A program made the translations under genes and the position numbers. A DNA stretch of 64,000 nucleotides from an uncultured Clostridia bacterium (GTDB lineage Bacteria; Bacillota; Clostridia; Christensenellales; Borkfalkiaceae): contig CATLBN010000006.1 in NCBI GenBank assembly GCA_949878885.1, positions 1 through 64,000 on the forward strand, in the 5' to 3' direction. Shown piece by piece: positions 1 through 64,000 of the stretch; positions within the stretch are counted from its first letter, which is position 1, and every line of letters starts with the position of its first letter. Under the pieces are notes generated by a model. The model worked only from the letters and a program-made list of their open reading frames with translations, did not search any database and was not told the origin of the DNA.

Positions 1-133
1 GCCATATCCGCATTAAGCCGCATTTGTTTATGCAACGGTTTTATTTTAATAAAAATATCAAAAAAAGTCAACAACAAATTGAAATTTAAATCAACGTATA
101 GACAAAATTAAGTGTTTATGATATAATTTAAAT

Positions 134-712
134 ATGGTTACTCAAAATAATACGATAAAATGCGAAGTTTCGGATTTTGTTAAAGTGCAAAAAGAATTTT
201 CGGCAAAACTTTTTTATTTTTCTTTGGTTGCGCTTATTATAGGAATTGTAGGCACTTTGGCGTATATAGTTCTGGGAACAATTTTAGAGGACGCCCGATG
301 GGTGGAAGTATTGCTTGTATTCTGCGTGCCGCTTGCAATAGGACTTGTATTTTTGCTTTCGCGCCGCTCGTTAATAAAACAATCATATAAAAACGTAGGT
401 TCAACAAATATATATGAATTTTTTTCCGACTGCTTAATTATGCGCGAAGCGCGCGGCGGAATGGAAATTGCTGTTGTAAGGGTAAATTACAACGATATAG
501 TAAAAGTTAAAGAAACGGCTAATTATGTTTTCTTTTTTTACCGTCTCAGAAATATAGCTTATCCAATAGATAAAAACGTGCTTACGGCTGCCGAAATAAA
601 TACCGTAAAAAAACTTTTTGGAAGGCAAACCGCTTGCGACAGCCAAATTATTAATTTGCCGGAATGCAGCAGTGCAGAGGTTTTGCAAAACAATAATCAA
701 CAAACGCCTTAA
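134..712 (+). CDS. Hypothetical membrane protein, two N-terminal TM segments (YcxB-like C-terminal domain possible)
   Basis: 192-aa ORF; two hydrophobic segments (LVALIIGIVGTLAYIVLGTIL, VLLVFCVPLAIGLVFLL) followed by a soluble domain. Confidence 0.6.
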   Translation: MVTQNNTIKCEVSDFVKVQKEFSAKLFYFSLVALIIGIVGTLAYIVLGTILEDARWVEVLLVFCVPLAIGLVFLLSRRSLIKQSYKNVGSTNIYEFFSDCLIMREARGGMEIAVVRVNYNDIVKVKETANYVFFFYRLRNIAYPIDKNVLTAAEINTVKKLFGRQTACDSQIINLPECSSAEVLQNNNQQTP

Positions 713-756
713 AAATGTTGATTTTTACAACTTAATATGATAAAATTATTTTAACT

Positions 757-796
757 ATAAGGGCATTTTAAGTCTAAAAGATTTAAAATGCCTTAT
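757..796 (+). terminator. Stem-loop (terminator-like) between the first ORF and degV
   Basis: Inverted repeat ataagggcatttta ... ttaaaatgccttat, one bulge. Confidence 0.4.
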
Positions 797-831
797 AAAT
801 TGCCTAATAAACGCAAGGCAAGGAGTTTAAA

Positions 832-1650
832 ATGATTAAAATTATAACCGATTCGTCAAGCAACATAACTCAGGAGGAGGCAAAAGCGTTGGGTGTTACG
901 GTTTTGCCGCTTACTATTATTTTCGGTAACGAGCAATACGCCGACGGAGTAGACATAGATTGCGCGTCGTTTTACAAAAAAATGGCGGAAGAAAAAGATT
1001 TGCCGCATACTGCGCAACTTACCGAAGAACAGATAGAAACCGCGGTTAAAGCGGCGTTGGAGGAGGGCGGCGAAGTTTTGATAATGCCCATAGCTTCGGC
1101 GCTGTCGGCAAGCTTCGAACGTTGCGCAGCAGTAGCTTCAAGGTATAAAAACGTTTACGCTTACGATACTAAGTGCACAACCGTAATGCTTAAAATGCTT
1201 GTGGCGGAAGCTGTTGAAAATGCAAATAAAAGCGCGGCGGAAGTAATAAAGATATTAGATGAACTGCGTCCGCGCATAAAAATTTTTGCGGCGTTGGACA
1301 CTTTGGAAAATTTGCGAAAGGGCGGCAGGCTTTCCGGCGCAAGCGCATTTATAGGTTCAATGCTTAAAATAAAGCCCGTTATTACCATAAGCACAGAAGG
1401 TAAAGTGGAGCTTATTTCAAAACAGTTTGGCATTGCAAAGGGATTGGGATACGTAGCGGAATCGGTCAATAAAGAAAATATAGATTTTTCCAAACCTGTA
1501 TACTTTATTTATACGGGTAACGACAAAAACTTAAAAACGCTTGAAAGCAAGCTGAAAATAGATGTTAAAACCCAAGATAATATTTGCCCCGTAATAGGCG
1601 TGCACATAGGAGAGGGCGCCGCGGGAATTGTATTTGCAGAGAAAAACTAA
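832..1650 (+). CDS. DegV family fatty-acid-binding protein
   Basis: N-terminus MIKIITDSSSNI; typical DegV length and layout; LENLRKGGRLSG motif; AGGAG upstream. Confidence 0.92.
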   Translation: MIKIITDSSSNITQEEAKALGVTVLPLTIIFGNEQYADGVDIDCASFYKKMAEEKDLPHTAQLTEEQIETAVKAALEEGGEVLIMPIASALSASFERCAAVASRYKNVYAYDTKCTTVMLKMLVAEAVENANKSAAEVIKILDELRPRIKIFAALDTLENLRKGGRLSGASAFIGSMLKIKPVITISTEGKVELISKQFGIAKGLGYVAESVNKENIDFSKPVYFIYTGNDKNLKTLESKLKIDVKTQDNICPVIGVHIGEGAAGIVFAEKN

Positions 1651-1750
1651 TGAAATTTTGCAAATATAATTAAAATTTTTAAAAATGAGGTTTACTTTTT
1701 GGCTTTTTGCCGTTATAATAAATTATACTTTACTTTTAAAAGGATAAATT

Positions 1751-2365
1751 ATGATTACGGCAGATTGGATTTCTCTTGCGGTAATAGCCGCTTTTGCGCT
1801 TTTGGGCGTGCTTGTGGGGTTCGGCAAAGGGCTCAGATTTTTTACCAAAGGCATATTCGGAATTATTATTTCCGTTTTTTTGTGTTTCTGCTTCGGCGGA
1901 ATGATAATGTCTTTGGGCTTTGTTCAAAGTTTGCTTGCAAAAATTTCTTCTCTTTGGGTAGGTAAAGAAAATTTTTGGTGCGAGCTGCTTGCTAAAATCA
2001 AAGCGGAAACTGTTATTTTTTATTTAATATTGTTTGCAGTGGCGCAAATTGTGAGATTGCTCGTAACCAAGTTTATTCAAAGCTTTTTCGAAATGGACAA
2101 TAAGCCTATGAAAATAATAAACAAGGTTTTCGGCGCTTTGCTTTTTGTTGCAATGCTGTTCCTTTTAGGGCTTTTTGCGCTTTACGTAATAAGCTGGGTA
2201 GGCGGTTCTACGGCGCAGCAGGTTGATACCTATCTTTCAGGCAGTAACTTCCTCGGCGCTATGTACCGCAATAATCCCGTGGCAGGGCTTTGGGAATATT
2301 TTAAAACCGAAACGGGCGGCGACGGAGAAAGTTTTGCTATATTTAATTTGATTTTTAATTGTTAA
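1751..2365 (+). CDS. CvpA-like membrane protein
   Basis: Multi-TM protein with CvpA-like N-terminus (MITADWISLAVIAAFALLGVLVGFGKGL). Confidence 0.6.
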   Translation: MITADWISLAVIAAFALLGVLVGFGKGLRFFTKGIFGIIISVFLCFCFGGMIMSLGFVQSLLAKISSLWVGKENFWCELLAKIKAETVIFYLILFAVAQIVRLLVTKFIQSFFEMDNKPMKIINKVFGALLFVAMLFLLGLFALYVISWVGGSTAQQVDTYLSGSNFLGAMYRNNPVAGLWEYFKTETGGDGESFAIFNLIFNC

Positions 2366-2374
2366 ATAAACATA

Positions 2375-2419
2375 AATATATGCGGCGGGCAACTTTTAAT
2401 TGTCCGCCGCATATATTTA
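2375..2419 (+). terminator. Strong hairpin between the CvpA-like gene and the ylmC-like gene
   Basis: Inverted repeat aaatatatgcggcgg ... ccgccgcatatattt. Confidence 0.55.
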
Positions 2420-2425
2420 TATACA

Positions 2426-2833
2426 ATGCAAGTTAAATTTTCCGAACTAAAACAAAAAGACGTAATAAACGTTATAGACGGCAGAAATTTGGGAAGGGTG
2501 TGCGATATAACTTTCAATTTTCCCGAAAACGAAGTTTGCGGCATAACGGTAACGGGCTGCAAAGGTTTCCGTTTTTCCAGACAGGATATTTTTCTGCCTA
2601 TGAACTGCGTACAGAAAATCGGCAAAGACGCAGTGCTTGTAAAATTAGAAAACGGCGGACCTCAGCCGCCCAATCCTCCGCGTCCGCCCAAAAAGATTTC
2701 AAACTGTCCGCCGGCGCCCAATAATTGCTGTCCGCCGCACGGTTATAACGGAGGGTACGCGCAAGGCGAAAACTATTCTTCGCCGCCCAACGGATTCCCT
2801 CAAAACAGGCGCAGTTTGGACGAATATGAATAA
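2426..2833 (+). CDS. YlmC/YmxH family PRC-barrel protein with Pro/Cys-rich C-terminal tail
   Basis: MQVKFSELKQKDVINVIDGRNLGRVCDITFNFPENEVCGITV resembles the YlmC/YmxH family; tail PQPPNPPRPPKK..CPPAPNNCCPPHGYNGG. Confidence 0.8.
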   Translation: MQVKFSELKQKDVINVIDGRNLGRVCDITFNFPENEVCGITVTGCKGFRFSRQDIFLPMNCVQKIGKDAVLVKLENGGPQPPNPPRPPKKISNCPPAPNNCCPPHGYNGGYAQGENYSSPPNGFPQNRRSLDEYE

Positions 2834-2849
2834 ACAGCCGCAGTAAATT

Positions 2850-2882
2850 GCGGCGGCTTTCCGCAAACAGCCGCCGCTTTTT
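2850..2882 (+). terminator. Intrinsic terminator
   Basis: gcggcggct-loop-agccgccgc followed by tttttgc. Confidence 0.7.
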
Positions 2883-2912
2883 GCTGTACTTAAATATAGG
2901 CGGCAGTAAAAT

Positions 2913-3290
2913 TTAAAAAATATTTTCCAATTTAAGTTTGTATGCGTCGGGCAGCGCTTTGCTTATTTCTTTTAAAACTTCTATTTTACCCAATGCAAGC
3001 TCGTAATGACCGTTAATAAGCAGTCCGCACGCTTCGTTTAACCAATAGTCAACGTAAGATATGTCGTTGTGCGGTACCAAAACGTGTAGTTTGCTTTTTT
3101 TGTCGTTCCAAAGTTTTTTAACCGCGTAACCGTCGTCTACGGTTGCCGTTTCGCTGTCTATTTTTTCGTAAAGCGTATCAAGCGCGGCGGAAAAATCCGA
3201 AAACTGTTTGCTTAAATACAGTTCGGTAAAAATGAAAATACCAATGCAAACAAGCGCGGCAACCAAAGTGTAAATTATTGCTTTTACCAT
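2913..3290 (-). CDS. DUF4363-like protein, one N-terminal TM
   Basis: 125 aa; overlaps the DUF421 gene stop by 7 nt, a common YetF/DUF4363 pairing. Confidence 0.65.
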   Translation of the reverse strand: MVKAIIYTLVAALVCIGIFIFTELYLSKQFSDFSAALDTLYEKIDSETATVDDGYAVKKLWNDKKSKLHVLVPHNDISYVDYWLNEACGLLINGHYELALGKIEVLKEISKALPDAYKLKLENIF

Positions 3291-3958
3291 TTGCCGTTTA
3301 CCTCAACGTTCAAAATTTTGTATTTTTCTCCGCGCTTTTGAAAATAAACTCGTCCGTCGCCGTTTACGGTCATAACAACCACTTGATGTTCTTTTGCCTT
3401 TTGTTCTTTTAAAAATTTATGCAGTCTTTCTCTGTCAAAACCGCAGCGTTCAAGATTTTTTGTATCGGCTTTGCCTCTGTCTATAAGAGTAAGCGAAAGG
3501 GAATAAGAGGTTTTTTCCGGCTTTGCCAGCGCAGTAAACGAACCGTTTGATTCGTATAATCCGTAATATACGTCGTCAAGATTAAAATAGCCTGCGCCGC
3601 GCATACTTTCAATTAAATCGCTTACGTCTAAATTATTTTTCTTTAACTGAAATTCGTCTATGCCGTTTTTATTTATTACTACCGAAGGTTTGCCGCTTAT
3701 CACGCTGCGCATAGGCTTAAACCATAAGTTTAAAAGCCACATAACCTGGTGGAGTATAAATATAGTGACAACCGCAATAATACCGTATAACAGCGGTATG
3801 GAGGTGTCTGCCATAGGTATGCACGCAAGGTCGGCTATCAGCAGGGTTATTACAAACTCAAACGGCTGCATTTCGCCTATTTGACTTTTGCCCATAAGCC
3901 GCATTAAAAACAACAGTGTTATAAAAATTATTGTTGTGCGTATAAATAACAATGCCAT
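3284..3958 (-). CDS. DUF421 / YetF family membrane protein
   Basis: MALLFIRTTIIFITLLFLMRLMGKSQIGEMQPFEFVITLLIADLACIPMAD... is a classic DUF421 N-terminus. Confidence 0.88.
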   Translation of the reverse strand: MALLFIRTTIIFITLLFLMRLMGKSQIGEMQPFEFVITLLIADLACIPMADTSIPLLYGIIAVVTIFILHQVMWLLNLWFKPMRSVISGKPSVVINKNGIDEFQLKKNNLDVSDLIESMRGAGYFNLDDVYYGLYESNGSFTALAKPEKTSYSLSLTLIDRGKADTKNLERCGFDRERLHKFLKEQKAKEHQVVVMTVNGDGRVYFQKRGEKYKILNVEVNGKW

Positions 3959-4062
3959 AAAATAAGTATTGGCAAAAAAATTTTCAATATTCTTGATTTG
4001 CGCCGCGCGGTGTGCTATAATATTTAAACTTAAAAATTAACTTATTTTGCGGTTTTGGCAGT

Positions 4063-5286
4063 ATGATTTACAGCGGCGGCGCCTTCGGCGCGGTGCAAAA
4101 ATTTTATAAAAACGGTATTAAGCCGGGATTGGAGCGAGAAAGGGAAATTTTAAAACGGCTGAGCTTTCCCGAAAAACGTTTAAAAATAATTCACGTTGCC
4201 GGCACTAACGGAAAAGGTTCTGTATGCGAATATTTAACTCAAATTTTAGTTGCCGCAGGAAAGCGCACGGGCACGTTTCAAACGCCCGCGGTTTACAGCT
4301 ATTTGGAACAATTTAAACTTAACGGAAAACCGTTTGACGATTTAACGCTTAAAAAATATTTTGAAATTGCGGCGGATGCCGCAAGCGGACTTGACGCTTC
4401 CGGTTTCGAAGTGGAAACAGCCGGCGCATTGCTGGCTTTTGCCGAGAGCGGATGCGAGTACGCCGTTATTGAATGCGGAATGGGCGGCAGGGACGACGCA
4501 ACAAACGCCGTATGCACAAAAGAGCTTGCCGTTATTACTTCAATAGGATTGGAGCATACGCGGTATTTGGGGGATACATTGGGGGCAATCGCGCAAAACA
4601 AGGCAGAAATTATTAAAAACTGCCCTGCGATAATAAGCGCTTTGCAAACGGAAGAAGTAAAGGAGTATTTTTGCGGAAAGTCCGCTATATTCACGGGGGA
4701 ACCGACTGAAATTTGCAGAAAAGGGTTAAACGGACAAACGTTTTTATACGGCGGAAAAGTGTTTGAAACAAAAATGCCGGGATGTGCTCAGCCTTATAAC
4801 GCTGCTGCGGCAATAGATGCGGCAAGGCTTTTAAAAACAGACGAAAGTGCGATATATACGGGGGTCAAAACATCAAAGTTGGGCGGAAGGTTGGAAGTTT
4901 TGCGCTCCGACGGCGTTACGTTTCTGCTTGACGGCGCGCATAACCCTGCTTCTTTTATTCCGCTTGCGGACTTTTTAAAAAATAATTTCGACGCGCGGCA
5001 TACGGCGGTAATATACGGATGTTTATCGGATAAAGACGTTTTCGGCTGCGTTAAAAGTTTGGCGCATCTTGCACGGACAATTACGGCGGTGCGCCCCGAC
5101 AATGCGCGCGGTATGGACGAAGAACAAATTATTAAGGCGTGCCGCGCAAATTTTGAAAATGCGGTTTTATGCGGAAGTGTATCCGAAGCGCTTATAAAAC
5201 TGGCCGGTAAATATAAAAATATTATCGTATGCGGTAGTTTTACGATTTTATGGGAAGCTAAGCAGTGGATAGAGAAAATGTTATAA
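4063..5286 (+). CDS. folC: Folylpolyglutamate synthase / dihydrofolate synthase
   Basis: IIHVAGTNGKGSVCEYL P-loop; GGRDDATN; LLDGAHNPAS. Confidence 0.95.
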   Translation: MIYSGGAFGAVQKFYKNGIKPGLEREREILKRLSFPEKRLKIIHVAGTNGKGSVCEYLTQILVAAGKRTGTFQTPAVYSYLEQFKLNGKPFDDLTLKKYFEIAADAASGLDASGFEVETAGALLAFAESGCEYAVIECGMGGRDDATNAVCTKELAVITSIGLEHTRYLGDTLGAIAQNKAEIIKNCPAIISALQTEEVKEYFCGKSAIFTGEPTEICRKGLNGQTFLYGGKVFETKMPGCAQPYNAAAAIDAARLLKTDESAIYTGVKTSKLGGRLEVLRSDGVTFLLDGAHNPASFIPLADFLKNNFDARHTAVIYGCLSDKDVFGCVKSLAHLARTITAVRPDNARGMDEEQIIKACRANFENAVLCGSVSEALIKLAGKYKNIIVCGSFTILWEAKQWIEKML

Positions 5287-5357
5287 AGACGGCGGAGCAG
5301 TTGCTTAAAGCGCTTGGTTCCCGAAAATAAAAGAGAGGAAGTTTTAACTTTTTTAAA

Positions 5358-6134
5358 ATGATAATAGGCAGCAAGGTTTTTGAAAATTCAACTTTCGTTA
5401 TGGCAATAATAAATCTTACGCCCGACAGCTTTTGGACGGAAAGCAGAAAAAACGCCGATAACGTTTTGTTTGCAGTGGAACGCGCGCTTGCTGACGGCGC
5501 TTCTATAATTGATTTGGGAGCGCAGTCAACGCGTCCAAATTATACCGAAGTGAGCGCGGACGAGGAGATTTTGCGGCTTGAAAAACCGCTTGAAATGATA
5601 AAGTCGAGATTTGACGTTCCCGTTTCCGTGGATACGTATTTTCAAAAAACGGCAGAGTCGGCGCTTTGCTTGGGCGCTGATATGATAAACGACGTTTGGG
5701 GCTTGACGCACGATGAAAAAATGGCGCAAACCGTTGCGGCTTACGGAGCGGCAGTATGTATAATGCATAACGCAAAACAGCCGTTGTCAGGGGATATATG
5801 GCACCCAATTAAAGATTTTTTGCAAAAAAGCGTGCAAAAAGCTTTGAATGCCGGAGTTGACAAAAACAAAATTTGCATTGACGGCGGAATAGGTTTTGCA
5901 AAAAACAGAGAGCAGAATATAGAGTTGTTAAACGGGTATGAAAAACTTTCGGATATAGGTTATCCGCTGCTATTGGGCACAAGCCGCAAGTCGCTTTTCG
6001 GAGGTTTGCCGGAAGAAAGGTTGGAGCCCACGCTGCAAAGTACGCGGCTTGCCGTACGCAAAGGCGTAACGTTTGTGCGTGTGCACGACGTAAAGGAAAA
6101 CGTACGCGTTATTAAAGAGGAATTAAACGGATGA
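5358..6134 (+). CDS. folP: Dihydropteroate synthase
   Basis: FVMAIINLTPDSF; IDLGAQSTRP; INDVWG; LLLGTSRKS. Confidence 0.96.
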   Translation: MIIGSKVFENSTFVMAIINLTPDSFWTESRKNADNVLFAVERALADGASIIDLGAQSTRPNYTEVSADEEILRLEKPLEMIKSRFDVPVSVDTYFQKTAESALCLGADMINDVWGLTHDEKMAQTVAAYGAAVCIMHNAKQPLSGDIWHPIKDFLQKSVQKALNAGVDKNKICIDGGIGFAKNREQNIELLNGYEKLSDIGYPLLLGTSRKSLFGGLPEERLEPTLQSTRLAVRKGVTFVRVHDVKENVRVIKEELNG

Positions 6135-6925
6135 ATTTAATTGAAATACGCGGTTTGGAGGTTTCTGCCTGTCACGGCGTACACGATTACGAAAAGATTG
6201 AAGCGCAGAGGTTTGTGTTTGACGCGGATATAGAAACCGACTTTTACAGGGCGGCTGAAAGCGACGATTTGCGCCGCACCGTAAATTACTCGGCTTTATG
6301 CAATTTGATTGCAGGAATAGCAAAACACAATACGTTTAATTTAATAGAAAAACTCGCCTACGAGTGCGCGTTTGCAATTTTGGAAAACGCGCCCGTAAAA
6401 CGCGTTAAACTTTCGGTGTACAAGCCCGACGCTCCAATAAAACATAAATTCGGAACAGTAGGAGTAACCGTTGAAACTTCGCGCGAGCGTGCATATCTTT
6501 CGCTTGGTTCAAGCGTAGGCGACAGAAAAAAATATTTGGATTCGGCAATAGAAAAATTGGGAAAAACGCGCGGTATCAAAGTAACAAAAGTTTCCGCGTA
6601 TTTAAAAACCCAACCGTACGGCGGCGTTGCGAAAAATGAATTTTTGAATTGCGCCGCGGAAATAGAAACATATCTTTCTCCGCGACAGCTGCTTGAAGAA
6701 ATAAACAGAATAGAGGCGGAGTGCGGCAGAGTGCGTTCGGTGCGCTGGGACGACAGAACGCTGGATATAGATATTATATTTTTCGGCAGAAAAGTAATTT
6801 ACGAAGACGATTTGACAATTCCTCATCCCGACTATTTCCGCAGGGATTTTGTGCTTGCTCCGTTAAGAGAAATAGCTCCCGAATTTTACTGCCCCGTACA
6901 AAATAAAAAAATAAAGCATCTTTAA
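6131..6925 (+). CDS. folB/folK: Bifunctional dihydroneopterin aldolase / HPPK (FolB-FolK fusion)
   Basis: N-terminal FolB (MNLIEIRGLEVSACHGVHDYE), C-terminal FolK (AYLSLGSSVGDRKKYLDSAI, DIDIIFFG, IPHPDYFRRDFVLAPL). Confidence 0.93.
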   Translation: MNLIEIRGLEVSACHGVHDYEKIEAQRFVFDADIETDFYRAAESDDLRRTVNYSALCNLIAGIAKHNTFNLIEKLAYECAFAILENAPVKRVKLSVYKPDAPIKHKFGTVGVTVETSRERAYLSLGSSVGDRKKYLDSAIEKLGKTRGIKVTKVSAYLKTQPYGGVAKNEFLNCAAEIETYLSPRQLLEEINRIEAECGRVRSVRWDDRTLDIDIIFFGRKVIYEDDLTIPHPDYFRRDFVLAPLREIAPEFYCPVQNKKIKHL

Positions 6926-6932
6926 GTGTAGT

Positions 6933-6962
6933 CGCCGCTGCTTTTCGCAGCGGCGCTTATAA
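6933..6962 (+). terminator. Intrinsic terminator-like hairpin
   Basis: cgccgctgc-ttttc-gcagcggcg. Confidence 0.6.
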
Positions 6963-7125
6963 TTTAACCTCATAAAATTTTTTTGTGCAAATTGCATAAA
7001 TTTTTTTAATAAATATGTACAAATATTAATTAATATGGTATAATTCACAACGATAATAATTAAATTGACGAAATTTTCAAAATTGCGGCGAGTTGAAATT
7101 TTCCGCCGCGGGGAGATTGTTTAAA

Positions 7126-8640
7126 ATGGAAAAAATAGGCATTATAGATTTGGGCTCGAATTCGGCAAGGCTTGTTATAGTAAACCTCTTCGCAGACGGT
7201 TATTTTATGGTTGTGGACGAGCTTAAAGAAAGCGTAAGGCTTGGACAGGATATGGAGCGCGACGGCTTTTTAAAGCCCGCCCGCGTTGCGGAAACAATTA
7301 AAACGATTAAAATGTTTCGTAAGCTTTGCGATTCAAGCGGCGTTACGCGGATTATTGCGGTTGCAACCGAAGCCGTGCGCCGCGCAAAAAACCAACGCAG
7401 TTTTATGGACGAAATTCAGGCTAACTGCGGCATTAAACTCCGCGTTTTAAGCGCGGAAGAAGAAGCTGTTTTGGTTTACCGCGGTGTTATAAACACTATG
7501 GACGTGCCCAAGGGAATCATACTTGAAATCGGCGGCGGTTCCACAAAGATTGTTTACTACAACAGAAGAAATATGTTAAATTACGTAACCCTGCCGTTCG
7601 GCGCGGTTACGCTGACGGGTTTGTTTGCTTCCGACGGGCTTAAACCCGAAGAACAGGCGGCAAAAATAGAAGAATTTTTTACGCAGCAGCTTAAACAGGT
7701 TGATTGGCTTTCTGAAGTGGACCCCGAAGTGCAGATGATAGGCGTAGGCGGTTCTTTCAGAAATCTTTTCAAAATAAGCAAAATGGTGCATAAATATCCT
7801 ATTGATAACGTTCATAACTATAAAATGATGGTTGACGACTTTACGCCAATTTACGATATGATTAAGGTTTTGGACCTTGACAAAAAGAAAAAAATAAAAG
7901 GGCTTTCGGCAGAACGCGCCGATATTCTGCCTGCCGCTCTTGCGGTTATTAACGCGTTTGTAAAATACTTTAATTTTGAAAATTTCACTTTTTCCGGCGC
8001 AGGGCTCAGAGAGGGCATTATGTTTAATCAGGCGCTGCCGCTTACCGTTGAAAAGCCCGTTGCCGACGTTTTGAATTATTCATTATCTACGCTTGTAAAA
8101 TATTATGACTGCGATGAAAAACACATTGAACACGTTGTTAATTTAAGCGTTCAGCTGTTTAAGCAATTACGCGTATTGCATAAATTCCCCCGTCAGTATC
8201 TTAGAGTTTTAAAGGTTGCGGCTATGCTGCACGATTGCGGTATGCGTATAAAATATTATAATCATCAGCGCCATAGCTGGTATATGATAATGAACGCTAC
8301 GTTATACGGAGTTACGCATCGCGAAATAGTGCTTGCCGCGTTTACTGCGTGCTGTCATAAAAGAGAGGATATTAACGCGTACGATTGGGCGCGTTACCGC
8401 GATATAATTACCGAAGACGATTTGGAAATTGTTAAAAAGCTTGGCGTTATGCTCAGAATTGCCGAAAGCTTGGACAGGTCTCATTTCGATTCCATAAAAA
8501 GTATAAACTGCGATATTTTAGGCGATTCCGTTATTATGAAAACCGAAACCGACGGAGAAGCTTCGCTTGAAATACGCGACGCGCTCACTTCTTCGGTAGA
8601 ATTCAGAAAATCTTTCCACAAAAATCTTGAAATTCTGTAA
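7126..8640 (+). CDS. Ppx/GppA family phosphatase with HD-like C-terminal domain
   Basis: IGIIDLGSNSARLVIV; EIGGGSTKI; HDCG in the C-terminal domain. ORF track starts at 7093; ATG at 7126 has GGGGAG upstream. Confidence 0.9.
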   Translation: MEKIGIIDLGSNSARLVIVNLFADGYFMVVDELKESVRLGQDMERDGFLKPARVAETIKTIKMFRKLCDSSGVTRIIAVATEAVRRAKNQRSFMDEIQANCGIKLRVLSAEEEAVLVYRGVINTMDVPKGIILEIGGGSTKIVYYNRRNMLNYVTLPFGAVTLTGLFASDGLKPEEQAAKIEEFFTQQLKQVDWLSEVDPEVQMIGVGGSFRNLFKISKMVHKYPIDNVHNYKMMVDDFTPIYDMIKVLDLDKKKKIKGLSAERADILPAALAVINAFVKYFNFENFTFSGAGLREGIMFNQALPLTVEKPVADVLNYSLSTLVKYYDCDEKHIEHVVNLSVQLFKQLRVLHKFPRQYLRVLKVAAMLHDCGMRIKYYNHQRHSWYMIMNATLYGVTHREIVLAAFTACCHKREDINAYDWARYRDIITEDDLEIVKKLGVMLRIAESLDRSHFDSIKSINCDILGDSVIMKTETDGEASLEIRDALTSSVEFRKSFHKNLEIL

Positions 8641-8699
8641 TAAAAGCCGATGCCGCTATAATGGCGGCATTATTATTTGACGGTAGGTTTTAAAGCTAT

Positions 8700-9248
8700 A
8701 TGGATTTTATATTGGCAAGCGCTTCGCCCAGGCGCAGAGAGCTGCTTTCGCAAATACTTTCTAAGTTCGAAGTTGTGCCGGCGGTGGCGGAAGAAAAAGT
8801 TAATATTTCGCTTTTTCCGGAACAGATGGCGGTTGAACTTGCCGAACATAAGTGCGAAGAAGTTTTTTTTAAGAACGATAAAAAAACGGTAATCGGCTTG
8901 GATACAATAGTTGTTTTCGGCGGAGAGGTTTTAGGTAAGCCCAAAAATAAAGACGACGCCGTTTCAACGCTTAAAAAACTTTCGGGTAAAACGCATTTCG
9001 TAATTACGGGAGTGTGCGTAAAAAACAGATTTAAAAAGGTTACGGGATTTGACAAAACAGAGGTTAAATTCAATATACTCACGGACGAATTTATAAAACA
9101 ATACGTAGACGGCGGCTCGCCTATGGATAAAGCCGGCAGTTACGGAATACAGGACGGCGGAATAGTAAAAGAATATTTCGGCAGTTATACAAACGTTGTG
9201 GGATTGCCTGTTACACTTACGAAAAAACTTATTGACGAGGTACTTTAA
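8700..9248 (+). CDS. maf: Maf family nucleoside triphosphate pyrophosphatase
   Basis: MDFILASASPRRRELL; VIGLDTIV; DKAGSYGIQD. Confidence 0.95.
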   Translation: MDFILASASPRRRELLSQILSKFEVVPAVAEEKVNISLFPEQMAVELAEHKCEEVFFKNDKKTVIGLDTIVVFGGEVLGKPKNKDDAVSTLKKLSGKTHFVITGVCVKNRFKKVTGFDKTEVKFNILTDEFIKQYVDGGSPMDKAGSYGIQDGGIVKEYFGSYTNVVGLPVTLTKKLIDEVL

Positions 9249-9252
9249 CGGT

Positions 9253-10269
9253 ATGAAAAAAATAGCCATCGATATGGGCTCTGGCATAACCAAAATATAT
9301 ATGCCCGGGTGCGGGGTGGTGCTTACGGAGGCAACCTGCGTTGCCGTGGAAGAACGGGTTGAAAACGGCGAAAAGAAAATAAGCTTTAAAGCGTTCGGCG
9401 ATAAAGCCCGCGCGCTTTCCGGCAGAGCCGCTTTAAATACGCACATAGTAAATCCGATTTTCGAAGGCAACGTTGTTCACGAACATCTTGCGGCCCGTCT
9501 TTTGGAATACTTTTTGGAAAAAATAGAAATTCCTTATAAAAAAGCCAAGCGCACGGAAGCGGTTTTTATTTTGCCTTGCGGAGCAAACGCGGAAGTTCGC
9601 GCTAAGTATTTGCGGATTGCAAAAGAATGCGGAATAGGTGCAGTATATTTTACGCTTACTCCGTTTGCCGCCGTGCTGGGGCACAACGTTACAATAAACG
9701 AAAGCAATCCGATGTTTGTGCTGGATATAGGTTATTCTATAACCAATATTGCCGCGCTTTCGCAAGACGGCATAATTTACGGGCTTACGGTAAATCTCGG
9801 CGGCGGAAATATAGACGTGCAGCTTATTGACGAATTAGCCGAAAATTTCAATTTGAAAATAGGCTCGCTTACGGCGGAACGGCTTAAAAACACCGTGGGC
9901 AGCCTGCTTGACGACGATAACAAAATGAACGTTGTTGAAGGCAGGGACGTTGCTACGGGGGCGCCCGCATCGCTTGCGGTTAATTCCGAGCAGATATATG
10001 AGGTTATTCAAACTTATATAGATAAAATATTGGAATACGTAACTTTGGCGCTTACCAAACTTCCCGCAGAGGTTACGTCGGGAGTTATGCACGGCGGAGT
10101 TTATCTTTCCGGCGGACTTATGAAGCTGGACGGACTTGCCGAATATATAGAAAAAAAACTTTCCATTCCTGTGAATTTACCGGAAGAAGCGCAGCTTGCG
10201 GCGGTTATAGGCGGCGGCGCGATACTTGCAAACGAAGATTTGTTGGACTGCTTTGCCACCGTAGAATAA
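9253..10269 (+). CDS. Divergent MreB/Mbl-type actin-like protein
   Basis: MreB-like layout (AIDMGSGITKIYMPGCGVVLTEATCVAVEE... LAARLLEYFLEKI... GGVYLSGGLMKLDGLAEYIEKKLSIPV); start at MKKIAIDMG rather than the upstream ORF-track M. Confidence 0.82.
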   Translation: MKKIAIDMGSGITKIYMPGCGVVLTEATCVAVEERVENGEKKISFKAFGDKARALSGRAALNTHIVNPIFEGNVVHEHLAARLLEYFLEKIEIPYKKAKRTEAVFILPCGANAEVRAKYLRIAKECGIGAVYFTLTPFAAVLGHNVTINESNPMFVLDIGYSITNIAALSQDGIIYGLTVNLGGGNIDVQLIDELAENFNLKIGSLTAERLKNTVGSLLDDDNKMNVVEGRDVATGAPASLAVNSEQIYEVIQTYIDKILEYVTLALTKLPAEVTSGVMHGGVYLSGGLMKLDGLAEYIEKKLSIPVNLPEEAQLAAVIGGGAILANEDLLDCFATVE

Positions 10270-10280
10270 AATTTAAATTA

Positions 10281-10318
10281 ACAGTCTTTGAACCGATGCG
10301 GCTTCAAAGACTGTTTTT
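10281..10318 (+). terminator. Intrinsic terminator
   Basis: acagtctttgaa-loop-ttcaaagactgt followed by tttt. Confidence 0.8.
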
Positions 10319-10401
10319 AAAATTTAACTTATCTTTCACTTGTTAATTGTTGCGTATCACGGGTAAATTTTATATAATAAAAGAAAAACTTTCGGCGGAT
10401 T

Positions 10402-12207
10402 ATGAACAACAAAAACAATATACGGAATTTTTGTATAATAGCGCACATAGACCACGGTAAATCCACGCTTGCAGACAGACTTATGGAACGCACCGGTCAG
10501 GTTTCCGAACGCGATATGGAAGCCCAGCTTTTGGATTCTATGGATATAGAGCGTGAGCGCGGTATAACAATAAAGCTTACTCCCGTAAGAATGTTTTATA
10601 AAGCCAAGGACGGCGCCGAGTACGAATTCAATTTAATAGACACGCCTGGGCACGTAGACTTTACTTACGAAGTTTCGCGTTCGCTTGCCGCCTGCGAAGG
10701 CGCAATACTTATTGTAGACGCATCTCAGGGCGTAGAAGCGCAAACGCTTGCAAACGTTTATTTGGCGCTTGAAAACAATTTGGAAATTCTGCCCGTAATC
10801 AATAAAATAGATTTGCCGTCGGCAAGACCCGACGAGGCTAAAAAAGAGATAGAGGACGTTATAGGGCTTGACGCTTCGTTTGCTCCGCTTGTTTCGGCTA
10901 AGGAAGGAATAGGCATTGACGAAGTTTTGGAAGCTGTGGCTAATTATTTCCCCGCGCCCGGCGGCGACGAAAACGCGCCGCTTAAAGCGCTGATTTTCGA
11001 TAGCTATTACGATAATTATAAGGGCGTAATTTTGTTTGTAAGAATAAAAGACGGCGCGGTAAAAGCTGGAGATAAAATAAAAACTTTCCGATCTGATAAA
11101 ATTTACGAAGTTGTAGAAACGGGTGTGTTCAGTCCCAACCTGTCGCCTAAGAGCAGTTTGTCTGCAGGCGAAGTAGGTTACATTGCCGCCTCAATCAAAT
11201 CCATTCAGGACGTGGCTGTGGGGGATACCGTTATCAACGCCGAAAATCCCGCAGATGAACCGCTGCCCGGCTATAAAACCGTGCAAAGCGTGGTTTTTTG
11301 CGGAATTTATCCGCTTGACGGCAGTAAATTCAACGATTTGAAAGACGCTATTTTAAAATTACAGTTAAACGACGCGTCGCTTATTTTCGAACCGGACAGC
11401 TCGGTTGCGCTCGGTTTCGGATTCCGCTGCGGATTTTTAGGACTTTTGCATATGGAAATTATACAAGAGCGAATAGAGCGTGAGTTCGGACTTGAAATAA
11501 TTACAACCGCGCCTTCGGTAAGTTACAAAGTTATAAAGACCGACGGCGAGGAAATTTTTGTGGATAATCCTTCGCACCTGCCTAACGTTTCTGAAATAGA
11601 GCATATGGAAGAACCCATAGTTAAGGCTGATATTTATTCTCCGCCCGATTATTTGGGGCAGATAATGGATTTGTGCCGCGAAAAACGCGGCGTGTTTTTA
11701 CAGATGACTTACCTTGACAAAAGCCGCGTGCGTTTGGAATATAATTTGCCGTTAAACGAAATAATTTTTGATTTTTTCGATTCTATAAAATCGCGTACGC
11801 GCGGTTATGCAAGCTTTGATTACGAACTTATAGGTTACGAAAGAAGCAAACTCGTAAAGCTTGATATTATGCTGAACGGCGAGGTTTGCGACGCGCTTTC
11901 TATGATTGTTCACGAAGACAGCGCATATACGCGCGGCAGAACGCTTTGCGAAAATCTTAAAGAAGCTATACCGCGTCAGCTTTTCGAAGTGCCCGTTCAA
12001 GCGGCAATAGGCGGAAAGATTATTGCGCGGGAAACCGTTAAAGCCGTAAGAAAAGACGTGCTTGCAAAATGCTACGGCGGCGACATAACCAGAAAGAAAA
12101 AACTTTTGGAAAAGCAGAAAGAAGGTAAAAAGCGTATGCGTTCTATAGGCTCGGTTGAAGTGCCTTCCGAAGTATTTATGCAAATACTCAAAACCAACAA
12201 AGATTAA
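10402..12207 (+). CDS. lepA: Elongation factor 4 (LepA)
   Basis: [38 protein letters not shown]; full-length 601 aa. Confidence 0.98.
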
Positions 12208-12240
12208 ATTTTTCGAGAGTTTTTAATTTTAAAAACATTT

Positions 12241-12552
12241 ATGAGTTTTTTTGAAAGAGTTTACGAATACGTTAAAACAATTCCAATAGGTAAGGTTGCA
12301 AGTTACGGCGACGTAGCCCGTGCAATCGGTTTGCCGCGTGCGTCCCGTCAAGTCGGCTGGGCGCTTCATTCAAATCCTTATCCCGGAGTTGTGCCGTGTC
12401 ATAGAGTTGTTTTTGCGGACGGAAGAATTTGCGACGGGTTTGCTTTCGGCGGCAGGGAAGTTCAAAAAGAACTGCTTTTAAAAGAGGGCGTGATTTTTTC
12501 GGAAGACTATAAAATCGATATGAAAAAATGCCGTTATAAGGAGGAGGGATAA
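12241..12552 (+). CDS. Short MGMT-family (alkyltransferase-like) DNA-binding protein
   Basis: 103 aa, MGMT C-terminal domain only; PCHRVV active-site motif retained. Confidence 0.85.
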   Translation: MSFFERVYEYVKTIPIGKVASYGDVARAIGLPRASRQVGWALHSNPYPGVVPCHRVVFADGRICDGFAFGGREVQKELLLKEGVIFSEDYKIDMKKCRYKEEG

Positions 12553-13676
12553 TGGCCGGAATTTACGTGCATATTCCGTTTTGCAAATCAAAATGTTCGT
12601 ATTGCGATTTTACGTCTTTCCCCGATAAACTGTGTTTTGCCGAAAGCTATATGGCGTGCGTTTACCGCGAAATGGCAATGCGCAGAGAGGAACTTAAAAA
12701 TTATTTATTCGATACTATATATATAGGCGGAGGCACTCCTTCGGTTATTGACGAAAACTATATTGCAATGCTTGTGGTTGCGGCAAAAAAGAATTTCAAG
12801 ATTGCGGAAAATGCGGAAATAACCATTGAAATGAATCCCGGTACGGTAAGCGCCGCAAAAATGTCGGTTTACGAAAAATGCGGAATAAACCGCTTTTCCG
12901 TAGGCTTGCAGACTGCGGAAGACAGCCAGCTTAAAGAATTGGGCAGAATACACAATTTAAAAGATTTTTTACAGTGCGCAAAGCTTTTAAAGGGCAAAAA
13001 TTTTTCTGTTGACGTAATGATTGGGCTTAAAGGGCAAACTGCGGAAAATATAGAAAAAACTATTGAAACTGCGGCATATGCAGGGGCTAAACATATATCT
13101 ATGTACGCGTTGACACCGGAAGACGGTACGCCTATATATACAGATTATCTTAACGGAGAGTTGCCCGACAGCGATACCGTTGCGGAAATGTACGAATGCG
13201 GCGTAAAAAAACTTAAAGTTTTGGGTTTTGAACGATACGAAGTTTCGAATTTTGCAAAAAGAGGATTTGAAAGCAAACACAATTTAAATTATTGGCGGCG
13301 CGGAGAATATATAGGGTTCGGCGTTTCGGCTTCGTCCTGTATTAATAACGTGCGCTTTACCAATACTTTTGATTTAGACGAATATTTTAAGTGTATTCTT
13401 TCCGGCAGACTGGCTGTAATAGACAGCGAAAAAATAGACGATGACGGGCAGAAAGACGAATTTATTATGCTTGCGCTGAGAACATCTAAGGGGCTTAACG
13501 TTGAAGAATACAACAGGCTTTTTAATGAAAATTTTATAAAAAAGTACTCCGCGGTTTTGCAGAAGATGCGGCAATATATTGAAGTTTTTGAAAATTTTGT
13601 AAGAATTAAACAAGAATATCTGTTTGTGCAGAATTCCGTAATAATAGAATTTTTGGAATATAAAGATGCAGTATAA
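12552..13676 (+). CDS. hemW: Radical SAM HemW-like (coproporphyrinogen III oxidase-like) protein
   Basis: IYVHIPFCKSKCSYCDF (CxxxCxxC); IGGGTPS; starts in a TAATG overlap with the upstream gene. Confidence 0.93.
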   Translation: MAGIYVHIPFCKSKCSYCDFTSFPDKLCFAESYMACVYREMAMRREELKNYLFDTIYIGGGTPSVIDENYIAMLVVAAKKNFKIAENAEITIEMNPGTVSAAKMSVYEKCGINRFSVGLQTAEDSQLKELGRIHNLKDFLQCAKLLKGKNFSVDVMIGLKGQTAENIEKTIETAAYAGAKHISMYALTPEDGTPIYTDYLNGELPDSDTVAEMYECGVKKLKVLGFERYEVSNFAKRGFESKHNLNYWRRGEYIGFGVSASSCINNVRFTNTFDLDEYFKCILSGRLAVIDSEKIDDDGQKDEFIMLALRTSKGLNVEEYNRLFNENFIKKYSAVLQKMRQYIEVFENFVRIKQEYLFVQNSVIIEFLEYKDAV

Positions 13677-14178
13677 ATACAGACGGGCAAAAATTGAAGA
13701 ACTCGACGCCGTAATGCGTATTTTTGTTGAAGCGCAAAACTTTATGGAAGCAAATTCCAATCCGCAATGGCCCAAAGGCTTTCCCTATAAAAACGACGTT
13801 GAATGGAGCATATTAGGGGGGCTTTTGTACGCGGTAACCGAAGAAAACGGGGGAATTGCCGCGGTTTTTTCGGCTGTAAATTACGATTGCGATTACAATG
13901 TTATAGAAGGTAATTGGCTTACCGAAGGAAGCTATCTTGCGGTGCACAGGGTTGCGGTTTCGGATAAATTCCGCAACAAAGGCGCGGCTAAATTTATAGT
14001 TAATTTCGCGGCTTTGGAACTCGCCAAACAGCGCGGACGGCTTAGTATAAGAATGGACACGCACGAAAAAAACGCCGCTATGCGCGCTTTGCTGTCGTCC
14101 AACGGATTTACCGAATGCGGCAAAATAACTTTGATACGCGACGGAAGCGTTCGTATAGCTTTTGAAAAAATTATTTAA
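13666..14178 (+). CDS. GNAT family N-acetyltransferase
   Basis: LAVHRVAVSDKFRNKGAAKFIVNFAALELAK acetyl-CoA motif A; overlaps the hemW end. Confidence 0.87.
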   Translation: MQYKYRRAKIEELDAVMRIFVEAQNFMEANSNPQWPKGFPYKNDVEWSILGGLLYAVTEENGGIAAVFSAVNYDCDYNVIEGNWLTEGSYLAVHRVAVSDKFRNKGAAKFIVNFAALELAKQRGRLSIRMDTHEKNAAMRALLSSNGFTECGKITLIRDGSVRIAFEKII

Positions 14179-14183
14179 ACCTT

Positions 14184-14223
14184 AAAAGGCTGTGCGCGGC
14201 AGTTATGCCGCGCACAGCCTTTT
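14184..14223. terminator. Bidirectional intrinsic terminator between convergent genes
   Basis: Perfect 17-bp stem aaaaggctgtgcgcggc / gccgcgcacagcctttt. Confidence 0.88.
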
Positions 14224-14234
14224 ATAATCTTATT

Positions 14235-14894
14235 TTATCCCTGAAGTTGTTTTGTAGCTATAATTATTCCGCGCTCGCCGTCAAGCAGGTATGCGGTAAT
14301 ATGTTTTTCTTGGTCGCATACGCCTACGTAATAATAACATCCTTCGTCGTACAAAAGCCTTACGAAAATTTCTCCGCGGAAAACGCCGCCTTCGCTTAGC
14401 GAGGCAAAAAGTTCTTTGTCGTGTTCGGTTACGCATTTAACGGCTTCTTCACAGCTCATAACGCCGGAATGTTTAACGCTCAGCGCGGTATAAGTTTTGC
14501 TTTCTCCGCCGAAAGTCAGCGTAACGGAGATTTCGTCGCTTTTAAAGTCTTCCGCAGAAAAGCTTAAATAAAAATGTCTGTAAACCGCTTGATAATTCAT
14601 TTCGCCTTCGTTGCCGCAAAAACTTATCAAAACCGTTTCGTAGGTTTTAGGTAAAGAAACAAAAGCTTCGCAAAGGGGCGAAACGTCGCCTTTAATTCCG
14701 TCGGCGGCATACGGCTGCTCTTTTTGAGAACAGTATATTTTTATATTTATACCGTCGTCTTGATAAATGTAAACGTTAGTTCGCTTTTCGGAGATAAAAT
14801 CGCTGTAATCGGCTTTTTTTGCGCAAGCGGCAAACAGGCACGCTAAGCAGCAAAGCGCTGCGAGTATAAAAACTGTTATTGGTAATTTTCTCAT
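14235..14894 (-). CDS. Predicted lipoprotein of unknown function
   Basis: Signal peptide with lipobox (ITVFILAALCCLACLFAAC). Confidence 0.7.
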   Translation of the reverse strand: MRKLPITVFILAALCCLACLFAACAKKADYSDFISEKRTNVYIYQDDGINIKIYCSQKEQPYAADGIKGDVSPLCEAFVSLPKTYETVLISFCGNEGEMNYQAVYRHFYLSFSAEDFKSDEISVTLTFGGESKTYTALSVKHSGVMSCEEAVKCVTEHDKELFASLSEGGVFRGEIFVRLLYDEGCYYYVGVCDQEKHITAYLLDGERGIIIATKQLQG

Positions 14895-15040
14895 ATTAAA
14901 TTATATTAATTTACATATTTTACTATGATAAAAATTTATTTTCAAACAGTTGCGTTTTTTCGGTTGTTATGCTAAAATAGAAAAAATTTTTAAAATTCGC
15001 TTTCGGCTTATGCGAACGCTTGTTTTGAGGTTTACAGGGA

Positions 15041-15448
15041 TTGAGTAAAGTTATTATAAAAACCGCAATTAAAACGTTGATTGCTATAATAGTTGCCTTG
15101 GCTGTAGCTGCCGGAATTCTGTGTTTCGGATTTCCTAAAACTATGGCAAGCATAGGCGAAAAAAGCGGTAATTACGGTATGGCGGTTGCGTTTGCTTCTA
15201 TTCAATATACATATTCAGGGGCTATAGAAGACCTTGCAAGATGCGCCGAAGACAGTATATTATCGGAAAATGACGAAAACATAGTTAAATACTGCAAACA
15301 GCTTTTGGAAGACGAGCGCTTCGGAGAGTTTGCTGCGGAAAGAAGCGGTATAAAAAATTTGGGCGAAATTAAGGTTGAAATAAACTATAAACAGTTTATA
15401 GAAAACAACCTTAATGCGGCGCAAAAGCGCTTGCAAATAAACGGGTAA
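15041..15448 (+). CDS. Hypothetical protein with one N-terminal TM (TTG start)
   Basis: 135 aa ORF; TM segment TLIAIIVALAVAAGILCFGF. Confidence 0.6.
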   Translation: MSKVIIKTAIKTLIAIIVALAVAAGILCFGFPKTMASIGEKSGNYGMAVAFASIQYTYSGAIEDLARCAEDSILSENDENIVKYCKQLLEDERFGEFAAERSGIKNLGEIKVEINYKQFIENNLNAAQKRLQING

Positions 15449-15519
15449 ACAAAGCCCGCTTTTTTGTATATTACATTATTTGAAAATTTTAAGGAAATAC
15501 ATAATTTTAGAGGAGATAA

Positions 15520-16977
<1,458 letters not shown>

Positions 16978-16992
16978 AGATAAGGAAGATTT

Positions 16993-18534
16993 ATGAAACA
17001 CCAAAAAGTTTTGATTTTGGACTTCGGCGGGCAGTACAACCAGCTTATTGCAAGGCGCGTACGCGAACATAAAATTTACTGTGAAGTAAAATCATATAAA
17101 ACGCCGATTGATGAAATTCGGCAAATGAATCCGCAGGGTATTATTTTTACGGGCGGACCTAATTCGGTATATCTTGACAGTTCCCCTAAAATGGATAAAG
17201 AAATTTTCGAACTCGGCGTGCCGATTTTGGGAATTTGCTACGGCGCGCAGTTTATGGTTTACGGGCTGGGCGGCAAAATAGAAAAGGCAAACGATACCGC
17301 GGTTGCGGAGTTCGGCAGAACGGACTGTCAATTCGATACAAAATCTTTGCTTTTTAAGGGCTTAAAGAAAAAGTCTGTGGTTTGGATGAGTCATAACGAC
17401 CATATAGCAACCCTTCCCGAAGGTTTTAAAGCTATATGTCATAGCGATAAATGCCCTTACGGCGCTATTGAAAATGCGCAGAAAAAATTATACGGAACAC
17501 AGTTCCATCCAGAAGTTAACCACACCGAACAGGGTTTTGATATGTTGGGTAACTTTCTTTATAACGTATGCGGCTGCGTAGGCGATTGGACTATGGAAGA
17601 ATACGCCCAAACGGCAATACGCGATATCCGCGCTAAAGTGGGAAGCGGCAAGGCTCTTTTGGCGCTTTCTGGCGGCGTGGACAGCTCGGTTGCCTGCAAA
17701 CTGCTTGCAAAAGCAATAGGCAGCCAGCTTACTTGCATATTCGTTGACCACGGACTTATGCGTAAAAACGAAGGCGACGAAGTTGAGGCGGCGTTTGCGG
17801 ACAGCGGAGTTAACTTTGTAAGAGTAAACGCAGGCGAAAGATTTATTTCAAAACTTAAAGGCGTAGCCGAGCCGGAAGCCAAGCGTAAAATTATAGGCGA
17901 GGAGTTTATAAGGGTTTTCGAGGAAGAAGCCAAAAAAATAGGCAAAGTTGACTATCTTGTTCAGGGAACAATTTATCCCGACGTAATAGAATCGGGGGCA
18001 GGCGACGCCGCGGTTATAAAATCGCATCACAATGTGGGCGGACTTCCCGATTACGTTGATTTTAAAGAAATTATAGAACCGCTTAGAATGCTTTTTAAAG
18101 ACGAAGTGCGCGTTTTAGGCTTGGCGCTCGGGCTTGACGAAAAACTTGTATGGCGGCAGCCGTTCCCCGGACCCGGACTTGCAATAAGAATAATAGGCGA
18201 AATTACGCCCGAAAAGATAGCTATACTTCAAGATGCCGACGCAGTTTTCCGCGAGGAAATAGCCAAAGCTCGTCTTGACCGCGAAATAAATCAGTATTTT
18301 GCCGTGCTTACCAATATGCGTTCCGTGGGCGTTATGGGTGACGGCAGAACGTACGACTATACGTTGGCGCTTCGCGGCGTTTCCACAACCGACTTTATGA
18401 CGGCGGATTTTTCGCGTATTCCTTACGATGTTTTGGAAACCGTTTCAAGGCGTATAGTAAACGAAGTTAAACACATAAACCGCATTGTTTACGATATTAC
18501 TTCAAAGCCGCCCGCGACTATAGAGTGGGAATAA
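16993..18534 (+). CDS. guaA: GMP synthase (glutamine-hydrolysing)
   Basis: [49 protein letters not shown]; ends KPPATIEWE. Confidence 0.98.
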
Positions 18535-18570
18535 TATTAACTGTAAAGTTTAATTTTATTGTTTTTAAAG

Positions 18571-18606
18571 CCCTGCGGCGTAATGCGCCGCAGGGACGAC
18601 TTTTTT
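18571..18606 (+). terminator. Intrinsic terminator
   Basis: ccctgcggcg-loop-cgccgcaggg then T-run after 5 nt. Confidence 0.65.
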
Positions 18607-18671
18607 CGAGGAATTTTTCTGTTGCAATTTTTCTTGCGCAGTGATATACTTAATTTTCAATAGGTATTTCA

Positions 18672-21044
18672 ATGGCAGATTACAAAAAGCTTAAAAATTC
18701 AATAAATCCGCATAAAGAGCCGGACAAAAGCTTTTTTTTGGATTTGCTGGACGGCGAAAAGCAGTGGAATTACGAAGCGGACCATATTAACGCGGTTATG
18801 CTTATGCTTAAAGCTGCGTACATTGCAAAGTTAAAAGCTAAAATAAGTTTGTTCAGAGCGGAAAAAGAGCGCATTAAAAGCGACGGCGAATATTCTGCAG
18901 AAAATTATAAGCGCGTACTTGAAATTAATGCTTGCATTGCTTCGGTAAAAGCTAAAATAAACGAATACCGTCCGTTTTTTTCGGAACCGTATTTTGCCAG
19001 AATGGACGTTACCGACCCCAAGGAAGGTTATAACAGCTATTATATAGGCAAGCGCGGCGACGAGGGGCTGGAAATTTTGGATTGGCGCGCACCGCTGGCG
19101 CAAAAATATTATCAAAAAAGCCGAACGTCGTTTAAAATAAACGATTACGACTACAAGTTGGTGCTGCGCAGAGCTTTGAGAACGGCTAACGGCAAACTTT
19201 CCGACTTAAAAAACGAATATCTTTCGCTTTCCGATTATCTTACCAAAGAGGAAATCGGCGGACGCGACGAATCGCTGGTTTTCGACCCGTTTTTAAAAGA
19301 GATATTAAAAACAAGAAAAGAAAAGCAGGAAATCTGCGACATTATAGAAACCATACAGGAAAAGCAATTCGAAATTATAACTTTACCAGAAAGAGACGAA
19401 TTTGTGTTGCAGGGAGTAGCGGGGAGCGGCAAAACTATGATTTTACTGCACAGGCTTTCGTACATTATGTACAATAACGAAACCGTGCGCCCTGCCGACG
19501 TAATGGTAATTACTCCTTCGGATTCTTTTAATGCGTTTATAGACGAACTTTCCGCCGTGCTGGAACTTGAAAAGGTAAAAACAAGTACGTTGGATAACTA
19601 TTTTTTAAACATATTAAAAAACGCCGGAGCGGATATTTCGAATAAAATAGATTTTTCGCTGCCGACTCCAGCGGAATATACCGAGTATATTTATTCGGAA
19701 AAATTTGTAAACGACGTAGATAAAAAACTTTTAAAAATATTCGATTCGGTGTACGGGCTTTTTTCTTCGCAGGAGTGTAAAGAAACCGTTGAAAAAGTTG
19801 TATCGGTTTGCGGCGCTCAATGCGAAGAATACGAAAAGCTTAAAAATTCAAGTTTAAGAATAAGGCGGTGCGTGCTTGGCGAAATAAAAGAAAAACCCGA
19901 CGGCGGACTGTATTATACAAAGCAGTTCAGGTATATGTTTAACTGCGTTTTGGACGTAAAAGAATTTTTGTCGCTTGTATTTTCGGACGAGCGTATGCGC
20001 GACTACCATTATTTTTACAAACAGCTTTTATCGTTTTATAAATCATTGAAGTTTTTGCGCAAATATTCTCAGAAAATCTGCCTTGAAGCTGTTGCCGATT
20101 TAAACGCGCTTAAAACTTCGGTTGAAAAAGAATGCTATGATTTAAAGCGTTATAAAATGAAAATAGGCGAAAAAGAAGTGCTTACCTATGCGGAAGGAAT
20201 AGAGAAAAGGCAGCAGCTTATAGCGGAGATTGCTGCCGCAATATGCCGCATTGAAAGTATTTTAACAGGCTTTTATACCATATACGATTTTGCCGACGTT
20301 CTGCGCGGAGACGGGTATTTTACCGCAATAGGCAAATGCGCCGGCGTTTACGATATTTTAAGATTTTTTAACAGGGAAACAATAAAAAAAGTTAAAAAAA
20401 GATTGGGTATGGAAACCAAGCCGCTTTTAAAGTGCGACGCTTTTGCGCTTTGTCTTATTCTTACTAAATTGGGCTTTAATCTGTCGCCTAAATACTCGTT
20501 TGTATTCGTTGACGAAGCGCAGGATATTTCTGCGGCGGAATACGAGGTGTTGCGCAAGGTAAACGACAGAGCTGTTTTTAACATATTCGGAGATTTACAG
20601 CAAAATATTACAGCCAATCGCGGCATAAAGGATTGGTCGGCTTTAAACTTAAAAATTTATAACTTGTCGCTTAATTACAGAAACACAAATCAAATAGTAT
20701 CTTACGTGTCGCAAAAATTGGGCATAGAAATGCGCTCCATAGGTTTTGAAGGCTGCGCTGTAGAGGAAATTTCCGCGCGTTCGGTTACAGGTTGGCTTTC
20801 TGATAAAAACGGGCTTAAAGCCGTGATATGCGGGGAGCAATCGTTTGAAAAGTACTATAAAAAGAGTTATAATTTACTTAGAAAAACAGGGAAGCTTTCC
20901 AAAACAAAAATAAATTATATGACCGTTTACGAAAGCAAAGGTTTGGAATTTACAGCCGTTGCGGTAGCTGACGGGGATATGACCGACAATGAAAAATATA
21001 TTGCATATACCCGTGCGTTGAAAGAACTTGCAATAATTAAATAA
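18672..21044 (+). CDS. UvrD/HelD-like superfamily 1 helicase
   Basis: N-terminal coiled-coil; Walker A VAGSGKTMILLHRL; FVDEAQDIS; FGDLQQNI; LNYRNTNQIVSYV; TVYESKGLEFTAVAVAD; YIAYTRALKEL. Confidence 0.88.
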   Translation: MADYKKLKNSINPHKEPDKSFFLDLLDGEKQWNYEADHINAVMLMLKAAYIAKLKAKISLFRAEKERIKSDGEYSAENYKRVLEINACIASVKAKINEYRPFFSEPYFARMDVTDPKEGYNSYYIGKRGDEGLEILDWRAPLAQKYYQKSRTSFKINDYDYKLVLRRALRTANGKLSDLKNEYLSLSDYLTKEEIGGRDESLVFDPFLKEILKTRKEKQEICDIIETIQEKQFEIITLPERDEFVLQGVAGSGKTMILLHRLSYIMYNNETVRPADVMVITPSDSFNAFIDELSAVLELEKVKTSTLDNYFLNILKNAGADISNKIDFSLPTPAEYTEYIYSEKFVNDVDKKLLKIFDSVYGLFSSQECKETVEKVVSVCGAQCEEYEKLKNSSLRIRRCVLGEIKEKPDGGLYYTKQFRYMFNCVLDVKEFLSLVFSDERMRDYHYFYKQLLSFYKSLKFLRKYSQKICLEAVADLNALKTSVEKECYDLKRYKMKIGEKEVLTYAEGIEKRQQLIAEIAAAICRIESILTGFYTIYDFADVLRGDGYFTAIGKCAGVYDILRFFNRETIKKVKKRLGMETKPLLKCDAFALCLILTKLGFNLSPKYSFVFVDEAQDISAAEYEVLRKVNDRAVFNIFGDLQQNITANRGIKDWSALNLKIYNLSLNYRNTNQIVSYVSQKLGIEMRSIGFEGCAVEEISARSVTGWLSDKNGLKAVICGEQSFEKYYKKSYNLLRKTGKLSKTKINYMTVYESKGLEFTAVAVADGDMTDNEKYIAYTRALKELAIIK

Positions 21045-21050
21045 CCCAAC

Positions 21051-21092
21051 TTACAGCCTCCGCGTTTTAAAATACTGCGGAGGCTGTAAAAA
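21051..21092 (+). terminator. Intrinsic terminator
   Basis: ttacagcctccgc / gcggaggctgtaa then aaaat. Confidence 0.7.
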
Positions 21093-21156
21093 TTAATGCT
21101 GTTTTAAAAATAATTAAAAGTCAATAATAAAAAGCGTGCAAAAGCGGCTTGTACGC

Positions 21157-21185
21157 TTGCCGAATTTTGCCGAATGTGGTAAAAT
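21157..21185 (+). promoter_or_regulatory. Candidate sigma-A promoter for the mega-helicase gene
   Basis: TTGCCG - 17 nt - TAAAAT. Confidence 0.45.
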
Positions 21186-21233
21186 TGTCTATATAAAATA
21201 AAAATGCCCTAACGGGTGTTAAAAGGGGCATAT

Positions 21234-24200
21234 ATGGCTACTAAAAATAAAAAAACGATAGAAACCATTGAAATAGAGGGCGAACTTTTAAATACCGTAA
21301 GCTACGCCGTATATTACTGCCGTATGCCGCTTTTTACTTCGTTTAAAATTTTTAATAACGACGTTGAAAACGCTTATGATATAAATCTTTCGGTGCGCGG
21401 TTCTACTCCGCTTATTTTGCCTGCCGAAATGCACTTGGACGAAATTCCGCACGAGTCCAGCGTTGAGGCAATTCCTCAAAATCTTTTAAACCCCAAATAT
21501 CTTGCGGAACTGTCTGAACCTGCGGTATGCAACGTAGAAGTTAAACTTACCGTGGGTAAAACGGTAATTTGCGAATTGAACGCCGACGTATGCGCTTTGC
21601 CCATAAATTGTTGGAGCGGACTTTCGGGCAATGTTGAAATGCTTTCGGCATTTGTCCGCCCCAAGATTGCCGATTGCCAAAAGATTTTGGCGGAAGCCGG
21701 TCTGCAGCTTAAAACTTGGGGTTATTCTTCGGAGTTTTCTGGCTATGCGGCAAACGGTAAAAATGCAGTAAGACAAGCGGCGGCGGCTGTTTTTGCTGCG
21801 GTGCGCAGGCTTAATATAGAGCGCGAGGACGGGGAAGAACTTTCTTCGGTTACCGCTGTACGCGACTCGGCGGAAACTATACAGCAAAAGTGCGCAACTC
21901 CGTTGGAAATTGCTTTGTTTGCGGCAAGCTGCTTTGAAGCAACCAAGTTAAATCCCGTTTTACTTTTGGGTAAAAACAAGGTTGGTGTGGGAGTATGGCT
22001 TTACGAAAGCTGTTTTTCGTCGCCGCTGCAAGACGATATGCAGTTGATTGAAAAGTATATTACCGAGGGCATAAACAACCTTACGGTGTTCGACGCCGAC
22101 GATTTGTTTGCGCATCGCAACGCAAGCTACACCACGAGCGAAGCGCACGCTTCGGCGTTTTTGCAGAGCGGCGTTTTTGAAATATGTCTTGATATAAAAC
22201 GTTGCCGCATAGGCGGAATTTTCCCTATGCCCCTTAAAGTTAAAGTTTCGGGCGGATACGAACTGCTTGCGGATAATCAGTTTTCGTTCGACGAAAAACC
22301 GCAGGAGCTTTTCGACGCGGATAAATACGATTACGACCATAACATTTCAAAAGAAACTACCTGGCAGCGCCGTCTTTTGGATTTGTCGCAGAAAAACAAT
22401 CTTTTGAATTTCCGTTTTAGGCGCGACTGCCTGCACGTGCTTTGCGCCGACTTACAGCAATTCTGCCAAAAGATAGAAGAAAAAGAAAAATTTACTTTGC
22501 TTCCCAACCAAACTCCCATACAGGACGCCGTTTACTTCGGCGAAAGCAAGGGCGTTAAAAGTATGGGAGAGCTTATAAATATCGAATTGAAATCCGGTAA
22601 AATACGCACGCTTTGTTCTTCGGAAACGTTACAGGAAACCGCGCAGAATTTAATAAGAAAATCGCGCGCGGCGGCGGAAGAAGCCGGAGCCAAAACGCTT
22701 TATCTTGCGCTGGGCTTTTTAAAATGGAAGCGCGACGACGAAAAGGAAGAAAAGTACGCGCCCATAGCTTTGCTGCCCGTAAACTTAAAACGTTTAAAAT
22801 CGCAAGGCGTTTTGCTTGAAGCCGGCGACGGTTACGAAGTTAACACGACTTTGTTGGAATTTTTAAAACAGGACTTCGGAATAGACGTACGCGGAGTGGA
22901 AGGGAAGGGGCTTTCTCCTAAGGAACTTATAGCGTTTTTCCGTGCTAAAACGGCTAATATGCGCGGGTGGATGGTTTACGAAGACGTTTATATTGCACAG
23001 TTTACTTTTGCGCGTTACGCTATGTGGGCGGACGTTAAAAACAATATAAAGCTGTACTCAAAAAACAAGCTTATATCAAGTCTTTTAACTAATTCTAACA
23101 AACTTTCGGAAAATAAAATTTCAGGCGTTGCGGAAGACGACTGCGACCCGTGTGAAATATTGGTTCCGCTGCCTTGCGACAGTACGCAGTACGCGGCTGT
23201 TGCCGAATCTGCAAAGGGCACTACGTTCGTTTTGCACGGGCCTCCCGGAACGGGTAAAAGCCAAACTATAACAAACATTATCGCCAACGCCGTTTACAGC
23301 GGGAAGCGCGTGCTTTTCGTTGCCGAAAAACAGGCGGCTTTGCAGGTTGTTAAAAAACGGCTTTGCGAAATAGGCATAGGCGAATTCTGTTTGGAATTGC
23401 ATTCGGGCAAAACCGCAGACAAAAGTGAAATTATCCGCGGTATAGAAAATACTTTGCAGCTTACAGCCGAGCGCGACGGCGAAAAATTCAGAGCGGCGGG
23501 TGATAAAATTAAAGAAACGCGGCAAACGTTGCGCGCGCCGCTTGACGCCCTGCATAAAAAACGCCGTTTGGGTGTTTCCGTTTACGAGGGCATAGTTTAT
23601 TATTTGCAAAACAAAGACGCGCCCGAACTTTTGAATATAGAAAGCACTTTTTACGATTCGCTTACTCCAAAAAAACTTGAGGAGTGCGAAAGTATGATAA
23701 CTACGGCGCAGGCTGCGGCAAAGGAATGCGGCGGCGTGTACCGTTCGCCGTTTGACCAAATTAATATTTCGGAATGCGGCGAACGTACAAAATCGGCTGT
23801 GCTTTGTTCGGCGGAAGTGGTTTTGGCCGAATTGAAACATCTCAAAAATTACTTGGGTATTTTCCTTGATACGTTCAACCAAAAAATAAGTAAATTCACT
23901 TATAAAAAATTAGAAAATTTAATACAAATTGCCGCGGTGCTTAAAGAAGACGGACTTAAAGCGTTTTTCGAATGCGAAGAAGAAGCGCTTTATAAGTTTT
24001 ACAACGCAAATCTCCGCTACGACAGCGAAGTTAAGCATTGGCTTAAAAACTTTAAAACTTTGCCGGATATTTCTAAATTTGCCCCCGAAATAGAAAAAGA
24101 GATAGATAATTGGGGCGAAAATTACCGTTCTTCGCGCACGCTGCTTGCGGTTATAAAGCGCATAAACCGTTGCGCAAAAGAGCCCGTTAAAGAAAAGGAC

Positions 24201-26855
24201 GAACTTGAGTGGATAAAACGCGCTTACGAAATAGAACAGGCGCGTTCAAGAATTACCGACAACACAAACTTATCCGCCGCGTTTATGGGCTTCGGCGGAA
24301 TAAACGATAAAAAGCGCGAAGAATTTTTAAAACCCTTATACGATTTTCACGCGCTTTGCGCGTCAACGTTTATGGATTACAATGCCGACGCGTTTAACAG
24401 CGTTTGCGTTGCGGCGCAGGGCGGAGTGCTTAAACCGTTGGTTACGGGTTTGATTTCTGCGGCTGTTTCGTTTGTTAAAAGCGCCGACAGCTATTTAAAA
24501 ACCGTTAAAACCGATAAATCGGTGTTTGCCGACGAAGATATTTTTGAACTCTATAATAAAAAGTGTTCCGCACTTATTGACAATATAGATATGCTGCCTG
24601 CCTGGGCAATGTATAAGGCTACCGCCAAAAAGTTAAACGAATACGGTTTGACTTTTATGACCGACGCAATGGAGAGTGGTAAAATAAACGGCAGGCAGAT
24701 ACTTGCCGCGTTCCGAAAGAACGTTTACAGAAATTTTATTCAAACAAATATACCGGCGGACGAGTGTCTTTCCGCATTTTCGGCTAACGTATTGGACGAA
24801 AACGCTGCAAGTTTTTCGCAGATGTTAGAAGAGTTTACTTCCCTCACGCGCGAAACAATCCGAACCGAGCTTATTTCGCGTTTGCCTGCAAAAGAAACCG
24901 AAGGACCGCTTGCGCTGGAACTTATGAGCTTTCAGCGCAGTATAAAAGGAAATCTGCGCGGATTGAATTTAAGAGCGCTGTTTACCGAAATACCTTCGCT
25001 TATGCGCGTGGTTGCTCCTTGTATGCTTATGAGCCCTATAACTGTATCGCAGTATCTTCCTGCCGATGCGGAACTATTCGATTTGGTCATATTCGACGAG
25101 GCTTCTCAGATGCCCACGTGCGAGGCTGTGCCTTCGCTTGCAAGGGCAAAGAGCGCGGTTATAGTAGGCGACCCTAAGCAAATGCCGCCCACTTCGTTCT
25201 TTATGGGGGCAGGTCAGGATGAAGAACATCCCGAAGCCGAAGATTTGGAATCGGTTTTGGACGACTGCCTTGCGCTGGGAATTCCAGAAAAGCATCTTAT
25301 TTGGCATTATAGGTCTAAGCACGAAAGCTTGATTGCTTTTTCCAATTTAACGTATTATTCGTCAAAGCTTTGCACTTTCCCTTCGCCTGACGCGCTGGAC
25401 AGCAAAGTAAGTTTGAAATATCTTGAACAGGGTATATACGACAGAGGGCTTACCAAATGCAATAAAGAGGAGGCGGAGGCGCTTGTTGCGGAAGTGGTTC
25501 GCAGATTAAAGGACGACAGGTTAAGCCGTTCCAGCATAGGTATAGTTACGTTCAGCACTCCTCAGCAACTGTATATAGAAAGACTTTTAAACAAAGAACT
25601 TTCAAAACACGGTCTTGACGAACGGGCGTATGAACGGGAAGAACCGCTTTTTGTTAAAAATTTGGAAAACGTACAGGGCGACGAACGCGACGTTATACTG
25701 TTTTCGGTATGCTACGGACCCGATAAATTGGGGAAAATTTCTTTAAACTTCGGTCCGCTAAACCAATTCGGCGGCTGGCGTCGGCTTAACGTTGCGGTAT
25801 CGCGCGCAAGAGAGGAAATGGTGGTTTTTACCTCTATGCGTTATTCTATGATTGATTTGTCGCGTACGACTTCGCGCGGCGTTGCCGGATTAAAGGCGTT
25901 TTTGGAATTTGCCGAAAAGGGCAGAATGAATATCTCCGTTAAAAGCGACGAACTTATTTTAAATAAACAGGGCATAGGCAGATTTATCGCGGCGGAGCTG
26001 TCTAATTACGGTTACGACTGCCGCTGTAACGTAGGCGTTTCGGATTTTAAACTCGACGTTGCCGTTGCCGACCCCAAAAACAAGCACAGCTTTATACTTG
26101 CAGTTCTTTGCGACGGAACAAGGCAGTTTTCCGTAAAAGACCGTTTGGTAATGCAGGTGCAAACGTTAAAGCGCAATAATTGGAACGTTTACAGGCTATA
26201 CGCTATAAACTTTTTTAATAATCCCAAGCGCGAAATCAAAAAACTCAAAGAATATTTAGATAAGCTTACGGCAGACGGAAAACCCATTGTTGTCAATTTT
26301 AAAAAACCTTACCGCGTTGCCAAAACCGAAAATAAAGAAGCGGACGCAAATTATATTTTAAGCGGAGAAAACGACGCGGAAATTATGCGGATTTTAAAAA
26401 CCGTGGTTGCGGCGGAAGAACCTATCTCTATGCAATTTTTAATAAAACGCACGCTTTCGGTCTTCGGCATAACAAAATACGGTATAAAATTAGAAAGCAA
26501 ACTCCGTTCGCTTATAGACAAGTGCGCGTTTGAAAGCGACGAAATACTCGGCAGCGTGTATTACTTTAAATCCGATAAGTTTTCATCATTCGATAAATAC
26601 CGCGTAGAGGAAGAAACGGCTTTGCGCTCCGCCGATTGCGATTATACGCCGTACGACGTAATTTCGCTTATAAAAGGCATACTGTTAAGCAAAGTTTCTA
26701 TTTATGCCGACGAACTTATACCGGCGGTTTTAAAAGAATTAAAAGTGCCTAGGTCGTCCGAAAAACTTACTTCAATGGTATCCGCGTGCATAGACGAAGC
26801 GGTGCGCAGAGGAATATGTATAAGGTCGGTATCGGACAGAATTTCGCTTGCATAA
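21234..26855 (+). CDS. Very large DUF4011/AAA_11-AAA_12/DUF3320-type superfamily 1 helicase with nuclease-like (MTES_1575/Vsr-like) domain
   Basis: DUF4011-like TTWQRRLLDLSQKNNLLNFR; Walker A LHGPPGTGKSQTITNI; IFDEASQMPTCEAVPSLARAKSAVIVGDPKQMPPTSFF; HYRSKHESLIAFSN; VQGDERDVILFSV; LNVAVSRAREEMVVF; C-terminal nuclease-like segment. ATG 21234 preferred over 21216 (AGGGG upstream). Confidence 0.88.
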   Translation: MATKNKKTIETIEIEGELLNTVSYAVYYCRMPLFTSFKIFNNDVENAYDINLSVRGSTPLILPAEMHLDEIPHESSVEAIPQNLLNPKYLAELSEPAVCNVEVKLTVGKTVICELNADVCALPINCWSGLSGNVEMLSAFVRPKIADCQKILAEAGLQLKTWGYSSEFSGYAANGKNAVRQAAAAVFAAVRRLNIEREDGEELSSVTAVRDSAETIQQKCATPLEIALFAASCFEATKLNPVLLLGKNKVGVGVWLYESCFSSPLQDDMQLIEKYITEGINNLTVFDADDLFAHRNASYTTSEAHASAFLQSGVFEICLDIKRCRIGGIFPMPLKVKVSGGYELLADNQFSFDEKPQELFDADKYDYDHNISKETTWQRRLLDLSQKNNLLNFRFRRDCLHVLCADLQQFCQKIEEKEKFTLLPNQTPIQDAVYFGESKGVKSMGELINIELKSGKIRTLCSSETLQETAQNLIRKSRAAAEEAGAKTLYLALGFLKWKRDDEKEEKYAPIALLPVNLKRLKSQGVLLEAGDGYEVNTTLLEFLKQDFGIDVRGVEGKGLSPKELIAFFRAKTANMRGWMVYEDVYIAQFTFARYAMWADVKNNIKLYSKNKLISSLLTNSNKLSENKISGVAEDDCDPCEILVPLPCDSTQYAAVAESAKGTTFVLHGPPGTGKSQTITNIIANAVYSGKRVLFVAEKQAALQVVKKRLCEIGIGEFCLELHSGKTADKSEIIRGIENTLQLTAERDGEKFRAAGDKIKETRQTLRAPLDALHKKRRLGVSVYEGIVYYLQNKDAPELLNIESTFYDSLTPKKLEECESMITTAQAAAKECGGVYRSPFDQINISECGERTKSAVLCSAEVVLAELKHLKNYLGIFLDTFNQKISKFTYKKLENLIQIAAVLKEDGLKAFFECEEEALYKFYNANLRYDSEVKHWLKNFKTLPDISKFAPEIEKEIDNWGENYRSSRTLLAVIKRINRCAKEPVKEKDELEWIKRAYEIEQARSRITDNTNLSAAFMGFGGINDKKREEFLKPLYDFHALCASTFMDYNADAFNSVCVAAQGGVLKPLVTGLISAAVSFVKSADSYLKTVKTDKSVFADEDIFELYNKKCSALIDNIDMLPAWAMYKATAKKLNEYGLTFMTDAMESGKINGRQILAAFRKNVYRNFIQTNIPADECLSAFSANVLDENAASFSQMLEEFTSLTRETIRTELISRLPAKETEGPLALELMSFQRSIKGNLRGLNLRALFTEIPSLMRVVAPCMLMSPITVSQYLPADAELFDLVIFDEASQMPTCEAVPSLARAKSAVIVGDPKQMPPTSFFMGAGQDEEHPEAEDLESVLDDCLALGIPEKHLIWHYRSKHESLIAFSNLTYYSSKLCTFPSPDALDSKVSLKYLEQGIYDRGLTKCNKEEAEALVAEVVRRLKDDRLSRSSIGIVTFSTPQQLYIERLLNKELSKHGLDERAYEREEPLFVKNLENVQGDERDVILFSVCYGPDKLGKISLNFGPLNQFGGWRRLNVAVSRAREEMVVFTSMRYSMIDLSRTTSRGVAGLKAFLEFAEKGRMNISVKSDELILNKQGIGRFIAAELSNYGYDCRCNVGVSDFKLDVAVADPKNKHSFILAVLCDGTRQFSVKDRLVMQVQTLKRNNWNVYRLYAINFFNNPKREIKKLKEYLDKLTADGKPIVVNFKKPYRVAKTENKEADANYILSGENDAEIMRILKTVVAAEEPISMQFLIKRTLSVFGITKYGIKLESKLRSLIDKCAFESDEILGSVYYFKSDKFSSFDKYRVEEETALRSADCDYTPYDVISLIKGILLSKVSIYADELIPAVLKELKVPRSSEKLTSMVSACIDEAVRRGICIRSVSDRISLA

Positions 26856-26861
26856 ATTTAT

Positions 26862-26893
26862 TAAAAGACGGACTTTTATCGGTCCGTCTTTTA
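26862..26893 (+). terminator. Intrinsic terminator
   Basis: taaaagacggac / gtccgtctttta. Confidence 0.75.
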
Positions 26894-26953
26894 ATAATCG
26901 ATTTAATACGCTATTTTATCTTAATTTTGCGCATAAGCATTTTTTTTAAACGC

Positions 26954-26983
26954 TTGACAAATTTTTAAGATAGGGAGTAGAAT
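26954..26983 (+). promoter_or_regulatory. Candidate sigma-A promoter upstream of the zinc-ribbon protein
   Basis: TTGACA - 18 nt - TAGAAT. Confidence 0.6.
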
Positions 26984-27024
26984 AAATATAATTATAACCC
27001 AAAATTACAGGGAGGGTAACAGCA

Positions 27025-28353
27025 ATGGCGTTTTGCAGAAATTGCGGCGCTTCGTTCGACGGTAATTTTTGTCCGAACTGCGGAGAAAAAGCAAAGAAAT
27101 TTTGTCCGAACTGCGGAGCGGAAACCGAAAACGAAAGTAAATTTTGTTCGAATTGCGGAACCGTATTAACAAACGGAAGCGCGGCTTACGTTAATAAATC
27201 GCGGGATACGTTTAATAACCGTCCGGTTGAAGAAATAAGAGCCCGTACGGAAGAAGAAAACCGTTTGGCTGAAAACGGTGCTCGTTCTTTGAGCGCGTCA
27301 GAGAGAATTGAGAATGCCGAGCATACGGAAATCCCTCCGCGCGCAGCCGCTCCTATGGAAACTTCGGAAACTTACCCGTCGGTATTTAAAGGCGGAGCCT
27401 TATCCAGAGCTTTCAGACTGTTTGCCGTAGGATTTGTAACTTTAATTACCTTGGGGTTTGCGTATCCGGCTATGTTTTGTTGGTTTTTGCGCTGGCAGAG
27501 TTCTAAAACGTATATAAACGGCAGGAAGCTTGTTTTCGACGGAACGGGAGGGCAGCTTTTCGGTAAATACATACTTTGGTGCGTGCTTTCGTTAATTACC
27601 TTGGGGCTGTACTATATTTTTGCAGCTAGGGTAAATATGATTGCCTGGCAAACCAAGCATTCGCATTTCGAAGGAGTGGAGCCTTGCGGCGACGAAGATA
27701 AAAAGTCAAAATTTACAGGCAATTCGCTGCAGCTTTTGGGCGTGAATCTGTTAACTTGTTTTGTAACGGTAATAACCTTGTCTTTAGGTTTGTATTGGGC
27801 GTACTGCTATAAGCAGAGATGGTTTGCAAAGCATAAAATAATAGACGGGCATTCGCTTTATTTCGACGGCAGAGCGGGACAGTACTTCGGTAAATGTCTG
27901 CTTTGGGGATTTTTGTCTTTAATAACGTTCGGAATTTATTCTTTCTGGATGGCGGTAAACATTTTAAAATGGAAAACAAAGCATACAAAACTCAGCGAGC
28001 CCAATAATTTGCCGTATTTGGGAGTTGAAAAAAAACTTAATAATTCCGCAGGCGCTTATCCGAAATATGTTGCTCCCGGGAATACTGCCGTAAATCAAGC
28101 AAGTCCCAATAAAAACCAAAGCAATAATTTACCTATAATCGGTTTTGTGCTTTCCATACTTCCAAGCTTTTCTTTTGTGGGCTTTATAGTGTCAATAGTT
28201 GCTTTGGCAAAGTGCAACGATTTCAACGGTAAAAACAAAGGGTTTGCAATAGCCGGTATAATTATTCCAATAGTCTATTTTGTACTCGGCTTTATTTTCG
28301 GGGCGGTTTTAGTACCCATTTTAAACAATATATATTTGTGTTGCGCTATATAA
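27025..28353 (+). CDS. Zinc-ribbon membrane protein with two DUF898-like repeats and a DUF4190-like C-terminus
   Basis: CRNCG..CPNCG..CPNCG..CSNCG N-terminus; two repeats FDGxxGQxFGKxxLWxxLSLITxGxY; C-terminal paired TMs. Confidence 0.8.
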   Translation: MAFCRNCGASFDGNFCPNCGEKAKKFCPNCGAETENESKFCSNCGTVLTNGSAAYVNKSRDTFNNRPVEEIRARTEEENRLAENGARSLSASERIENAEHTEIPPRAAAPMETSETYPSVFKGGALSRAFRLFAVGFVTLITLGFAYPAMFCWFLRWQSSKTYINGRKLVFDGTGGQLFGKYILWCVLSLITLGLYYIFAARVNMIAWQTKHSHFEGVEPCGDEDKKSKFTGNSLQLLGVNLLTCFVTVITLSLGLYWAYCYKQRWFAKHKIIDGHSLYFDGRAGQYFGKCLLWGFLSLITFGIYSFWMAVNILKWKTKHTKLSEPNNLPYLGVEKKLNNSAGAYPKYVAPGNTAVNQASPNKNQSNNLPIIGFVLSILPSFSFVGFIVSIVALAKCNDFNGKNKGFAIAGIIIPIVYFVLGFIFGAVLVPILNNIYLCCAI

Positions 28354-28388
28354 AAAAGCGGAGCAAGTTGTTCTTGCTCCGCTTTTTA
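28353..28388. terminator. Bidirectional intrinsic terminator between convergent genes
   Basis: aaaaagcggagcaag / cttgctccgcttttt. Confidence 0.88.
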
Positions 28389-28396
28389 TTTGTTTT

Positions 28397-29152
28397 TTAT
28401 AAATTTTTTAAAACGTCGGTCATATCGTATTTGCCTGCAGGTTTACCGAAAATGAATTTTGCCGCTTTTATTGCGCCGGCCGCAAATACTTTTTTTGAAG
28501 CGGCGCTGTGTGATACGGAAATAACTTCGTCTTCTCCCGCAAAAACGACTTCGTGTTCTCCAACTATAGTTCCGCCGCGAACAGCGTGCAAACCTATTTC
28601 GTTGCCGCGCTTGCCTACCGCGCCTTCCCTGCCGTAAAGCAGGGGCTTTTTATTGTCGAAAGCCGAATTGGCGCTTTCGGCAAGCATTAACGCGGTGCCG
28701 GAAGGAGCGTCTGTCTTTTGGTTGTGGTGTTTTTCTATTATTTCTATATCGAAATCTTCGCCTAAAACCGCAGCCGCTTGCTTTACAAGCTTTACAAGCA
28801 AATTTATACCCAACGAAAAATTGGCGGTTTTAAATACGGCAATCTTTTTTGAACAGTTTTCAATAATCTTCAAATCGTCTTCGCCGTATCCGGTAGTTGC
28901 CAAAACTACGGGGCAGCCGTGCTTTACAGCCCAATCGGTTTCCTGTTTTAAAACGGCGGGGGAGGAGAAGTCCACAATTACGTCAACGCGCTCTTTTACG
29001 TCGTTAAACGAAGCATATACGGGGGTCTTTCCGCACATTCCGCTTGTTTTGTCTATTCCGCATACAGCTTGCGCTTCGGCGTCGTTTTCAAGAAGCGATA
29101 TAAGATTTGCGCCCATTTTGCCGCGGATGCCGCAAATTAAAATATTAATCAT
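28397..29152 (-). CDS. dapB: 4-hydroxy-tetrahydrodipicolinate reductase
   Basis: INILICGIRGKMG; ATTGYGED; EKHHNQKTDAPSGTA. Confidence 0.96.
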   Translation of the reverse strand: MINILICGIRGKMGANLISLLENDAEAQAVCGIDKTSGMCGKTPVYASFNDVKERVDVIVDFSSPAVLKQETDWAVKHGCPVVLATTGYGEDDLKIIENCSKKIAVFKTANFSLGINLLVKLVKQAAAVLGEDFDIEIIEKHHNQKTDAPSGTALMLAESANSAFDNKKPLLYGREGAVGKRGNEIGLHAVRGGTIVGEHEVVFAGEDEVISVSHSAASKKVFAAGAIKAAKFIFGKPAGKYDMTDVLKNL

Positions 29153-30041
29153 ACGTTTTCAACCCCGCTGCTTTTATTTTTTCCAAAAGTATCTGTTTGT
29201 TTTTTTCTTCAAGTTCGGTCAGCGGCGAGCGCGGTACGCCTGCGTTGAAGCCAATCATATTATACGCCGCTTTAATTGGTATGGGGTTAACTTCCAAAAA
29301 GCAAGCGTCTTCCAAAGGCAGTAAAAAATCCTGTACGGCGTTTGCCTGGTCAAGCTTGTTTTCTTTAACCAAGTTATACATTTTTTTAACAAGAGCGGGA
29401 GCTATGTTTGAAGTTACCGAAATCAATCCGGCTCCGCCTATGGCAAGCATAGGAAGATTTAAAAAGTCCTCGCCGGAAAACAAATCCATTTTTCCGCGTA
29501 TTCTGCGCATAGTTTCGCAAACCTGCGCCATATTGCCGCTGGCTTCTTTTATTCCTGCCATATTGGGCAGCATAGCAATTTTTTCCGCGGTTTCGGGCAG
29601 TATGTTTACCGCCGTGCGCGAAGGTACGTTGTAAGCTATAACGGGTATTGTTACGGCGCTGCAAATAGCTTTGTAATATTCGTATAATCCCGTTTGCGTG
29701 CATTTATTGTAATACGGCGTAACGGCAAGCACGCCGTCTGCGCCCATTTGCTGCGCTTTTAAAGATGCGGCAACGGCTTTTGCCGTATCGTTGCTTCCCG
29801 TGCCTACGATTATTTTAATTCTTCCCCGCGCTTTTTCCACCGCATACTTAATAGTTTCGGTTTTTTCGCTTTCGGTCATAGTTGCGGGTTCGCCCGTGGT
29901 CCCTAAAATTACCAAAGCGTCGGTTCCGCCTTCGATTTGGTATTCTATCATTTTGCCGAATTCTTCTAAATTTACGCCGTTTTCGTTAAACGGAGTAATC
30001 ATTGCGGTTATAATACCGTCAAAACAACCTGTCATATTCAC
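29145..30041 (-). CDS. dapA: 4-hydroxy-tetrahydrodipicolinate synthase
   Basis: GTTGEPATMTESE; PYYNKCTQTGLYEYYKAI; YNVPSRTAVNI; GIKEASGN. Confidence 0.97.
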   Translation of the reverse strand: MNMTGCFDGIITAMITPFNENGVNLEEFGKMIEYQIEGGTDALVILGTTGEPATMTESEKTETIKYAVEKARGRIKIIVGTGSNDTAKAVAASLKAQQMGADGVLAVTPYYNKCTQTGLYEYYKAICSAVTIPVIAYNVPSRTAVNILPETAEKIAMLPNMAGIKEASGNMAQVCETMRRIRGKMDLFSGEDFLNLPMLAIGGAGLISVTSNIAPALVKKMYNLVKENKLDQANAVQDFLLPLEDACFLEVNPIPIKAAYNMIGFNAGVPRSPLTELEEKNKQILLEKIKAAGLKTYD

Positions 30042-30087
30042 CGTCCGTTTTTTTTATTTTATTCTTTGGTTATACTAAACGTTAATT

Positions 30088-31164
30088 TCAGTCAAAGTAT
30101 CCTTTTGCCGCAAGCAGTTCGGCAAGCAGCACCGCGCCGCCTGCCGCGCCGCGCAAGGTGTTATGCGAAAAGCCTATAAACTTATAATCGAATAAATTGT
30201 CTTCTCTAAGTCTTCCGGCGCAAACCGCCATACCGCCTTCCGTATATCTGTCGAGTTTGGGCTGAGGTCTGTCGCTTTCGGTAAAGTAATGTATAAATTT
30301 TTTGGGCGCGGAGGGGAGGTTCAATTTTTGCGGTTCGCCTGCAAAATTTTCCCAAGCCCCCAATATATCCTCGATTTTCGGCTTGTTTTCAAATTTTACA
30401 AAGCAAGCTGCGGTATGTCCGTCGGTAACAGGCACGCGCAGACACTGCGCCGTAATAACGGGTTCTTTTGCGCATATAATTTTGCCGTTTTCAACCTTGC
30501 CCCAAATTTTTAAAGGTTCTTTTTCGCTTTTTTCTTCTTCGCCGCCGATATACGGTATAACGTTGTCGCAAATTTCAGGCATAGTTTCAAAAGTTTTGCC
30601 TGCGCCGGATATTGCCTGATAGGTGCAAACCGCTGCTTTTTTTATGTTGAATTTTTTTAACGGGTGTAAAAGAGGAACGTAAGATTGCAGCGAACAGTTG
30701 CTTTTAACTGCAATAAATCCGCGTTTTGTGTTAAGCCGCTTTTTTTGAGCGGATATAACTTCAAGGTGTTCGGCGTTTATTTCGGGTATAATCATAGGTA
30801 CGTCGTCGGTAAACCTGTGCGCCGAATTGTTTGAAACAACGGGGCATTCGGCTTTTGCATAAGAATATTCAAGTTCTCTTATCTGTTCCTTGGGCATATT
30901 AACCGCGCAAAAGCAAAAATCAACTTGCGCCGCAATTTTTTCTCTGTCGCGTTCGGCGTCCAAAACCGTCATATCGGCAAATTTTTGCGGCATCGGCTCG
31001 GAAAGGTGCCAGCGTTTAAGCGCGTCGCGGTATTTTTTTCCGGCAGAAGCGGAGGATGCGGCAAGACATACTACGTTGAATTGAGGGTGGTCTTTTAAAA
31101 TAAGCAAAAATCTTTGACCGACCATACCCGTTGCGCCTATAATTCCGACGTTGTATTTTTTCAT
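30088..31164 (-). CDS. asd: Aspartate-semialdehyde dehydrogenase
   Basis: NVGIIGATGMVGQRF; VKSNCSLQSYV (active-site Cys); VTDGHTAACFVKF. Confidence 0.94.
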   Translation of the reverse strand: MKKYNVGIIGATGMVGQRFLLILKDHPQFNVVCLAASSASAGKKYRDALKRWHLSEPMPQKFADMTVLDAERDREKIAAQVDFCFCAVNMPKEQIRELEYSYAKAECPVVSNNSAHRFTDDVPMIIPEINAEHLEVISAQKKRLNTKRGFIAVKSNCSLQSYVPLLHPLKKFNIKKAAVCTYQAISGAGKTFETMPEICDNVIPYIGGEEEKSEKEPLKIWGKVENGKIICAKEPVITAQCLRVPVTDGHTAACFVKFENKPKIEDILGAWENFAGEPQKLNLPSAPKKFIHYFTESDRPQPKLDRYTEGGMAVCAGRLREDNLFDYKFIGFSHNTLRGAAGGAVLLAELLAAKGYFD

Positions 31165-31210
31165 TAAGAACTCCTAAAAAATAAAATAAGCAATGCCTGC
31201 GCACTGCCAC

Positions 31211-31396
31211 AAAAAAACAAAAGGGCATTAGCGCAACACAAAAAGTGTCAGTCGCATAGGTGTTAACCCGTGCGCCCGACGCGGATAAGGCAAATCCGCA
31301 TCTCGGCGGAGGCGCCCTTTTGCCGCAACTTAAAACGGAATTTGCCTAAAAACTCCTGTTTGCGGGTACTATTGCCCGTCCGCTCCTCTGAATGCA
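31211..31396 (-). promoter_or_regulatory. Lysine riboswitch (L-box) leader of asd-dapA-dapB
   Basis: Minus-strand RNA contains AGAGGAGCG..AGUA..AAGGGCGCCUCCGCCGAG..GCGUCGGGCGCACGGGUUAACACC..GCGACUGACAC, then GCCCUUUUGUUUUUUU; sits directly upstream of lysine-pathway genes. Confidence 0.85.
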
Positions 31397-31506
31397 AAAA
31401 AATAATATCATAACCGCAAATAAAAGTAAAGAGTTTTTAACTTTAAATTCATTTAAAAATTAAGCGATTCGCATCCAAATCTTTTTGCAACGTTCGCCAA
31501 AATTCA

Positions 31507-31536
31507 TTGACAAGCTATATTTATTTATAGTAAAAT
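31507..31536 (+). promoter_or_regulatory. Candidate sigma-A promoter for the 815-aa surface protein
   Basis: TTGACA - 18 nt - TAAAAT. Confidence 0.55.
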
Positions 31537-31620
31537 AGCAAAGTACAAGCGTCATTGCGCGCTTTTATACTCAAAAATTAACGGAATGCGCCCGTGCGGC
31601 GCAAAATGTGAGATAAATTT

Positions 31621-34068
31621 ATGAAGGCATTAAAATTTAAAGTTTGTTTGATTTTAGCGCTTGCGCTTGCTCTTGCGGTTACGCTTTTAAGTTCGTTTAC
31701 TCTTATGTTCGCTAACGCGGACAGAAACGTTACCGTAAGCGGTTCAAGTATATTTACAACTGCGGGCAATGCGGAAGTTTGGGCGCATAAAGACGGAGCG
31801 GCGGAAGACAGCCCCGTTTATTCAATGTTTGTATTGAAAAGCGCGGACGACGGAATAAATTACAGAAAAAATCTTGCATTAAAGTGGTATGCAAACGGCG
31901 CCGCTTGGGAAGATAAAGAAAAAGCTCCCGAAACGCTTGATAAAACCGAAGGCTTTTTCAATATGGAAATAGGTTTTGAAGAACTCGGTTTCGAGAGATT
32001 TGTAATTACTTTCGAAAGTCAGCAGTACAGCGAAACCAAAGACGGCAAAACGGTAAACTATATTTATTTTGTTCCTTCCGATAATAACAACGTAAACGTT
32101 TACGTTGCGTTAAAGGCGGTTGACGATAAGGATGCGGACGAAGCGTTTGAACACGCAGGCGAAGCCGTTGCAAACGTTCCTCAAGACCATATTAAAATTG
32201 CAATAACAAATAAAGTCAACGGCGACTGCTATCTTAAAATCAACGATTTCGAAGCAGGCAAGTTTGAAAATGTGGGCGGCAACTACGCAAAATATTCGTC
32301 TTCGAGTACAACGCCCGTAACGCCGCTTTCGTTTAAAGCAAAGTTTAAAGAAGATGCGGAAGGCGAAGGTCAAAGCGCATATGCAAGAATGGCGCTTTAT
32401 AACCTCAACGGACAGAGTTTCGAAGTTAAGGGCGCTACCGAAACCGAAGGACATCTTTCCGGCGGAACCGTAAACGACGATACGCCTCCCGTACTTTGTC
32501 TTGACAAGGGCTTAACTTATATTGAAAACGGCGGCGAAATAAGTTTTAATTATACTGTAATAGACGTGCTTGCTTCTTCGCCCAGCACAACTACGGCATA
32601 CTATATGCTTACAAAAAACCAGCATTCCCAGGGCGCGGAGTTCAATGCGACCGACTGTTCGGAAGACGGTCCGTTCAGAGTTGTAAAATCCGACGAAGAA
32701 CAGCGTATGATACCGCACGTTAATCACTACGTTCCCGTAAGCAGCGGCGCTGTAAGCGACGTAAACGATTACGATAACTCCGTATTTAACGAAGATTTCG
32801 GCGTTTCGGCGGCAGTTAAAGTTTATCTTAAACTTACCGACACAACCGCAACGGGCGGTCAGTCTGCTTACGTATTGCTTGATTGGTATGTAGAAAACAA
32901 ATACCTGCTTAAAATTAACGGTACCGAATATATTGCGGTTGCAAAAGACGAAATAGGCGCAACATTCGAATATATGCGCGATAAAGATAATTGGGATACC
33001 GTAACGGAAGAATATCAGCAAGCGGTTTTAAAAGCGGCAGAGGAGCAGGATTTAAAAGCGGGCAGTAAAAACAAATTCTGTTTGCCTTCGCTTGTAGACT
33101 TGATTGCCGACAACGCTACCGAATATCAAGATTTAACTTTTACCGTATTTTATATGGCGGACGGCAGCGGAAGCTTCCAGTCCGTATCCGGAAGGGCTGC
33201 AAACGCGCTTTCAATAAATTTGAATAAAGCCGGTAAATATGTATTTACCGTTGTTGCAACAGACTCTGCCGGCAACGCTGCGTATTATTATAAGACCGAT
33301 GAAAAGGGCAACGTAATTATAAAGGACGGAAAGCCCGAAAAAGTTGAAATTTCCACCAATACTGCCGACATTTTAAAAATGTACGAACAGAAAAAAGGCA
33401 CCGAGTTTGAAGATACCAAAAAATATCTGCCTTGGTTTGAATTTGACGTTGCTACTTCTACTATAGAAATTACCGATCCCGGCGAACAGGATACCGCATA
33501 CGTAGGAACAACGTATTCGTCCATTTCTTTCGAAATAAACGGAGTTTCTTACGAAACGTCTTACAGACTTTATCTTTTCCGTAACGATTTGTACTTTGCC
33601 GCAAACGGCGGTGCGCTTACCTATGACGAGTTTATGGCGCAAAAGCAAGACCTTATAAAAAATCACAGAGAATGGTTTACCTACATTTATTCTACGAACA
33701 AAATGCAGGAAGGCGACGAGGAGTACGAGGAGTTTAAAGATTACGCTTGGGACGATTCTTCGCTGAGCTTTGTGCCGCAGGATGCAAACGCATTCTATCT
33801 TATTGAGTGTACCGCAACCAGCACCGAAAACGGCAAGCAAGCCGAAAAAGCTTATATGGGCATAAGCGCTTCGCAAAAAGTGCGCGCTTTAAAAGGCGAA
33901 GACACTTGGCTTCAAGACAATATGACGTCGGTAATTCTTTTAAGTATTGCAGGCGCTTCGCTTATAGGTATAATTCTGCTGTTGGTAATCAAACCCAAAA
34001 ACAAGGGCGACTTGGACGAGGAGTTTGAAAAATCTTCCAAAAAAGAAAAAATTAAAAAAAGTAAATAA
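31621..34068 (+). CDS. Large predicted secreted/cell-surface protein with C-terminal TM anchor, function unknown
   Basis: N-terminal signal peptide (LILALALALAVTLLSSFTLMFANA), about 750 aa acidic ectodomain, C-terminal TM (SVILLSIAGASLIGIILLLVI) and Lys-rich tail. Confidence 0.75.
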   Translation: MKALKFKVCLILALALALAVTLLSSFTLMFANADRNVTVSGSSIFTTAGNAEVWAHKDGAAEDSPVYSMFVLKSADDGINYRKNLALKWYANGAAWEDKEKAPETLDKTEGFFNMEIGFEELGFERFVITFESQQYSETKDGKTVNYIYFVPSDNNNVNVYVALKAVDDKDADEAFEHAGEAVANVPQDHIKIAITNKVNGDCYLKINDFEAGKFENVGGNYAKYSSSSTTPVTPLSFKAKFKEDAEGEGQSAYARMALYNLNGQSFEVKGATETEGHLSGGTVNDDTPPVLCLDKGLTYIENGGEISFNYTVIDVLASSPSTTTAYYMLTKNQHSQGAEFNATDCSEDGPFRVVKSDEEQRMIPHVNHYVPVSSGAVSDVNDYDNSVFNEDFGVSAAVKVYLKLTDTTATGGQSAYVLLDWYVENKYLLKINGTEYIAVAKDEIGATFEYMRDKDNWDTVTEEYQQAVLKAAEEQDLKAGSKNKFCLPSLVDLIADNATEYQDLTFTVFYMADGSGSFQSVSGRAANALSINLNKAGKYVFTVVATDSAGNAAYYYKTDEKGNVIIKDGKPEKVEISTNTADILKMYEQKKGTEFEDTKKYLPWFEFDVATSTIEITDPGEQDTAYVGTTYSSISFEINGVSYETSYRLYLFRNDLYFAANGGALTYDEFMAQKQDLIKNHREWFTYIYSTNKMQEGDEEYEEFKDYAWDDSSLSFVPQDANAFYLIECTATSTENGKQAEKAYMGISASQKVRALKGEDTWLQDNMTSVILLSIAGASLIGIILLLVIKPKNKGDLDEEFEKSSKKEKIKKSK

Positions 34069-34083
34069 TTAAAAATAACGTTT

Positions 34084-34113
34084 ACCCGTCTGCAATTTTG
34101 CAGACGGGTTTTT
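34084..34113 (+). terminator. Intrinsic terminator
   Basis: acccgtctgca-atttt-tgcagacgggt followed by tttt. Confidence 0.85.
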
Positions 34114-34151
34114 CATATAAAAATTTTTTTATAAATTTTATAACAAATTGC

Positions 34152-34198
34152 TTGACAAAGTATTATTATGTTATTATCATATGAATAAACATTCATAT
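34152..34198 (+). promoter_or_regulatory. Promoter plus ArsR/CadC-type operator
   Basis: TTGACA - 17 nt - TATCAT; the -10 abuts the inverted repeat atatgaat-aaac-attcatat. Confidence 0.75.
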
Positions 34199-34228
34199 TA
34201 AAACATATAATAAAACAGAGGAAATGTT

Positions 34229-34582
34229 ATGAAAGAAACTTGTAAAGACGAAGAATTGCACCAAGCAAGAATAAAATCCGCGCTTTCTTCTATGCCTTCC
34301 GACGAAAAGATAGAGGAGATGGGCGCAAGATTTAAAACGCTTGCGGAACCTTCGCGTTTAAAAATACTTTTGGCGCTTTCCGTGGGGGAACTGTGCGTAG
34401 ATCACATTACCGAGGCGGTAGGCGGCAACCAAAGCGCGGTGTCGCACCAGTTAAAAACTTTAAAAGACAATAAAATAGTAAAGTGCCGCAGGGTAGGCAA
34501 AAAAATACTTTATTCGGTTGCGGACGGGCACGTGCTTACAATGATTACTATGGCAAAGGAGCATTTGAACTGTAATGATTAA
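34229..34582 (+). CDS. ArsR/SmtB (CadC-like) metalloregulator
   Basis: LAEPSRLKILLALSVGELCVDHITEAVGGNQSAVSHQLKTLKDNKIVKCRRVGKKILY; overlaps the P-type ATPase start. Confidence 0.93.
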   Translation: MKETCKDEELHQARIKSALSSMPSDEKIEEMGARFKTLAEPSRLKILLALSVGELCVDHITEAVGGNQSAVSHQLKTLKDNKIVKCRRVGKKILYSVADGHVLTMITMAKEHLNCND

Positions 34583-36911
34583 TAAATTTAAAATCGAAGG
34601 ACTTGACTGCGCCAACTGTGCGCGCGAGCTTGAAGAAGAACTTAATAAAATAGATGGAGTAAAAAGCGCAACCGTGGATTTTATGGCAATGAAAGTAATT
34701 GCCGAATGCGACTTGGAAACGCTTTTAAAAGTTAAAGAGCATTGCAACGCTTTCGAAGACGTTAAAGTTGTATGCGACATATGCGAGAGTCCGCAAAATA
34801 AGCATACGCGCATATACGGAGAAAAAATAAAAATTTCCAATCTGTGCTGCGCCAACTGCGCGCGTGAATTGGAGGAAGAATTAAATAATATAGAAGGCGT
34901 TGAAGCAACCGTGGATTTTATGAATATGCGCGTTATTTTAAACGCCGTTTCGGCGGAGGCGAGGGAAAAAGCCATTTATACCGTTTCGCATTTCGAGGAC
35001 GTAAAAATCGTTACGGACGGCGTACAGAAAAAGAGCGTTTTTAAACAGCATTTAAAAGATGTAATCTGCATTGCTGCGGCAGCGCTGCTGTTTATACCTG
35101 CGCTTGTATTGGATTTAACGGGGTTAACTCAAAATAATACGGCGGTAAAAATCATTGCGTACGTTTTGTTCGGTTTGGCATATTTGGCGGTAGGGCACCC
35201 CGTACTTATAAATACGGGTAAAAATATTGTAAAAGGTAAAATTTTCGACGAAAACTTCTTAATGACTATCGCTTCTGTAGGCGCGATTTTGCTTGGAATA
35301 TTTGCAGGCGACGGCTTTGCCGAAGGCGTTGCGGTTATGCTGCTGTATCAAATAGGCGAACTGCTTCAATCGGTTGCGGTAGGGTCTTCGCGGCGTTCTA
35401 TCGCAGCTCTAATGGATATGAAAAGTCAAACGGCAACGCTGCTTGAAAACGGCGTTCAACGCACCATATCTCCGGACGAATTGCAAATAGGCGATATAAT
35501 TTTGATTAAGGCAGGGGAAAAAGTGCCCGTTGACTGCCGTATAGTAAAAGGCGAAACTTCGCTTGATATGAAAAGTTTAAACGGCGAACCGCTGCCGAAA
35601 GACGTTAAATGCGGAGAAGAAATTTTATCCGGCAGTATAAACGTTGCCAAGGTAATAGAAGCCGAAGTTATGCGCGAATATAAAGATTCGGCGGTTTCCA
35701 AAATACTTGAACTTGTAGAAAACTCAACGGCAAAAAAATCCAAACCCGAAAAGTTTATAACCAAGTTTGCAAAGTATTACACTCCGGCGGTCTGCCTTGC
35801 CGCGCTTATTGTAGGCGCGTTGGTTCCCACCGTAATATGCGCCGTTCAAGCGTCTTTTGTATGGAGCGTTTATAAAGATTGGATTTATAAAGCTTTAAAC
35901 TTTTTGGTTATTTCCTGTCCCTGCGCTTTGGTTATTTCCGTTCCGCTTTCCTACTTCGGCGGTATAGGACGCTGTGCAAAGTTTGGAATACTTATAAAAG
36001 GTTCAACCTGTTTAGACGAGCTTGCGCTTGCAAAAATTGCCGCGTTCGATAAAACGGGCACGCTTACGGAAGGCACTTTCGAAGTAGTTAAAAGTTCTTC
36101 CGACAGGGCGCTTAAACTTGCCGCTGCTGCGGAAAAATTTTCTTCGCATCCCATAGCCGCCGCGTTTAAAAACGTAGAAACCGACGTTGTTGCCGAACGC
36201 GCCGAAGAAGTTGCGGGCAAGGGTGTTAAATGTTATTCGCAAGGCAAAGCGCTGCTATGCGGCAACGCAGAACTTTTAAAAGAAAACGGAATTAAATTTA
36301 AGCCTGTACAAAGCGCTTCTACGGCAGTTTACGTTGCGTTGGGTGGGGAATATGTAGGAGTTATCGAAATTGACGATAAAATTAAGCAGGGCTGTGCGGA
36401 GGCGTTAAAGCAGCTTAAACAATCGGGAATTACCTATACGGAAATGCTTACCGGCGATTTGCCGGAGCGCGCAGGAATTATTGCGCAAGCGGCAGGAGTA
36501 GACGGTTATAAAGCGGCGCTGCTGCCGGATATGAAGCTGGAAGAAGCCGTAGCGCTTAAACAGAGAGGCAAATTAATTTACGTGGGCGACGGGATTAACG
36601 ACGCGCCCGTTATGACGGCGGCAGACTGTGCAATATCTATGGGCAAGGTTGGGTCCGACGCCGCAATAGAGGCAAGCGACGTGGTGCTTGTTTCCGATAA
36701 CTTGTCGCTTATATCCAAAGGCAGAAAAATTGCCAAAGGCACGCGCTCCATTGTTATTCAAAATATAATAGGTTCGCTTTTGGTTAAAGCGGCGATTATG
36801 GCGCTAAGTATAGCTATTGCGGGATTTCCGCTTATTATTTCAGTTGTTGCGGACGTAGGGGTTATGCTTGTTGCGGTTATAAACGCAATGCGTACCGCGC
36901 TTATAAAATAA
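34575..36911 (+). CDS. Heavy-metal translocating P1B-type ATPase (CadA/ZntA-like) with two N-terminal HMA domains
   Basis: GLDCANCARELEEEL and NLCCANCARELEEEL; CPCALVIS; DKTGTLTEG; MLTGD; GDGINDAPVM. Confidence 0.94.
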   Translation: MINKFKIEGLDCANCARELEEELNKIDGVKSATVDFMAMKVIAECDLETLLKVKEHCNAFEDVKVVCDICESPQNKHTRIYGEKIKISNLCCANCARELEEELNNIEGVEATVDFMNMRVILNAVSAEAREKAIYTVSHFEDVKIVTDGVQKKSVFKQHLKDVICIAAAALLFIPALVLDLTGLTQNNTAVKIIAYVLFGLAYLAVGHPVLINTGKNIVKGKIFDENFLMTIASVGAILLGIFAGDGFAEGVAVMLLYQIGELLQSVAVGSSRRSIAALMDMKSQTATLLENGVQRTISPDELQIGDIILIKAGEKVPVDCRIVKGETSLDMKSLNGEPLPKDVKCGEEILSGSINVAKVIEAEVMREYKDSAVSKILELVENSTAKKSKPEKFITKFAKYYTPAVCLAALIVGALVPTVICAVQASFVWSVYKDWIYKALNFLVISCPCALVISVPLSYFGGIGRCAKFGILIKGSTCLDELALAKIAAFDKTGTLTEGTFEVVKSSSDRALKLAAAAEKFSSHPIAAAFKNVETDVVAERAEEVAGKGVKCYSQGKALLCGNAELLKENGIKFKPVQSASTAVYVALGGEYVGVIEIDDKIKQGCAEALKQLKQSGITYTEMLTGDLPERAGIIAQAAGVDGYKAALLPDMKLEEAVALKQRGKLIYVGDGINDAPVMTAADCAISMGKVGSDAAIEASDVVLVSDNLSLISKGRKIAKGTRSIVIQNIIGSLLVKAAIMALSIAIAGFPLIISVVADVGVMLVAVINAMRTALIK

Positions 36912-36947
36912 ACGGAGTTTTAAACTGTGTAAAATATTTTTCTGCAA

Positions 36948-36990
36948 AATTCGGCAAACGCGTTTCAAACGTTTGCCGAATTTGATTTTT
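36948..36990 (+). terminator. Intrinsic terminator
   Basis: attcggcaaacg-loop-cgtttgccgaat then ttgattttt. Confidence 0.7.
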
Positions 36991-37024
36991 ATATGATATA
37001 ATGTGATAAACAAGTGAAATCGCA

Positions 37025-37063
37025 AGCCCCTGCAGGGGCTGTTTAACGTTTAAAACGTTAAAC
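37025..37063. repeat. Two adjacent palindromes upstream of the NCS2 permease
   Basis: agcccctgcaggggct (perfect) immediately followed by gtttaacgttt-a-aaacgttaaac (perfect 11-nt arms). Confidence 0.8.
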
Positions 37064-37106
37064 GATTAGCTTAAAAGAAAAAAGATTTTTTATGGAGGTA
37101 ACTTTT

Positions 37107-38729
37107 ATGAGCGAAGAAACAAAAGAAGAAGTAGTTTCCGAACCCGAAACGCAGGAACAGCCCGCAGAGGCGAACTCCGAAGCGGCGGCGGAAGCGGTTG
37201 TTGAAAGCCCCTACAAAGGATTTTTCGGCAAGGTGGACAAGTTTTTCGGAATAACCAAAGCTAAGTCCAACTATAAAACCGAAATTTTTGCGGGACTTAC
37301 AACGTTTATGGCAATGGTTTACATACTTATTGTAAATCCCTCTATGTTCGGCTACAATCTCGAAGCGGTTTCGTTCGGCGGTATGTACATTGCAACAGCG
37401 CTTGGCGCAATAGTGGGTACTTTGCTTATGGCGTTTCTTGCCAAAATGCCGCTTGCGCAGGCTTCCGGTATGGGCGTAAACGCATTCGTAGTATTCAATC
37501 TTGTAAAATTCGGCGGGTTAACGTATGCAAACGCAATGGTATTTACGCTTTTAGACGGCGTTATATTTATTATTCTTACCGTAACGGGATTAAGAAAATA
37601 CATATTTACCGCAATTCCAGACGAAGTAAGAAAGGCTATTAACGTAGGTTTGGGTCTGTTTATTGCGTTCATCGGTTTGCAGAACGCAGGCGTTATAGTA
37701 GACAACAGCTCAACGCTTGTAAATCTTACCTCTTTCAATATTTTAGACGCTATTAAACACGTGCAACACTTTGCAACATATAAAAGCGGTACCGTAGGCG
37801 GTATGCTTCCTGCAATAGTTGCTATTTTCGGCGTAATAGCAATGGCTGTTCTTGCAAAGAAAAACGTAAAGGGCTACATTTTGTGGGGCGTATTGGGCTC
37901 GGCCGTGCTCTATTATATTCTTGCCGGTTTCGGCTGCATAGGCTGGGGCGGTTCTGTTACAGCAGAAGACGGCACAGTAACTTATATGGGCAGCGAAGCC
38001 TGCAAACAGATTTTCTCCAACATAAAGATGGACAACCCGTTTAAAGCGTTTGCTTTGTGGGGTAAAGAATCCGTAGGTCAGGTATTTGTAAACGGCTTTG
38101 ACTTCTCGGAGTATCTCAACGCAGGCAATTCCGTAGGTTCGTTGGTTATGCTTATAGTAACTTCCGCGCTTTCGCTTTGTATGCTTGATATGTTCGATAC
38201 TCTCGGCACGCTTTACGGCGCTTGTTCTAAGGGGAATCTTCTCGATAAAGAGGGCAATCCTCTCAATATGAACAGATGTATGCTTGCCGACGCTATAGCA
38301 ACCACGTCTGGCGCAATCTTCGGTACTTCTACCGTTACCACGTTCGTTGAATCTTCTGCCGGCGTTGCCGCAGGCGGCAAAACGGGCTTTACGGCGCTTG
38401 TAACCGGTCTTTGCTTTATAGTTGCAATGTTCTTATCGCCTATTGCAAAGCTTATTCCCTCTGCAGCTACTGCAACCGCGCTTATCTGGGTAGGCGTTCT
38501 TATGATGACTTCGGTTACCAACATTGATTGGAAAGACCCTGCCGCAGCGCTTCCCGCATTCCTTACAATCGCGGTTATGGCGTTCGGTTACGAAATTTCC
38601 TACGGTATCGGCATAGGTATAATATCAAGCGTAATCGTAAGAGTTTGCACGGGCAAAGTAAAGAGCATTTCCGTTGTAACTTGGCTTATTGCGGCGTTCT
38701 TCCTTGCAACGTTTGTATTAACTCACTGA
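37107..38729 (+). CDS. NCS2 family (AzgA/PbuG-like) purine permease
   Basis: TEIFAGLTTFMAMVYILIVNPSM; ASGMGVNAF; DMFDTLGTLYG; TFVESSAGVAAGGKTGFTA. ATG 37107 follows GGAGGT; the ORF-track ATG at 37092 lies at the SD. Confidence 0.94.
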   Translation: MSEETKEEVVSEPETQEQPAEANSEAAAEAVVESPYKGFFGKVDKFFGITKAKSNYKTEIFAGLTTFMAMVYILIVNPSMFGYNLEAVSFGGMYIATALGAIVGTLLMAFLAKMPLAQASGMGVNAFVVFNLVKFGGLTYANAMVFTLLDGVIFIILTVTGLRKYIFTAIPDEVRKAINVGLGLFIAFIGLQNAGVIVDNSSTLVNLTSFNILDAIKHVQHFATYKSGTVGGMLPAIVAIFGVIAMAVLAKKNVKGYILWGVLGSAVLYYILAGFGCIGWGGSVTAEDGTVTYMGSEACKQIFSNIKMDNPFKAFALWGKESVGQVFVNGFDFSEYLNAGNSVGSLVMLIVTSALSLCMLDMFDTLGTLYGACSKGNLLDKEGNPLNMNRCMLADAIATTSGAIFGTSTVTTFVESSAGVAAGGKTGFTALVTGLCFIVAMFLSPIAKLIPSAATATALIWVGVLMMTSVTNIDWKDPAAALPAFLTIAVMAFGYEISYGIGIGIISSVIVRVCTGKVKSISVVTWLIAAFFLATFVLTH

Positions 38730-38745
38730 TAAATAAAATTATTTT

Positions 38746-38775
38746 AAAGCCGCCGCTTGAAAAAGCGGCGGCTTT
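38746..38775 (+). terminator. Intrinsic terminator-like hairpin
   Basis: aaagccgccgctt-gaaa-aagcggcggcttt. Confidence 0.75.
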
Positions 38776-38810
38776 ATGTTATACTGTATAAAAATACACA
38801 GAGGTTTTTT

Positions 38811-40523
38811 ATGCTTGAAAAATATATTTTGGCGGCAACACGCAAAGTAAAAGCCGATTTGGTGCTTAAAAACACTACTTTCGTAGACGTTTTTACGGGC
38901 GTTTTACGCAAGGGCGATATTGCCGTGGTAGGCGAAAAAATTGTAGGTACCGGAGAGTATCAGGGCGAAAAAGAAATTGACTGCAAAGGATTAACCGTAG
39001 TTCCGGGGTACATAGACGGGCACGTTCATATAGAAAGTTCTCAGCTCTCTCCAGAGGAGTTTGCTTCTTTAATTGTTCCGCGCGGCACCACAACTATTAT
39101 TGCCGACCCTCACGAAATTACAAACGTTTGCGGTATGGCGGGCTGCGAATACATTGCAAAAGCTTCCCAAAACGTACCTCTTGACGTATTGCTTCAACTG
39201 CCTTCGTGCGTGCCTGCAACGCCGTTTGAAACCAGCGGAGCCGTACTTGCAGGTAAAGATATACAAAAAAATATAGTAAACGATTATATATTCGGCTTGG
39301 GCGAATTTATGAATTACCCAGGTATAATCAACTGCGACCCCGACGTTCTCAAAAAAGCTGAGGCGGCGCATTCCGCAGGTAAAATTATAGATGGACATGC
39401 GCCCGCCGTTTACGGTTACGAGCTTAACGGATATCTCTGCGCCGGAATTTCCACCGACCACGAGTGCGTTTATAAAGACGAGATAGACGAAAAAATTTCA
39501 AAGGGTATGTACGTGCATATTAGGCACGGTTCGTCAACGCAAAATCTCGGCAACGCCGAGTATATGACCGACGCAAATATGCGCCGTTTTATACTTTGCA
39601 CGGACGACAGACACGCAGCCGACTTAAAGTCTAAGGGGCACTTGGACGACGCTTTGAGAAAGTTGGTAGCAAACGGTACAGACCCCATACGTGCCGTAAT
39701 ATGCGCTACTTTAAACGCTGCGGAGTGTTATAATCTAAAATTCCGCGGAGCAATAGCCCCGTATTATCTTGCCGACCTTGTTGCGGTGGACAACCTTAAA
39801 AATTTTAATGCGCAATACGTTATTAAAAACGGCAAATTGGTTGCGGAAAACGGCAAAGCGCTGTTCGATACTTCAAAGCGGTACCTACCCGCAAACGTTT
39901 TGAATACCGTGCATCTCAAAAAAATGAAAGCGGAAGATTTTGTTTTGGAGCTTAAAGGCAGCAAGGCAAAAACAATGACTATTTTGCCGGGCGGAGTTGT
40001 TACGGGATGCGAAATTGCAGAAGTGCAAAGCCGTAACGGCGACGTGGTTTTGGAAGGAACCGATTTGTTGAAACTTGCCGTTGTGGAACGCCATAAAATG
40101 ACGGGCAATATAGGTAAGGCGCTTTTTAAAGGTTACGGCTTTAAAGGCGGCGCGCTTGGTATTACCATAGCGCACGATTCGCATAATATCATTTTAATGG
40201 GCGACGATAACGAGAGTATGGCAAAGGCGGCAAATTGTTTAAAAGACATTGGCGGCGGTATGGTTATAGTTGACAGAAAAACGGGCGAAGTGCATTCGCT
40301 TACGCTGGATATTGCCGGACTTATGTCTTCGCGCGACGCCGAAAGTCTGCAAAGAGACAGTCGCGCTTTAATCGAACGGGCATACGGAATGGGCGTTAAG
40401 CGCGACTACGAAGCGTTTATGTCGCTTGCGTTTTTATCGCTTGCGGTAATCCCCAAATTAAAGCTTTTGGATACAGGGCTTTTCGACGTTGAAAAATTTT
40501 CGTTTACAGATATAAACGCTTAA
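38811..40523 (+). CDS. ade: Adenine deaminase
   Basis: VVPGYIDGHVHIESSQLSPEEFASLIVPRGTTTIIADPHEI; GHAPAVYGYELNGY; STDHE; DDRHAADL. Start moved to MLEKYILAATRKV. Confidence 0.95.
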   Translation: MLEKYILAATRKVKADLVLKNTTFVDVFTGVLRKGDIAVVGEKIVGTGEYQGEKEIDCKGLTVVPGYIDGHVHIESSQLSPEEFASLIVPRGTTTIIADPHEITNVCGMAGCEYIAKASQNVPLDVLLQLPSCVPATPFETSGAVLAGKDIQKNIVNDYIFGLGEFMNYPGIINCDPDVLKKAEAAHSAGKIIDGHAPAVYGYELNGYLCAGISTDHECVYKDEIDEKISKGMYVHIRHGSSTQNLGNAEYMTDANMRRFILCTDDRHAADLKSKGHLDDALRKLVANGTDPIRAVICATLNAAECYNLKFRGAIAPYYLADLVAVDNLKNFNAQYVIKNGKLVAENGKALFDTSKRYLPANVLNTVHLKKMKAEDFVLELKGSKAKTMTILPGGVVTGCEIAEVQSRNGDVVLEGTDLLKLAVVERHKMTGNIGKALFKGYGFKGGALGITIAHDSHNIILMGDDNESMAKAANCLKDIGGGMVIVDRKTGEVHSLTLDIAGLMSSRDAESLQRDSRALIERAYGMGVKRDYEAFMSLAFLSLAVIPKLKLLDTGLFDVEKFSFTDINA

Positions 40524-40549
40524 ATTATATAAAAAATTCGGCATTTAAT

Positions 40550-40590
40550 AACTCCGTCCGCTGAAATGTCGGGACGGAGTTAAACTTTTT
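40550..40590 (+). terminator. Intrinsic terminator
   Basis: aactccgtcc-loop-ggacggagtt followed by aaacttttt. Confidence 0.7.
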
Positions 40591-40717
40591 TATTAGGTTT
40601 ATAAATAATTAGAGTTTTTTTGCGGTTAAATTGCAATATTTAACAAAAAACAATTTTACTTATTTAACCGAATATAGTACAATTAATATAGATAATTGTA
40701 TTTTAAGGAAAATTATT

Positions 40718-43700
40718 ATGGGTCTTATAAAATTTATTCTCGGCGCCGATTCCAGAAGCGCGCTGAAAAGATTAAATAAACTTGCAAACAAGGTTGAAGA
40801 ATTAGAGCCTAAGTATTCGGCTATGTCCGACGACGAGTTAAAAAATCAAACTCAGGTACTCAAAGGCAGGCTTGCGGCGGGCGAAACGCTTGACGATATA
40901 ATGTTCGACGCGTTTGCCGCTCTGCGCGAAGCAAGTTGGCGCGTTCTTAAAATGAAGCATTTCCACGTGCAGATTGTCGGCGGCATATGTTTGCATCAGG
41001 GGCGTATTGCCGAAATGAAAACGGGCGAAGGCAAAACGCTTGTTTCAACGCTTCCCGCATATTTAAACGCGTTATCCGGAAAAGGCGTTCACATAGTTAC
41101 CGTAAACGACTATCTTGCAAAGCGCGACGCAGAGTGGATGGGCAAAGTTCATAAATTTATGGGGCTTACCGTAGGCGTAGTAGTTCCCGGTATGGACGAC
41201 GAGGATAAAAAAAGGTCGTACGCCTGCGACATTATTTACGCAACCAATAACGAACTCGGTTTCGACTATTTGAGGGATAATCTTAAAACAAACATTCCTT
41301 CTATGGTTCAGCGCGAACTTAATTATTGCATAATCGACGAAGTTGACTCTATTTTGATAGACGAAGCGAGAACGCCGCTTATTATTTCAGGCAGGGGCGG
41401 AGAAAGTTCCAAACTTTACGAGGACGTGGACAGGTTTGTCCGCACGCTTTCCGGCGGATTTGACGACGATAAAAAGGACGCGGAAAAGAAAGCGCCTTCA
41501 CGCCGCAAAAAAGATTTAAGCGAAGCCGAGCAGCAGGCGCAGGACAAGCTTGCGCGTGTTCTACAAGAAATGGAAAATTGGGATTACATTATAGACAGAA
41601 AGGATAAGTCTGTAACCATTACCGAAAAAGGCGCGGAAAAAGCCGAAAGATTTTTCAATATAAAAAACTTGGGCGATATAGAAAACGCCGAATTAAACCA
41701 TCACATCCAACAGGCTTTAAAAGCGCACGAATTGTTCCATAACGGCGAGGAATATATAGTTTCCGCCGACGGCGAAATTTTAATCGTAGACGAATTTACT
41801 GGCCGTGTTTTGAACGGCAGACGCTATTCCGACGGACTGCATCAGGCAATAGAAGCCAAAGAAAAGGTAAAAGTTAAGGAAGAAAACAAAACGCACGCAA
41901 CAGTAACCTTCCAAAACTATTTCAGGCTTTACAACAAACTTGCCGGTATGACGGGTACGGCAATGACCGAAGAAGACGAATTCAGAACAATTTATTCGCT
42001 TGACGTTGTGCCTATTCCCACCAACCGTCCCGTGCAGAGAGTGGACTATGCGGATATGATTTATTCCACCGAAGAAGGCAAAAAGAAAGCTATTGTAAAC
42101 GAAGTTGTAGAACGCCACGCCAAGGGTCAGCCTATTCTTATAGGTACGGTTACAGTAGACAAGTCGGAAGAAATTTCAAGGCTTTTGCGCCGTAACGGTG
42201 TTAAGCATAATATACTAAACGCTAAAAACCACGAACGCGAAGCCGAGATAGTTGCGCAGGCAGGCAGATTAAACGCAGTTACCATTGCAACCAATATGGC
42301 AGGACGCGGAACGGATATTCTGCTTGGCGGCAACCCCGAATACCTTGCAAAAAAACGTATGCGAGAAGAAGGCTTCGACCACGAAATGGTTGAAGTTGCA
42401 ATTTCTTACGCGGACAGAGAGTTTACCGAAGACGAGCAGAAGGCCCGCGCCAGATACGCCGAGCTGTACGCAGGATATAAAAAGGAAACCGACGAAGAAA
42501 AGCAGCAGGTTATAAAAGCGGGCGGACTTTGTATTTTGGGTACCGAACGCCACGAATCGCGCCGTATAGACAACCAGCTCCGCGGACGTGCCGGACGTCA
42601 GGGCGACCCCGGAGATTCTATATTCTTTATTTCGCTTGAAGACGACCTTGCAAAGCGTTTCGGCGGCGAAAGTATGAAAAAGTTGTACAACGTTTTCAAA
42701 ATTGACGACGACCAGTGTTTGCAGTCTAAAATGCTTACGCGCAGTATCGAAAACGCCCAAAAAGCAATAGAGGGCAGAAACTTCGGAATAAGAAAGCATA
42801 CTTTGCAGTATGACGAAGTTATGAACGAACAGCGTAAAACCATATACGGCGAGCGTATGAAGGTTTTAAAGGGCGAAGACGTGCACGAGCAAATGCTGAA
42901 ATATATTCCCGATTATATAGAAAAGGTTGTTGCGGAAGCCGTTAATACCGACGAAATGCCCGAAAAGTGGGATGAAAACGCTCTTAACGAAGCGCTTAAA
43001 CAAAAAGTTTATCCCGACGAGTGCGATTTTGAAATTACGCGCGATATGCTTGAGCGTTGGGATTACGAACACGCTATAAAGAAAATTTCGAAAGAAGTTA
43101 TAAAAGCTTACGAACAGAAAATTTTTAATATAAGCGAAGAAACCGACGGACAGGTGGATTACCGCCAAGTTGAGCGCAACGAACTTTTAAGGGGCGTTGA
43201 CAGAAACTGGATTGATCATATAGACGCTATGGACCAATTAAGAAAAGGTATCGGTCTGCGCGGATACGCACAGCAAGACCCCGTTATTGCCTACAAGCAG
43301 GAAGGCTATGAAATGTTTGAAGAAATGATAGGGCGCGTTCAGACGACTACCATTTCAAGGCTGTTAAAGGGCAGAATCGTCCGCGTGCAGAGCAACAGAC
43401 CCGTTCCCGTACAGAGAATGGGTGCAAAAGAAGATATATCGCCTGTAAATCCCGCAGTAGCGGCACGAGCACGCGAAATTATGGAACAGCGCGCCAAAGA
43501 AAACGAAGAAAAGGCAAAGCAGAGCCAAGCTCAAAACGCAGCGCAGATACCTTCAGCGGCACCCGTTATAGGCGAAGCTCCGCAAGCTCCTAAAGATTTG
43601 GCAACCAATATAGGCGGCAAGCAGCAGCCCAAAGTTGCGCCCAAATCGGCAAAAGTAGGCAGAAACGACCCTTGCCCTTGCGGAAGCGGCAAAAAGTATA

Positions 43701-43732
43701 AAGACTGCTGTTATTGGAAAGACCATAATTAA
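40718..43732 (+). CDS. secA: Preprotein translocase ATPase subunit SecA
   Basis: MRTGEGKT-like MKTGEGKTLVSTLPAYLNAL; TNNELGFDYLRDN; NMAGRGTDI; C-terminal NDPCPCGSGKKYKDCC. Start moved to MGLIKFILGADS. Confidence 0.98.
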   Translation: MGLIKFILGADSRSALKRLNKLANKVEELEPKYSAMSDDELKNQTQVLKGRLAAGETLDDIMFDAFAALREASWRVLKMKHFHVQIVGGICLHQGRIAEMKTGEGKTLVSTLPAYLNALSGKGVHIVTVNDYLAKRDAEWMGKVHKFMGLTVGVVVPGMDDEDKKRSYACDIIYATNNELGFDYLRDNLKTNIPSMVQRELNYCIIDEVDSILIDEARTPLIISGRGGESSKLYEDVDRFVRTLSGGFDDDKKDAEKKAPSRRKKDLSEAEQQAQDKLARVLQEMENWDYIIDRKDKSVTITEKGAEKAERFFNIKNLGDIENAELNHHIQQALKAHELFHNGEEYIVSADGEILIVDEFTGRVLNGRRYSDGLHQAIEAKEKVKVKEENKTHATVTFQNYFRLYNKLAGMTGTAMTEEDEFRTIYSLDVVPIPTNRPVQRVDYADMIYSTEEGKKKAIVNEVVERHAKGQPILIGTVTVDKSEEISRLLRRNGVKHNILNAKNHEREAEIVAQAGRLNAVTIATNMAGRGTDILLGGNPEYLAKKRMREEGFDHEMVEVAISYADREFTEDEQKARARYAELYAGYKKETDEEKQQVIKAGGLCILGTERHESRRIDNQLRGRAGRQGDPGDSIFFISLEDDLAKRFGGESMKKLYNVFKIDDDQCLQSKMLTRSIENAQKAIEGRNFGIRKHTLQYDEVMNEQRKTIYGERMKVLKGEDVHEQMLKYIPDYIEKVVAEAVNTDEMPEKWDENALNEALKQKVYPDECDFEITRDMLERWDYEHAIKKISKEVIKAYEQKIFNISEETDGQVDYRQVERNELLRGVDRNWIDHIDAMDQLRKGIGLRGYAQQDPVIAYKQEGYEMFEEMIGRVQTTTISRLLKGRIVRVQSNRPVPVQRMGAKEDISPVNPAVAARAREIMEQRAKENEEKAKQSQAQNAAQIPSAAPVIGEAPQAPKDLATNIGGKQQPKVAPKSAKVGRNDPCPCGSGKKYKDCCYWKDHN

Positions 43733-43800
43733 TACGCCGCAGGCATTGCCTGCAATATTAAAGCGTTAATAAAACAATTAAAAACCTATAAACGGAAATT

Positions 43801-44901
43801 ATGTTTAAAGCAGACGATTACAGATTAAAATTAAAGGCCTTGGAAGTAACTTTGTCGGAGGCGAAATACGCGCTTGATATAGATAATTTAGGCGTGCGCC
43901 TTGCCGAACTTAAAAGCGAGCAGGAAAAGCCGGAAGTGTGGCAGGACTTGGAGAAATCCAAAAAAATAGGCAGAGAAGTCGCTTTGGTAGAAGGCAAAAT
44001 AAATTCTTATAAAACGGGCGAAGGCGCCATTGCAGACGCAAACGCTTTTATAGATTTAATAGAGGAAGCCGACGACGAAAGTTTAATACCAGAGCTTGAA
44101 ACTATGATTTCCGCCGCCGAAGAAGATATTGAAAATATGCGTATCCGCGCACTTTTGCGCGGCGATTACGACGCAAACAACGCAATTTTAAACCTTCATT
44201 CCGGCGCGGGCGGCACCGAAGCGTGCGATTGGACGCAAATGCTTTACAGAATGTACTGCCGCTATTGCGAAAAGCAGGGATTTAAAGTTACTGAATTAGA
44301 CTTTGAAGACGGCGACGAAGCCGGTTTGAAATCCGTAAGTTTCAAAATAGAAGGCGAAAACGCATACGGGTTTTTAAAGGCGGAAAAGGGCGTGCACAGA
44401 CTTGTGCGCATTTCCCCGTTCGATTCCAACAAACGCAGGCATACTTCGTTTGCTTCGCTTGAAGTTATGCCTGAGGTAGACGACGAGAACGAAGTTGAAA
44501 TAAAGGACGAGGACATAAGAATTGACGTTTACCGCGCAAGCGGAGCCGGCGGACAAAAGGTAAATAAAACCGAAACCGCAATTCGCATAACTCACTATCC
44601 TACGGGTATAGTGGTTACCTGCCAAAACGAAAGAAGTCAGCTTCAAAATAAAGCTATGGCTTTTGAATATCTGCGCGCAAAACTTGTTGAGCGCAAAATT
44701 GCAGACAGAGAAGCCGCCGACGCCGAAATTAAAGGCGAAATAAAAAAAATAGAATGGGGCAGTCAAATCCGTTCTTACGTTTTCTGTCCGTACACTCTTG
44801 TAAAAGACCACAGAACGGGTTTTGAAAACACAAACGTTCAAGCGGTTATGGACGGAGATATTCAGGGATTTATTATAGACTATCTTAAAAAAACAGTTTA
44901 A
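43801..44901 (+). CDS. prfB: Peptide chain release factor 2
   Basis: SGAGGTEACDWTQML (GGQ region RASGAGGQKVNKTETAIRITH); immediately downstream of secA. Confidence 0.96.
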   Translation: MFKADDYRLKLKALEVTLSEAKYALDIDNLGVRLAELKSEQEKPEVWQDLEKSKKIGREVALVEGKINSYKTGEGAIADANAFIDLIEEADDESLIPELETMISAAEEDIENMRIRALLRGDYDANNAILNLHSGAGGTEACDWTQMLYRMYCRYCEKQGFKVTELDFEDGDEAGLKSVSFKIEGENAYGFLKAEKGVHRLVRISPFDSNKRRHTSFASLEVMPEVDDENEVEIKDEDIRIDVYRASGAGGQKVNKTETAIRITHYPTGIVVTCQNERSQLQNKAMAFEYLRAKLVERKIADREAADAEIKGEIKKIEWGSQIRSYVFCPYTLVKDHRTGFENTNVQAVMDGDIQGFIIDYLKKTV

Positions 44902-44960
44902 TAAAAACGCATATTTGCCTAAATAAATATGCGCCGCAAAGCAAGTTTGTTTTTTAACAT

Positions 44961-45995
44961 ATGTATCAAAAATCAACTTTTAAAATAAAAAAAGACCCCA
45001 TAATTTTGGGGTTGGAATCCAGCTGCGACGAAACTGCCGCCGCCGTAATCTGCGGCAGGCGGCTTTTGTCCGACGAAATTATATCTTCTGCAACCGAGCA
45101 GGCTAAATACGGCGGCGTCGTTCCCGAAATCGCATCAAGGGCGCATACCGAAGCGGTTGACGAAGTTGTTTGTCGCGCGCTTAAAAAAGCCGGAGTTACT
45201 GTTAAAGATTTGGATGCGGTTGCGGTAACCTACGGCGCAGGGCTTTTGGGGGCGCTTTTGGTCGGTTTGTCGTTTGCCAAAGCTTTGGCGTACACGCTTA
45301 ATATTCCTCTTATAGCGGTAAACCATATCCGCGGTCATCTTGCGGCGGCTTATCTTGTAGACGTAAATTTAAAACCTCCGTTTATTACCCTGCTTGCAAG
45401 CGGCGGACATACCGCAATTCTGCATACAGAAAGCTACACCTCTTTTTCTATGTTGGGGTCCACTTGCGACGACGCGGCGGGCGAAGCGTTTGATAAAGTT
45501 GCGCGCGTTTTGTCGCTGCCTTATCCCGGCGGCGTAAACGTTGAACGGCTTGCGGCAGGCGGCAGCGGCAGCATTAAATTTCCGCAGGCGCTTGTCAGCG
45601 GAGGAAATTTAAAGTTTTCGTACAGCGGACTTAAAACTTCGGTAATTAACTACTGCCACAATGCCGAACAAAAGGGCGAAAAAATCAATCCTGCCGACGT
45701 TGCTTACGCGTTTCAGCGCTCCGCTGTTGACCCGCTTGTAAAAAAAACCGTAGAATGCGCCTTGAAAGCAGGCGTAAAAACGGTAACCGCAGGCGGCGGA
45801 GTTATTGCAAACGGTTATTTGCGCTCCTCTTTAAGCGAAGCCTGTGCCGCCGCCGGATTAAAACTTGTTTTGCCCGAAAAAAGATATTGCACCGATAACG
45901 CGGCTATGATTGCCGCCGAAGGTTTAATACAGTATAACGCTTGTAACTTTGCAGATATGAACATAAACGCACAGGCGCAAATACCGCTTAAATAA
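44961..45995 (+). CDS. tsaD: tRNA N6-adenosine threonylcarbamoyltransferase
   Basis: ILGLESSCDETAAAV; VPEIASRAH; NHIRGHLAAAYL; LLASGGHTAIL; AGGGVIANGYLR. Confidence 0.97.
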   Translation: MYQKSTFKIKKDPIILGLESSCDETAAAVICGRRLLSDEIISSATEQAKYGGVVPEIASRAHTEAVDEVVCRALKKAGVTVKDLDAVAVTYGAGLLGALLVGLSFAKALAYTLNIPLIAVNHIRGHLAAAYLVDVNLKPPFITLLASGGHTAILHTESYTSFSMLGSTCDDAAGEAFDKVARVLSLPYPGGVNVERLAAGGSGSIKFPQALVSGGNLKFSYSGLKTSVINYCHNAEQKGEKINPADVAYAFQRSAVDPLVKKTVECALKAGVKTVTAGGGVIANGYLRSSLSEACAAAGLKLVLPEKRYCTDNAAMIAAEGLIQYNACNFADMNINAQAQIPLK

Positions 45996-46057
45996 CGCCG
46001 TATATAAAAGCCTGTTGCCGAGCGGTCAGCTTTTACAAAACATTTTAATATTTACTT

Positions 46058-46263
46058 ATGAACGGATTTGCCGAAAGATTAAAATATTTACGCGAATAAT
46101 GCTGGCTTACTCAAAAAGAGTTTGCAAATATAAGCAAAGCGGACGGCGATGAAAATTCAGAAAAACGAAAAAGAAAAATGTTGCTCTATGTTTTTAAAAA
46201 TTGTCTACCCAAACGCAAGACTCTGTTTTAAATGCGGCGCAGCTGCTTTCGCAAAAACGTTAA
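46058..46263 (+). pseudogene. Degenerate XRE-family HTH regulator
   Basis: MNGFAERLKYLRE*CWLTQKEFANISKA in one frame (TAA at codon 14), then another frame reads STQTQDSVLNAAQLLSQKR* like an XRE C-terminus. Confidence 0.6.
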
Positions 46264-46464
46264 AATAATAAATTTATATATGTAAATGTGCAAATGTGTG
46301 CTGTTGAATATTTGCGCATAAATACTTTTTGGCTTGAGTACGGCGGAGTTTAATTAAGACAAGCTCATTAAAAGCAAGCATAAAAATAACAAATAAAAAC
46401 AAGTTAAAATTTGCTTTACTTTTTAATCGGTGTTTTATATAATTAATGCACAACTTTATTAAAA

Positions 46465-46696
46465 GCTATGACAAAGGACAACGCCTTAAAACTTATTGCT
46501 TTAAAGAGAGCTTCCGTTCGGTGCAAGGGAGCAAGCGGGTTTTACGGATATCCCCTTTCAGCTTACTTTCCTAACGCTTTTTGCTTTTAAGAGAGTACGG
46601 TTTCGTAACCCGTTACAAGTTACGGCAAATGCAGGTTTGTTTTGGTGGTATAAAAAACGCGTGTAAAGCGTTCCGAAGCACGGAACGCTTTTTTTG
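46465..46696 (+). promoter_or_regulatory. T-box riboswitch leader of ileS
   Basis: GACAAAGGACAA; AGAGAGC..GGUGCAAG stem I element; UUUGGUGGUAUAAAAAACGCG T-box; terminator at 46665-46695 (aaagcgttccg/cggaacgcttt + T-run); next gene is ileS; AUC at about 46550 is a candidate specifier. Confidence 0.9.
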
Positions 46697-46749
46697 TATC
46701 GTTTTACACTCTTGCATAAAAATTTTAAAACATATTTTTCGGAGAATTT

Positions 46750-49700
46750 ATGTACAAGAAAGTAGACACGTCGCTGGATTTTGTGGAAAGAGAAAAAGAA
46801 ATTATAAACTTTTGGAAAGAAAACAAAGTTTTCGAACAAAGCGTATCTTCTAACGAAGGCGGCGCGGAATTTTCGTTTTACGACGGTCCGCCCACAGCAA
46901 ACGGCAAGCCGCACATAGGGCATATTTTAACGCGCGTTATGAAAGATATTATTCCGCGCTATCAAACTATGAAGGGTAAGCACGTTTTAAGAAAAGCGGG
47001 TTGGGATACGCACGGGCTTCCTGTTGAATTGGAAGTTGAAAAATCGCTTGGTTTAGACGGAAAGCAGCAGATAGAAAGCTACGGAATAGAGCCGTTTATT
47101 AAAAGCTGTAAGCAATCGGTTTGGAAATACAAAACCGAATGGGAAAAAATGAGCGACAGGGTTGGCTATTGGGTGGATATGGACAACCCCTACGTAACCT
47201 ATAACGATAATTATATAGAATCGGAGTGGTGGGCGCTTAAAGAAATGCACAAAAAAGGGCTTTTGTATAAGGGGCATAAAATTGTACCCTATTGCCCCAG
47301 GTGCGGTACGGCGCTTTCTTCTCACGAAGTGGCGCAGGGATATAAATCCGTTAAAGAGAATTCCGCGGTTGCGCGTTTTAAGGTTAAAGGCTTTGAAAAC
47401 CGCTATATTTTGGCGTGGACAACAACGCCTTGGACGCTTCCTTCCAACGTTGCGCTGTGTATGAACCCCAACGAAGCTTACGTTGAGATAGAATCCGAAG
47501 GCGTGCGCTATATTCTTGCGGAAACGCTTGCACCTAAATTTTTTGAAATGTTTACGGTTGTTGATAAAAAGCTGGGACGCGAATGGGAGGGGCTTGAATA
47601 CGAACCGCTTTTCAGTCAGACGAGCGAGGAAATAAAACGCATTTCTCCCGCAAATGCGCAGGTTAAAGCGCACTTTATAGTTTGCGATACCTACGTAACT
47701 ATGGGCGACGGCACGGGCGTGGTGCATATTGCTCCTGCTTTCGGCGAGGACGACTATAAAGTAGGCAAGCGTTATAATCTGCCCGTTGTGCAGCTTATAA
47801 ACGAGCGCGGCTGTTTTGACGGACGTTTTAAAGAACTTGAAGGGCTGTTTGCAAAAAAAGCCGACAAACGCGTTTTGGATATGCTTGAAAACAGCGGACT
47901 TTTATTTAAAGTTATTCCGTTTGAACACGATTATCCTCATTGCTGGCGCTGCGATACTCCGCTTTTGTATTATGCAAAGTCAAGTTGGTTTATAGAGGTA
48001 ACTAAGGTTAAAGAACAAATAATCGCCGCAAACCGTTCCGTAAATTGGATGCCCGAAAATATTAAAGAGGGCAGAATGGGCAATTTCCTTGAAAACGTTA
48101 TAGATTGGGGACTTTCGCGCGACAGATATTGGGGAACGCCGCTGCCTGTTTGGGTTTGCCCAGATTGCGGCGAAATAGAGGTTATAGGCAGCAAAAACGA
48201 ACTTAAAGAAAAGTGCGGAATACCTAAGAATGAAGATATAGAACTGCACCGTCCGTATTTGGACAATCTTATTTGCAAATGCCCCAAGTGCGGCGGCGCA
48301 ATGAAGCGCACGCCCGAAGTTATAGATTGCTGGTTCGATTCGGGGTCTATGCCGTTTGCGCAATATCATTACCCGTTTGAAAACGAAAAGCTTTTTAAAA
48401 GCACTTTCCCTGCCGACTTCATTTCCGAAGCGGTTGACCAAACGCGCGGCTGGTTTTATACGCTGCTTGTAATAAATACCGTGCTGTTCGGTAAAGCGCC
48501 GTTTAAAAACTGCATTGTTTTGGGGCACGTTAACGATAAAAACGGCATAAAAATGTCTAAGCACAAGGGTAACGTAGTAGACCCGTGGAGCGTTTTGGAT
48601 AAGCAGGGCGCGGATGCTGTGCGTTGGTATTTTTATACCGCCTCGGCGCCTTGGCTGCCTTCGAGATTTGCCGAAGAAACGGTTTCCGAAGCGCAGAGAA
48701 AATATATAGGCACGCTGTGGAATACCTATGCGTTTTTTACCTTGTATGCGGAAATAGATAAATACGACCCTTCCGAATACGATTTAAAAAAGTGCAGGCT
48801 TTCGCTTTTGGATAAATGGATACTTTCAAAGCTTAACACGCTTGTTAAGTTTACGGACGAATGTCTTGCGCGATACGAAATTTTTGAAAGCGCCCGCGCT
48901 TTGCAGGATTTTTGCGACGTGCTGTCAAATTGGTACGTACGCCGCGGCAGAGACAGGTATTGGGGCGCCGAGATGACTCAAGATAAGGCGGCGGCGTATA
49001 CAACACTGTACACGGTTTTGGTTACGATTGCAAAGCTTACCGCGCCTTATACGCCGTTTATTGCAGAAATGATGTATTTGAATTTGGTGCCGCAGTTTAA
49101 TAAAAACGCGCCTAAGTCGGTGCATCTATGCCGTTTCCCTGTAGCCGACGAAAAATTTATAGACAAAAAACTTGAAGACGGAATGGCTCAGGTTTTGGAT
49201 ATAGTAATTTTGGGCAGAGCGGCGCGAAACGCAGGCAACGTTAAAAACAGACAGCCGCTTGGGGAAATGTTTGTTGTGTCTGATAAACTTGCCGAACTTT
49301 CCAATGAAGAAAAGAGTATAGTTTTAGACGAACTTAACGTTAAAGAGTTTAAGGTTGCCAAGGACGCGGAAAAATATATAAGCTATAAAATAAAGCCCCA
49401 ACTTAAAACTCTCGGTCCAAAATACGGCAAAAAATTAGGCGATATATCCAAGTTTTTTGCAAACTGCAATGCAAAAGAAGTTATAGACGCAACCAGAAAC
49501 GGCGGCGAATATAAAATTGCGGACCTTGACGTAACTTTGCGACAGGAAGATTTGCAGGTGTTTTCCGAAAGCGCAGGCGGCTATGTAGCCGCTGCGGATA
49601 AAGGAATTACCGTTGCGCTTAACACCGCTTTGACGGAAGAACTTGTTTTAGAGGGCTTTGAGCGCGAACTTATTTCAAGAATACAGAATATGCGCAAAGA

Positions 49701-49893
49701 AGCGGGATTTGAAGTAACCGACAGAATAGAGGTTTATTTTAAAGCTTGCGGCAAAGCTAAAGAAGTTTTGGCAAAGGGCGCGTTTGCCGGCGACGTGCTT
49801 GCAAATAAAATTTGCGAAGGCAGTGCGGACGGATTTACGCGCGAACAGAACGTAAACGGCGAAACAGTTGTTTTAACGCTTATAAAACAATAA
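46750..49893 (+). CDS. ileS: Isoleucine-tRNA ligase
   Basis: YDGPPTANGKPHIGHILTRVMKDIIPRYQTMKG; WDTHGLPVE; KMSKHKGN; 1047 aa. Confidence 0.98.
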   Translation: MYKKVDTSLDFVEREKEIINFWKENKVFEQSVSSNEGGAEFSFYDGPPTANGKPHIGHILTRVMKDIIPRYQTMKGKHVLRKAGWDTHGLPVELEVEKSLGLDGKQQIESYGIEPFIKSCKQSVWKYKTEWEKMSDRVGYWVDMDNPYVTYNDNYIESEWWALKEMHKKGLLYKGHKIVPYCPRCGTALSSHEVAQGYKSVKENSAVARFKVKGFENRYILAWTTTPWTLPSNVALCMNPNEAYVEIESEGVRYILAETLAPKFFEMFTVVDKKLGREWEGLEYEPLFSQTSEEIKRISPANAQVKAHFIVCDTYVTMGDGTGVVHIAPAFGEDDYKVGKRYNLPVVQLINERGCFDGRFKELEGLFAKKADKRVLDMLENSGLLFKVIPFEHDYPHCWRCDTPLLYYAKSSWFIEVTKVKEQIIAANRSVNWMPENIKEGRMGNFLENVIDWGLSRDRYWGTPLPVWVCPDCGEIEVIGSKNELKEKCGIPKNEDIELHRPYLDNLICKCPKCGGAMKRTPEVIDCWFDSGSMPFAQYHYPFENEKLFKSTFPADFISEAVDQTRGWFYTLLVINTVLFGKAPFKNCIVLGHVNDKNGIKMSKHKGNVVDPWSVLDKQGADAVRWYFYTASAPWLPSRFAEETVSEAQRKYIGTLWNTYAFFTLYAEIDKYDPSEYDLKKCRLSLLDKWILSKLNTLVKFTDECLARYEIFESARALQDFCDVLSNWYVRRGRDRYWGAEMTQDKAAAYTTLYTVLVTIAKLTAPYTPFIAEMMYLNLVPQFNKNAPKSVHLCRFPVADEKFIDKKLEDGMAQVLDIVILGRAARNAGNVKNRQPLGEMFVVSDKLAELSNEEKSIVLDELNVKEFKVAKDAEKYISYKIKPQLKTLGPKYGKKLGDISKFFANCNAKEVIDATRNGGEYKIADLDVTLRQEDLQVFSESAGGYVAAADKGITVALNTALTEELVLEGFERELISRIQNMRKEAGFEVTDRIEVYFKACGKAKEVLAKGAFAGDVLANKICEGSADGFTREQNVNGETVVLTLIKQ

Positions 49894-49910
49894 ATTCGAC
49901 ATTAATTTCA

Positions 49911-49944
49911 AAAAACGCTCATAGGTTATTCTATGAGCGTTTTT
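49911..49944 (+). terminator. Perfect 14-bp hairpin between ileS and feoA that includes the feoA ATG
   Basis: aaaaacgctcatag-gttatt-ctATGagcgttttt. Confidence 0.8.
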
Positions 49945-50154
49945 GATTTGCAAATGGGCGAAACGGGTAAAATTTCGTCGATAAATGTTACGGGCGCGGC
50001 AAAAGCCAGACTTAATTCACTTGGAATAAAAGAAGGCGGACTTGTGGAAGTTTTAAGTTTTTCGCTTTTTAAAAGCAGCGTTCTTATATCCTGTTCTGCG
50101 GTGCGCGTGGGATTGAGAAAGTCCATAGCGCAAAAAATAGAGGTTCAGCTTTGA
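49933..50154 (+). CDS. feoA: FeoA family protein
   Basis: 73 aa SH3-like; ITLNVTGAAK-type core, RLNSLGIKEGGLVEVLSF; followed by feoB. Confidence 0.85.
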   Translation: MSVFDLQMGETGKISSINVTGAAKARLNSLGIKEGGLVEVLSFSLFKSSVLISCSAVRVGLRKSIAQKIEVQL

Positions 50155-51839
50155 AAGCCGCTGTTAAAAAAGCCGCGGCGCAAAGCGACGTAAAAATGAC
50201 GGTGGTGCTTGCAGGCAATCCAAACGCAGGTAAAACCACGCTTTTTAACGCGCTTACCAAAAGCAGTTTGCGTACGGGCAACTTTCACGGCGTTACCACT
50301 TCGCCGTACTATAAAACGCGCGGCGGCATTACTTTTGCCGACGTTCCCGGCGCTTATGCTTTTACGCCGTATTCAATGGAGGAACAGTCTGCAATAGACG
50401 CGGTTAACGGCGCGGATTTAATAATAAACGTTGTTGATGCAACAACGCTTGAAAATTCGCTTAACCTTACGCGCGGACTTTTGGCTACCGGTAAACAAAC
50501 GGTTGTATATTTGACCAAGCTTGCACATTTAAAGCGCAGGGGCGGTTTTGCGGACTTAAAAAAACTTTCGGAATATCTGGGCGTGCCCGTTTTGTACTGT
50601 TCGGCAAAAAAACTTAATAAAATTATTCAAAGCGGAAACATTCCGACCGTGCGGAAAAAATCGGATTTGAAACTTTCCGATTGCTATTGCGGCGGAAACA
50701 GCAGAATTTCCAAAGCGGATAAGCTGTTTTACAACCGTTTTTTTGCTTTGGCTTTTTTCATTTTTTCGGTAACGGCAATGTTTTTTCTTGCTTTTCATCC
50801 TGTTATGCCGGGCGCGTTGTTAAAAGGTTGGACGGAAAAGCTAATATGCGAAGATTTTTCTGCGGCGATAACATCAAAAATGCAGAGTAAAGCGTTGATT
50901 TCGCTTGTGTCGGAAGGGATTTTGGGCGGCGCAGGCAGCGTTATATCGTTTTTGCCGCAGCTTTTTATTTTGTATTTGGTTTTAACGCTTTTGGACGAAA
51001 GCGGTATAACTTCCGCATTGGCGTTTGCAACCGACGGACTTTTCGAAAAGGTGCGGCTGTCGGGGCGCGCGGCTTTTTCGCTTATAACGGGGTTCGGCTG
51101 CACTACGGCGGCAATACTTACAACGCGCGGATATTCCACCGTAAGCGCGCAGAAGCGCACGGTTGCAATTCTTCCGTTTGTGCCTTGCGGCGCAAAATTG
51201 CCTGTATTTTTAACGTTTTTAGCGCCTATATTCAAAAACCCGTTTCCCGTAGTAACCTGCTTTTATTTTGCAGGCGTTGCGTTTGCGCTGTTGATTTCAT
51301 ATTTAATAAAAGGCGGCGGAGAGGGTATGCTTTCGGAAGTTACTCCCGTAATGCTTCCGCAAATTAAAACCGTTGCAATAAAGTTGTATTTTCAGCTTAA
51401 AAGTTTTATAATAAAAGTAGCGGGAACGGTTACGCTTTTTTGCGTTATTTCCTGGTTTTTATCGCACTATTCGTTTACGCTTGCGTACGTGCCGGTAAAC
51501 GACAGTATGCTTGCGGCGGTTTCCCGCGCGGTAACTCCCGTGTTTTATCCTATGGGTATAACCGATTGGCGGCTTTGCTACGCCGCGCTGTGCGGATTTA
51601 TTGCCAAAGAAAACGTTGCGGCAACGGTAGGGCTTTTAATGCCGTCGGGCACTGGGCTTGATTTAAGCGCCGCGCTTGCAATGTGCGCATTTGTGCTTTT
51701 ATGCCCTGCGTGTATTTCCGCAATGTCGGCTTCGGTAAAAGAAGTGGGGTTGAAGTTTACGCTTAAATGTATACTTGTACAGTTGACGGCGGCGTTTGCG
51801 GGCGGCTATGCGGTAAATCTCGTTTTCGGATTTTTATGA
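50151..51839 (+). CDS. feoB: FeoB-like ferrous iron transporter (TTG start)
   Basis: AGNPNAGKTTLFNAL; GNFHGVT; ADVPGAYAF; FVPCGAKLPVFLTFLAPIF; TTG overlaps the feoA stop. Confidence 0.92.
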   Translation: MKAAVKKAAAQSDVKMTVVLAGNPNAGKTTLFNALTKSSLRTGNFHGVTTSPYYKTRGGITFADVPGAYAFTPYSMEEQSAIDAVNGADLIINVVDATTLENSLNLTRGLLATGKQTVVYLTKLAHLKRRGGFADLKKLSEYLGVPVLYCSAKKLNKIIQSGNIPTVRKKSDLKLSDCYCGGNSRISKADKLFYNRFFALAFFIFSVTAMFFLAFHPVMPGALLKGWTEKLICEDFSAAITSKMQSKALISLVSEGILGGAGSVISFLPQLFILYLVLTLLDESGITSALAFATDGLFEKVRLSGRAAFSLITGFGCTTAAILTTRGYSTVSAQKRTVAILPFVPCGAKLPVFLTFLAPIFKNPFPVVTCFYFAGVAFALLISYLIKGGGEGMLSEVTPVMLPQIKTVAIKLYFQLKSFIIKVAGTVTLFCVISWFLSHYSFTLAYVPVNDSMLAAVSRAVTPVFYPMGITDWRLCYAALCGFIAKENVAATVGLLMPSGTGLDLSAALAMCAFVLLCPACISAMSASVKEVGLKFTLKCILVQLTAAFAGGYAVNLVFGFL

Positions 51840-52678
51840 AAAATTTTAAAGTAACAAAAAATTGCAGTTTAAAAGATTTTACGGATTTCAATTATCCGCA
51901 AGGTTCGTTCTGCTATGATATTCTTATTAAAAACAAGGATATTAAGGTTAACGGCGCGCGTGTAAACGCGGATGTTCAGCTTAAAACAGGCGATACGGTA
52001 ACCTATTACACAACGCCGAAGCAGGAGTCAATGCAAAGCCACGTTACAGTTTACTCGGACGGCAACGTATATATTGCGGACAAGCTTTCCGGCGTTACAA
52101 GCGAAGCGCTTTTGTCCGAACTTTGCGCAAGCGGAGAATTTTACGCGGTGCACCGTCTTGACAGAAACACGCAGGGGCTTATGGCGTTTGCTAAAAATAA
52201 AGAAGTTTATAATGTGCTTTTGCAGGCTTTTAAAGAACGGTCGGTAGAAAAAAAGTATTTGGCGGTGTGCAAAAACAACTTTGTGCGTGACAGCGGAATT
52301 TTAACGGCTTTTCTTTTAAAAGACGATAAAAATTCGGTTGTAAAAATTTCGGATAAAGAAATTAACGGCGCAGTAAAAATTGTAACGGAATATAGCGTTT
52401 TAAAGCGCAAACAAGATTTAGCGCTTGCGGAAATTACGCTGCATACGGGCAAAACCCATCAAATACGAGCACACACGGCGCATATCGGCTGTCCGGTTTT
52501 GGGCGACGAAAAATACGGCGACAGAGCATTAAACAAAAAATACCGCGTAAAGCGGCAGAAGCTTGTTGCTGCAAGTTTAAAATTTATGCTTAACGGTAAA
52601 TTTCAATATTTAAACGAGTTTTTGTTTAAAAGCAGTTTTGCGGAAAATGTATTTCAAGATTTAACGCCTATGGCTTAA
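51836..52678 (+). CDS. RluA-family pseudouridine synthase with S4-like N-terminus
   Basis: HRLDRNTQGLMAFAK catalytic motif; KTHQIRAHTAHIGCPVLGDEKYG; ATGA overlap with feoB. ORF track starts too early at 51767. Confidence 0.93.
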   Translation: MKNFKVTKNCSLKDFTDFNYPQGSFCYDILIKNKDIKVNGARVNADVQLKTGDTVTYYTTPKQESMQSHVTVYSDGNVYIADKLSGVTSEALLSELCASGEFYAVHRLDRNTQGLMAFAKNKEVYNVLLQAFKERSVEKKYLAVCKNNFVRDSGILTAFLLKDDKNSVVKISDKEINGAVKIVTEYSVLKRKQDLALAEITLHTGKTHQIRAHTAHIGCPVLGDEKYGDRALNKKYRVKRQKLVAASLKFMLNGKFQYLNEFLFKSSFAENVFQDLTPMA

Positions 52679-52699
52679 TTTAAGCCATAGGCGTTTTAA
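52663..52699. terminator. Bidirectional terminator between convergent pseudouridine synthase and citrate synthase genes
   Basis: aacgcctatggctta / taagccataggcgtt perfect 15-bp stem. Confidence 0.88.
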
Positions 52700-52700
52700 T

Positions 52701-54074
52701 TTATCTTTTATCTATCGGCACGTATTCGCGCCTGTCTATAACGCATTCGTATGCAGGGCGAATAATTCTGCCGCCGCAAACAAGTTCTTCCATACGGTGG
52801 GCGCTCCATCCCGTAATTCTTGCTATAGCAAAAAGAGGCGTGTATAAAGCAAGAGGCAGATTGAGCATAGAATACACAAATCCCGAATAAAAGTCCACGT
52901 TGGGCGTTACGGGTTTATCAAGATTTTTCTTTTGGCAAATTATTTCCGAAGCCGCTTTGGCTACTGTGTTGTACAAATTAAATTCTTCTTCGCGTCCCTT
53001 GGCTGCGGCAAGTTTGCCTGCGTAAACTTTAAGCACTTCCGCGCGGGGGTCCGATACGGTGTAAACGGCGTGTCCTATGCCGTAAACCAAACCGCTTTTG
53101 TCAAAAGCCGTTTTATTGATTATTTTTTCAACATAGTCGTAAACGTTTTTCTCATTGGTGTTTTTAACGTTTTCGCGAATGTTTTCAAGCATCTGCATAA
53201 CTTTAATGTTTGCGCCGCCGTGTTTCGGACCTTTCAGCGAGCCAAGCGAAGCGGCTATGGAGGAGTAGGTGTCGGTGCCCGTAGACGTTGCAAGATGCGT
53301 TGTAAACGTGGATGCGTTTCCGCCGCCGTGGTCGGCGTGAAGCATTAAGCAAACGTCTAAAACTTTGGCTTCCAAATCGGAAAAAGCGCTGTCTTTTCTT
53401 ATAACGTGTAAAATGTTCTGAGCCGTGGAATATTCGGGCACAGATTTATGTATAATCAAAGACCCGTCGTTGGTGTTGTAGTAGCGGTAAGCGCGGTAAG
53501 AATATGCGGCTATCATAGGCAATTCGGCAATTAGCTGAATGCACTGTCTTAAAACGTTGGGAAGCGATACGTTGTCAGGGTCGGGGTCGTAACTGTATAA
53601 GTTCAAAACGCAGCGTGCAAGCATATTCATCATATCTTTGCTCGGCGATTTCATTACAACGTCTCTTACAAAATTGCGCGGAAGCGTTCTGAATTCGGCA
53701 AGCATTTCGCAAAAGTCCGCAAGTTCTCCGCCCGTCGGCAGTTTTCCGAATAAAAGAAGATAAGCGGTTTCTTCAAAGCCGAAGCGGTTTTCTTCTATGC
53801 AATTACGCACCAAATCTTTAATGTTGTATCCGCGGTAGCAAAGTACGCCGGGGATAGGAGTGCGCTCGCCGTTTTGCGTTTGCCAAGAGGTTACTTCCGA
53901 AATCTCCGTTAATCCGCATAAAACGCCCCTGCCGTTTTTATCTCTAAGTCCGCGCTTAACGTCGTACTTTTCGTACATATAGTTTTCAATATTGTTGTTT
54001 TCCGCGGTAATTTTTGCAAGCGAAGAAATTTTGTGCGAGTATTTTATAATTAAATCTGCTTCGTTAAAATCCAT
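52701..54074 (-). CDS. gltA: Citrate synthase
   Basis: PGVLCYRGYNIKDLV; LHADHGGGNASTFT; GLVYGIGHAVYTVSDPRAEVL; DFYSGFVYSML. Confidence 0.95.
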   Translation of the reverse strand: MDFNEADLIIKYSHKISSLAKITAENNNIENYMYEKYDVKRGLRDKNGRGVLCGLTEISEVTSWQTQNGERTPIPGVLCYRGYNIKDLVRNCIEENRFGFEETAYLLLFGKLPTGGELADFCEMLAEFRTLPRNFVRDVVMKSPSKDMMNMLARCVLNLYSYDPDPDNVSLPNVLRQCIQLIAELPMIAAYSYRAYRYYNTNDGSLIIHKSVPEYSTAQNILHVIRKDSAFSDLEAKVLDVCLMLHADHGGGNASTFTTHLATSTGTDTYSSIAASLGSLKGPKHGGANIKVMQMLENIRENVKNTNEKNVYDYVEKIINKTAFDKSGLVYGIGHAVYTVSDPRAEVLKVYAGKLAAAKGREEEFNLYNTVAKAASEIICQKKNLDKPVTPNVDFYSGFVYSMLNLPLALYTPLFAIARITGWSAHRMEELVCGGRIIRPAYECVIDRREYVPIDKR

Positions 54075-54244
54075 TAATCTCCGTTTTCAGCGGCTTTTGC
54101 CGCTCCTTTAAATTTGTATTTTGTAAATAATATCATAAATACGCAATTTTGTCAAACACGGCGTACTTGACAACCGATTAAAAGCGTTATACAATGTTTT
54201 CTGCGCAGGTTTGCGGGTTATAAATAATATAAGAGGTAAAATGT

Positions 54245-54553
54245 ATGCAACAGGTAAAATTAACGGAAGCTGACGAAAAACTTGTATTTTCGCTTTCCGG
54301 CGAAATCGATTCCGCTACCAGCGACGATTTTTACGCGCAGGTGCAGTGCGCGTTCGAGCACGATAAAAAAGACGTTGTTTTCGATTGTTCTGCTTTAACG
54401 TTTATTGACAGCACAACGCTCGGTACGTTTGTTAAAATTCTTAAAAAAGTTAAATCGCATGGCTTTAATATGGTTTTGGAGCACGTTCGCCCCAACGTTA
54501 AAAAGCTGTTTGATATTTGCGCGCTTAACACAATTATGGAGATACGCGAATGA
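54245..54553 (+). CDS. STAS-domain anti-sigma factor antagonist (SpoIIAA/RsbV-like)
   Basis: VVFDCSALTFIDSTTLGTFVKILKKVK resembles the STAS phospho-site region. Confidence 0.88.
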   Translation: MQQVKLTEADEKLVFSLSGEIDSATSDDFYAQVQCAFEHDKKDVVFDCSALTFIDSTTLGTFVKILKKVKSHGFNMVLEHVRPNVKKLFDICALNTIMEIRE

Positions 54554-54897
54554 AAGATTTCAATTTGCAGTTTTATCTTGCAGACAGCGAATATTTAACG
54601 GCGCTGCGTTTGGTGACGGGCGCTGTTTGTTCGGCGCACGATATAGATTTGGACACTTTGGAAGATTTTAAAGTGTGCGTAACGGAAAGCGCAATTATTT
54701 TAAAAAATTGCGGATTTGAACGCGCCGAAATATGTTTCAGCGGCGTTAACGGCGTTTGCTGTAAACTTTCCGGTAAGGGCGGTACCCCCTGCGAGGGCGA
54801 AAACGAACTTTCGCTTGCGCTTATTTCCGCTCTCGTAGGCGAATGCGACATTGTGCGAAAAGGCGAGATAATAGAAGAAGTGATATTAAGAATATGA
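54550..54897 (+). CDS. Degenerate HATPase (RsbW/SpoIIAB-like) protein
   Basis: 115 aa; IDLDTLEDFKVCVTESAIILKN aligns by eye to the N-box region of anti-sigma kinases; overlaps both neighbours. Confidence 0.55.
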   Translation: MKDFNLQFYLADSEYLTALRLVTGAVCSAHDIDLDTLEDFKVCVTESAIILKNCGFERAEICFSGVNGVCCKLSGKGGTPCEGENELSLALISALVGECDIVRKGEIIEEVILRI

Positions 54898-55625
54898 TTT
54901 CAAACGGCGAAGCAAACGAGCTGTTCCGCGAATACCGCCGAACCGGCGATACTAAATTAAGGAACAGGCTTGTTGAGAATTACCTGTACATAGCCGAAAT
55001 TCTTGCAAAAAAGTTTTCAGGCAGAGGCGTTGAGTACGACGATTTGTATCAAGTGGCGTCGGAAGCGCTTATTTCCGGGGTTGAAAAATTCGACCCCGAT
55101 TTGGGCAACCAATTTACAACTTATATAACTCCTACTGTTACGGGTATAATTAAAAATTACTTTCGCGATTATTCGCGTACGGTAAGACTGCCCAGACGCG
55201 TATATGCGGTTGCCGCAAAAGTACGCGAAGAAACAAACGAGTATTTTAAAGAACACGGGGTAAAACCCACTATAAAACAGCTTTCTAAAAAGCTGGGTTA
55301 TTCGGAAGAACTTATTATGGAAGCTTTGGAGTGCAAGGCTCCCGTAAGTTTGGATATGCGCGTAAGAGGAGAAGACGGCGAGTCCGACGCGCCGCTTTAC
55401 GAAATAATAGCCGACGACAGCAAAACGTTTGAAGATTTTGAAGACAGCGAGTCGCTTAAAACCGAAATTAATAAACTTGACCCTACGGAAAGGCAGGTTG
55501 TGGCGTTAAGGTTTTTGCACGGAAAGTCGCAGGCGGAGGTAGGTAGGCTTTTGGGCGTAAGTCAAATGTTTGTATCGCGCGCGGAAAGAAAGATTGTAGA
55601 AAAGCTGAAAAACGCTCTCTCTTGA
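54894..55625 (+). CDS. RNA polymerase sigma factor of the SigB/F/G type
   Basis: NRLVENYLYIAEILAKKFSGRGVEYDDLYQVASEALISGVEKFDPDLGNQFTTYITPTVTGIIKNYFRDYSRTVRLPRRV; region 4 ERQVVALRFLHGKSQAEVGRLLGVSQMFVSRAERK. Confidence 0.94.
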   Translation: MISNGEANELFREYRRTGDTKLRNRLVENYLYIAEILAKKFSGRGVEYDDLYQVASEALISGVEKFDPDLGNQFTTYITPTVTGIIKNYFRDYSRTVRLPRRVYAVAAKVREETNEYFKEHGVKPTIKQLSKKLGYSEELIMEALECKAPVSLDMRVRGEDGESDAPLYEIIADDSKTFEDFEDSESLKTEINKLDPTERQVVALRFLHGKSQAEVGRLLGVSQMFVSRAERKIVEKLKNALS

Positions 55626-55628
55626 TAT

Positions 55629-55991
55629 ATGGTTAAATTCAAAGTTGACAACTTAATAAATATGAATTCCGAACTTAGGGCGTTTGCCGATTTTCTTCGC
55701 GAGAGGAATATTGCCGACGAAGATATTTTTGCAAGCCGACTTGTTTCGTGCGAGCTTATTACAAACGTTATAAGGCATTGCGGAGAATCGGCTACGTTTA
55801 CAGGCGAATTATCGGAAGAAGTTATAACCATAACCGTTTGTTCAGACAGTTTTAAAGCGTTGGAATTTCCAAACGAAATTCCCGATGTTTTTGCCGAGAG
55901 CGGGAGAGGGCTGTATATAGTACGCTGCTTCGGAGAAATAGAAAACTGCGAACAGGGCGGATTGCGCGTTTGCATTAAGCGCCATTTATAA
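55629..55991 (+). CDS. ATP-binding anti-sigma factor (RsbW/SpoIIAB-like HATPase)
   Basis: LVSCELITNVIRHCG N-box; GRGLYIVRCF G-box. Confidence 0.8.
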   Translation: MVKFKVDNLINMNSELRAFADFLRERNIADEDIFASRLVSCELITNVIRHCGESATFTGELSEEVITITVCSDSFKALEFPNEIPDVFAESGRGLYIVRCFGEIENCEQGGLRVCIKRHL

Positions 55992-56003
55992 ATTTATAAA
56001 TAA

Positions 56004-56037
56004 AAAAGCCGCTTCGGCAACAGCCGAAGCGGTTTTA
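56004..56037. terminator. Bidirectional terminator between convergent genes
   Basis: aaaagccgcttcggc-aaca-gccgaagcggtttt, one mismatch. Confidence 0.78.
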
Positions 56038-56048
56038 ATTTGTTTTGA

Positions 56049-57656
56049 TTAATCCATCATTCTTGCTTCTTCGTAAAGTCTGTTCATAAGACCGTCGGAA
56101 ACGTAATCGCGTATGCGTCCGTAGTAAATAAATACCTGTGAGAAGAATTTGGAGTTGTTTCCGCCTACCACGTAATCGGGCACGTTATTCAGCGCTACTT
56201 TGCTGCGCTCTAAGAATACCTGGGCAAACTCAATTTTTTCTGCATTGGAAAGCTTTTTAATAAAGTCGTCGGTAGGTCCGTTGTAAAGCGTTTCAACGTT
56301 ATATACCGTTTCTTCTTTTTCTTTTCTGGAAGCGAGAGGAGCAAAAGAAGCAGCTCTTTCCGCTTCCTTAGCGTCTTTTTCGGCTTGCTTTGCAGCCGCT
56401 TCTGCGTTCTTTGCGTCGCGAGCCGCTGCTTTTTCCGCTGCCTTGGCGTCTTTTGCCGCCTGTTTAGCTGCGCGCTTTTCTGCCTTTTTGTCCGTTTTCT
56501 TATCGGAAGCTGCGGTTGAAGAAGCAGTTGTGCCGTCTGTTGCCGAAACCGTTGCGGGAGCGCTGTAAGCAATTACAGCGGGTGCTGCCTGTTGCTTTTT
56601 GGCTTTTTTAGCTGCCTTTTTCTTACCGGATTTATAAGCTACAAGTCTTATAATATTGATAATAAACGCAAGCAAAACAACGCCTGCAAGAACATATCCG
56701 AGCAGTTTAACCGAGTATCCGTCGATTAAGAACGCCATTACTATAACAATGATAACGGCGATTGTTTCCAACGCGTATCTTATAACGTTTGTAATAAGCA
56801 TTGCTTTGTTGGTTCTCTTTGCAAGCCCTATCATATCTAATACAAAGTTTATGAATACGAGCGAACCGAGTATCAAAGTTGCTATAAACATTGTCTTCTG
56901 CTTAGCGTCGAGCATAGTGAAAGCATCGGTTTTGAAAGGGTTGGATAAGAACATCATCAAAACGTAAGCTAAACCTTCGCCGCCCTGGTCGCTGTAAATT
57001 CCGGTTGCAAGCTTGCCGCCGAAAATTTGGGAAAGCTTGGGAATAAGCGAACTTACGGGGAACATAAGGAATACCGCAACCGCAGAAAGAAGAAGCAGTA
57101 AAAATTTGACGAGTCCTGAACCTTTTTTAAATATAAAGCTTTGAACTATCAGGAAAAGCAAAGTGCCGCCGAAAGCAATTATAAGCGCGTAGCACCATTT
57201 AAACGATGTAAGCTGACCCGCCAAACCTATTTTAGCTTCCAAATGAATTATCATAAGAGCCGCAAGAGGAATAAGCGCAATAGCTTCTATAAAAGAAGCG
57301 GCTTTAATTGACGTGGAAGCTTTTTTGCTGATAAGCGCGGGAATAAGCGCAAAAATGCCCATTGCCGTAAACAGCGTGTACAAAAGCACCAAAATAACGC
57401 CCAAATCAAACGCCTTTGTGCCGAAGAAACTTACGGTATAAGAATAGGTAAAAGCATTATTTGCTCCCCAATTTTTATTTAAAAGAATTCCTAGCGCCCT
57501 GGGAAGCTGGACTACCATAATGCTTCCGGCACCGGTAACTTCCGTGTTGTTTCCGAGGGGCAAAACCAAACCCAGTATCAGGCATACGAGAGCAAGCGCA
57601 TAAGTTATTAAAGCTGCAATCTTTTTGTTGTTGGGTTTTACCTTATTTTTTCCCAT
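56049..57656 (-). CDS. Polytopic membrane protein with Ala/Lys-rich low-complexity segment
   Basis: Multiple TMs, then AAKQAAKDAKAAEKAAARDAKNAEAAAKQAEKDAKEAERAA. Start MGKNKVKPNNKK preferred (GGAG 9 nt upstream). Confidence 0.65.
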   Translation of the reverse strand: MGKNKVKPNNKKIAALITYALALVCLILGLVLPLGNNTEVTGAGSIMVVQLPRALGILLNKNWGANNAFTYSYTVSFFGTKAFDLGVILVLLYTLFTAMGIFALIPALISKKASTSIKAASFIEAIALIPLAALMIIHLEAKIGLAGQLTSFKWCYALIIAFGGTLLFLIVQSFIFKKGSGLVKFLLLLLSAVAVFLMFPVSSLIPKLSQIFGGKLATGIYSDQGGEGLAYVLMMFLSNPFKTDAFTMLDAKQKTMFIATLILGSLVFINFVLDMIGLAKRTNKAMLITNVIRYALETIAVIIVIVMAFLIDGYSVKLLGYVLAGVVLLAFIINIIRLVAYKSGKKKAAKKAKKQQAAPAVIAYSAPATVSATDGTTASSTAASDKKTDKKAEKRAAKQAAKDAKAAEKAAARDAKNAEAAAKQAEKDAKEAERAASFAPLASRKEKEETVYNVETLYNGPTDDFIKKLSNAEKIEFAQVFLERSKVALNNVPDYVVGGNNSKFFSQVFIYYGRIRDYVSDGLMNRLYEEARMMD

Positions 57657-57995
57657 TTTGCAAATCTCCATAAAGTTAGTTTATTTAAGACGCCTTTTGG
57701 CGGATAAAGCATAGTTTATCTATATGATAGTACGGCTTGTACACTGCTTATTTTATATCAAAAGCAAACATATGTCAAGAATAAAATATAAATTTTTGTC
57801 TTAAAATGCGGTTTTTTTATGATATTATGCAATGAATTTAAAAAAGACAAAGCATATTCCTGGGTGTAAAGTCTATAAAATATAAACTAATTGTGTGCGT
57901 TTTAATAAGAATTAATACCGCTTTATGCGTATATGTTAAAAACTAATTGCAAAAATTATGATGTATTGATATAATATATGCGGCGAGGTAAAGTA

Positions 57996-58403
57996 ATGTA
58001 CGGAGACATAACCGATAAAAACGATAGGCGCATTGCTGCCGAAAACTATGAAAGAGTGCCTAATATGCCGAAGTTAAGCGGTTTAAACGCGGAAAAAACC
58101 AAGCTTATTTCTCTGTCGGACATTTTAACGGGTTTGGAAAAACCTGCGCGTGAAAATCTTTCGTCGGGGTTTGATTTAAAGAGATTTGCAAAAATTTTCG
58201 AAGACGAAAATATGATGCTTACGATAACCGCTTTTTTGGAAAACGGTATGAACGTATCGCTTACCGCGCGAAAGCTGTATATGCACCGCAATACGCTGAT
58301 TTACAGGCTTAACTCAGTATATAAAAAAACGGGATTGGATATACGCAATTTCGATATGGCGGTTACGTTTTGCATTCTGCATTACCTATACGTTTTAAAA
58401 TAA
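57996..58403 (+). CDS. Short PucR/CdaR-type HTH protein
   Basis: LTITAFLENGMNVSLTARKLYMHRNTLIYRLNSVYKKTGLDIRNFDMAVTFCI matches the PucR-type HTH pattern. Confidence 0.82.
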   Translation: MYGDITDKNDRRIAAENYERVPNMPKLSGLNAEKTKLISLSDILTGLEKPARENLSSGFDLKRFAKIFEDENMMLTITAFLENGMNVSLTARKLYMHRNTLIYRLNSVYKKTGLDIRNFDMAVTFCILHYLYVLK

Positions 58404-58427
58404 ATTTTAATTTTTAAGGAGTTTTGT

Positions 58428-59750
58428 TTGAAATCTTCTACGTTAAAAAAAATTATTACGGCGGTTGTTGCCGTAATAATAGCGCTTGCAGCTTTCGGCG
58501 GCGGATATCTTACCCGTTCGCTTTTAAACGGCGGCAAAGTCAATTCTTACAAATGGGTGTTGGAAACCATAAATAATAATTACTTCGGCGAATTCGACGA
58601 AGACGCGGCTGCCGGTCTTTCGCTTAAAGCCATAGCGGCCCAGCTCGACCCTTATTCGGAATATTACACAGCCGAGGAGTATGCGCAGATTAAAAAAGAC
58701 AACGCTGGCGTAAAAAGCGGCATAGGCGTTTCCTACGGCTTTATAGAAGGCGAAGGCGCCAGAATGGTTACGGTTTTCGGCAATTCTCCCGCTTATAAAG
58801 CCGGGCTTCGCAGCGGAGATACCGTAACGGGCGCAACCGACGGCAACGGCGTAAAATATCAATTTAAAACTGCTTCCGATTTTACGCAATTTATGGAAGC
58901 CCGCGTCACGGGCGAAAAATTTACGCTTACGGACGGCACGGCGGATTTTACAATGAGCAAGGAAGAATACGCCGCAAGCTATACTTTTATGGCAACGCGC
59001 GATACCGCTTGGGAGTATGTTTCTTCCGCGGACGGCAGCGGCTTTGCGCTTGTGGAAAACGGCGCGGAAGCAAAAAAGTTTTTGCCGGAGGACGCCGCTT
59101 ATATATCGCTTGCGCAGTTTTACGGTTCGGCTGCGGCGGAATTCGGTTATCTCGTAGAAAAATTCAACGCCGAAAACTGTAAAACGCTTATATTGGATTT
59201 GCGTAATAACGGCGGCGGCTACGTTTCGGTAATGCAGGATATAGCCGGTTATTTTACTTCTGCGCTTTCCGATAAAAAACACGTGGCAATGACCGCAAAA
59301 TATAAAAACGGAAAAGAGCAAACGGAGTATTGCGCAAAATATCCCGCCGAAAAATCCGTGCCTTCGGATACGAAAGTGTACGTGCTAGCAAACTCCGGTA
59401 CCGCAAGCGCTTCGGAAGCGCTTATAGGCGTTTTGGTAAGTTACGGCGTTTTGGATTATAAAAACATATTTTTATCGGATTTTTCAAAAGATTATCTTAA
59501 TTTTGCGGGTACTGGAGCAAAAACCAAGCAATCTTACGGAAAGGGAATAATGCAGTCTACGTTTACCAATATATTTACGGGAGAAGCAATAAAGCTTACA
59601 ACGGCAAAAATTTATTGGGCTAACGGCAAATGCATACACGAAGTGGGACTTACCGAAACCGACGGCTGCCGTTTGGCTCCGGCGCAATGGAGCGCGACAA
59701 AGGACGAAGCCGAACTTAAATACGTTGTAAACGCAATTTCAGCAGATTAA
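58428..59750 (+). CDS. S41 family C-terminal processing peptidase (TTG start)
   Basis: N-terminal TM; PDZ-like segment; LILDLRNNGGGYV; NSGTASASEALIGVL (Ser); SYGKGIMQ (Lys). Confidence 0.93.
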   Translation: MKSSTLKKIITAVVAVIIALAAFGGGYLTRSLLNGGKVNSYKWVLETINNNYFGEFDEDAAAGLSLKAIAAQLDPYSEYYTAEEYAQIKKDNAGVKSGIGVSYGFIEGEGARMVTVFGNSPAYKAGLRSGDTVTGATDGNGVKYQFKTASDFTQFMEARVTGEKFTLTDGTADFTMSKEEYAASYTFMATRDTAWEYVSSADGSGFALVENGAEAKKFLPEDAAYISLAQFYGSAAAEFGYLVEKFNAENCKTLILDLRNNGGGYVSVMQDIAGYFTSALSDKKHVAMTAKYKNGKEQTEYCAKYPAEKSVPSDTKVYVLANSGTASASEALIGVLVSYGVLDYKNIFLSDFSKDYLNFAGTGAKTKQSYGKGIMQSTFTNIFTGEAIKLTTAKIYWANGKCIHEVGLTETDGCRLAPAQWSATKDEAELKYVVNAISAD

Positions 59751-59755
59751 AATTA

Positions 59756-59785
59756 AACGGCGCAGGCAATTTGCCTGCGCCGTTA
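59756..59785. terminator. Bidirectional terminator between convergent genes
   Basis: aacggcgcaggcaa-t-ttgcctgcgccgtt. Confidence 0.78.
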
Positions 59786-59802
59786 TAATATATAAGCAAT
59801 AA

Positions 59803-60018
59803 TCAAAGAATAGGGTTTTTAACGTTTTTTATTCTTCTTGCCGAAAATATTACGCAAACCAGAAATCCGCCGTCCGAACGTGTAATTTCAAGTCCGGTAT
59901 CGCCGTCGCATTCAAAATATTCTTCTGTTATCCGTTTTAAATCTTTTAAAAACATAGCCCTCTCAAAGTCGGACATATCCTCTCTGTCCAATGAAATAAC
60001 GCCGTTTATTCCGTTCAT
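59803..60018 (-). CDS. Small MinE-like protein
   Basis: 71 aa; FLKDLKRITEEYFECDGDTGLEITRSDGGFLVCVIFSAR follows the MinE C-terminal pattern; ATGA-type overlap with the upstream MinD-like gene. Confidence 0.5.
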   Translation of the reverse strand: MNGINGVISLDREDMSDFERAMFLKDLKRITEEYFECDGDTGLEITRSDGGFLVCVIFSARRIKNVKNPIL

Positions 60019-60746
60019 ATTTTATCCCTCATTTTTCTTTTAAAATAACCGCTCATACCTGCGTAGCTTTTAAGCACGTTGCAGTAGCTTTGCTTTTTTC
60101 CCGTTAAAGTATCCGCAGCCATTGCAAAAGCTTTTTGAGTGCCGCTACGCCATTTACCTGCCGAAACGGTAAGGTCTTCGGGAATAACCGCTTTAAGCGG
60201 AACGTGCAATACGGTTGCAATTTCCTGCGCAGTCATAATTTCTCCGTTCAAAATCTGTCCGCCGTTTATTTTGTTTACCACAAGACCTATATCTTTTATG
60301 CCGCGGTCGTAAAGAGCCGAGCGGCAGCAATCCGCGCTTTTTACGGAAGGCAGAAACGGTTCTGTAACAATCATTGCGCAATCGCAAATATCTATTGCTA
60401 TTTTATCCAGCAACACGTAATCAAACAAACCATCTACGTCGGCAACGGCTTTTACGGCGGCGGATAAATCTTTTAGCCCCAAAGACGGCATAAAACAAAG
60501 ATTTGGCGTTTTATTGTGCGAAAGTATGGTTTGTTTTGCCCTGCAAGCGCCGCGTTCGTAGTCTGCAAGGGTAAAAACCTGCATATTTTTCAGTCCGCCC
60601 ATTATAAGCGCGCAGCCGCTTTTTGTATCTCCGTCTACAATAAGCGGCCGTTCGCCTGCTTCGCCCAGCGCCAAGCCCAAACCCAGGCAGCAAGTGGTAA
60701 CGCCCGTGCCGCCTTTAAAGCTTGTCATATATATTTTTTTAGCCAT
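60015..60746 (-). CDS. MinD/ParA-like ATPase with atypical P-loop
   Basis: MAKKIYMTSFKGGTGVTTCCLGLGLALGEAGERPLIVDGD; LVVNKINGGQILNGEIMTAQEIATVLHVPLKAVIPEDLTVSAG resembles the MinD C-terminal half; basic C-terminal tail YFKRKMRDKI. Confidence 0.8.
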   Translation of the reverse strand: MAKKIYMTSFKGGTGVTTCCLGLGLALGEAGERPLIVDGDTKSGCALIMGGLKNMQVFTLADYERGACRAKQTILSHNKTPNLCFMPSLGLKDLSAAVKAVADVDGLFDYVLLDKIAIDICDCAMIVTEPFLPSVKSADCCRSALYDRGIKDIGLVVNKINGGQILNGEIMTAQEIATVLHVPLKAVIPEDLTVSAGKWRSGTQKAFAMAADTLTGKKQSYCNVLKSYAGMSGYFKRKMRDKI

Positions 60747-60895
60747 AGCGGCATTATACCTTGCCGCACGGCGAAAAAAAACTTGTATTTTGTGAAAATA
60801 TATATAATTTTTGCGTTTTCAAAAATAAAAAAGCCGCCGTTTGGGCTTGCCTTGCGCGGTTGCATACGCCGCTGATAATAAGCATAATATGTTAT

Positions 60896-61144
60896 ATGAA
60901 GCTTTTGGAACAGATTTTAAGCGAAATGGGCGCGGACACGTTAAAATCATTTACGGTAATTCCGCGTTTCGGCGGTTATTTCCGCAGCGTTAAAAGTATA
61001 AACGAATTCGGCGAAAACAAAATAGTGCTTGTTTTACGCAAAGAAGTGGTTACGGTAACGGGCGAAAAGCTTGAAGTGGGCAAATATTTCGAAGAAGATA
61101 TTTTTATTAAAGGCGAAATAAAGGAAGTTAAAATTGATAAATAA
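60896..61144 (+). CDS. yqfC: YabP/YqfC-family sporulation-type protein
   Basis: Small beta-rich protein directly upstream of yqfD; start moved to MKLLEQILSEMG (ORF track starts too early). Confidence 0.75.
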   Translation: MKLLEQILSEMGADTLKSFTVIPRFGGYFRSVKSINEFGENKIVLVLRKEVVTVTGEKLEVGKYFEEDIFIKGEIKEVKIDK

Positions 61145-62027
61145 TTATTGCGTGCTTTCGGTTGTTTCTACTGCCGAGGCTGCTCTTAAAAAATTAAAAA
61201 AGTCTAAGATAGCCGTTTACGACTGCCGCAAGCGCGGCGCCGAATTTATATTCGGAGTAAAAGATAAAGACGTTAAAAAAGTTTTTGCAATTTTTTCAAA
61301 GCCGTGTTATAATATAACCGTAGTTGAAAAGAGCGTTCGCAAAAGTCTTTTTTACGGGCTTGTTTTGCGCGCGGGGCTTGCCGCGGGAGCGGCCGCTTTT
61401 ATTGCGGCTGCCGCGCTTGCAAACTTTTTTGTTCTTAAAATAGAAGTGAGCGGAAGCGGCAGTTATTTGAAAAACGAAGTTTTAAAAATAGTAAGCGACG
61501 AAGGAGCGGCTAGATTTAAGCCTTATTCGTCTTTCAACGGTTCCGTTGCAACGGGCAGAATACTTGCTTTGCCTTCCGTAACGTTCTGCAATATAGAAAA
61601 ACGCGGCAGCGTGTTGGTTGTAGACGTGCAGGTTGACGAGGAGCATTACGGAGCAGTTTCTTCAAAGCCTCTTGTTTCCGACGCGGACGGCGTTGTGCGC
61701 AGCATTGTGGCTGTTTGCGGTACCGCGGCGGTAAGCGCAGGCGATACGGTTAAAAAGGGCGACACGCTTATTTACGCGCATACCGTATCCGGCGAAGAAA
61801 CAGTAAAATGTCTTGCGGCAGGTTATGCGGAATTGGAATGCAAAAAAACGTGCGAATATTTTGCAAGAGAGGAAAACGACGAAAATTTGAAATATGCGCT
61901 TTCTTCTTTGCTGTTGGAGAGCGAAACGGTAATTTCGCACACTTACAAAACAGTTCCCGTAGACGGCGGAGTTAACTACGTTATAGATTTTACGTATTTG
62001 CATAAAGTAAGTATAAATTTGACTTAA
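61134..62027 (+). CDS. yqfD: YqfD-family sporulation-type membrane protein (TTG start)
   Basis: Single TM after N-terminal domain; DADGVVRSIVAVCGTAAVSAGDTVKKGDTLI segment typical of YqfD; yqfC-yqfD-phoH order. Confidence 0.82.
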   Translation: MINNYCVLSVVSTAEAALKKLKKSKIAVYDCRKRGAEFIFGVKDKDVKKVFAIFSKPCYNITVVEKSVRKSLFYGLVLRAGLAAGAAAFIAAAALANFFVLKIEVSGSGSYLKNEVLKIVSDEGAARFKPYSSFNGSVATGRILALPSVTFCNIEKRGSVLVVDVQVDEEHYGAVSSKPLVSDADGVVRSIVAVCGTAAVSAGDTVKKGDTLIYAHTVSGEETVKCLAAGYAELECKKTCEYFAREENDENLKYALSSLLLESETVISHTYKTVPVDGGVNYVIDFTYLHKVSINLT

Positions 62028-62052
62028 CGTCTAATTTGTTATAAAAGGTAAA

Positions 62053-63042
62053 ATGGATAAAAGTTTAAGAAAGATAAACGCGCAGAGCGCGGATAAACTT
62101 CAAAAAGTTTTAGGTACTTTCGACGAGAATTTAAACGTTATAATGCGCGAACTCAACGTTGATATGCGCGTTGAAGGCGTTACGGTTATTATAAGCGGTT
62201 CCGAAAACAAGGTTGTTCAGGCAGCTTCGGTTGTGGAAAATCTTTTAATACTTGCCGACGATACCGATGTTGTAGACAGAGCAAAAGTTCAATACTGCAT
62301 AGAACTTGCCAAAGAGGGCAAAGCGGAAGATATACAAAAGCTTTCTTCGGGCACGGTTGCAATAACCTCGCGCGGAAAACCCGTAAAATGCAAAACGGTA
62401 GGTCAGCGCAAGTACGTGGATTGCATAAAAAAGAACGACGTTGTTTTCGGAATAGGTCCGGCAGGAACGGGAAAAACGTATCTTGCGGTTTGTATGGCGG
62501 TGCAGGCTTACAAGCAAAAACAGGTTGACAAAATAATTTTAACGCGTCCTGCGGTGGAAGCAGGCGAAAAGCTGGGATTTCTTCCGGGCGATTTGCAAAC
62601 CAAAGTTGACCCGTATCTTCGCCCGCTGTACGACGCCTTGCAGGAAATGCTGGGACTTGAAACTTATACAAAGCTTATGGAGCGCGGCTCTATAGAAATT
62701 GCGCCGCTTGCTTATATGCGCGGCAGAACGCTTTCCGGCGCGTTTGTTATTTTGGACGAAGCGCAGAACTCCACGCGCGAGCAAATGAAGATGTTTTTGA
62801 CAAGACTCGGCGACGGAAGTAAAATGGTTATAACGGGCGACGTTACCCAAATAGATTTGCCCGACGGAAAAAAGAGCGGACTTTCGCACGCAGCCGAAGT
62901 TTTAAATGACGTAGAGGGAATAAGCGTGGTGTATCTGTCCGATAAAGACGTAGTGCGCAATCCGCTTGTTATGCGTATTGTCCGCGCTTATGAAAAAAAC
63001 AGTGAAAAAATACAAAGCTGCGAGGGCGGCTCGGAAAAATAA
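62053..63042 (+). CDS. phoH: PhoH-like ATPase
   Basis: FGIGPAGTGKTYLAVCMAV; ILTRPAVEAGEKLGFLPGDLQTKVDPYLRPLYDAL; FVILDEAQNSTREQMKMFLTRLG; VITGDVTQIDLP. Confidence 0.96.
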   Translation: MDKSLRKINAQSADKLQKVLGTFDENLNVIMRELNVDMRVEGVTVIISGSENKVVQAASVVENLLILADDTDVVDRAKVQYCIELAKEGKAEDIQKLSSGTVAITSRGKPVKCKTVGQRKYVDCIKKNDVVFGIGPAGTGKTYLAVCMAVQAYKQKQVDKIILTRPAVEAGEKLGFLPGDLQTKVDPYLRPLYDALQEMLGLETYTKLMERGSIEIAPLAYMRGRTLSGAFVILDEAQNSTREQMKMFLTRLGDGSKMVITGDVTQIDLPDGKKSGLSHAAEVLNDVEGISVVYLSDKDVVRNPLVMRIVRAYEKNSEKIQSCEGGSEK

Positions 63043-63093
63043 AAACGCTTAAATTCCTGCGTTTAAAACTTAAAACACGTTTCGGAGGAAATT

Positions 63094-64000
63094 TTGAAAA
63101 CAAAACTTACCAGAAAAGAGACAGCGTTAAGCGTATTGACTTTTATAATTTGCGTAATAATGCTTGCGGCGGTAATGTTGGCGCTGCTTCCGCTGAATAT
63201 AGACGGAAATTTATTCGAACTTGTAAAAGAAGAACCTAAATATTTGGTTAACATTATTACCGTAATAGTATCGGTATGCTTGCTTTCTATAACGATGTAC
63301 TGTTACTTTTACATCGAAAACAAATCGGTGCTTGCAAGAAAAGCCAAAATCATAGAGCTTTATCTTATGATGGCAATAGCTTTTACCGCTTGTTTTTTAA
63401 TTGGCACCTACGTAGACGGCGCGGCGCGTCCTCTGCTCTTTATTTCGCTTATGGCGGGAATGCTTTTCCGCCGCCGCGACGCGGTTTTGGTAAACACCGT
63501 ATTTGCGCTTGTAATTTTTATTTACAACAGATATTTAAACAGCACGGGCGGTTTGGGCGTTTTGCAAAACGGCGGCGTTACTATGATAGAGAGTATAGCA
63601 AGTTTGCTTACTATGTTCTGCGGCGGCGTTATAGGTATATTTTTGCTTAAAAAAGTAAAAACCCGTTTGGGTTGCGTAAATATAGCTTTTGCGCTGCTTA
63701 TTCCTACATTTATAATAAATACGGTTTTAAGGCTTCCTTCCGAAGACAATAAATCGTTTTCAATAATTTTGCAGCTTTTGGGATGGTCGGCGTTCGACAC
63801 TGCTTTGTCGGTCGTACTGTTTATGGCGCTGCTGCCCGTTTTCGAAGCTTTATTTTCCGAACTTACGCCGTTCAGATTAAGAGAGCTTACAAGCGAAAGC
63901 GCAAAACTTATTAAAAGACTGCGCGCAAACGCATTGGGCACGTATAATCACAGCATAGTCGTTGCCCAGCTTGCCGAAGCCTGCGCAAGCGCAATAGGCG
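63094..64000 (+). CDS. YqfF/PgpH-type 7TM-HD phosphohydrolase, truncated by window edge
   Basis: Open frame from TTG 63094 (GGAGG upstream) to the window end with no stop; multiple TMs then NALGTYNHSIVVAQLAEACASAIG, the start of the HD domain. Not in the supplied ORF track because it lacks a stop. Confidence 0.88.
   Translation, partial: MKTKLTRKETALSVLTFIICVIMLAAVMLALLPLNIDGNLFELVKEEPKYLVNIITVIVSVCLLSITMYCYFYIENKSVLARKAKIIELYLMMAIAFTACFLIGTYVDGAARPLLFISLMAGMLFRRRDAVLVNTVFALVIFIYNRYLNSTGGLGVLQNGGVTMIESIASLLTMFCGGVIGIFLLKKVKTRLGCVNIAFALLIPTFIINTVLRLPSEDNKSFSIILQLLGWSAFDTALSVVLFMALLPVFEALFSELTPFRLRELTSESAKLIKRLRANALGTYNHSIVVAQLAEACASAIG

Follow-up and report, generated by a model that had tools for sequence, protein, structure and literature searches.

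Candidatus Coproplasma, a genus of uncultured animal-gut bacteria, carries a MinD-MinE gene pair in which both partners have probably lost their part of the ATPase chemistry, and which selection appears to have kept for a function that does not involve cycling, most likely that of a scaffold or marker. We found the pair in the window, by which we mean the whole 64,000-nucleotide stretch of DNA analyzed here. Our reading draws on homology, operon structure, fixation across the genus, losses paired between the two proteins, purifying selection, and the absence of both MinC and a second MinD. ATP-driven self-organization has its textbook case in Min patterning. In this genus, the catalytic lysine, both switch motifs, and the activating helix are gone and both partners are still kept under selection, which would make it a natural experiment on MinD and MinE without an ATP cycle or MinC.

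The MinD-like protein and its altered motifs

The two genes overlap and are read from the same strand. Their features are as follows, with the basis for each in parentheses.

60015-60746, (-): MinD-like gene, 243 aa, ATG start, TGA stop (NCBIfam minD_bact, AlphaFold model, Foldseek)
60693-60716, (-): deviant P-loop KGGTGVTT, residues 11-18 (sequence and genus census)
60402-60407, (-): switch II deletion junction, Asp114 (60405-60407) followed by Lys115 (alignment)
60018-60065, (-): basic C-terminal tail, residues 228-243, YAGMSGYFKRKMRDKI (alignment, model, tail statistics)
60015-60018, (-): ATGA shared by the two reading frames, with translational coupling probable (read from the sequence; nearly all genus loci keep the -4 spacing)
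59803-60018, (-): divergent MinE, 71 aa (profile match, ATGA overlap with the MinD-like stop)

The larger protein is of the MinD line, in the deviant Walker A family of ParA/MinD proteins. It matches the NCBIfam model minD_bact with 94.2 bits (E 8e-27), under the TIGR01968 equivalog cut-off of 212.9 bits, and Pfam returns CbiA (35.8 bits). Its AlphaFold model (pLDDT 94.5) adopts the MinD fold: the best PDB match in Foldseek is E. coli MinD-ATP (3q9l, E 6e-17, TM 0.82), and MinD-MinE complexes are also among the best matches. Orthology is indicated by its status as the sole MinD of its genome, by the adjoining minE, and by its placement as sister to the canonical MinDs of the family. An earlier note on this DNA, made from the letters alone, had assigned the open reading frame at 60015-60746 to the MinD line; the coordinates are right, and MinD is the top match in both Foldseek and profile searches. 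The note had also suggested looking for a canonical minD elsewhere. The window genome (1.49 Mb, 97% complete) holds a single copy of the MinD-like gene, and a search of the genome for P-loop proteins yielded no second MinD. We rejected the existence of one on reading the sequences of the remaining ParA/MinD-superfamily and P-loop matches, which are Soj (with a KGGVGKTT P-loop, beside ParB), Mrp, and members of GTPase and ligase families (Ffh, FtsY, PyrG, and FTHFS).

The P-loop was correctly read in that note as KGGTGVTT: the signature lysine K11 is kept, and Val16 (codon 60699-60701, (-)) stands in place of the P-loop lysine. We found this departure to be genus-wide. Our census comprises 83 distinct genus sequences, with the P-loop readable in 81, set against 41 canonical MinDs from other genera (21 at the level of the order and 20 from twelve sampled sister genera). 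Lysine occupies position 16 in 0/81 of the former and 41/41 of the latter, so its absence reflects neither chance nor sequencing error; the agreement of all 81 genus sequences likewise rules out an error of assembly. The genus instead has Val (44), Ala (30), Cys (3), Thr (3), or Gly (1) at this position. At position 11, 69 sequences have Lys, 10 Arg, and 2 Gly, and conservation of Gly10 has been lost. All 41 comparison proteins carry KGGVGKT/S and D[CS]PAG. Close homologues with KGGVGKTT, which the note had named as evidence that would count against it, did not appear; the nearest canonical proteins come from other genera and share about 38% identity or less.

The switch regions have changed as well. 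Nine residues that follow D114 in 41/41 relatives (xPAGxxxGF) are gone from 83/83 genus sequences, reducing the canonical D-[CS]PAGI-[ED]xGF-HRA to D-KIA in the MinD-like protein. The earlier report of a lost switch II thus stands for the PAG loop and needs correction for the Walker B/switch II Asp, which is retained as D114 and is invariant (83/83). By our own alignment, from which the E. coli numbering is taken, switch I positions G42, L43, N45, and D47, invariant or nearly so in relatives, have been lost in the genus, and the GLxN motif with them; position 137, which aligns with E. coli D152, has been lost as well. Other sites are held: T17 (T or S), D38, D40, and D114 are essentially invariant across the genus, and R69 and K71 are invariant. 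Newly conserved, genus-specific positions include T59, A100, E129, D147, N161, and G163, and a basic residue has been gained at position 200 (94% versus 20% in relatives). The block NKINGGQ, previously offered as a MinD-like hallmark of the C-terminal half, turns out to be a genus-specific replacement of canonical NRxRGD.

In the alignment, the C-terminal tail coincides with the membrane-targeting helix of MinD, and a strongly basic helix is predicted at residues 230-242. The basic character ascribed to it earlier is real; canonical relatives, however, have a more amphipathic helix (mean z of the hydrophobic moment 2.0, versus 0.6 in the genus). Membrane targeting by this predicted helix is likely by homology.

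The MinE partner, MinC, and the surrounding genes

Elsewhere in the genus the two genes are joined by ATGA in this way too, as are minD and minE in most canonical pairs from the order and family. The 71-aa ORF family shows sequence and profile similarity to MinE: in hhalign, the genus profile matched order-level MinE at 97.8% (E 1e-12) and family-level MinE at 99.2% (E 1.7e-19), with a reversed control at 0.2%. Pfam MinE (PF03776) detected 3/32 genus members (best 4e-4) and 15/17 order-level members; a scan of the window's 71-aa protein alone gave no match to this model, and a PDB profile search with the alignment of these ORFs found nothing. The structural model (pLDDT 80.5) shows the alpha-beta-beta order, and the C-terminal alpha-beta-beta region is retained. 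Foldseek of this model against the PDB gave no significant match, and the case for MinE homology is accordingly built on profiles and position.

The N-terminal part has eroded. Genus ORFs have a mean of 9.5 residues ahead of the conserved Asp; canonical MinE has 18-20. An Arg eight positions upstream of this Asp, found in 31/34 canonical MinE proteins, occurs in essentially none from the genus. The contact helix of E. coli MinE, which activates MinD, spans residues 13-31 (PMC6803595); judged by position, the lost Arg and N-terminal segment are this MinD contact helix. The partner, its parallel decay, the missing MinC, and the fixation of these traits across the genus all go beyond the earlier note.

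MinC_C was absent from 201/201 family genomes tested and from most of the order, and control genomes gave matches; one genus genome (G062) produced a weak match under the cut-off. Since MinC is absent family-wide, its loss is older than that of the ATPase motifs. Canonical minD-minE without MinC, that is, MinDE without its known FtsZ inhibitor, is the rule in the family and common in the order. FtsZ is present in the window genome. DivIVA gave no match there, which is weak evidence because the model also matches unrelated control genomes.

In nearly all genus loci with enough flanking sequence, the pair is convergent to a PDZ/S41 protease gene that is itself preceded by a small HTH gene and a membrane protein gene, and in a subset the pair adjoins yqfC-yqfD-phoH; many genomes are entered twice in the underlying table. 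The neighbors of minD in canonical relatives are unrelated to these. The flanking genes of the window include the following.

56049-57671, (-): membrane protein with a long Lys/Ala/Glu-rich stretch, a genus-conserved neighbor of the pair
57978-58403, (+): 141-aa protein, conserved beside the S41 protease
58428-59750, (+): PDZ/S41 protease, a genus-conserved neighbor of the pair
61134-62027, (+): YqfD homologue, 297 aa, with a match confined to the first ~230 positions of a 379-position profile

The membrane protein and the protease are possible clients of the pair, or may simply be linked to it. As read from its sequence, the C-terminal part of the 141-aa protein resembles a helix-turn-helix of the PucR/CdaR type, and the sensor domain usual in that type is absent. 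YqfD is shortened in all genus members listed. SpoIVA is found in the window genome and was not found in many congeners, a sign of mixed sporulation gene content within the genus.

Distribution and selection within the genus

Coproplasma corresponds to GTDB genus UBA11940 and is placed in the Borkfalkiaceae, Christensenellales (PMC8035907). An orthologue of the MinD-like gene is present in 65/73 genus genomes, at 38-83% identity, and the genus copies form a single clade with 100/100 support. All 20 MinDs from the twelve sampled sister genera are canonical, with a MinE-like ORF adjoining in 18/20. Because the losses fall on one branch and the sister genera are canonical, a direct comparison of ancestral with derived forms is possible. 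Between close genus pairs (dS below about 1), dN/dS is 0.03-0.14, and we saw no internal stops in the genus MinD-like hits; at the level of sequence, these observations indicate that the gene is functional. A pseudogene, which such constraint and open frames in all genus hits contradict, was rejected. The altered MinD is a fixed trait of the genus, and most species keep the gene pair under strong selection.

At least three genomes have lost minDE outright with the flanking genes kept (G024, locus L212; G064, L214; G042, L215). The S41 protease is retained at all three loci. In G024, yqfC and yqfD are missing too and phoH is directly next; yqfD is likewise missing together with minDE in G042. 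With at least three genomes lacking both genes, the pair is dispensable in some species. Of the remaining genomes without a match, one (G022) carries the MinE-like gene at the end of a contig; the others, affected by contig ends or a missing locus, may or may not lack the pair.

Possible functions and known comparison systems

We propose that the ancestor of Candidatus Coproplasma had an ordinary MinD-MinE pair from which MinC was already gone. Four elements would then have gone from the MinD side (the lysine of the P-loop, GLxN of switch I, the PAG loop of switch II, and the equivalent of D152) and two from the MinE side, namely the arginine of the contact helix and about half of the N-terminal region. 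Selection would have retained the resulting pair for a function that needs no ATP-driven cycling. The MinD-like protein, not hydrolyzing ATP, would be held in one state, anchored to the membrane by its basic C-terminal helix, and would form a static complex with the remaining dimerization part of the MinE-like protein. For a client, with the Z-ring as one candidate, this complex could provide a scaffold or mark a position. The earlier note had envisaged a possible ATP-binding, weakly hydrolyzing localization factor, by comparison with the P-loops of CpaE/TadZ-type proteins. The MinD-like protein is probably impaired in ATP hydrolysis and plausibly a localization factor; ATP binding appears doubtful, and the comparison with CpaE/TadZ did not hold.

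Mutant proteins offer some guidance. B. subtilis MinD K16A does not bind ATP, is monomeric, and remains membrane-bound with a slow off-rate, and its gradient is lost (PMC13246001). Losses in the natural protein go beyond K16, and the simplest reading would be a non-cycling protein at the membrane with the MinE remnant as its structural partner. In E. coli, MinD N45 is thought to be the site of MinE action and D152A is not stimulated by MinE, which ties switch I N45 and D152 to MinE-stimulated hydrolysis (PMC6803595). We hold more tentatively the broader notion that the genus as a whole possesses a natural Min system without an ATP cycle or MinC, a static or otherwise-powered membrane scaffold that positions something.

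A remodeled nucleotide-binding switch, the main rival, seems unlikely to us, and it stays a candidate because the Mg-site residues are conserved. Such a protein would bind ATP and Mg through T17, D38, D40, D114, K11, and a substitute basic residue, and would dimerize with ATP and hydrolyze it slowly or not at all, like TadZ. The persistence of these four residues and, for the most part, of K11 (Lys or Arg in 79/81) is what would be expected if a Mg-nucleotide site remains, and thus argues against a dead ATPase; the gained basic position 200 and invariant R69/K71 point the same way. There is also precedent. E. rectale TadZ, in which both lysines are lost, reportedly keeps ATPase activity by using a lysine that a nearby helix supplies, and K-to-A mutants of a mycobacterial MinD-like protein kept activity (PMC10482377), so loss of K16 alone is no proof of an inactive protein. 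The less amphipathic C-terminal helix and the genomes without the pair also count against the reading that we propose. What speaks against a switch is that K16, the D152 equivalent, and both the switch I motif and the switch II loop have been lost, that Gly10 is relaxed, and that the MinE-like partner has no activating helix.

We think it improbable that the pair is a sporulation-specific positioning factor, kept since these bacteria place an asymmetric septum. The yqfC/yqfD and sigF-type genes nearby, SpoIVA in the window genome, and the joint absence of yqfD and minDE from G024 and G042 would fit such a role, but the MinD-like gene is kept without a SpoIVA match in, for example, G002, G014, G015, G026, G029, G035, and G044. 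Its retention does not track SpoIVA, and the presence/absence data do not require a sporulation-only role.

Slightly less probable again is a decaying relic, in which the genus has lost the MinDE role and the pair is disappearing. The family-wide absence of MinC, the loss of catalytic parts on both sides, and the three or more outright deletions with flanks in place are compatible with decay; the low dN/dS between close pairs, uninterrupted frames, conserved ATGA overlap, and new genus-specific conserved positions amid deep within-genus divergence (38-83% identity) speak against it. A CpaE/TadZ-type pilus localization protein, the comparison drawn earlier, is scarcely credible on fold, profile, or context: a weak match to a CpaE-like actinobacterial NCBIfam family (29 bits versus a cut-off of 154) is far outscored by MinD models, MinD comes first in Foldseek and profile searches with no TadZ entry among the matches listed, there is no N-terminal receiver-like domain, and the partner is MinE. 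Clustering with CpaE/TadZ in pilus loci was not seen either; the neighbors are the S41 protease, HTH, yqfCD, and phoH, with no pilus genes in the surrounding loci. With MinD first, MinE as partner, and pilus genes absent, the operon is therefore a MinDE pair in which both partners have lost parts of the ATPase cycle.

In a literature search with subscription journals mostly outside its scope, we found no description of a MinD that naturally lacks the P-loop lysine, has a MinE partner, and is fixed genus-wide. The MinD-like protein shares with bacterial MinD (E. coli and A. aeolicus; TIGR01968) its fold, minD-minE gene order, signature lysine, Walker B Asp, and basic C-terminal helix. It differs in its missing P-loop lysine, GLxN, PAG loop, and D152 equivalent, in the lack of a MinC partner in the genome, and in a score under the equivalog cut-off; to canonical MinDs of the same family it is 31-38% identical. 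Its partner resembles MinE (PF03776) in its place right after minD, the ATGA overlap, the C-terminal alpha-beta-beta region, and profile similarity; it has lost the arginine of the contact helix and the greater part of the anti-MinCD region. E. rectale TadZ is likewise a ParA/MinD-superfamily protein that has lost its P-loop lysines in nature, but it belongs to another subfamily, with a pilus context, an extra N-terminal domain, and ATPase activity that is reportedly kept. Haloferax MinD4 and B. subtilis K16A both display MinD behavior that is independent of the Walker lysine, oscillation in the former and membrane binding in the latter. K16A is a laboratory mutant in which Min function is lost. 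MinD4 oscillates independently of its Walker motifs (PMC11621097), so MinD proteins can move without them; in MinD4, unlike in the protein described here, these motifs are intact in nature.
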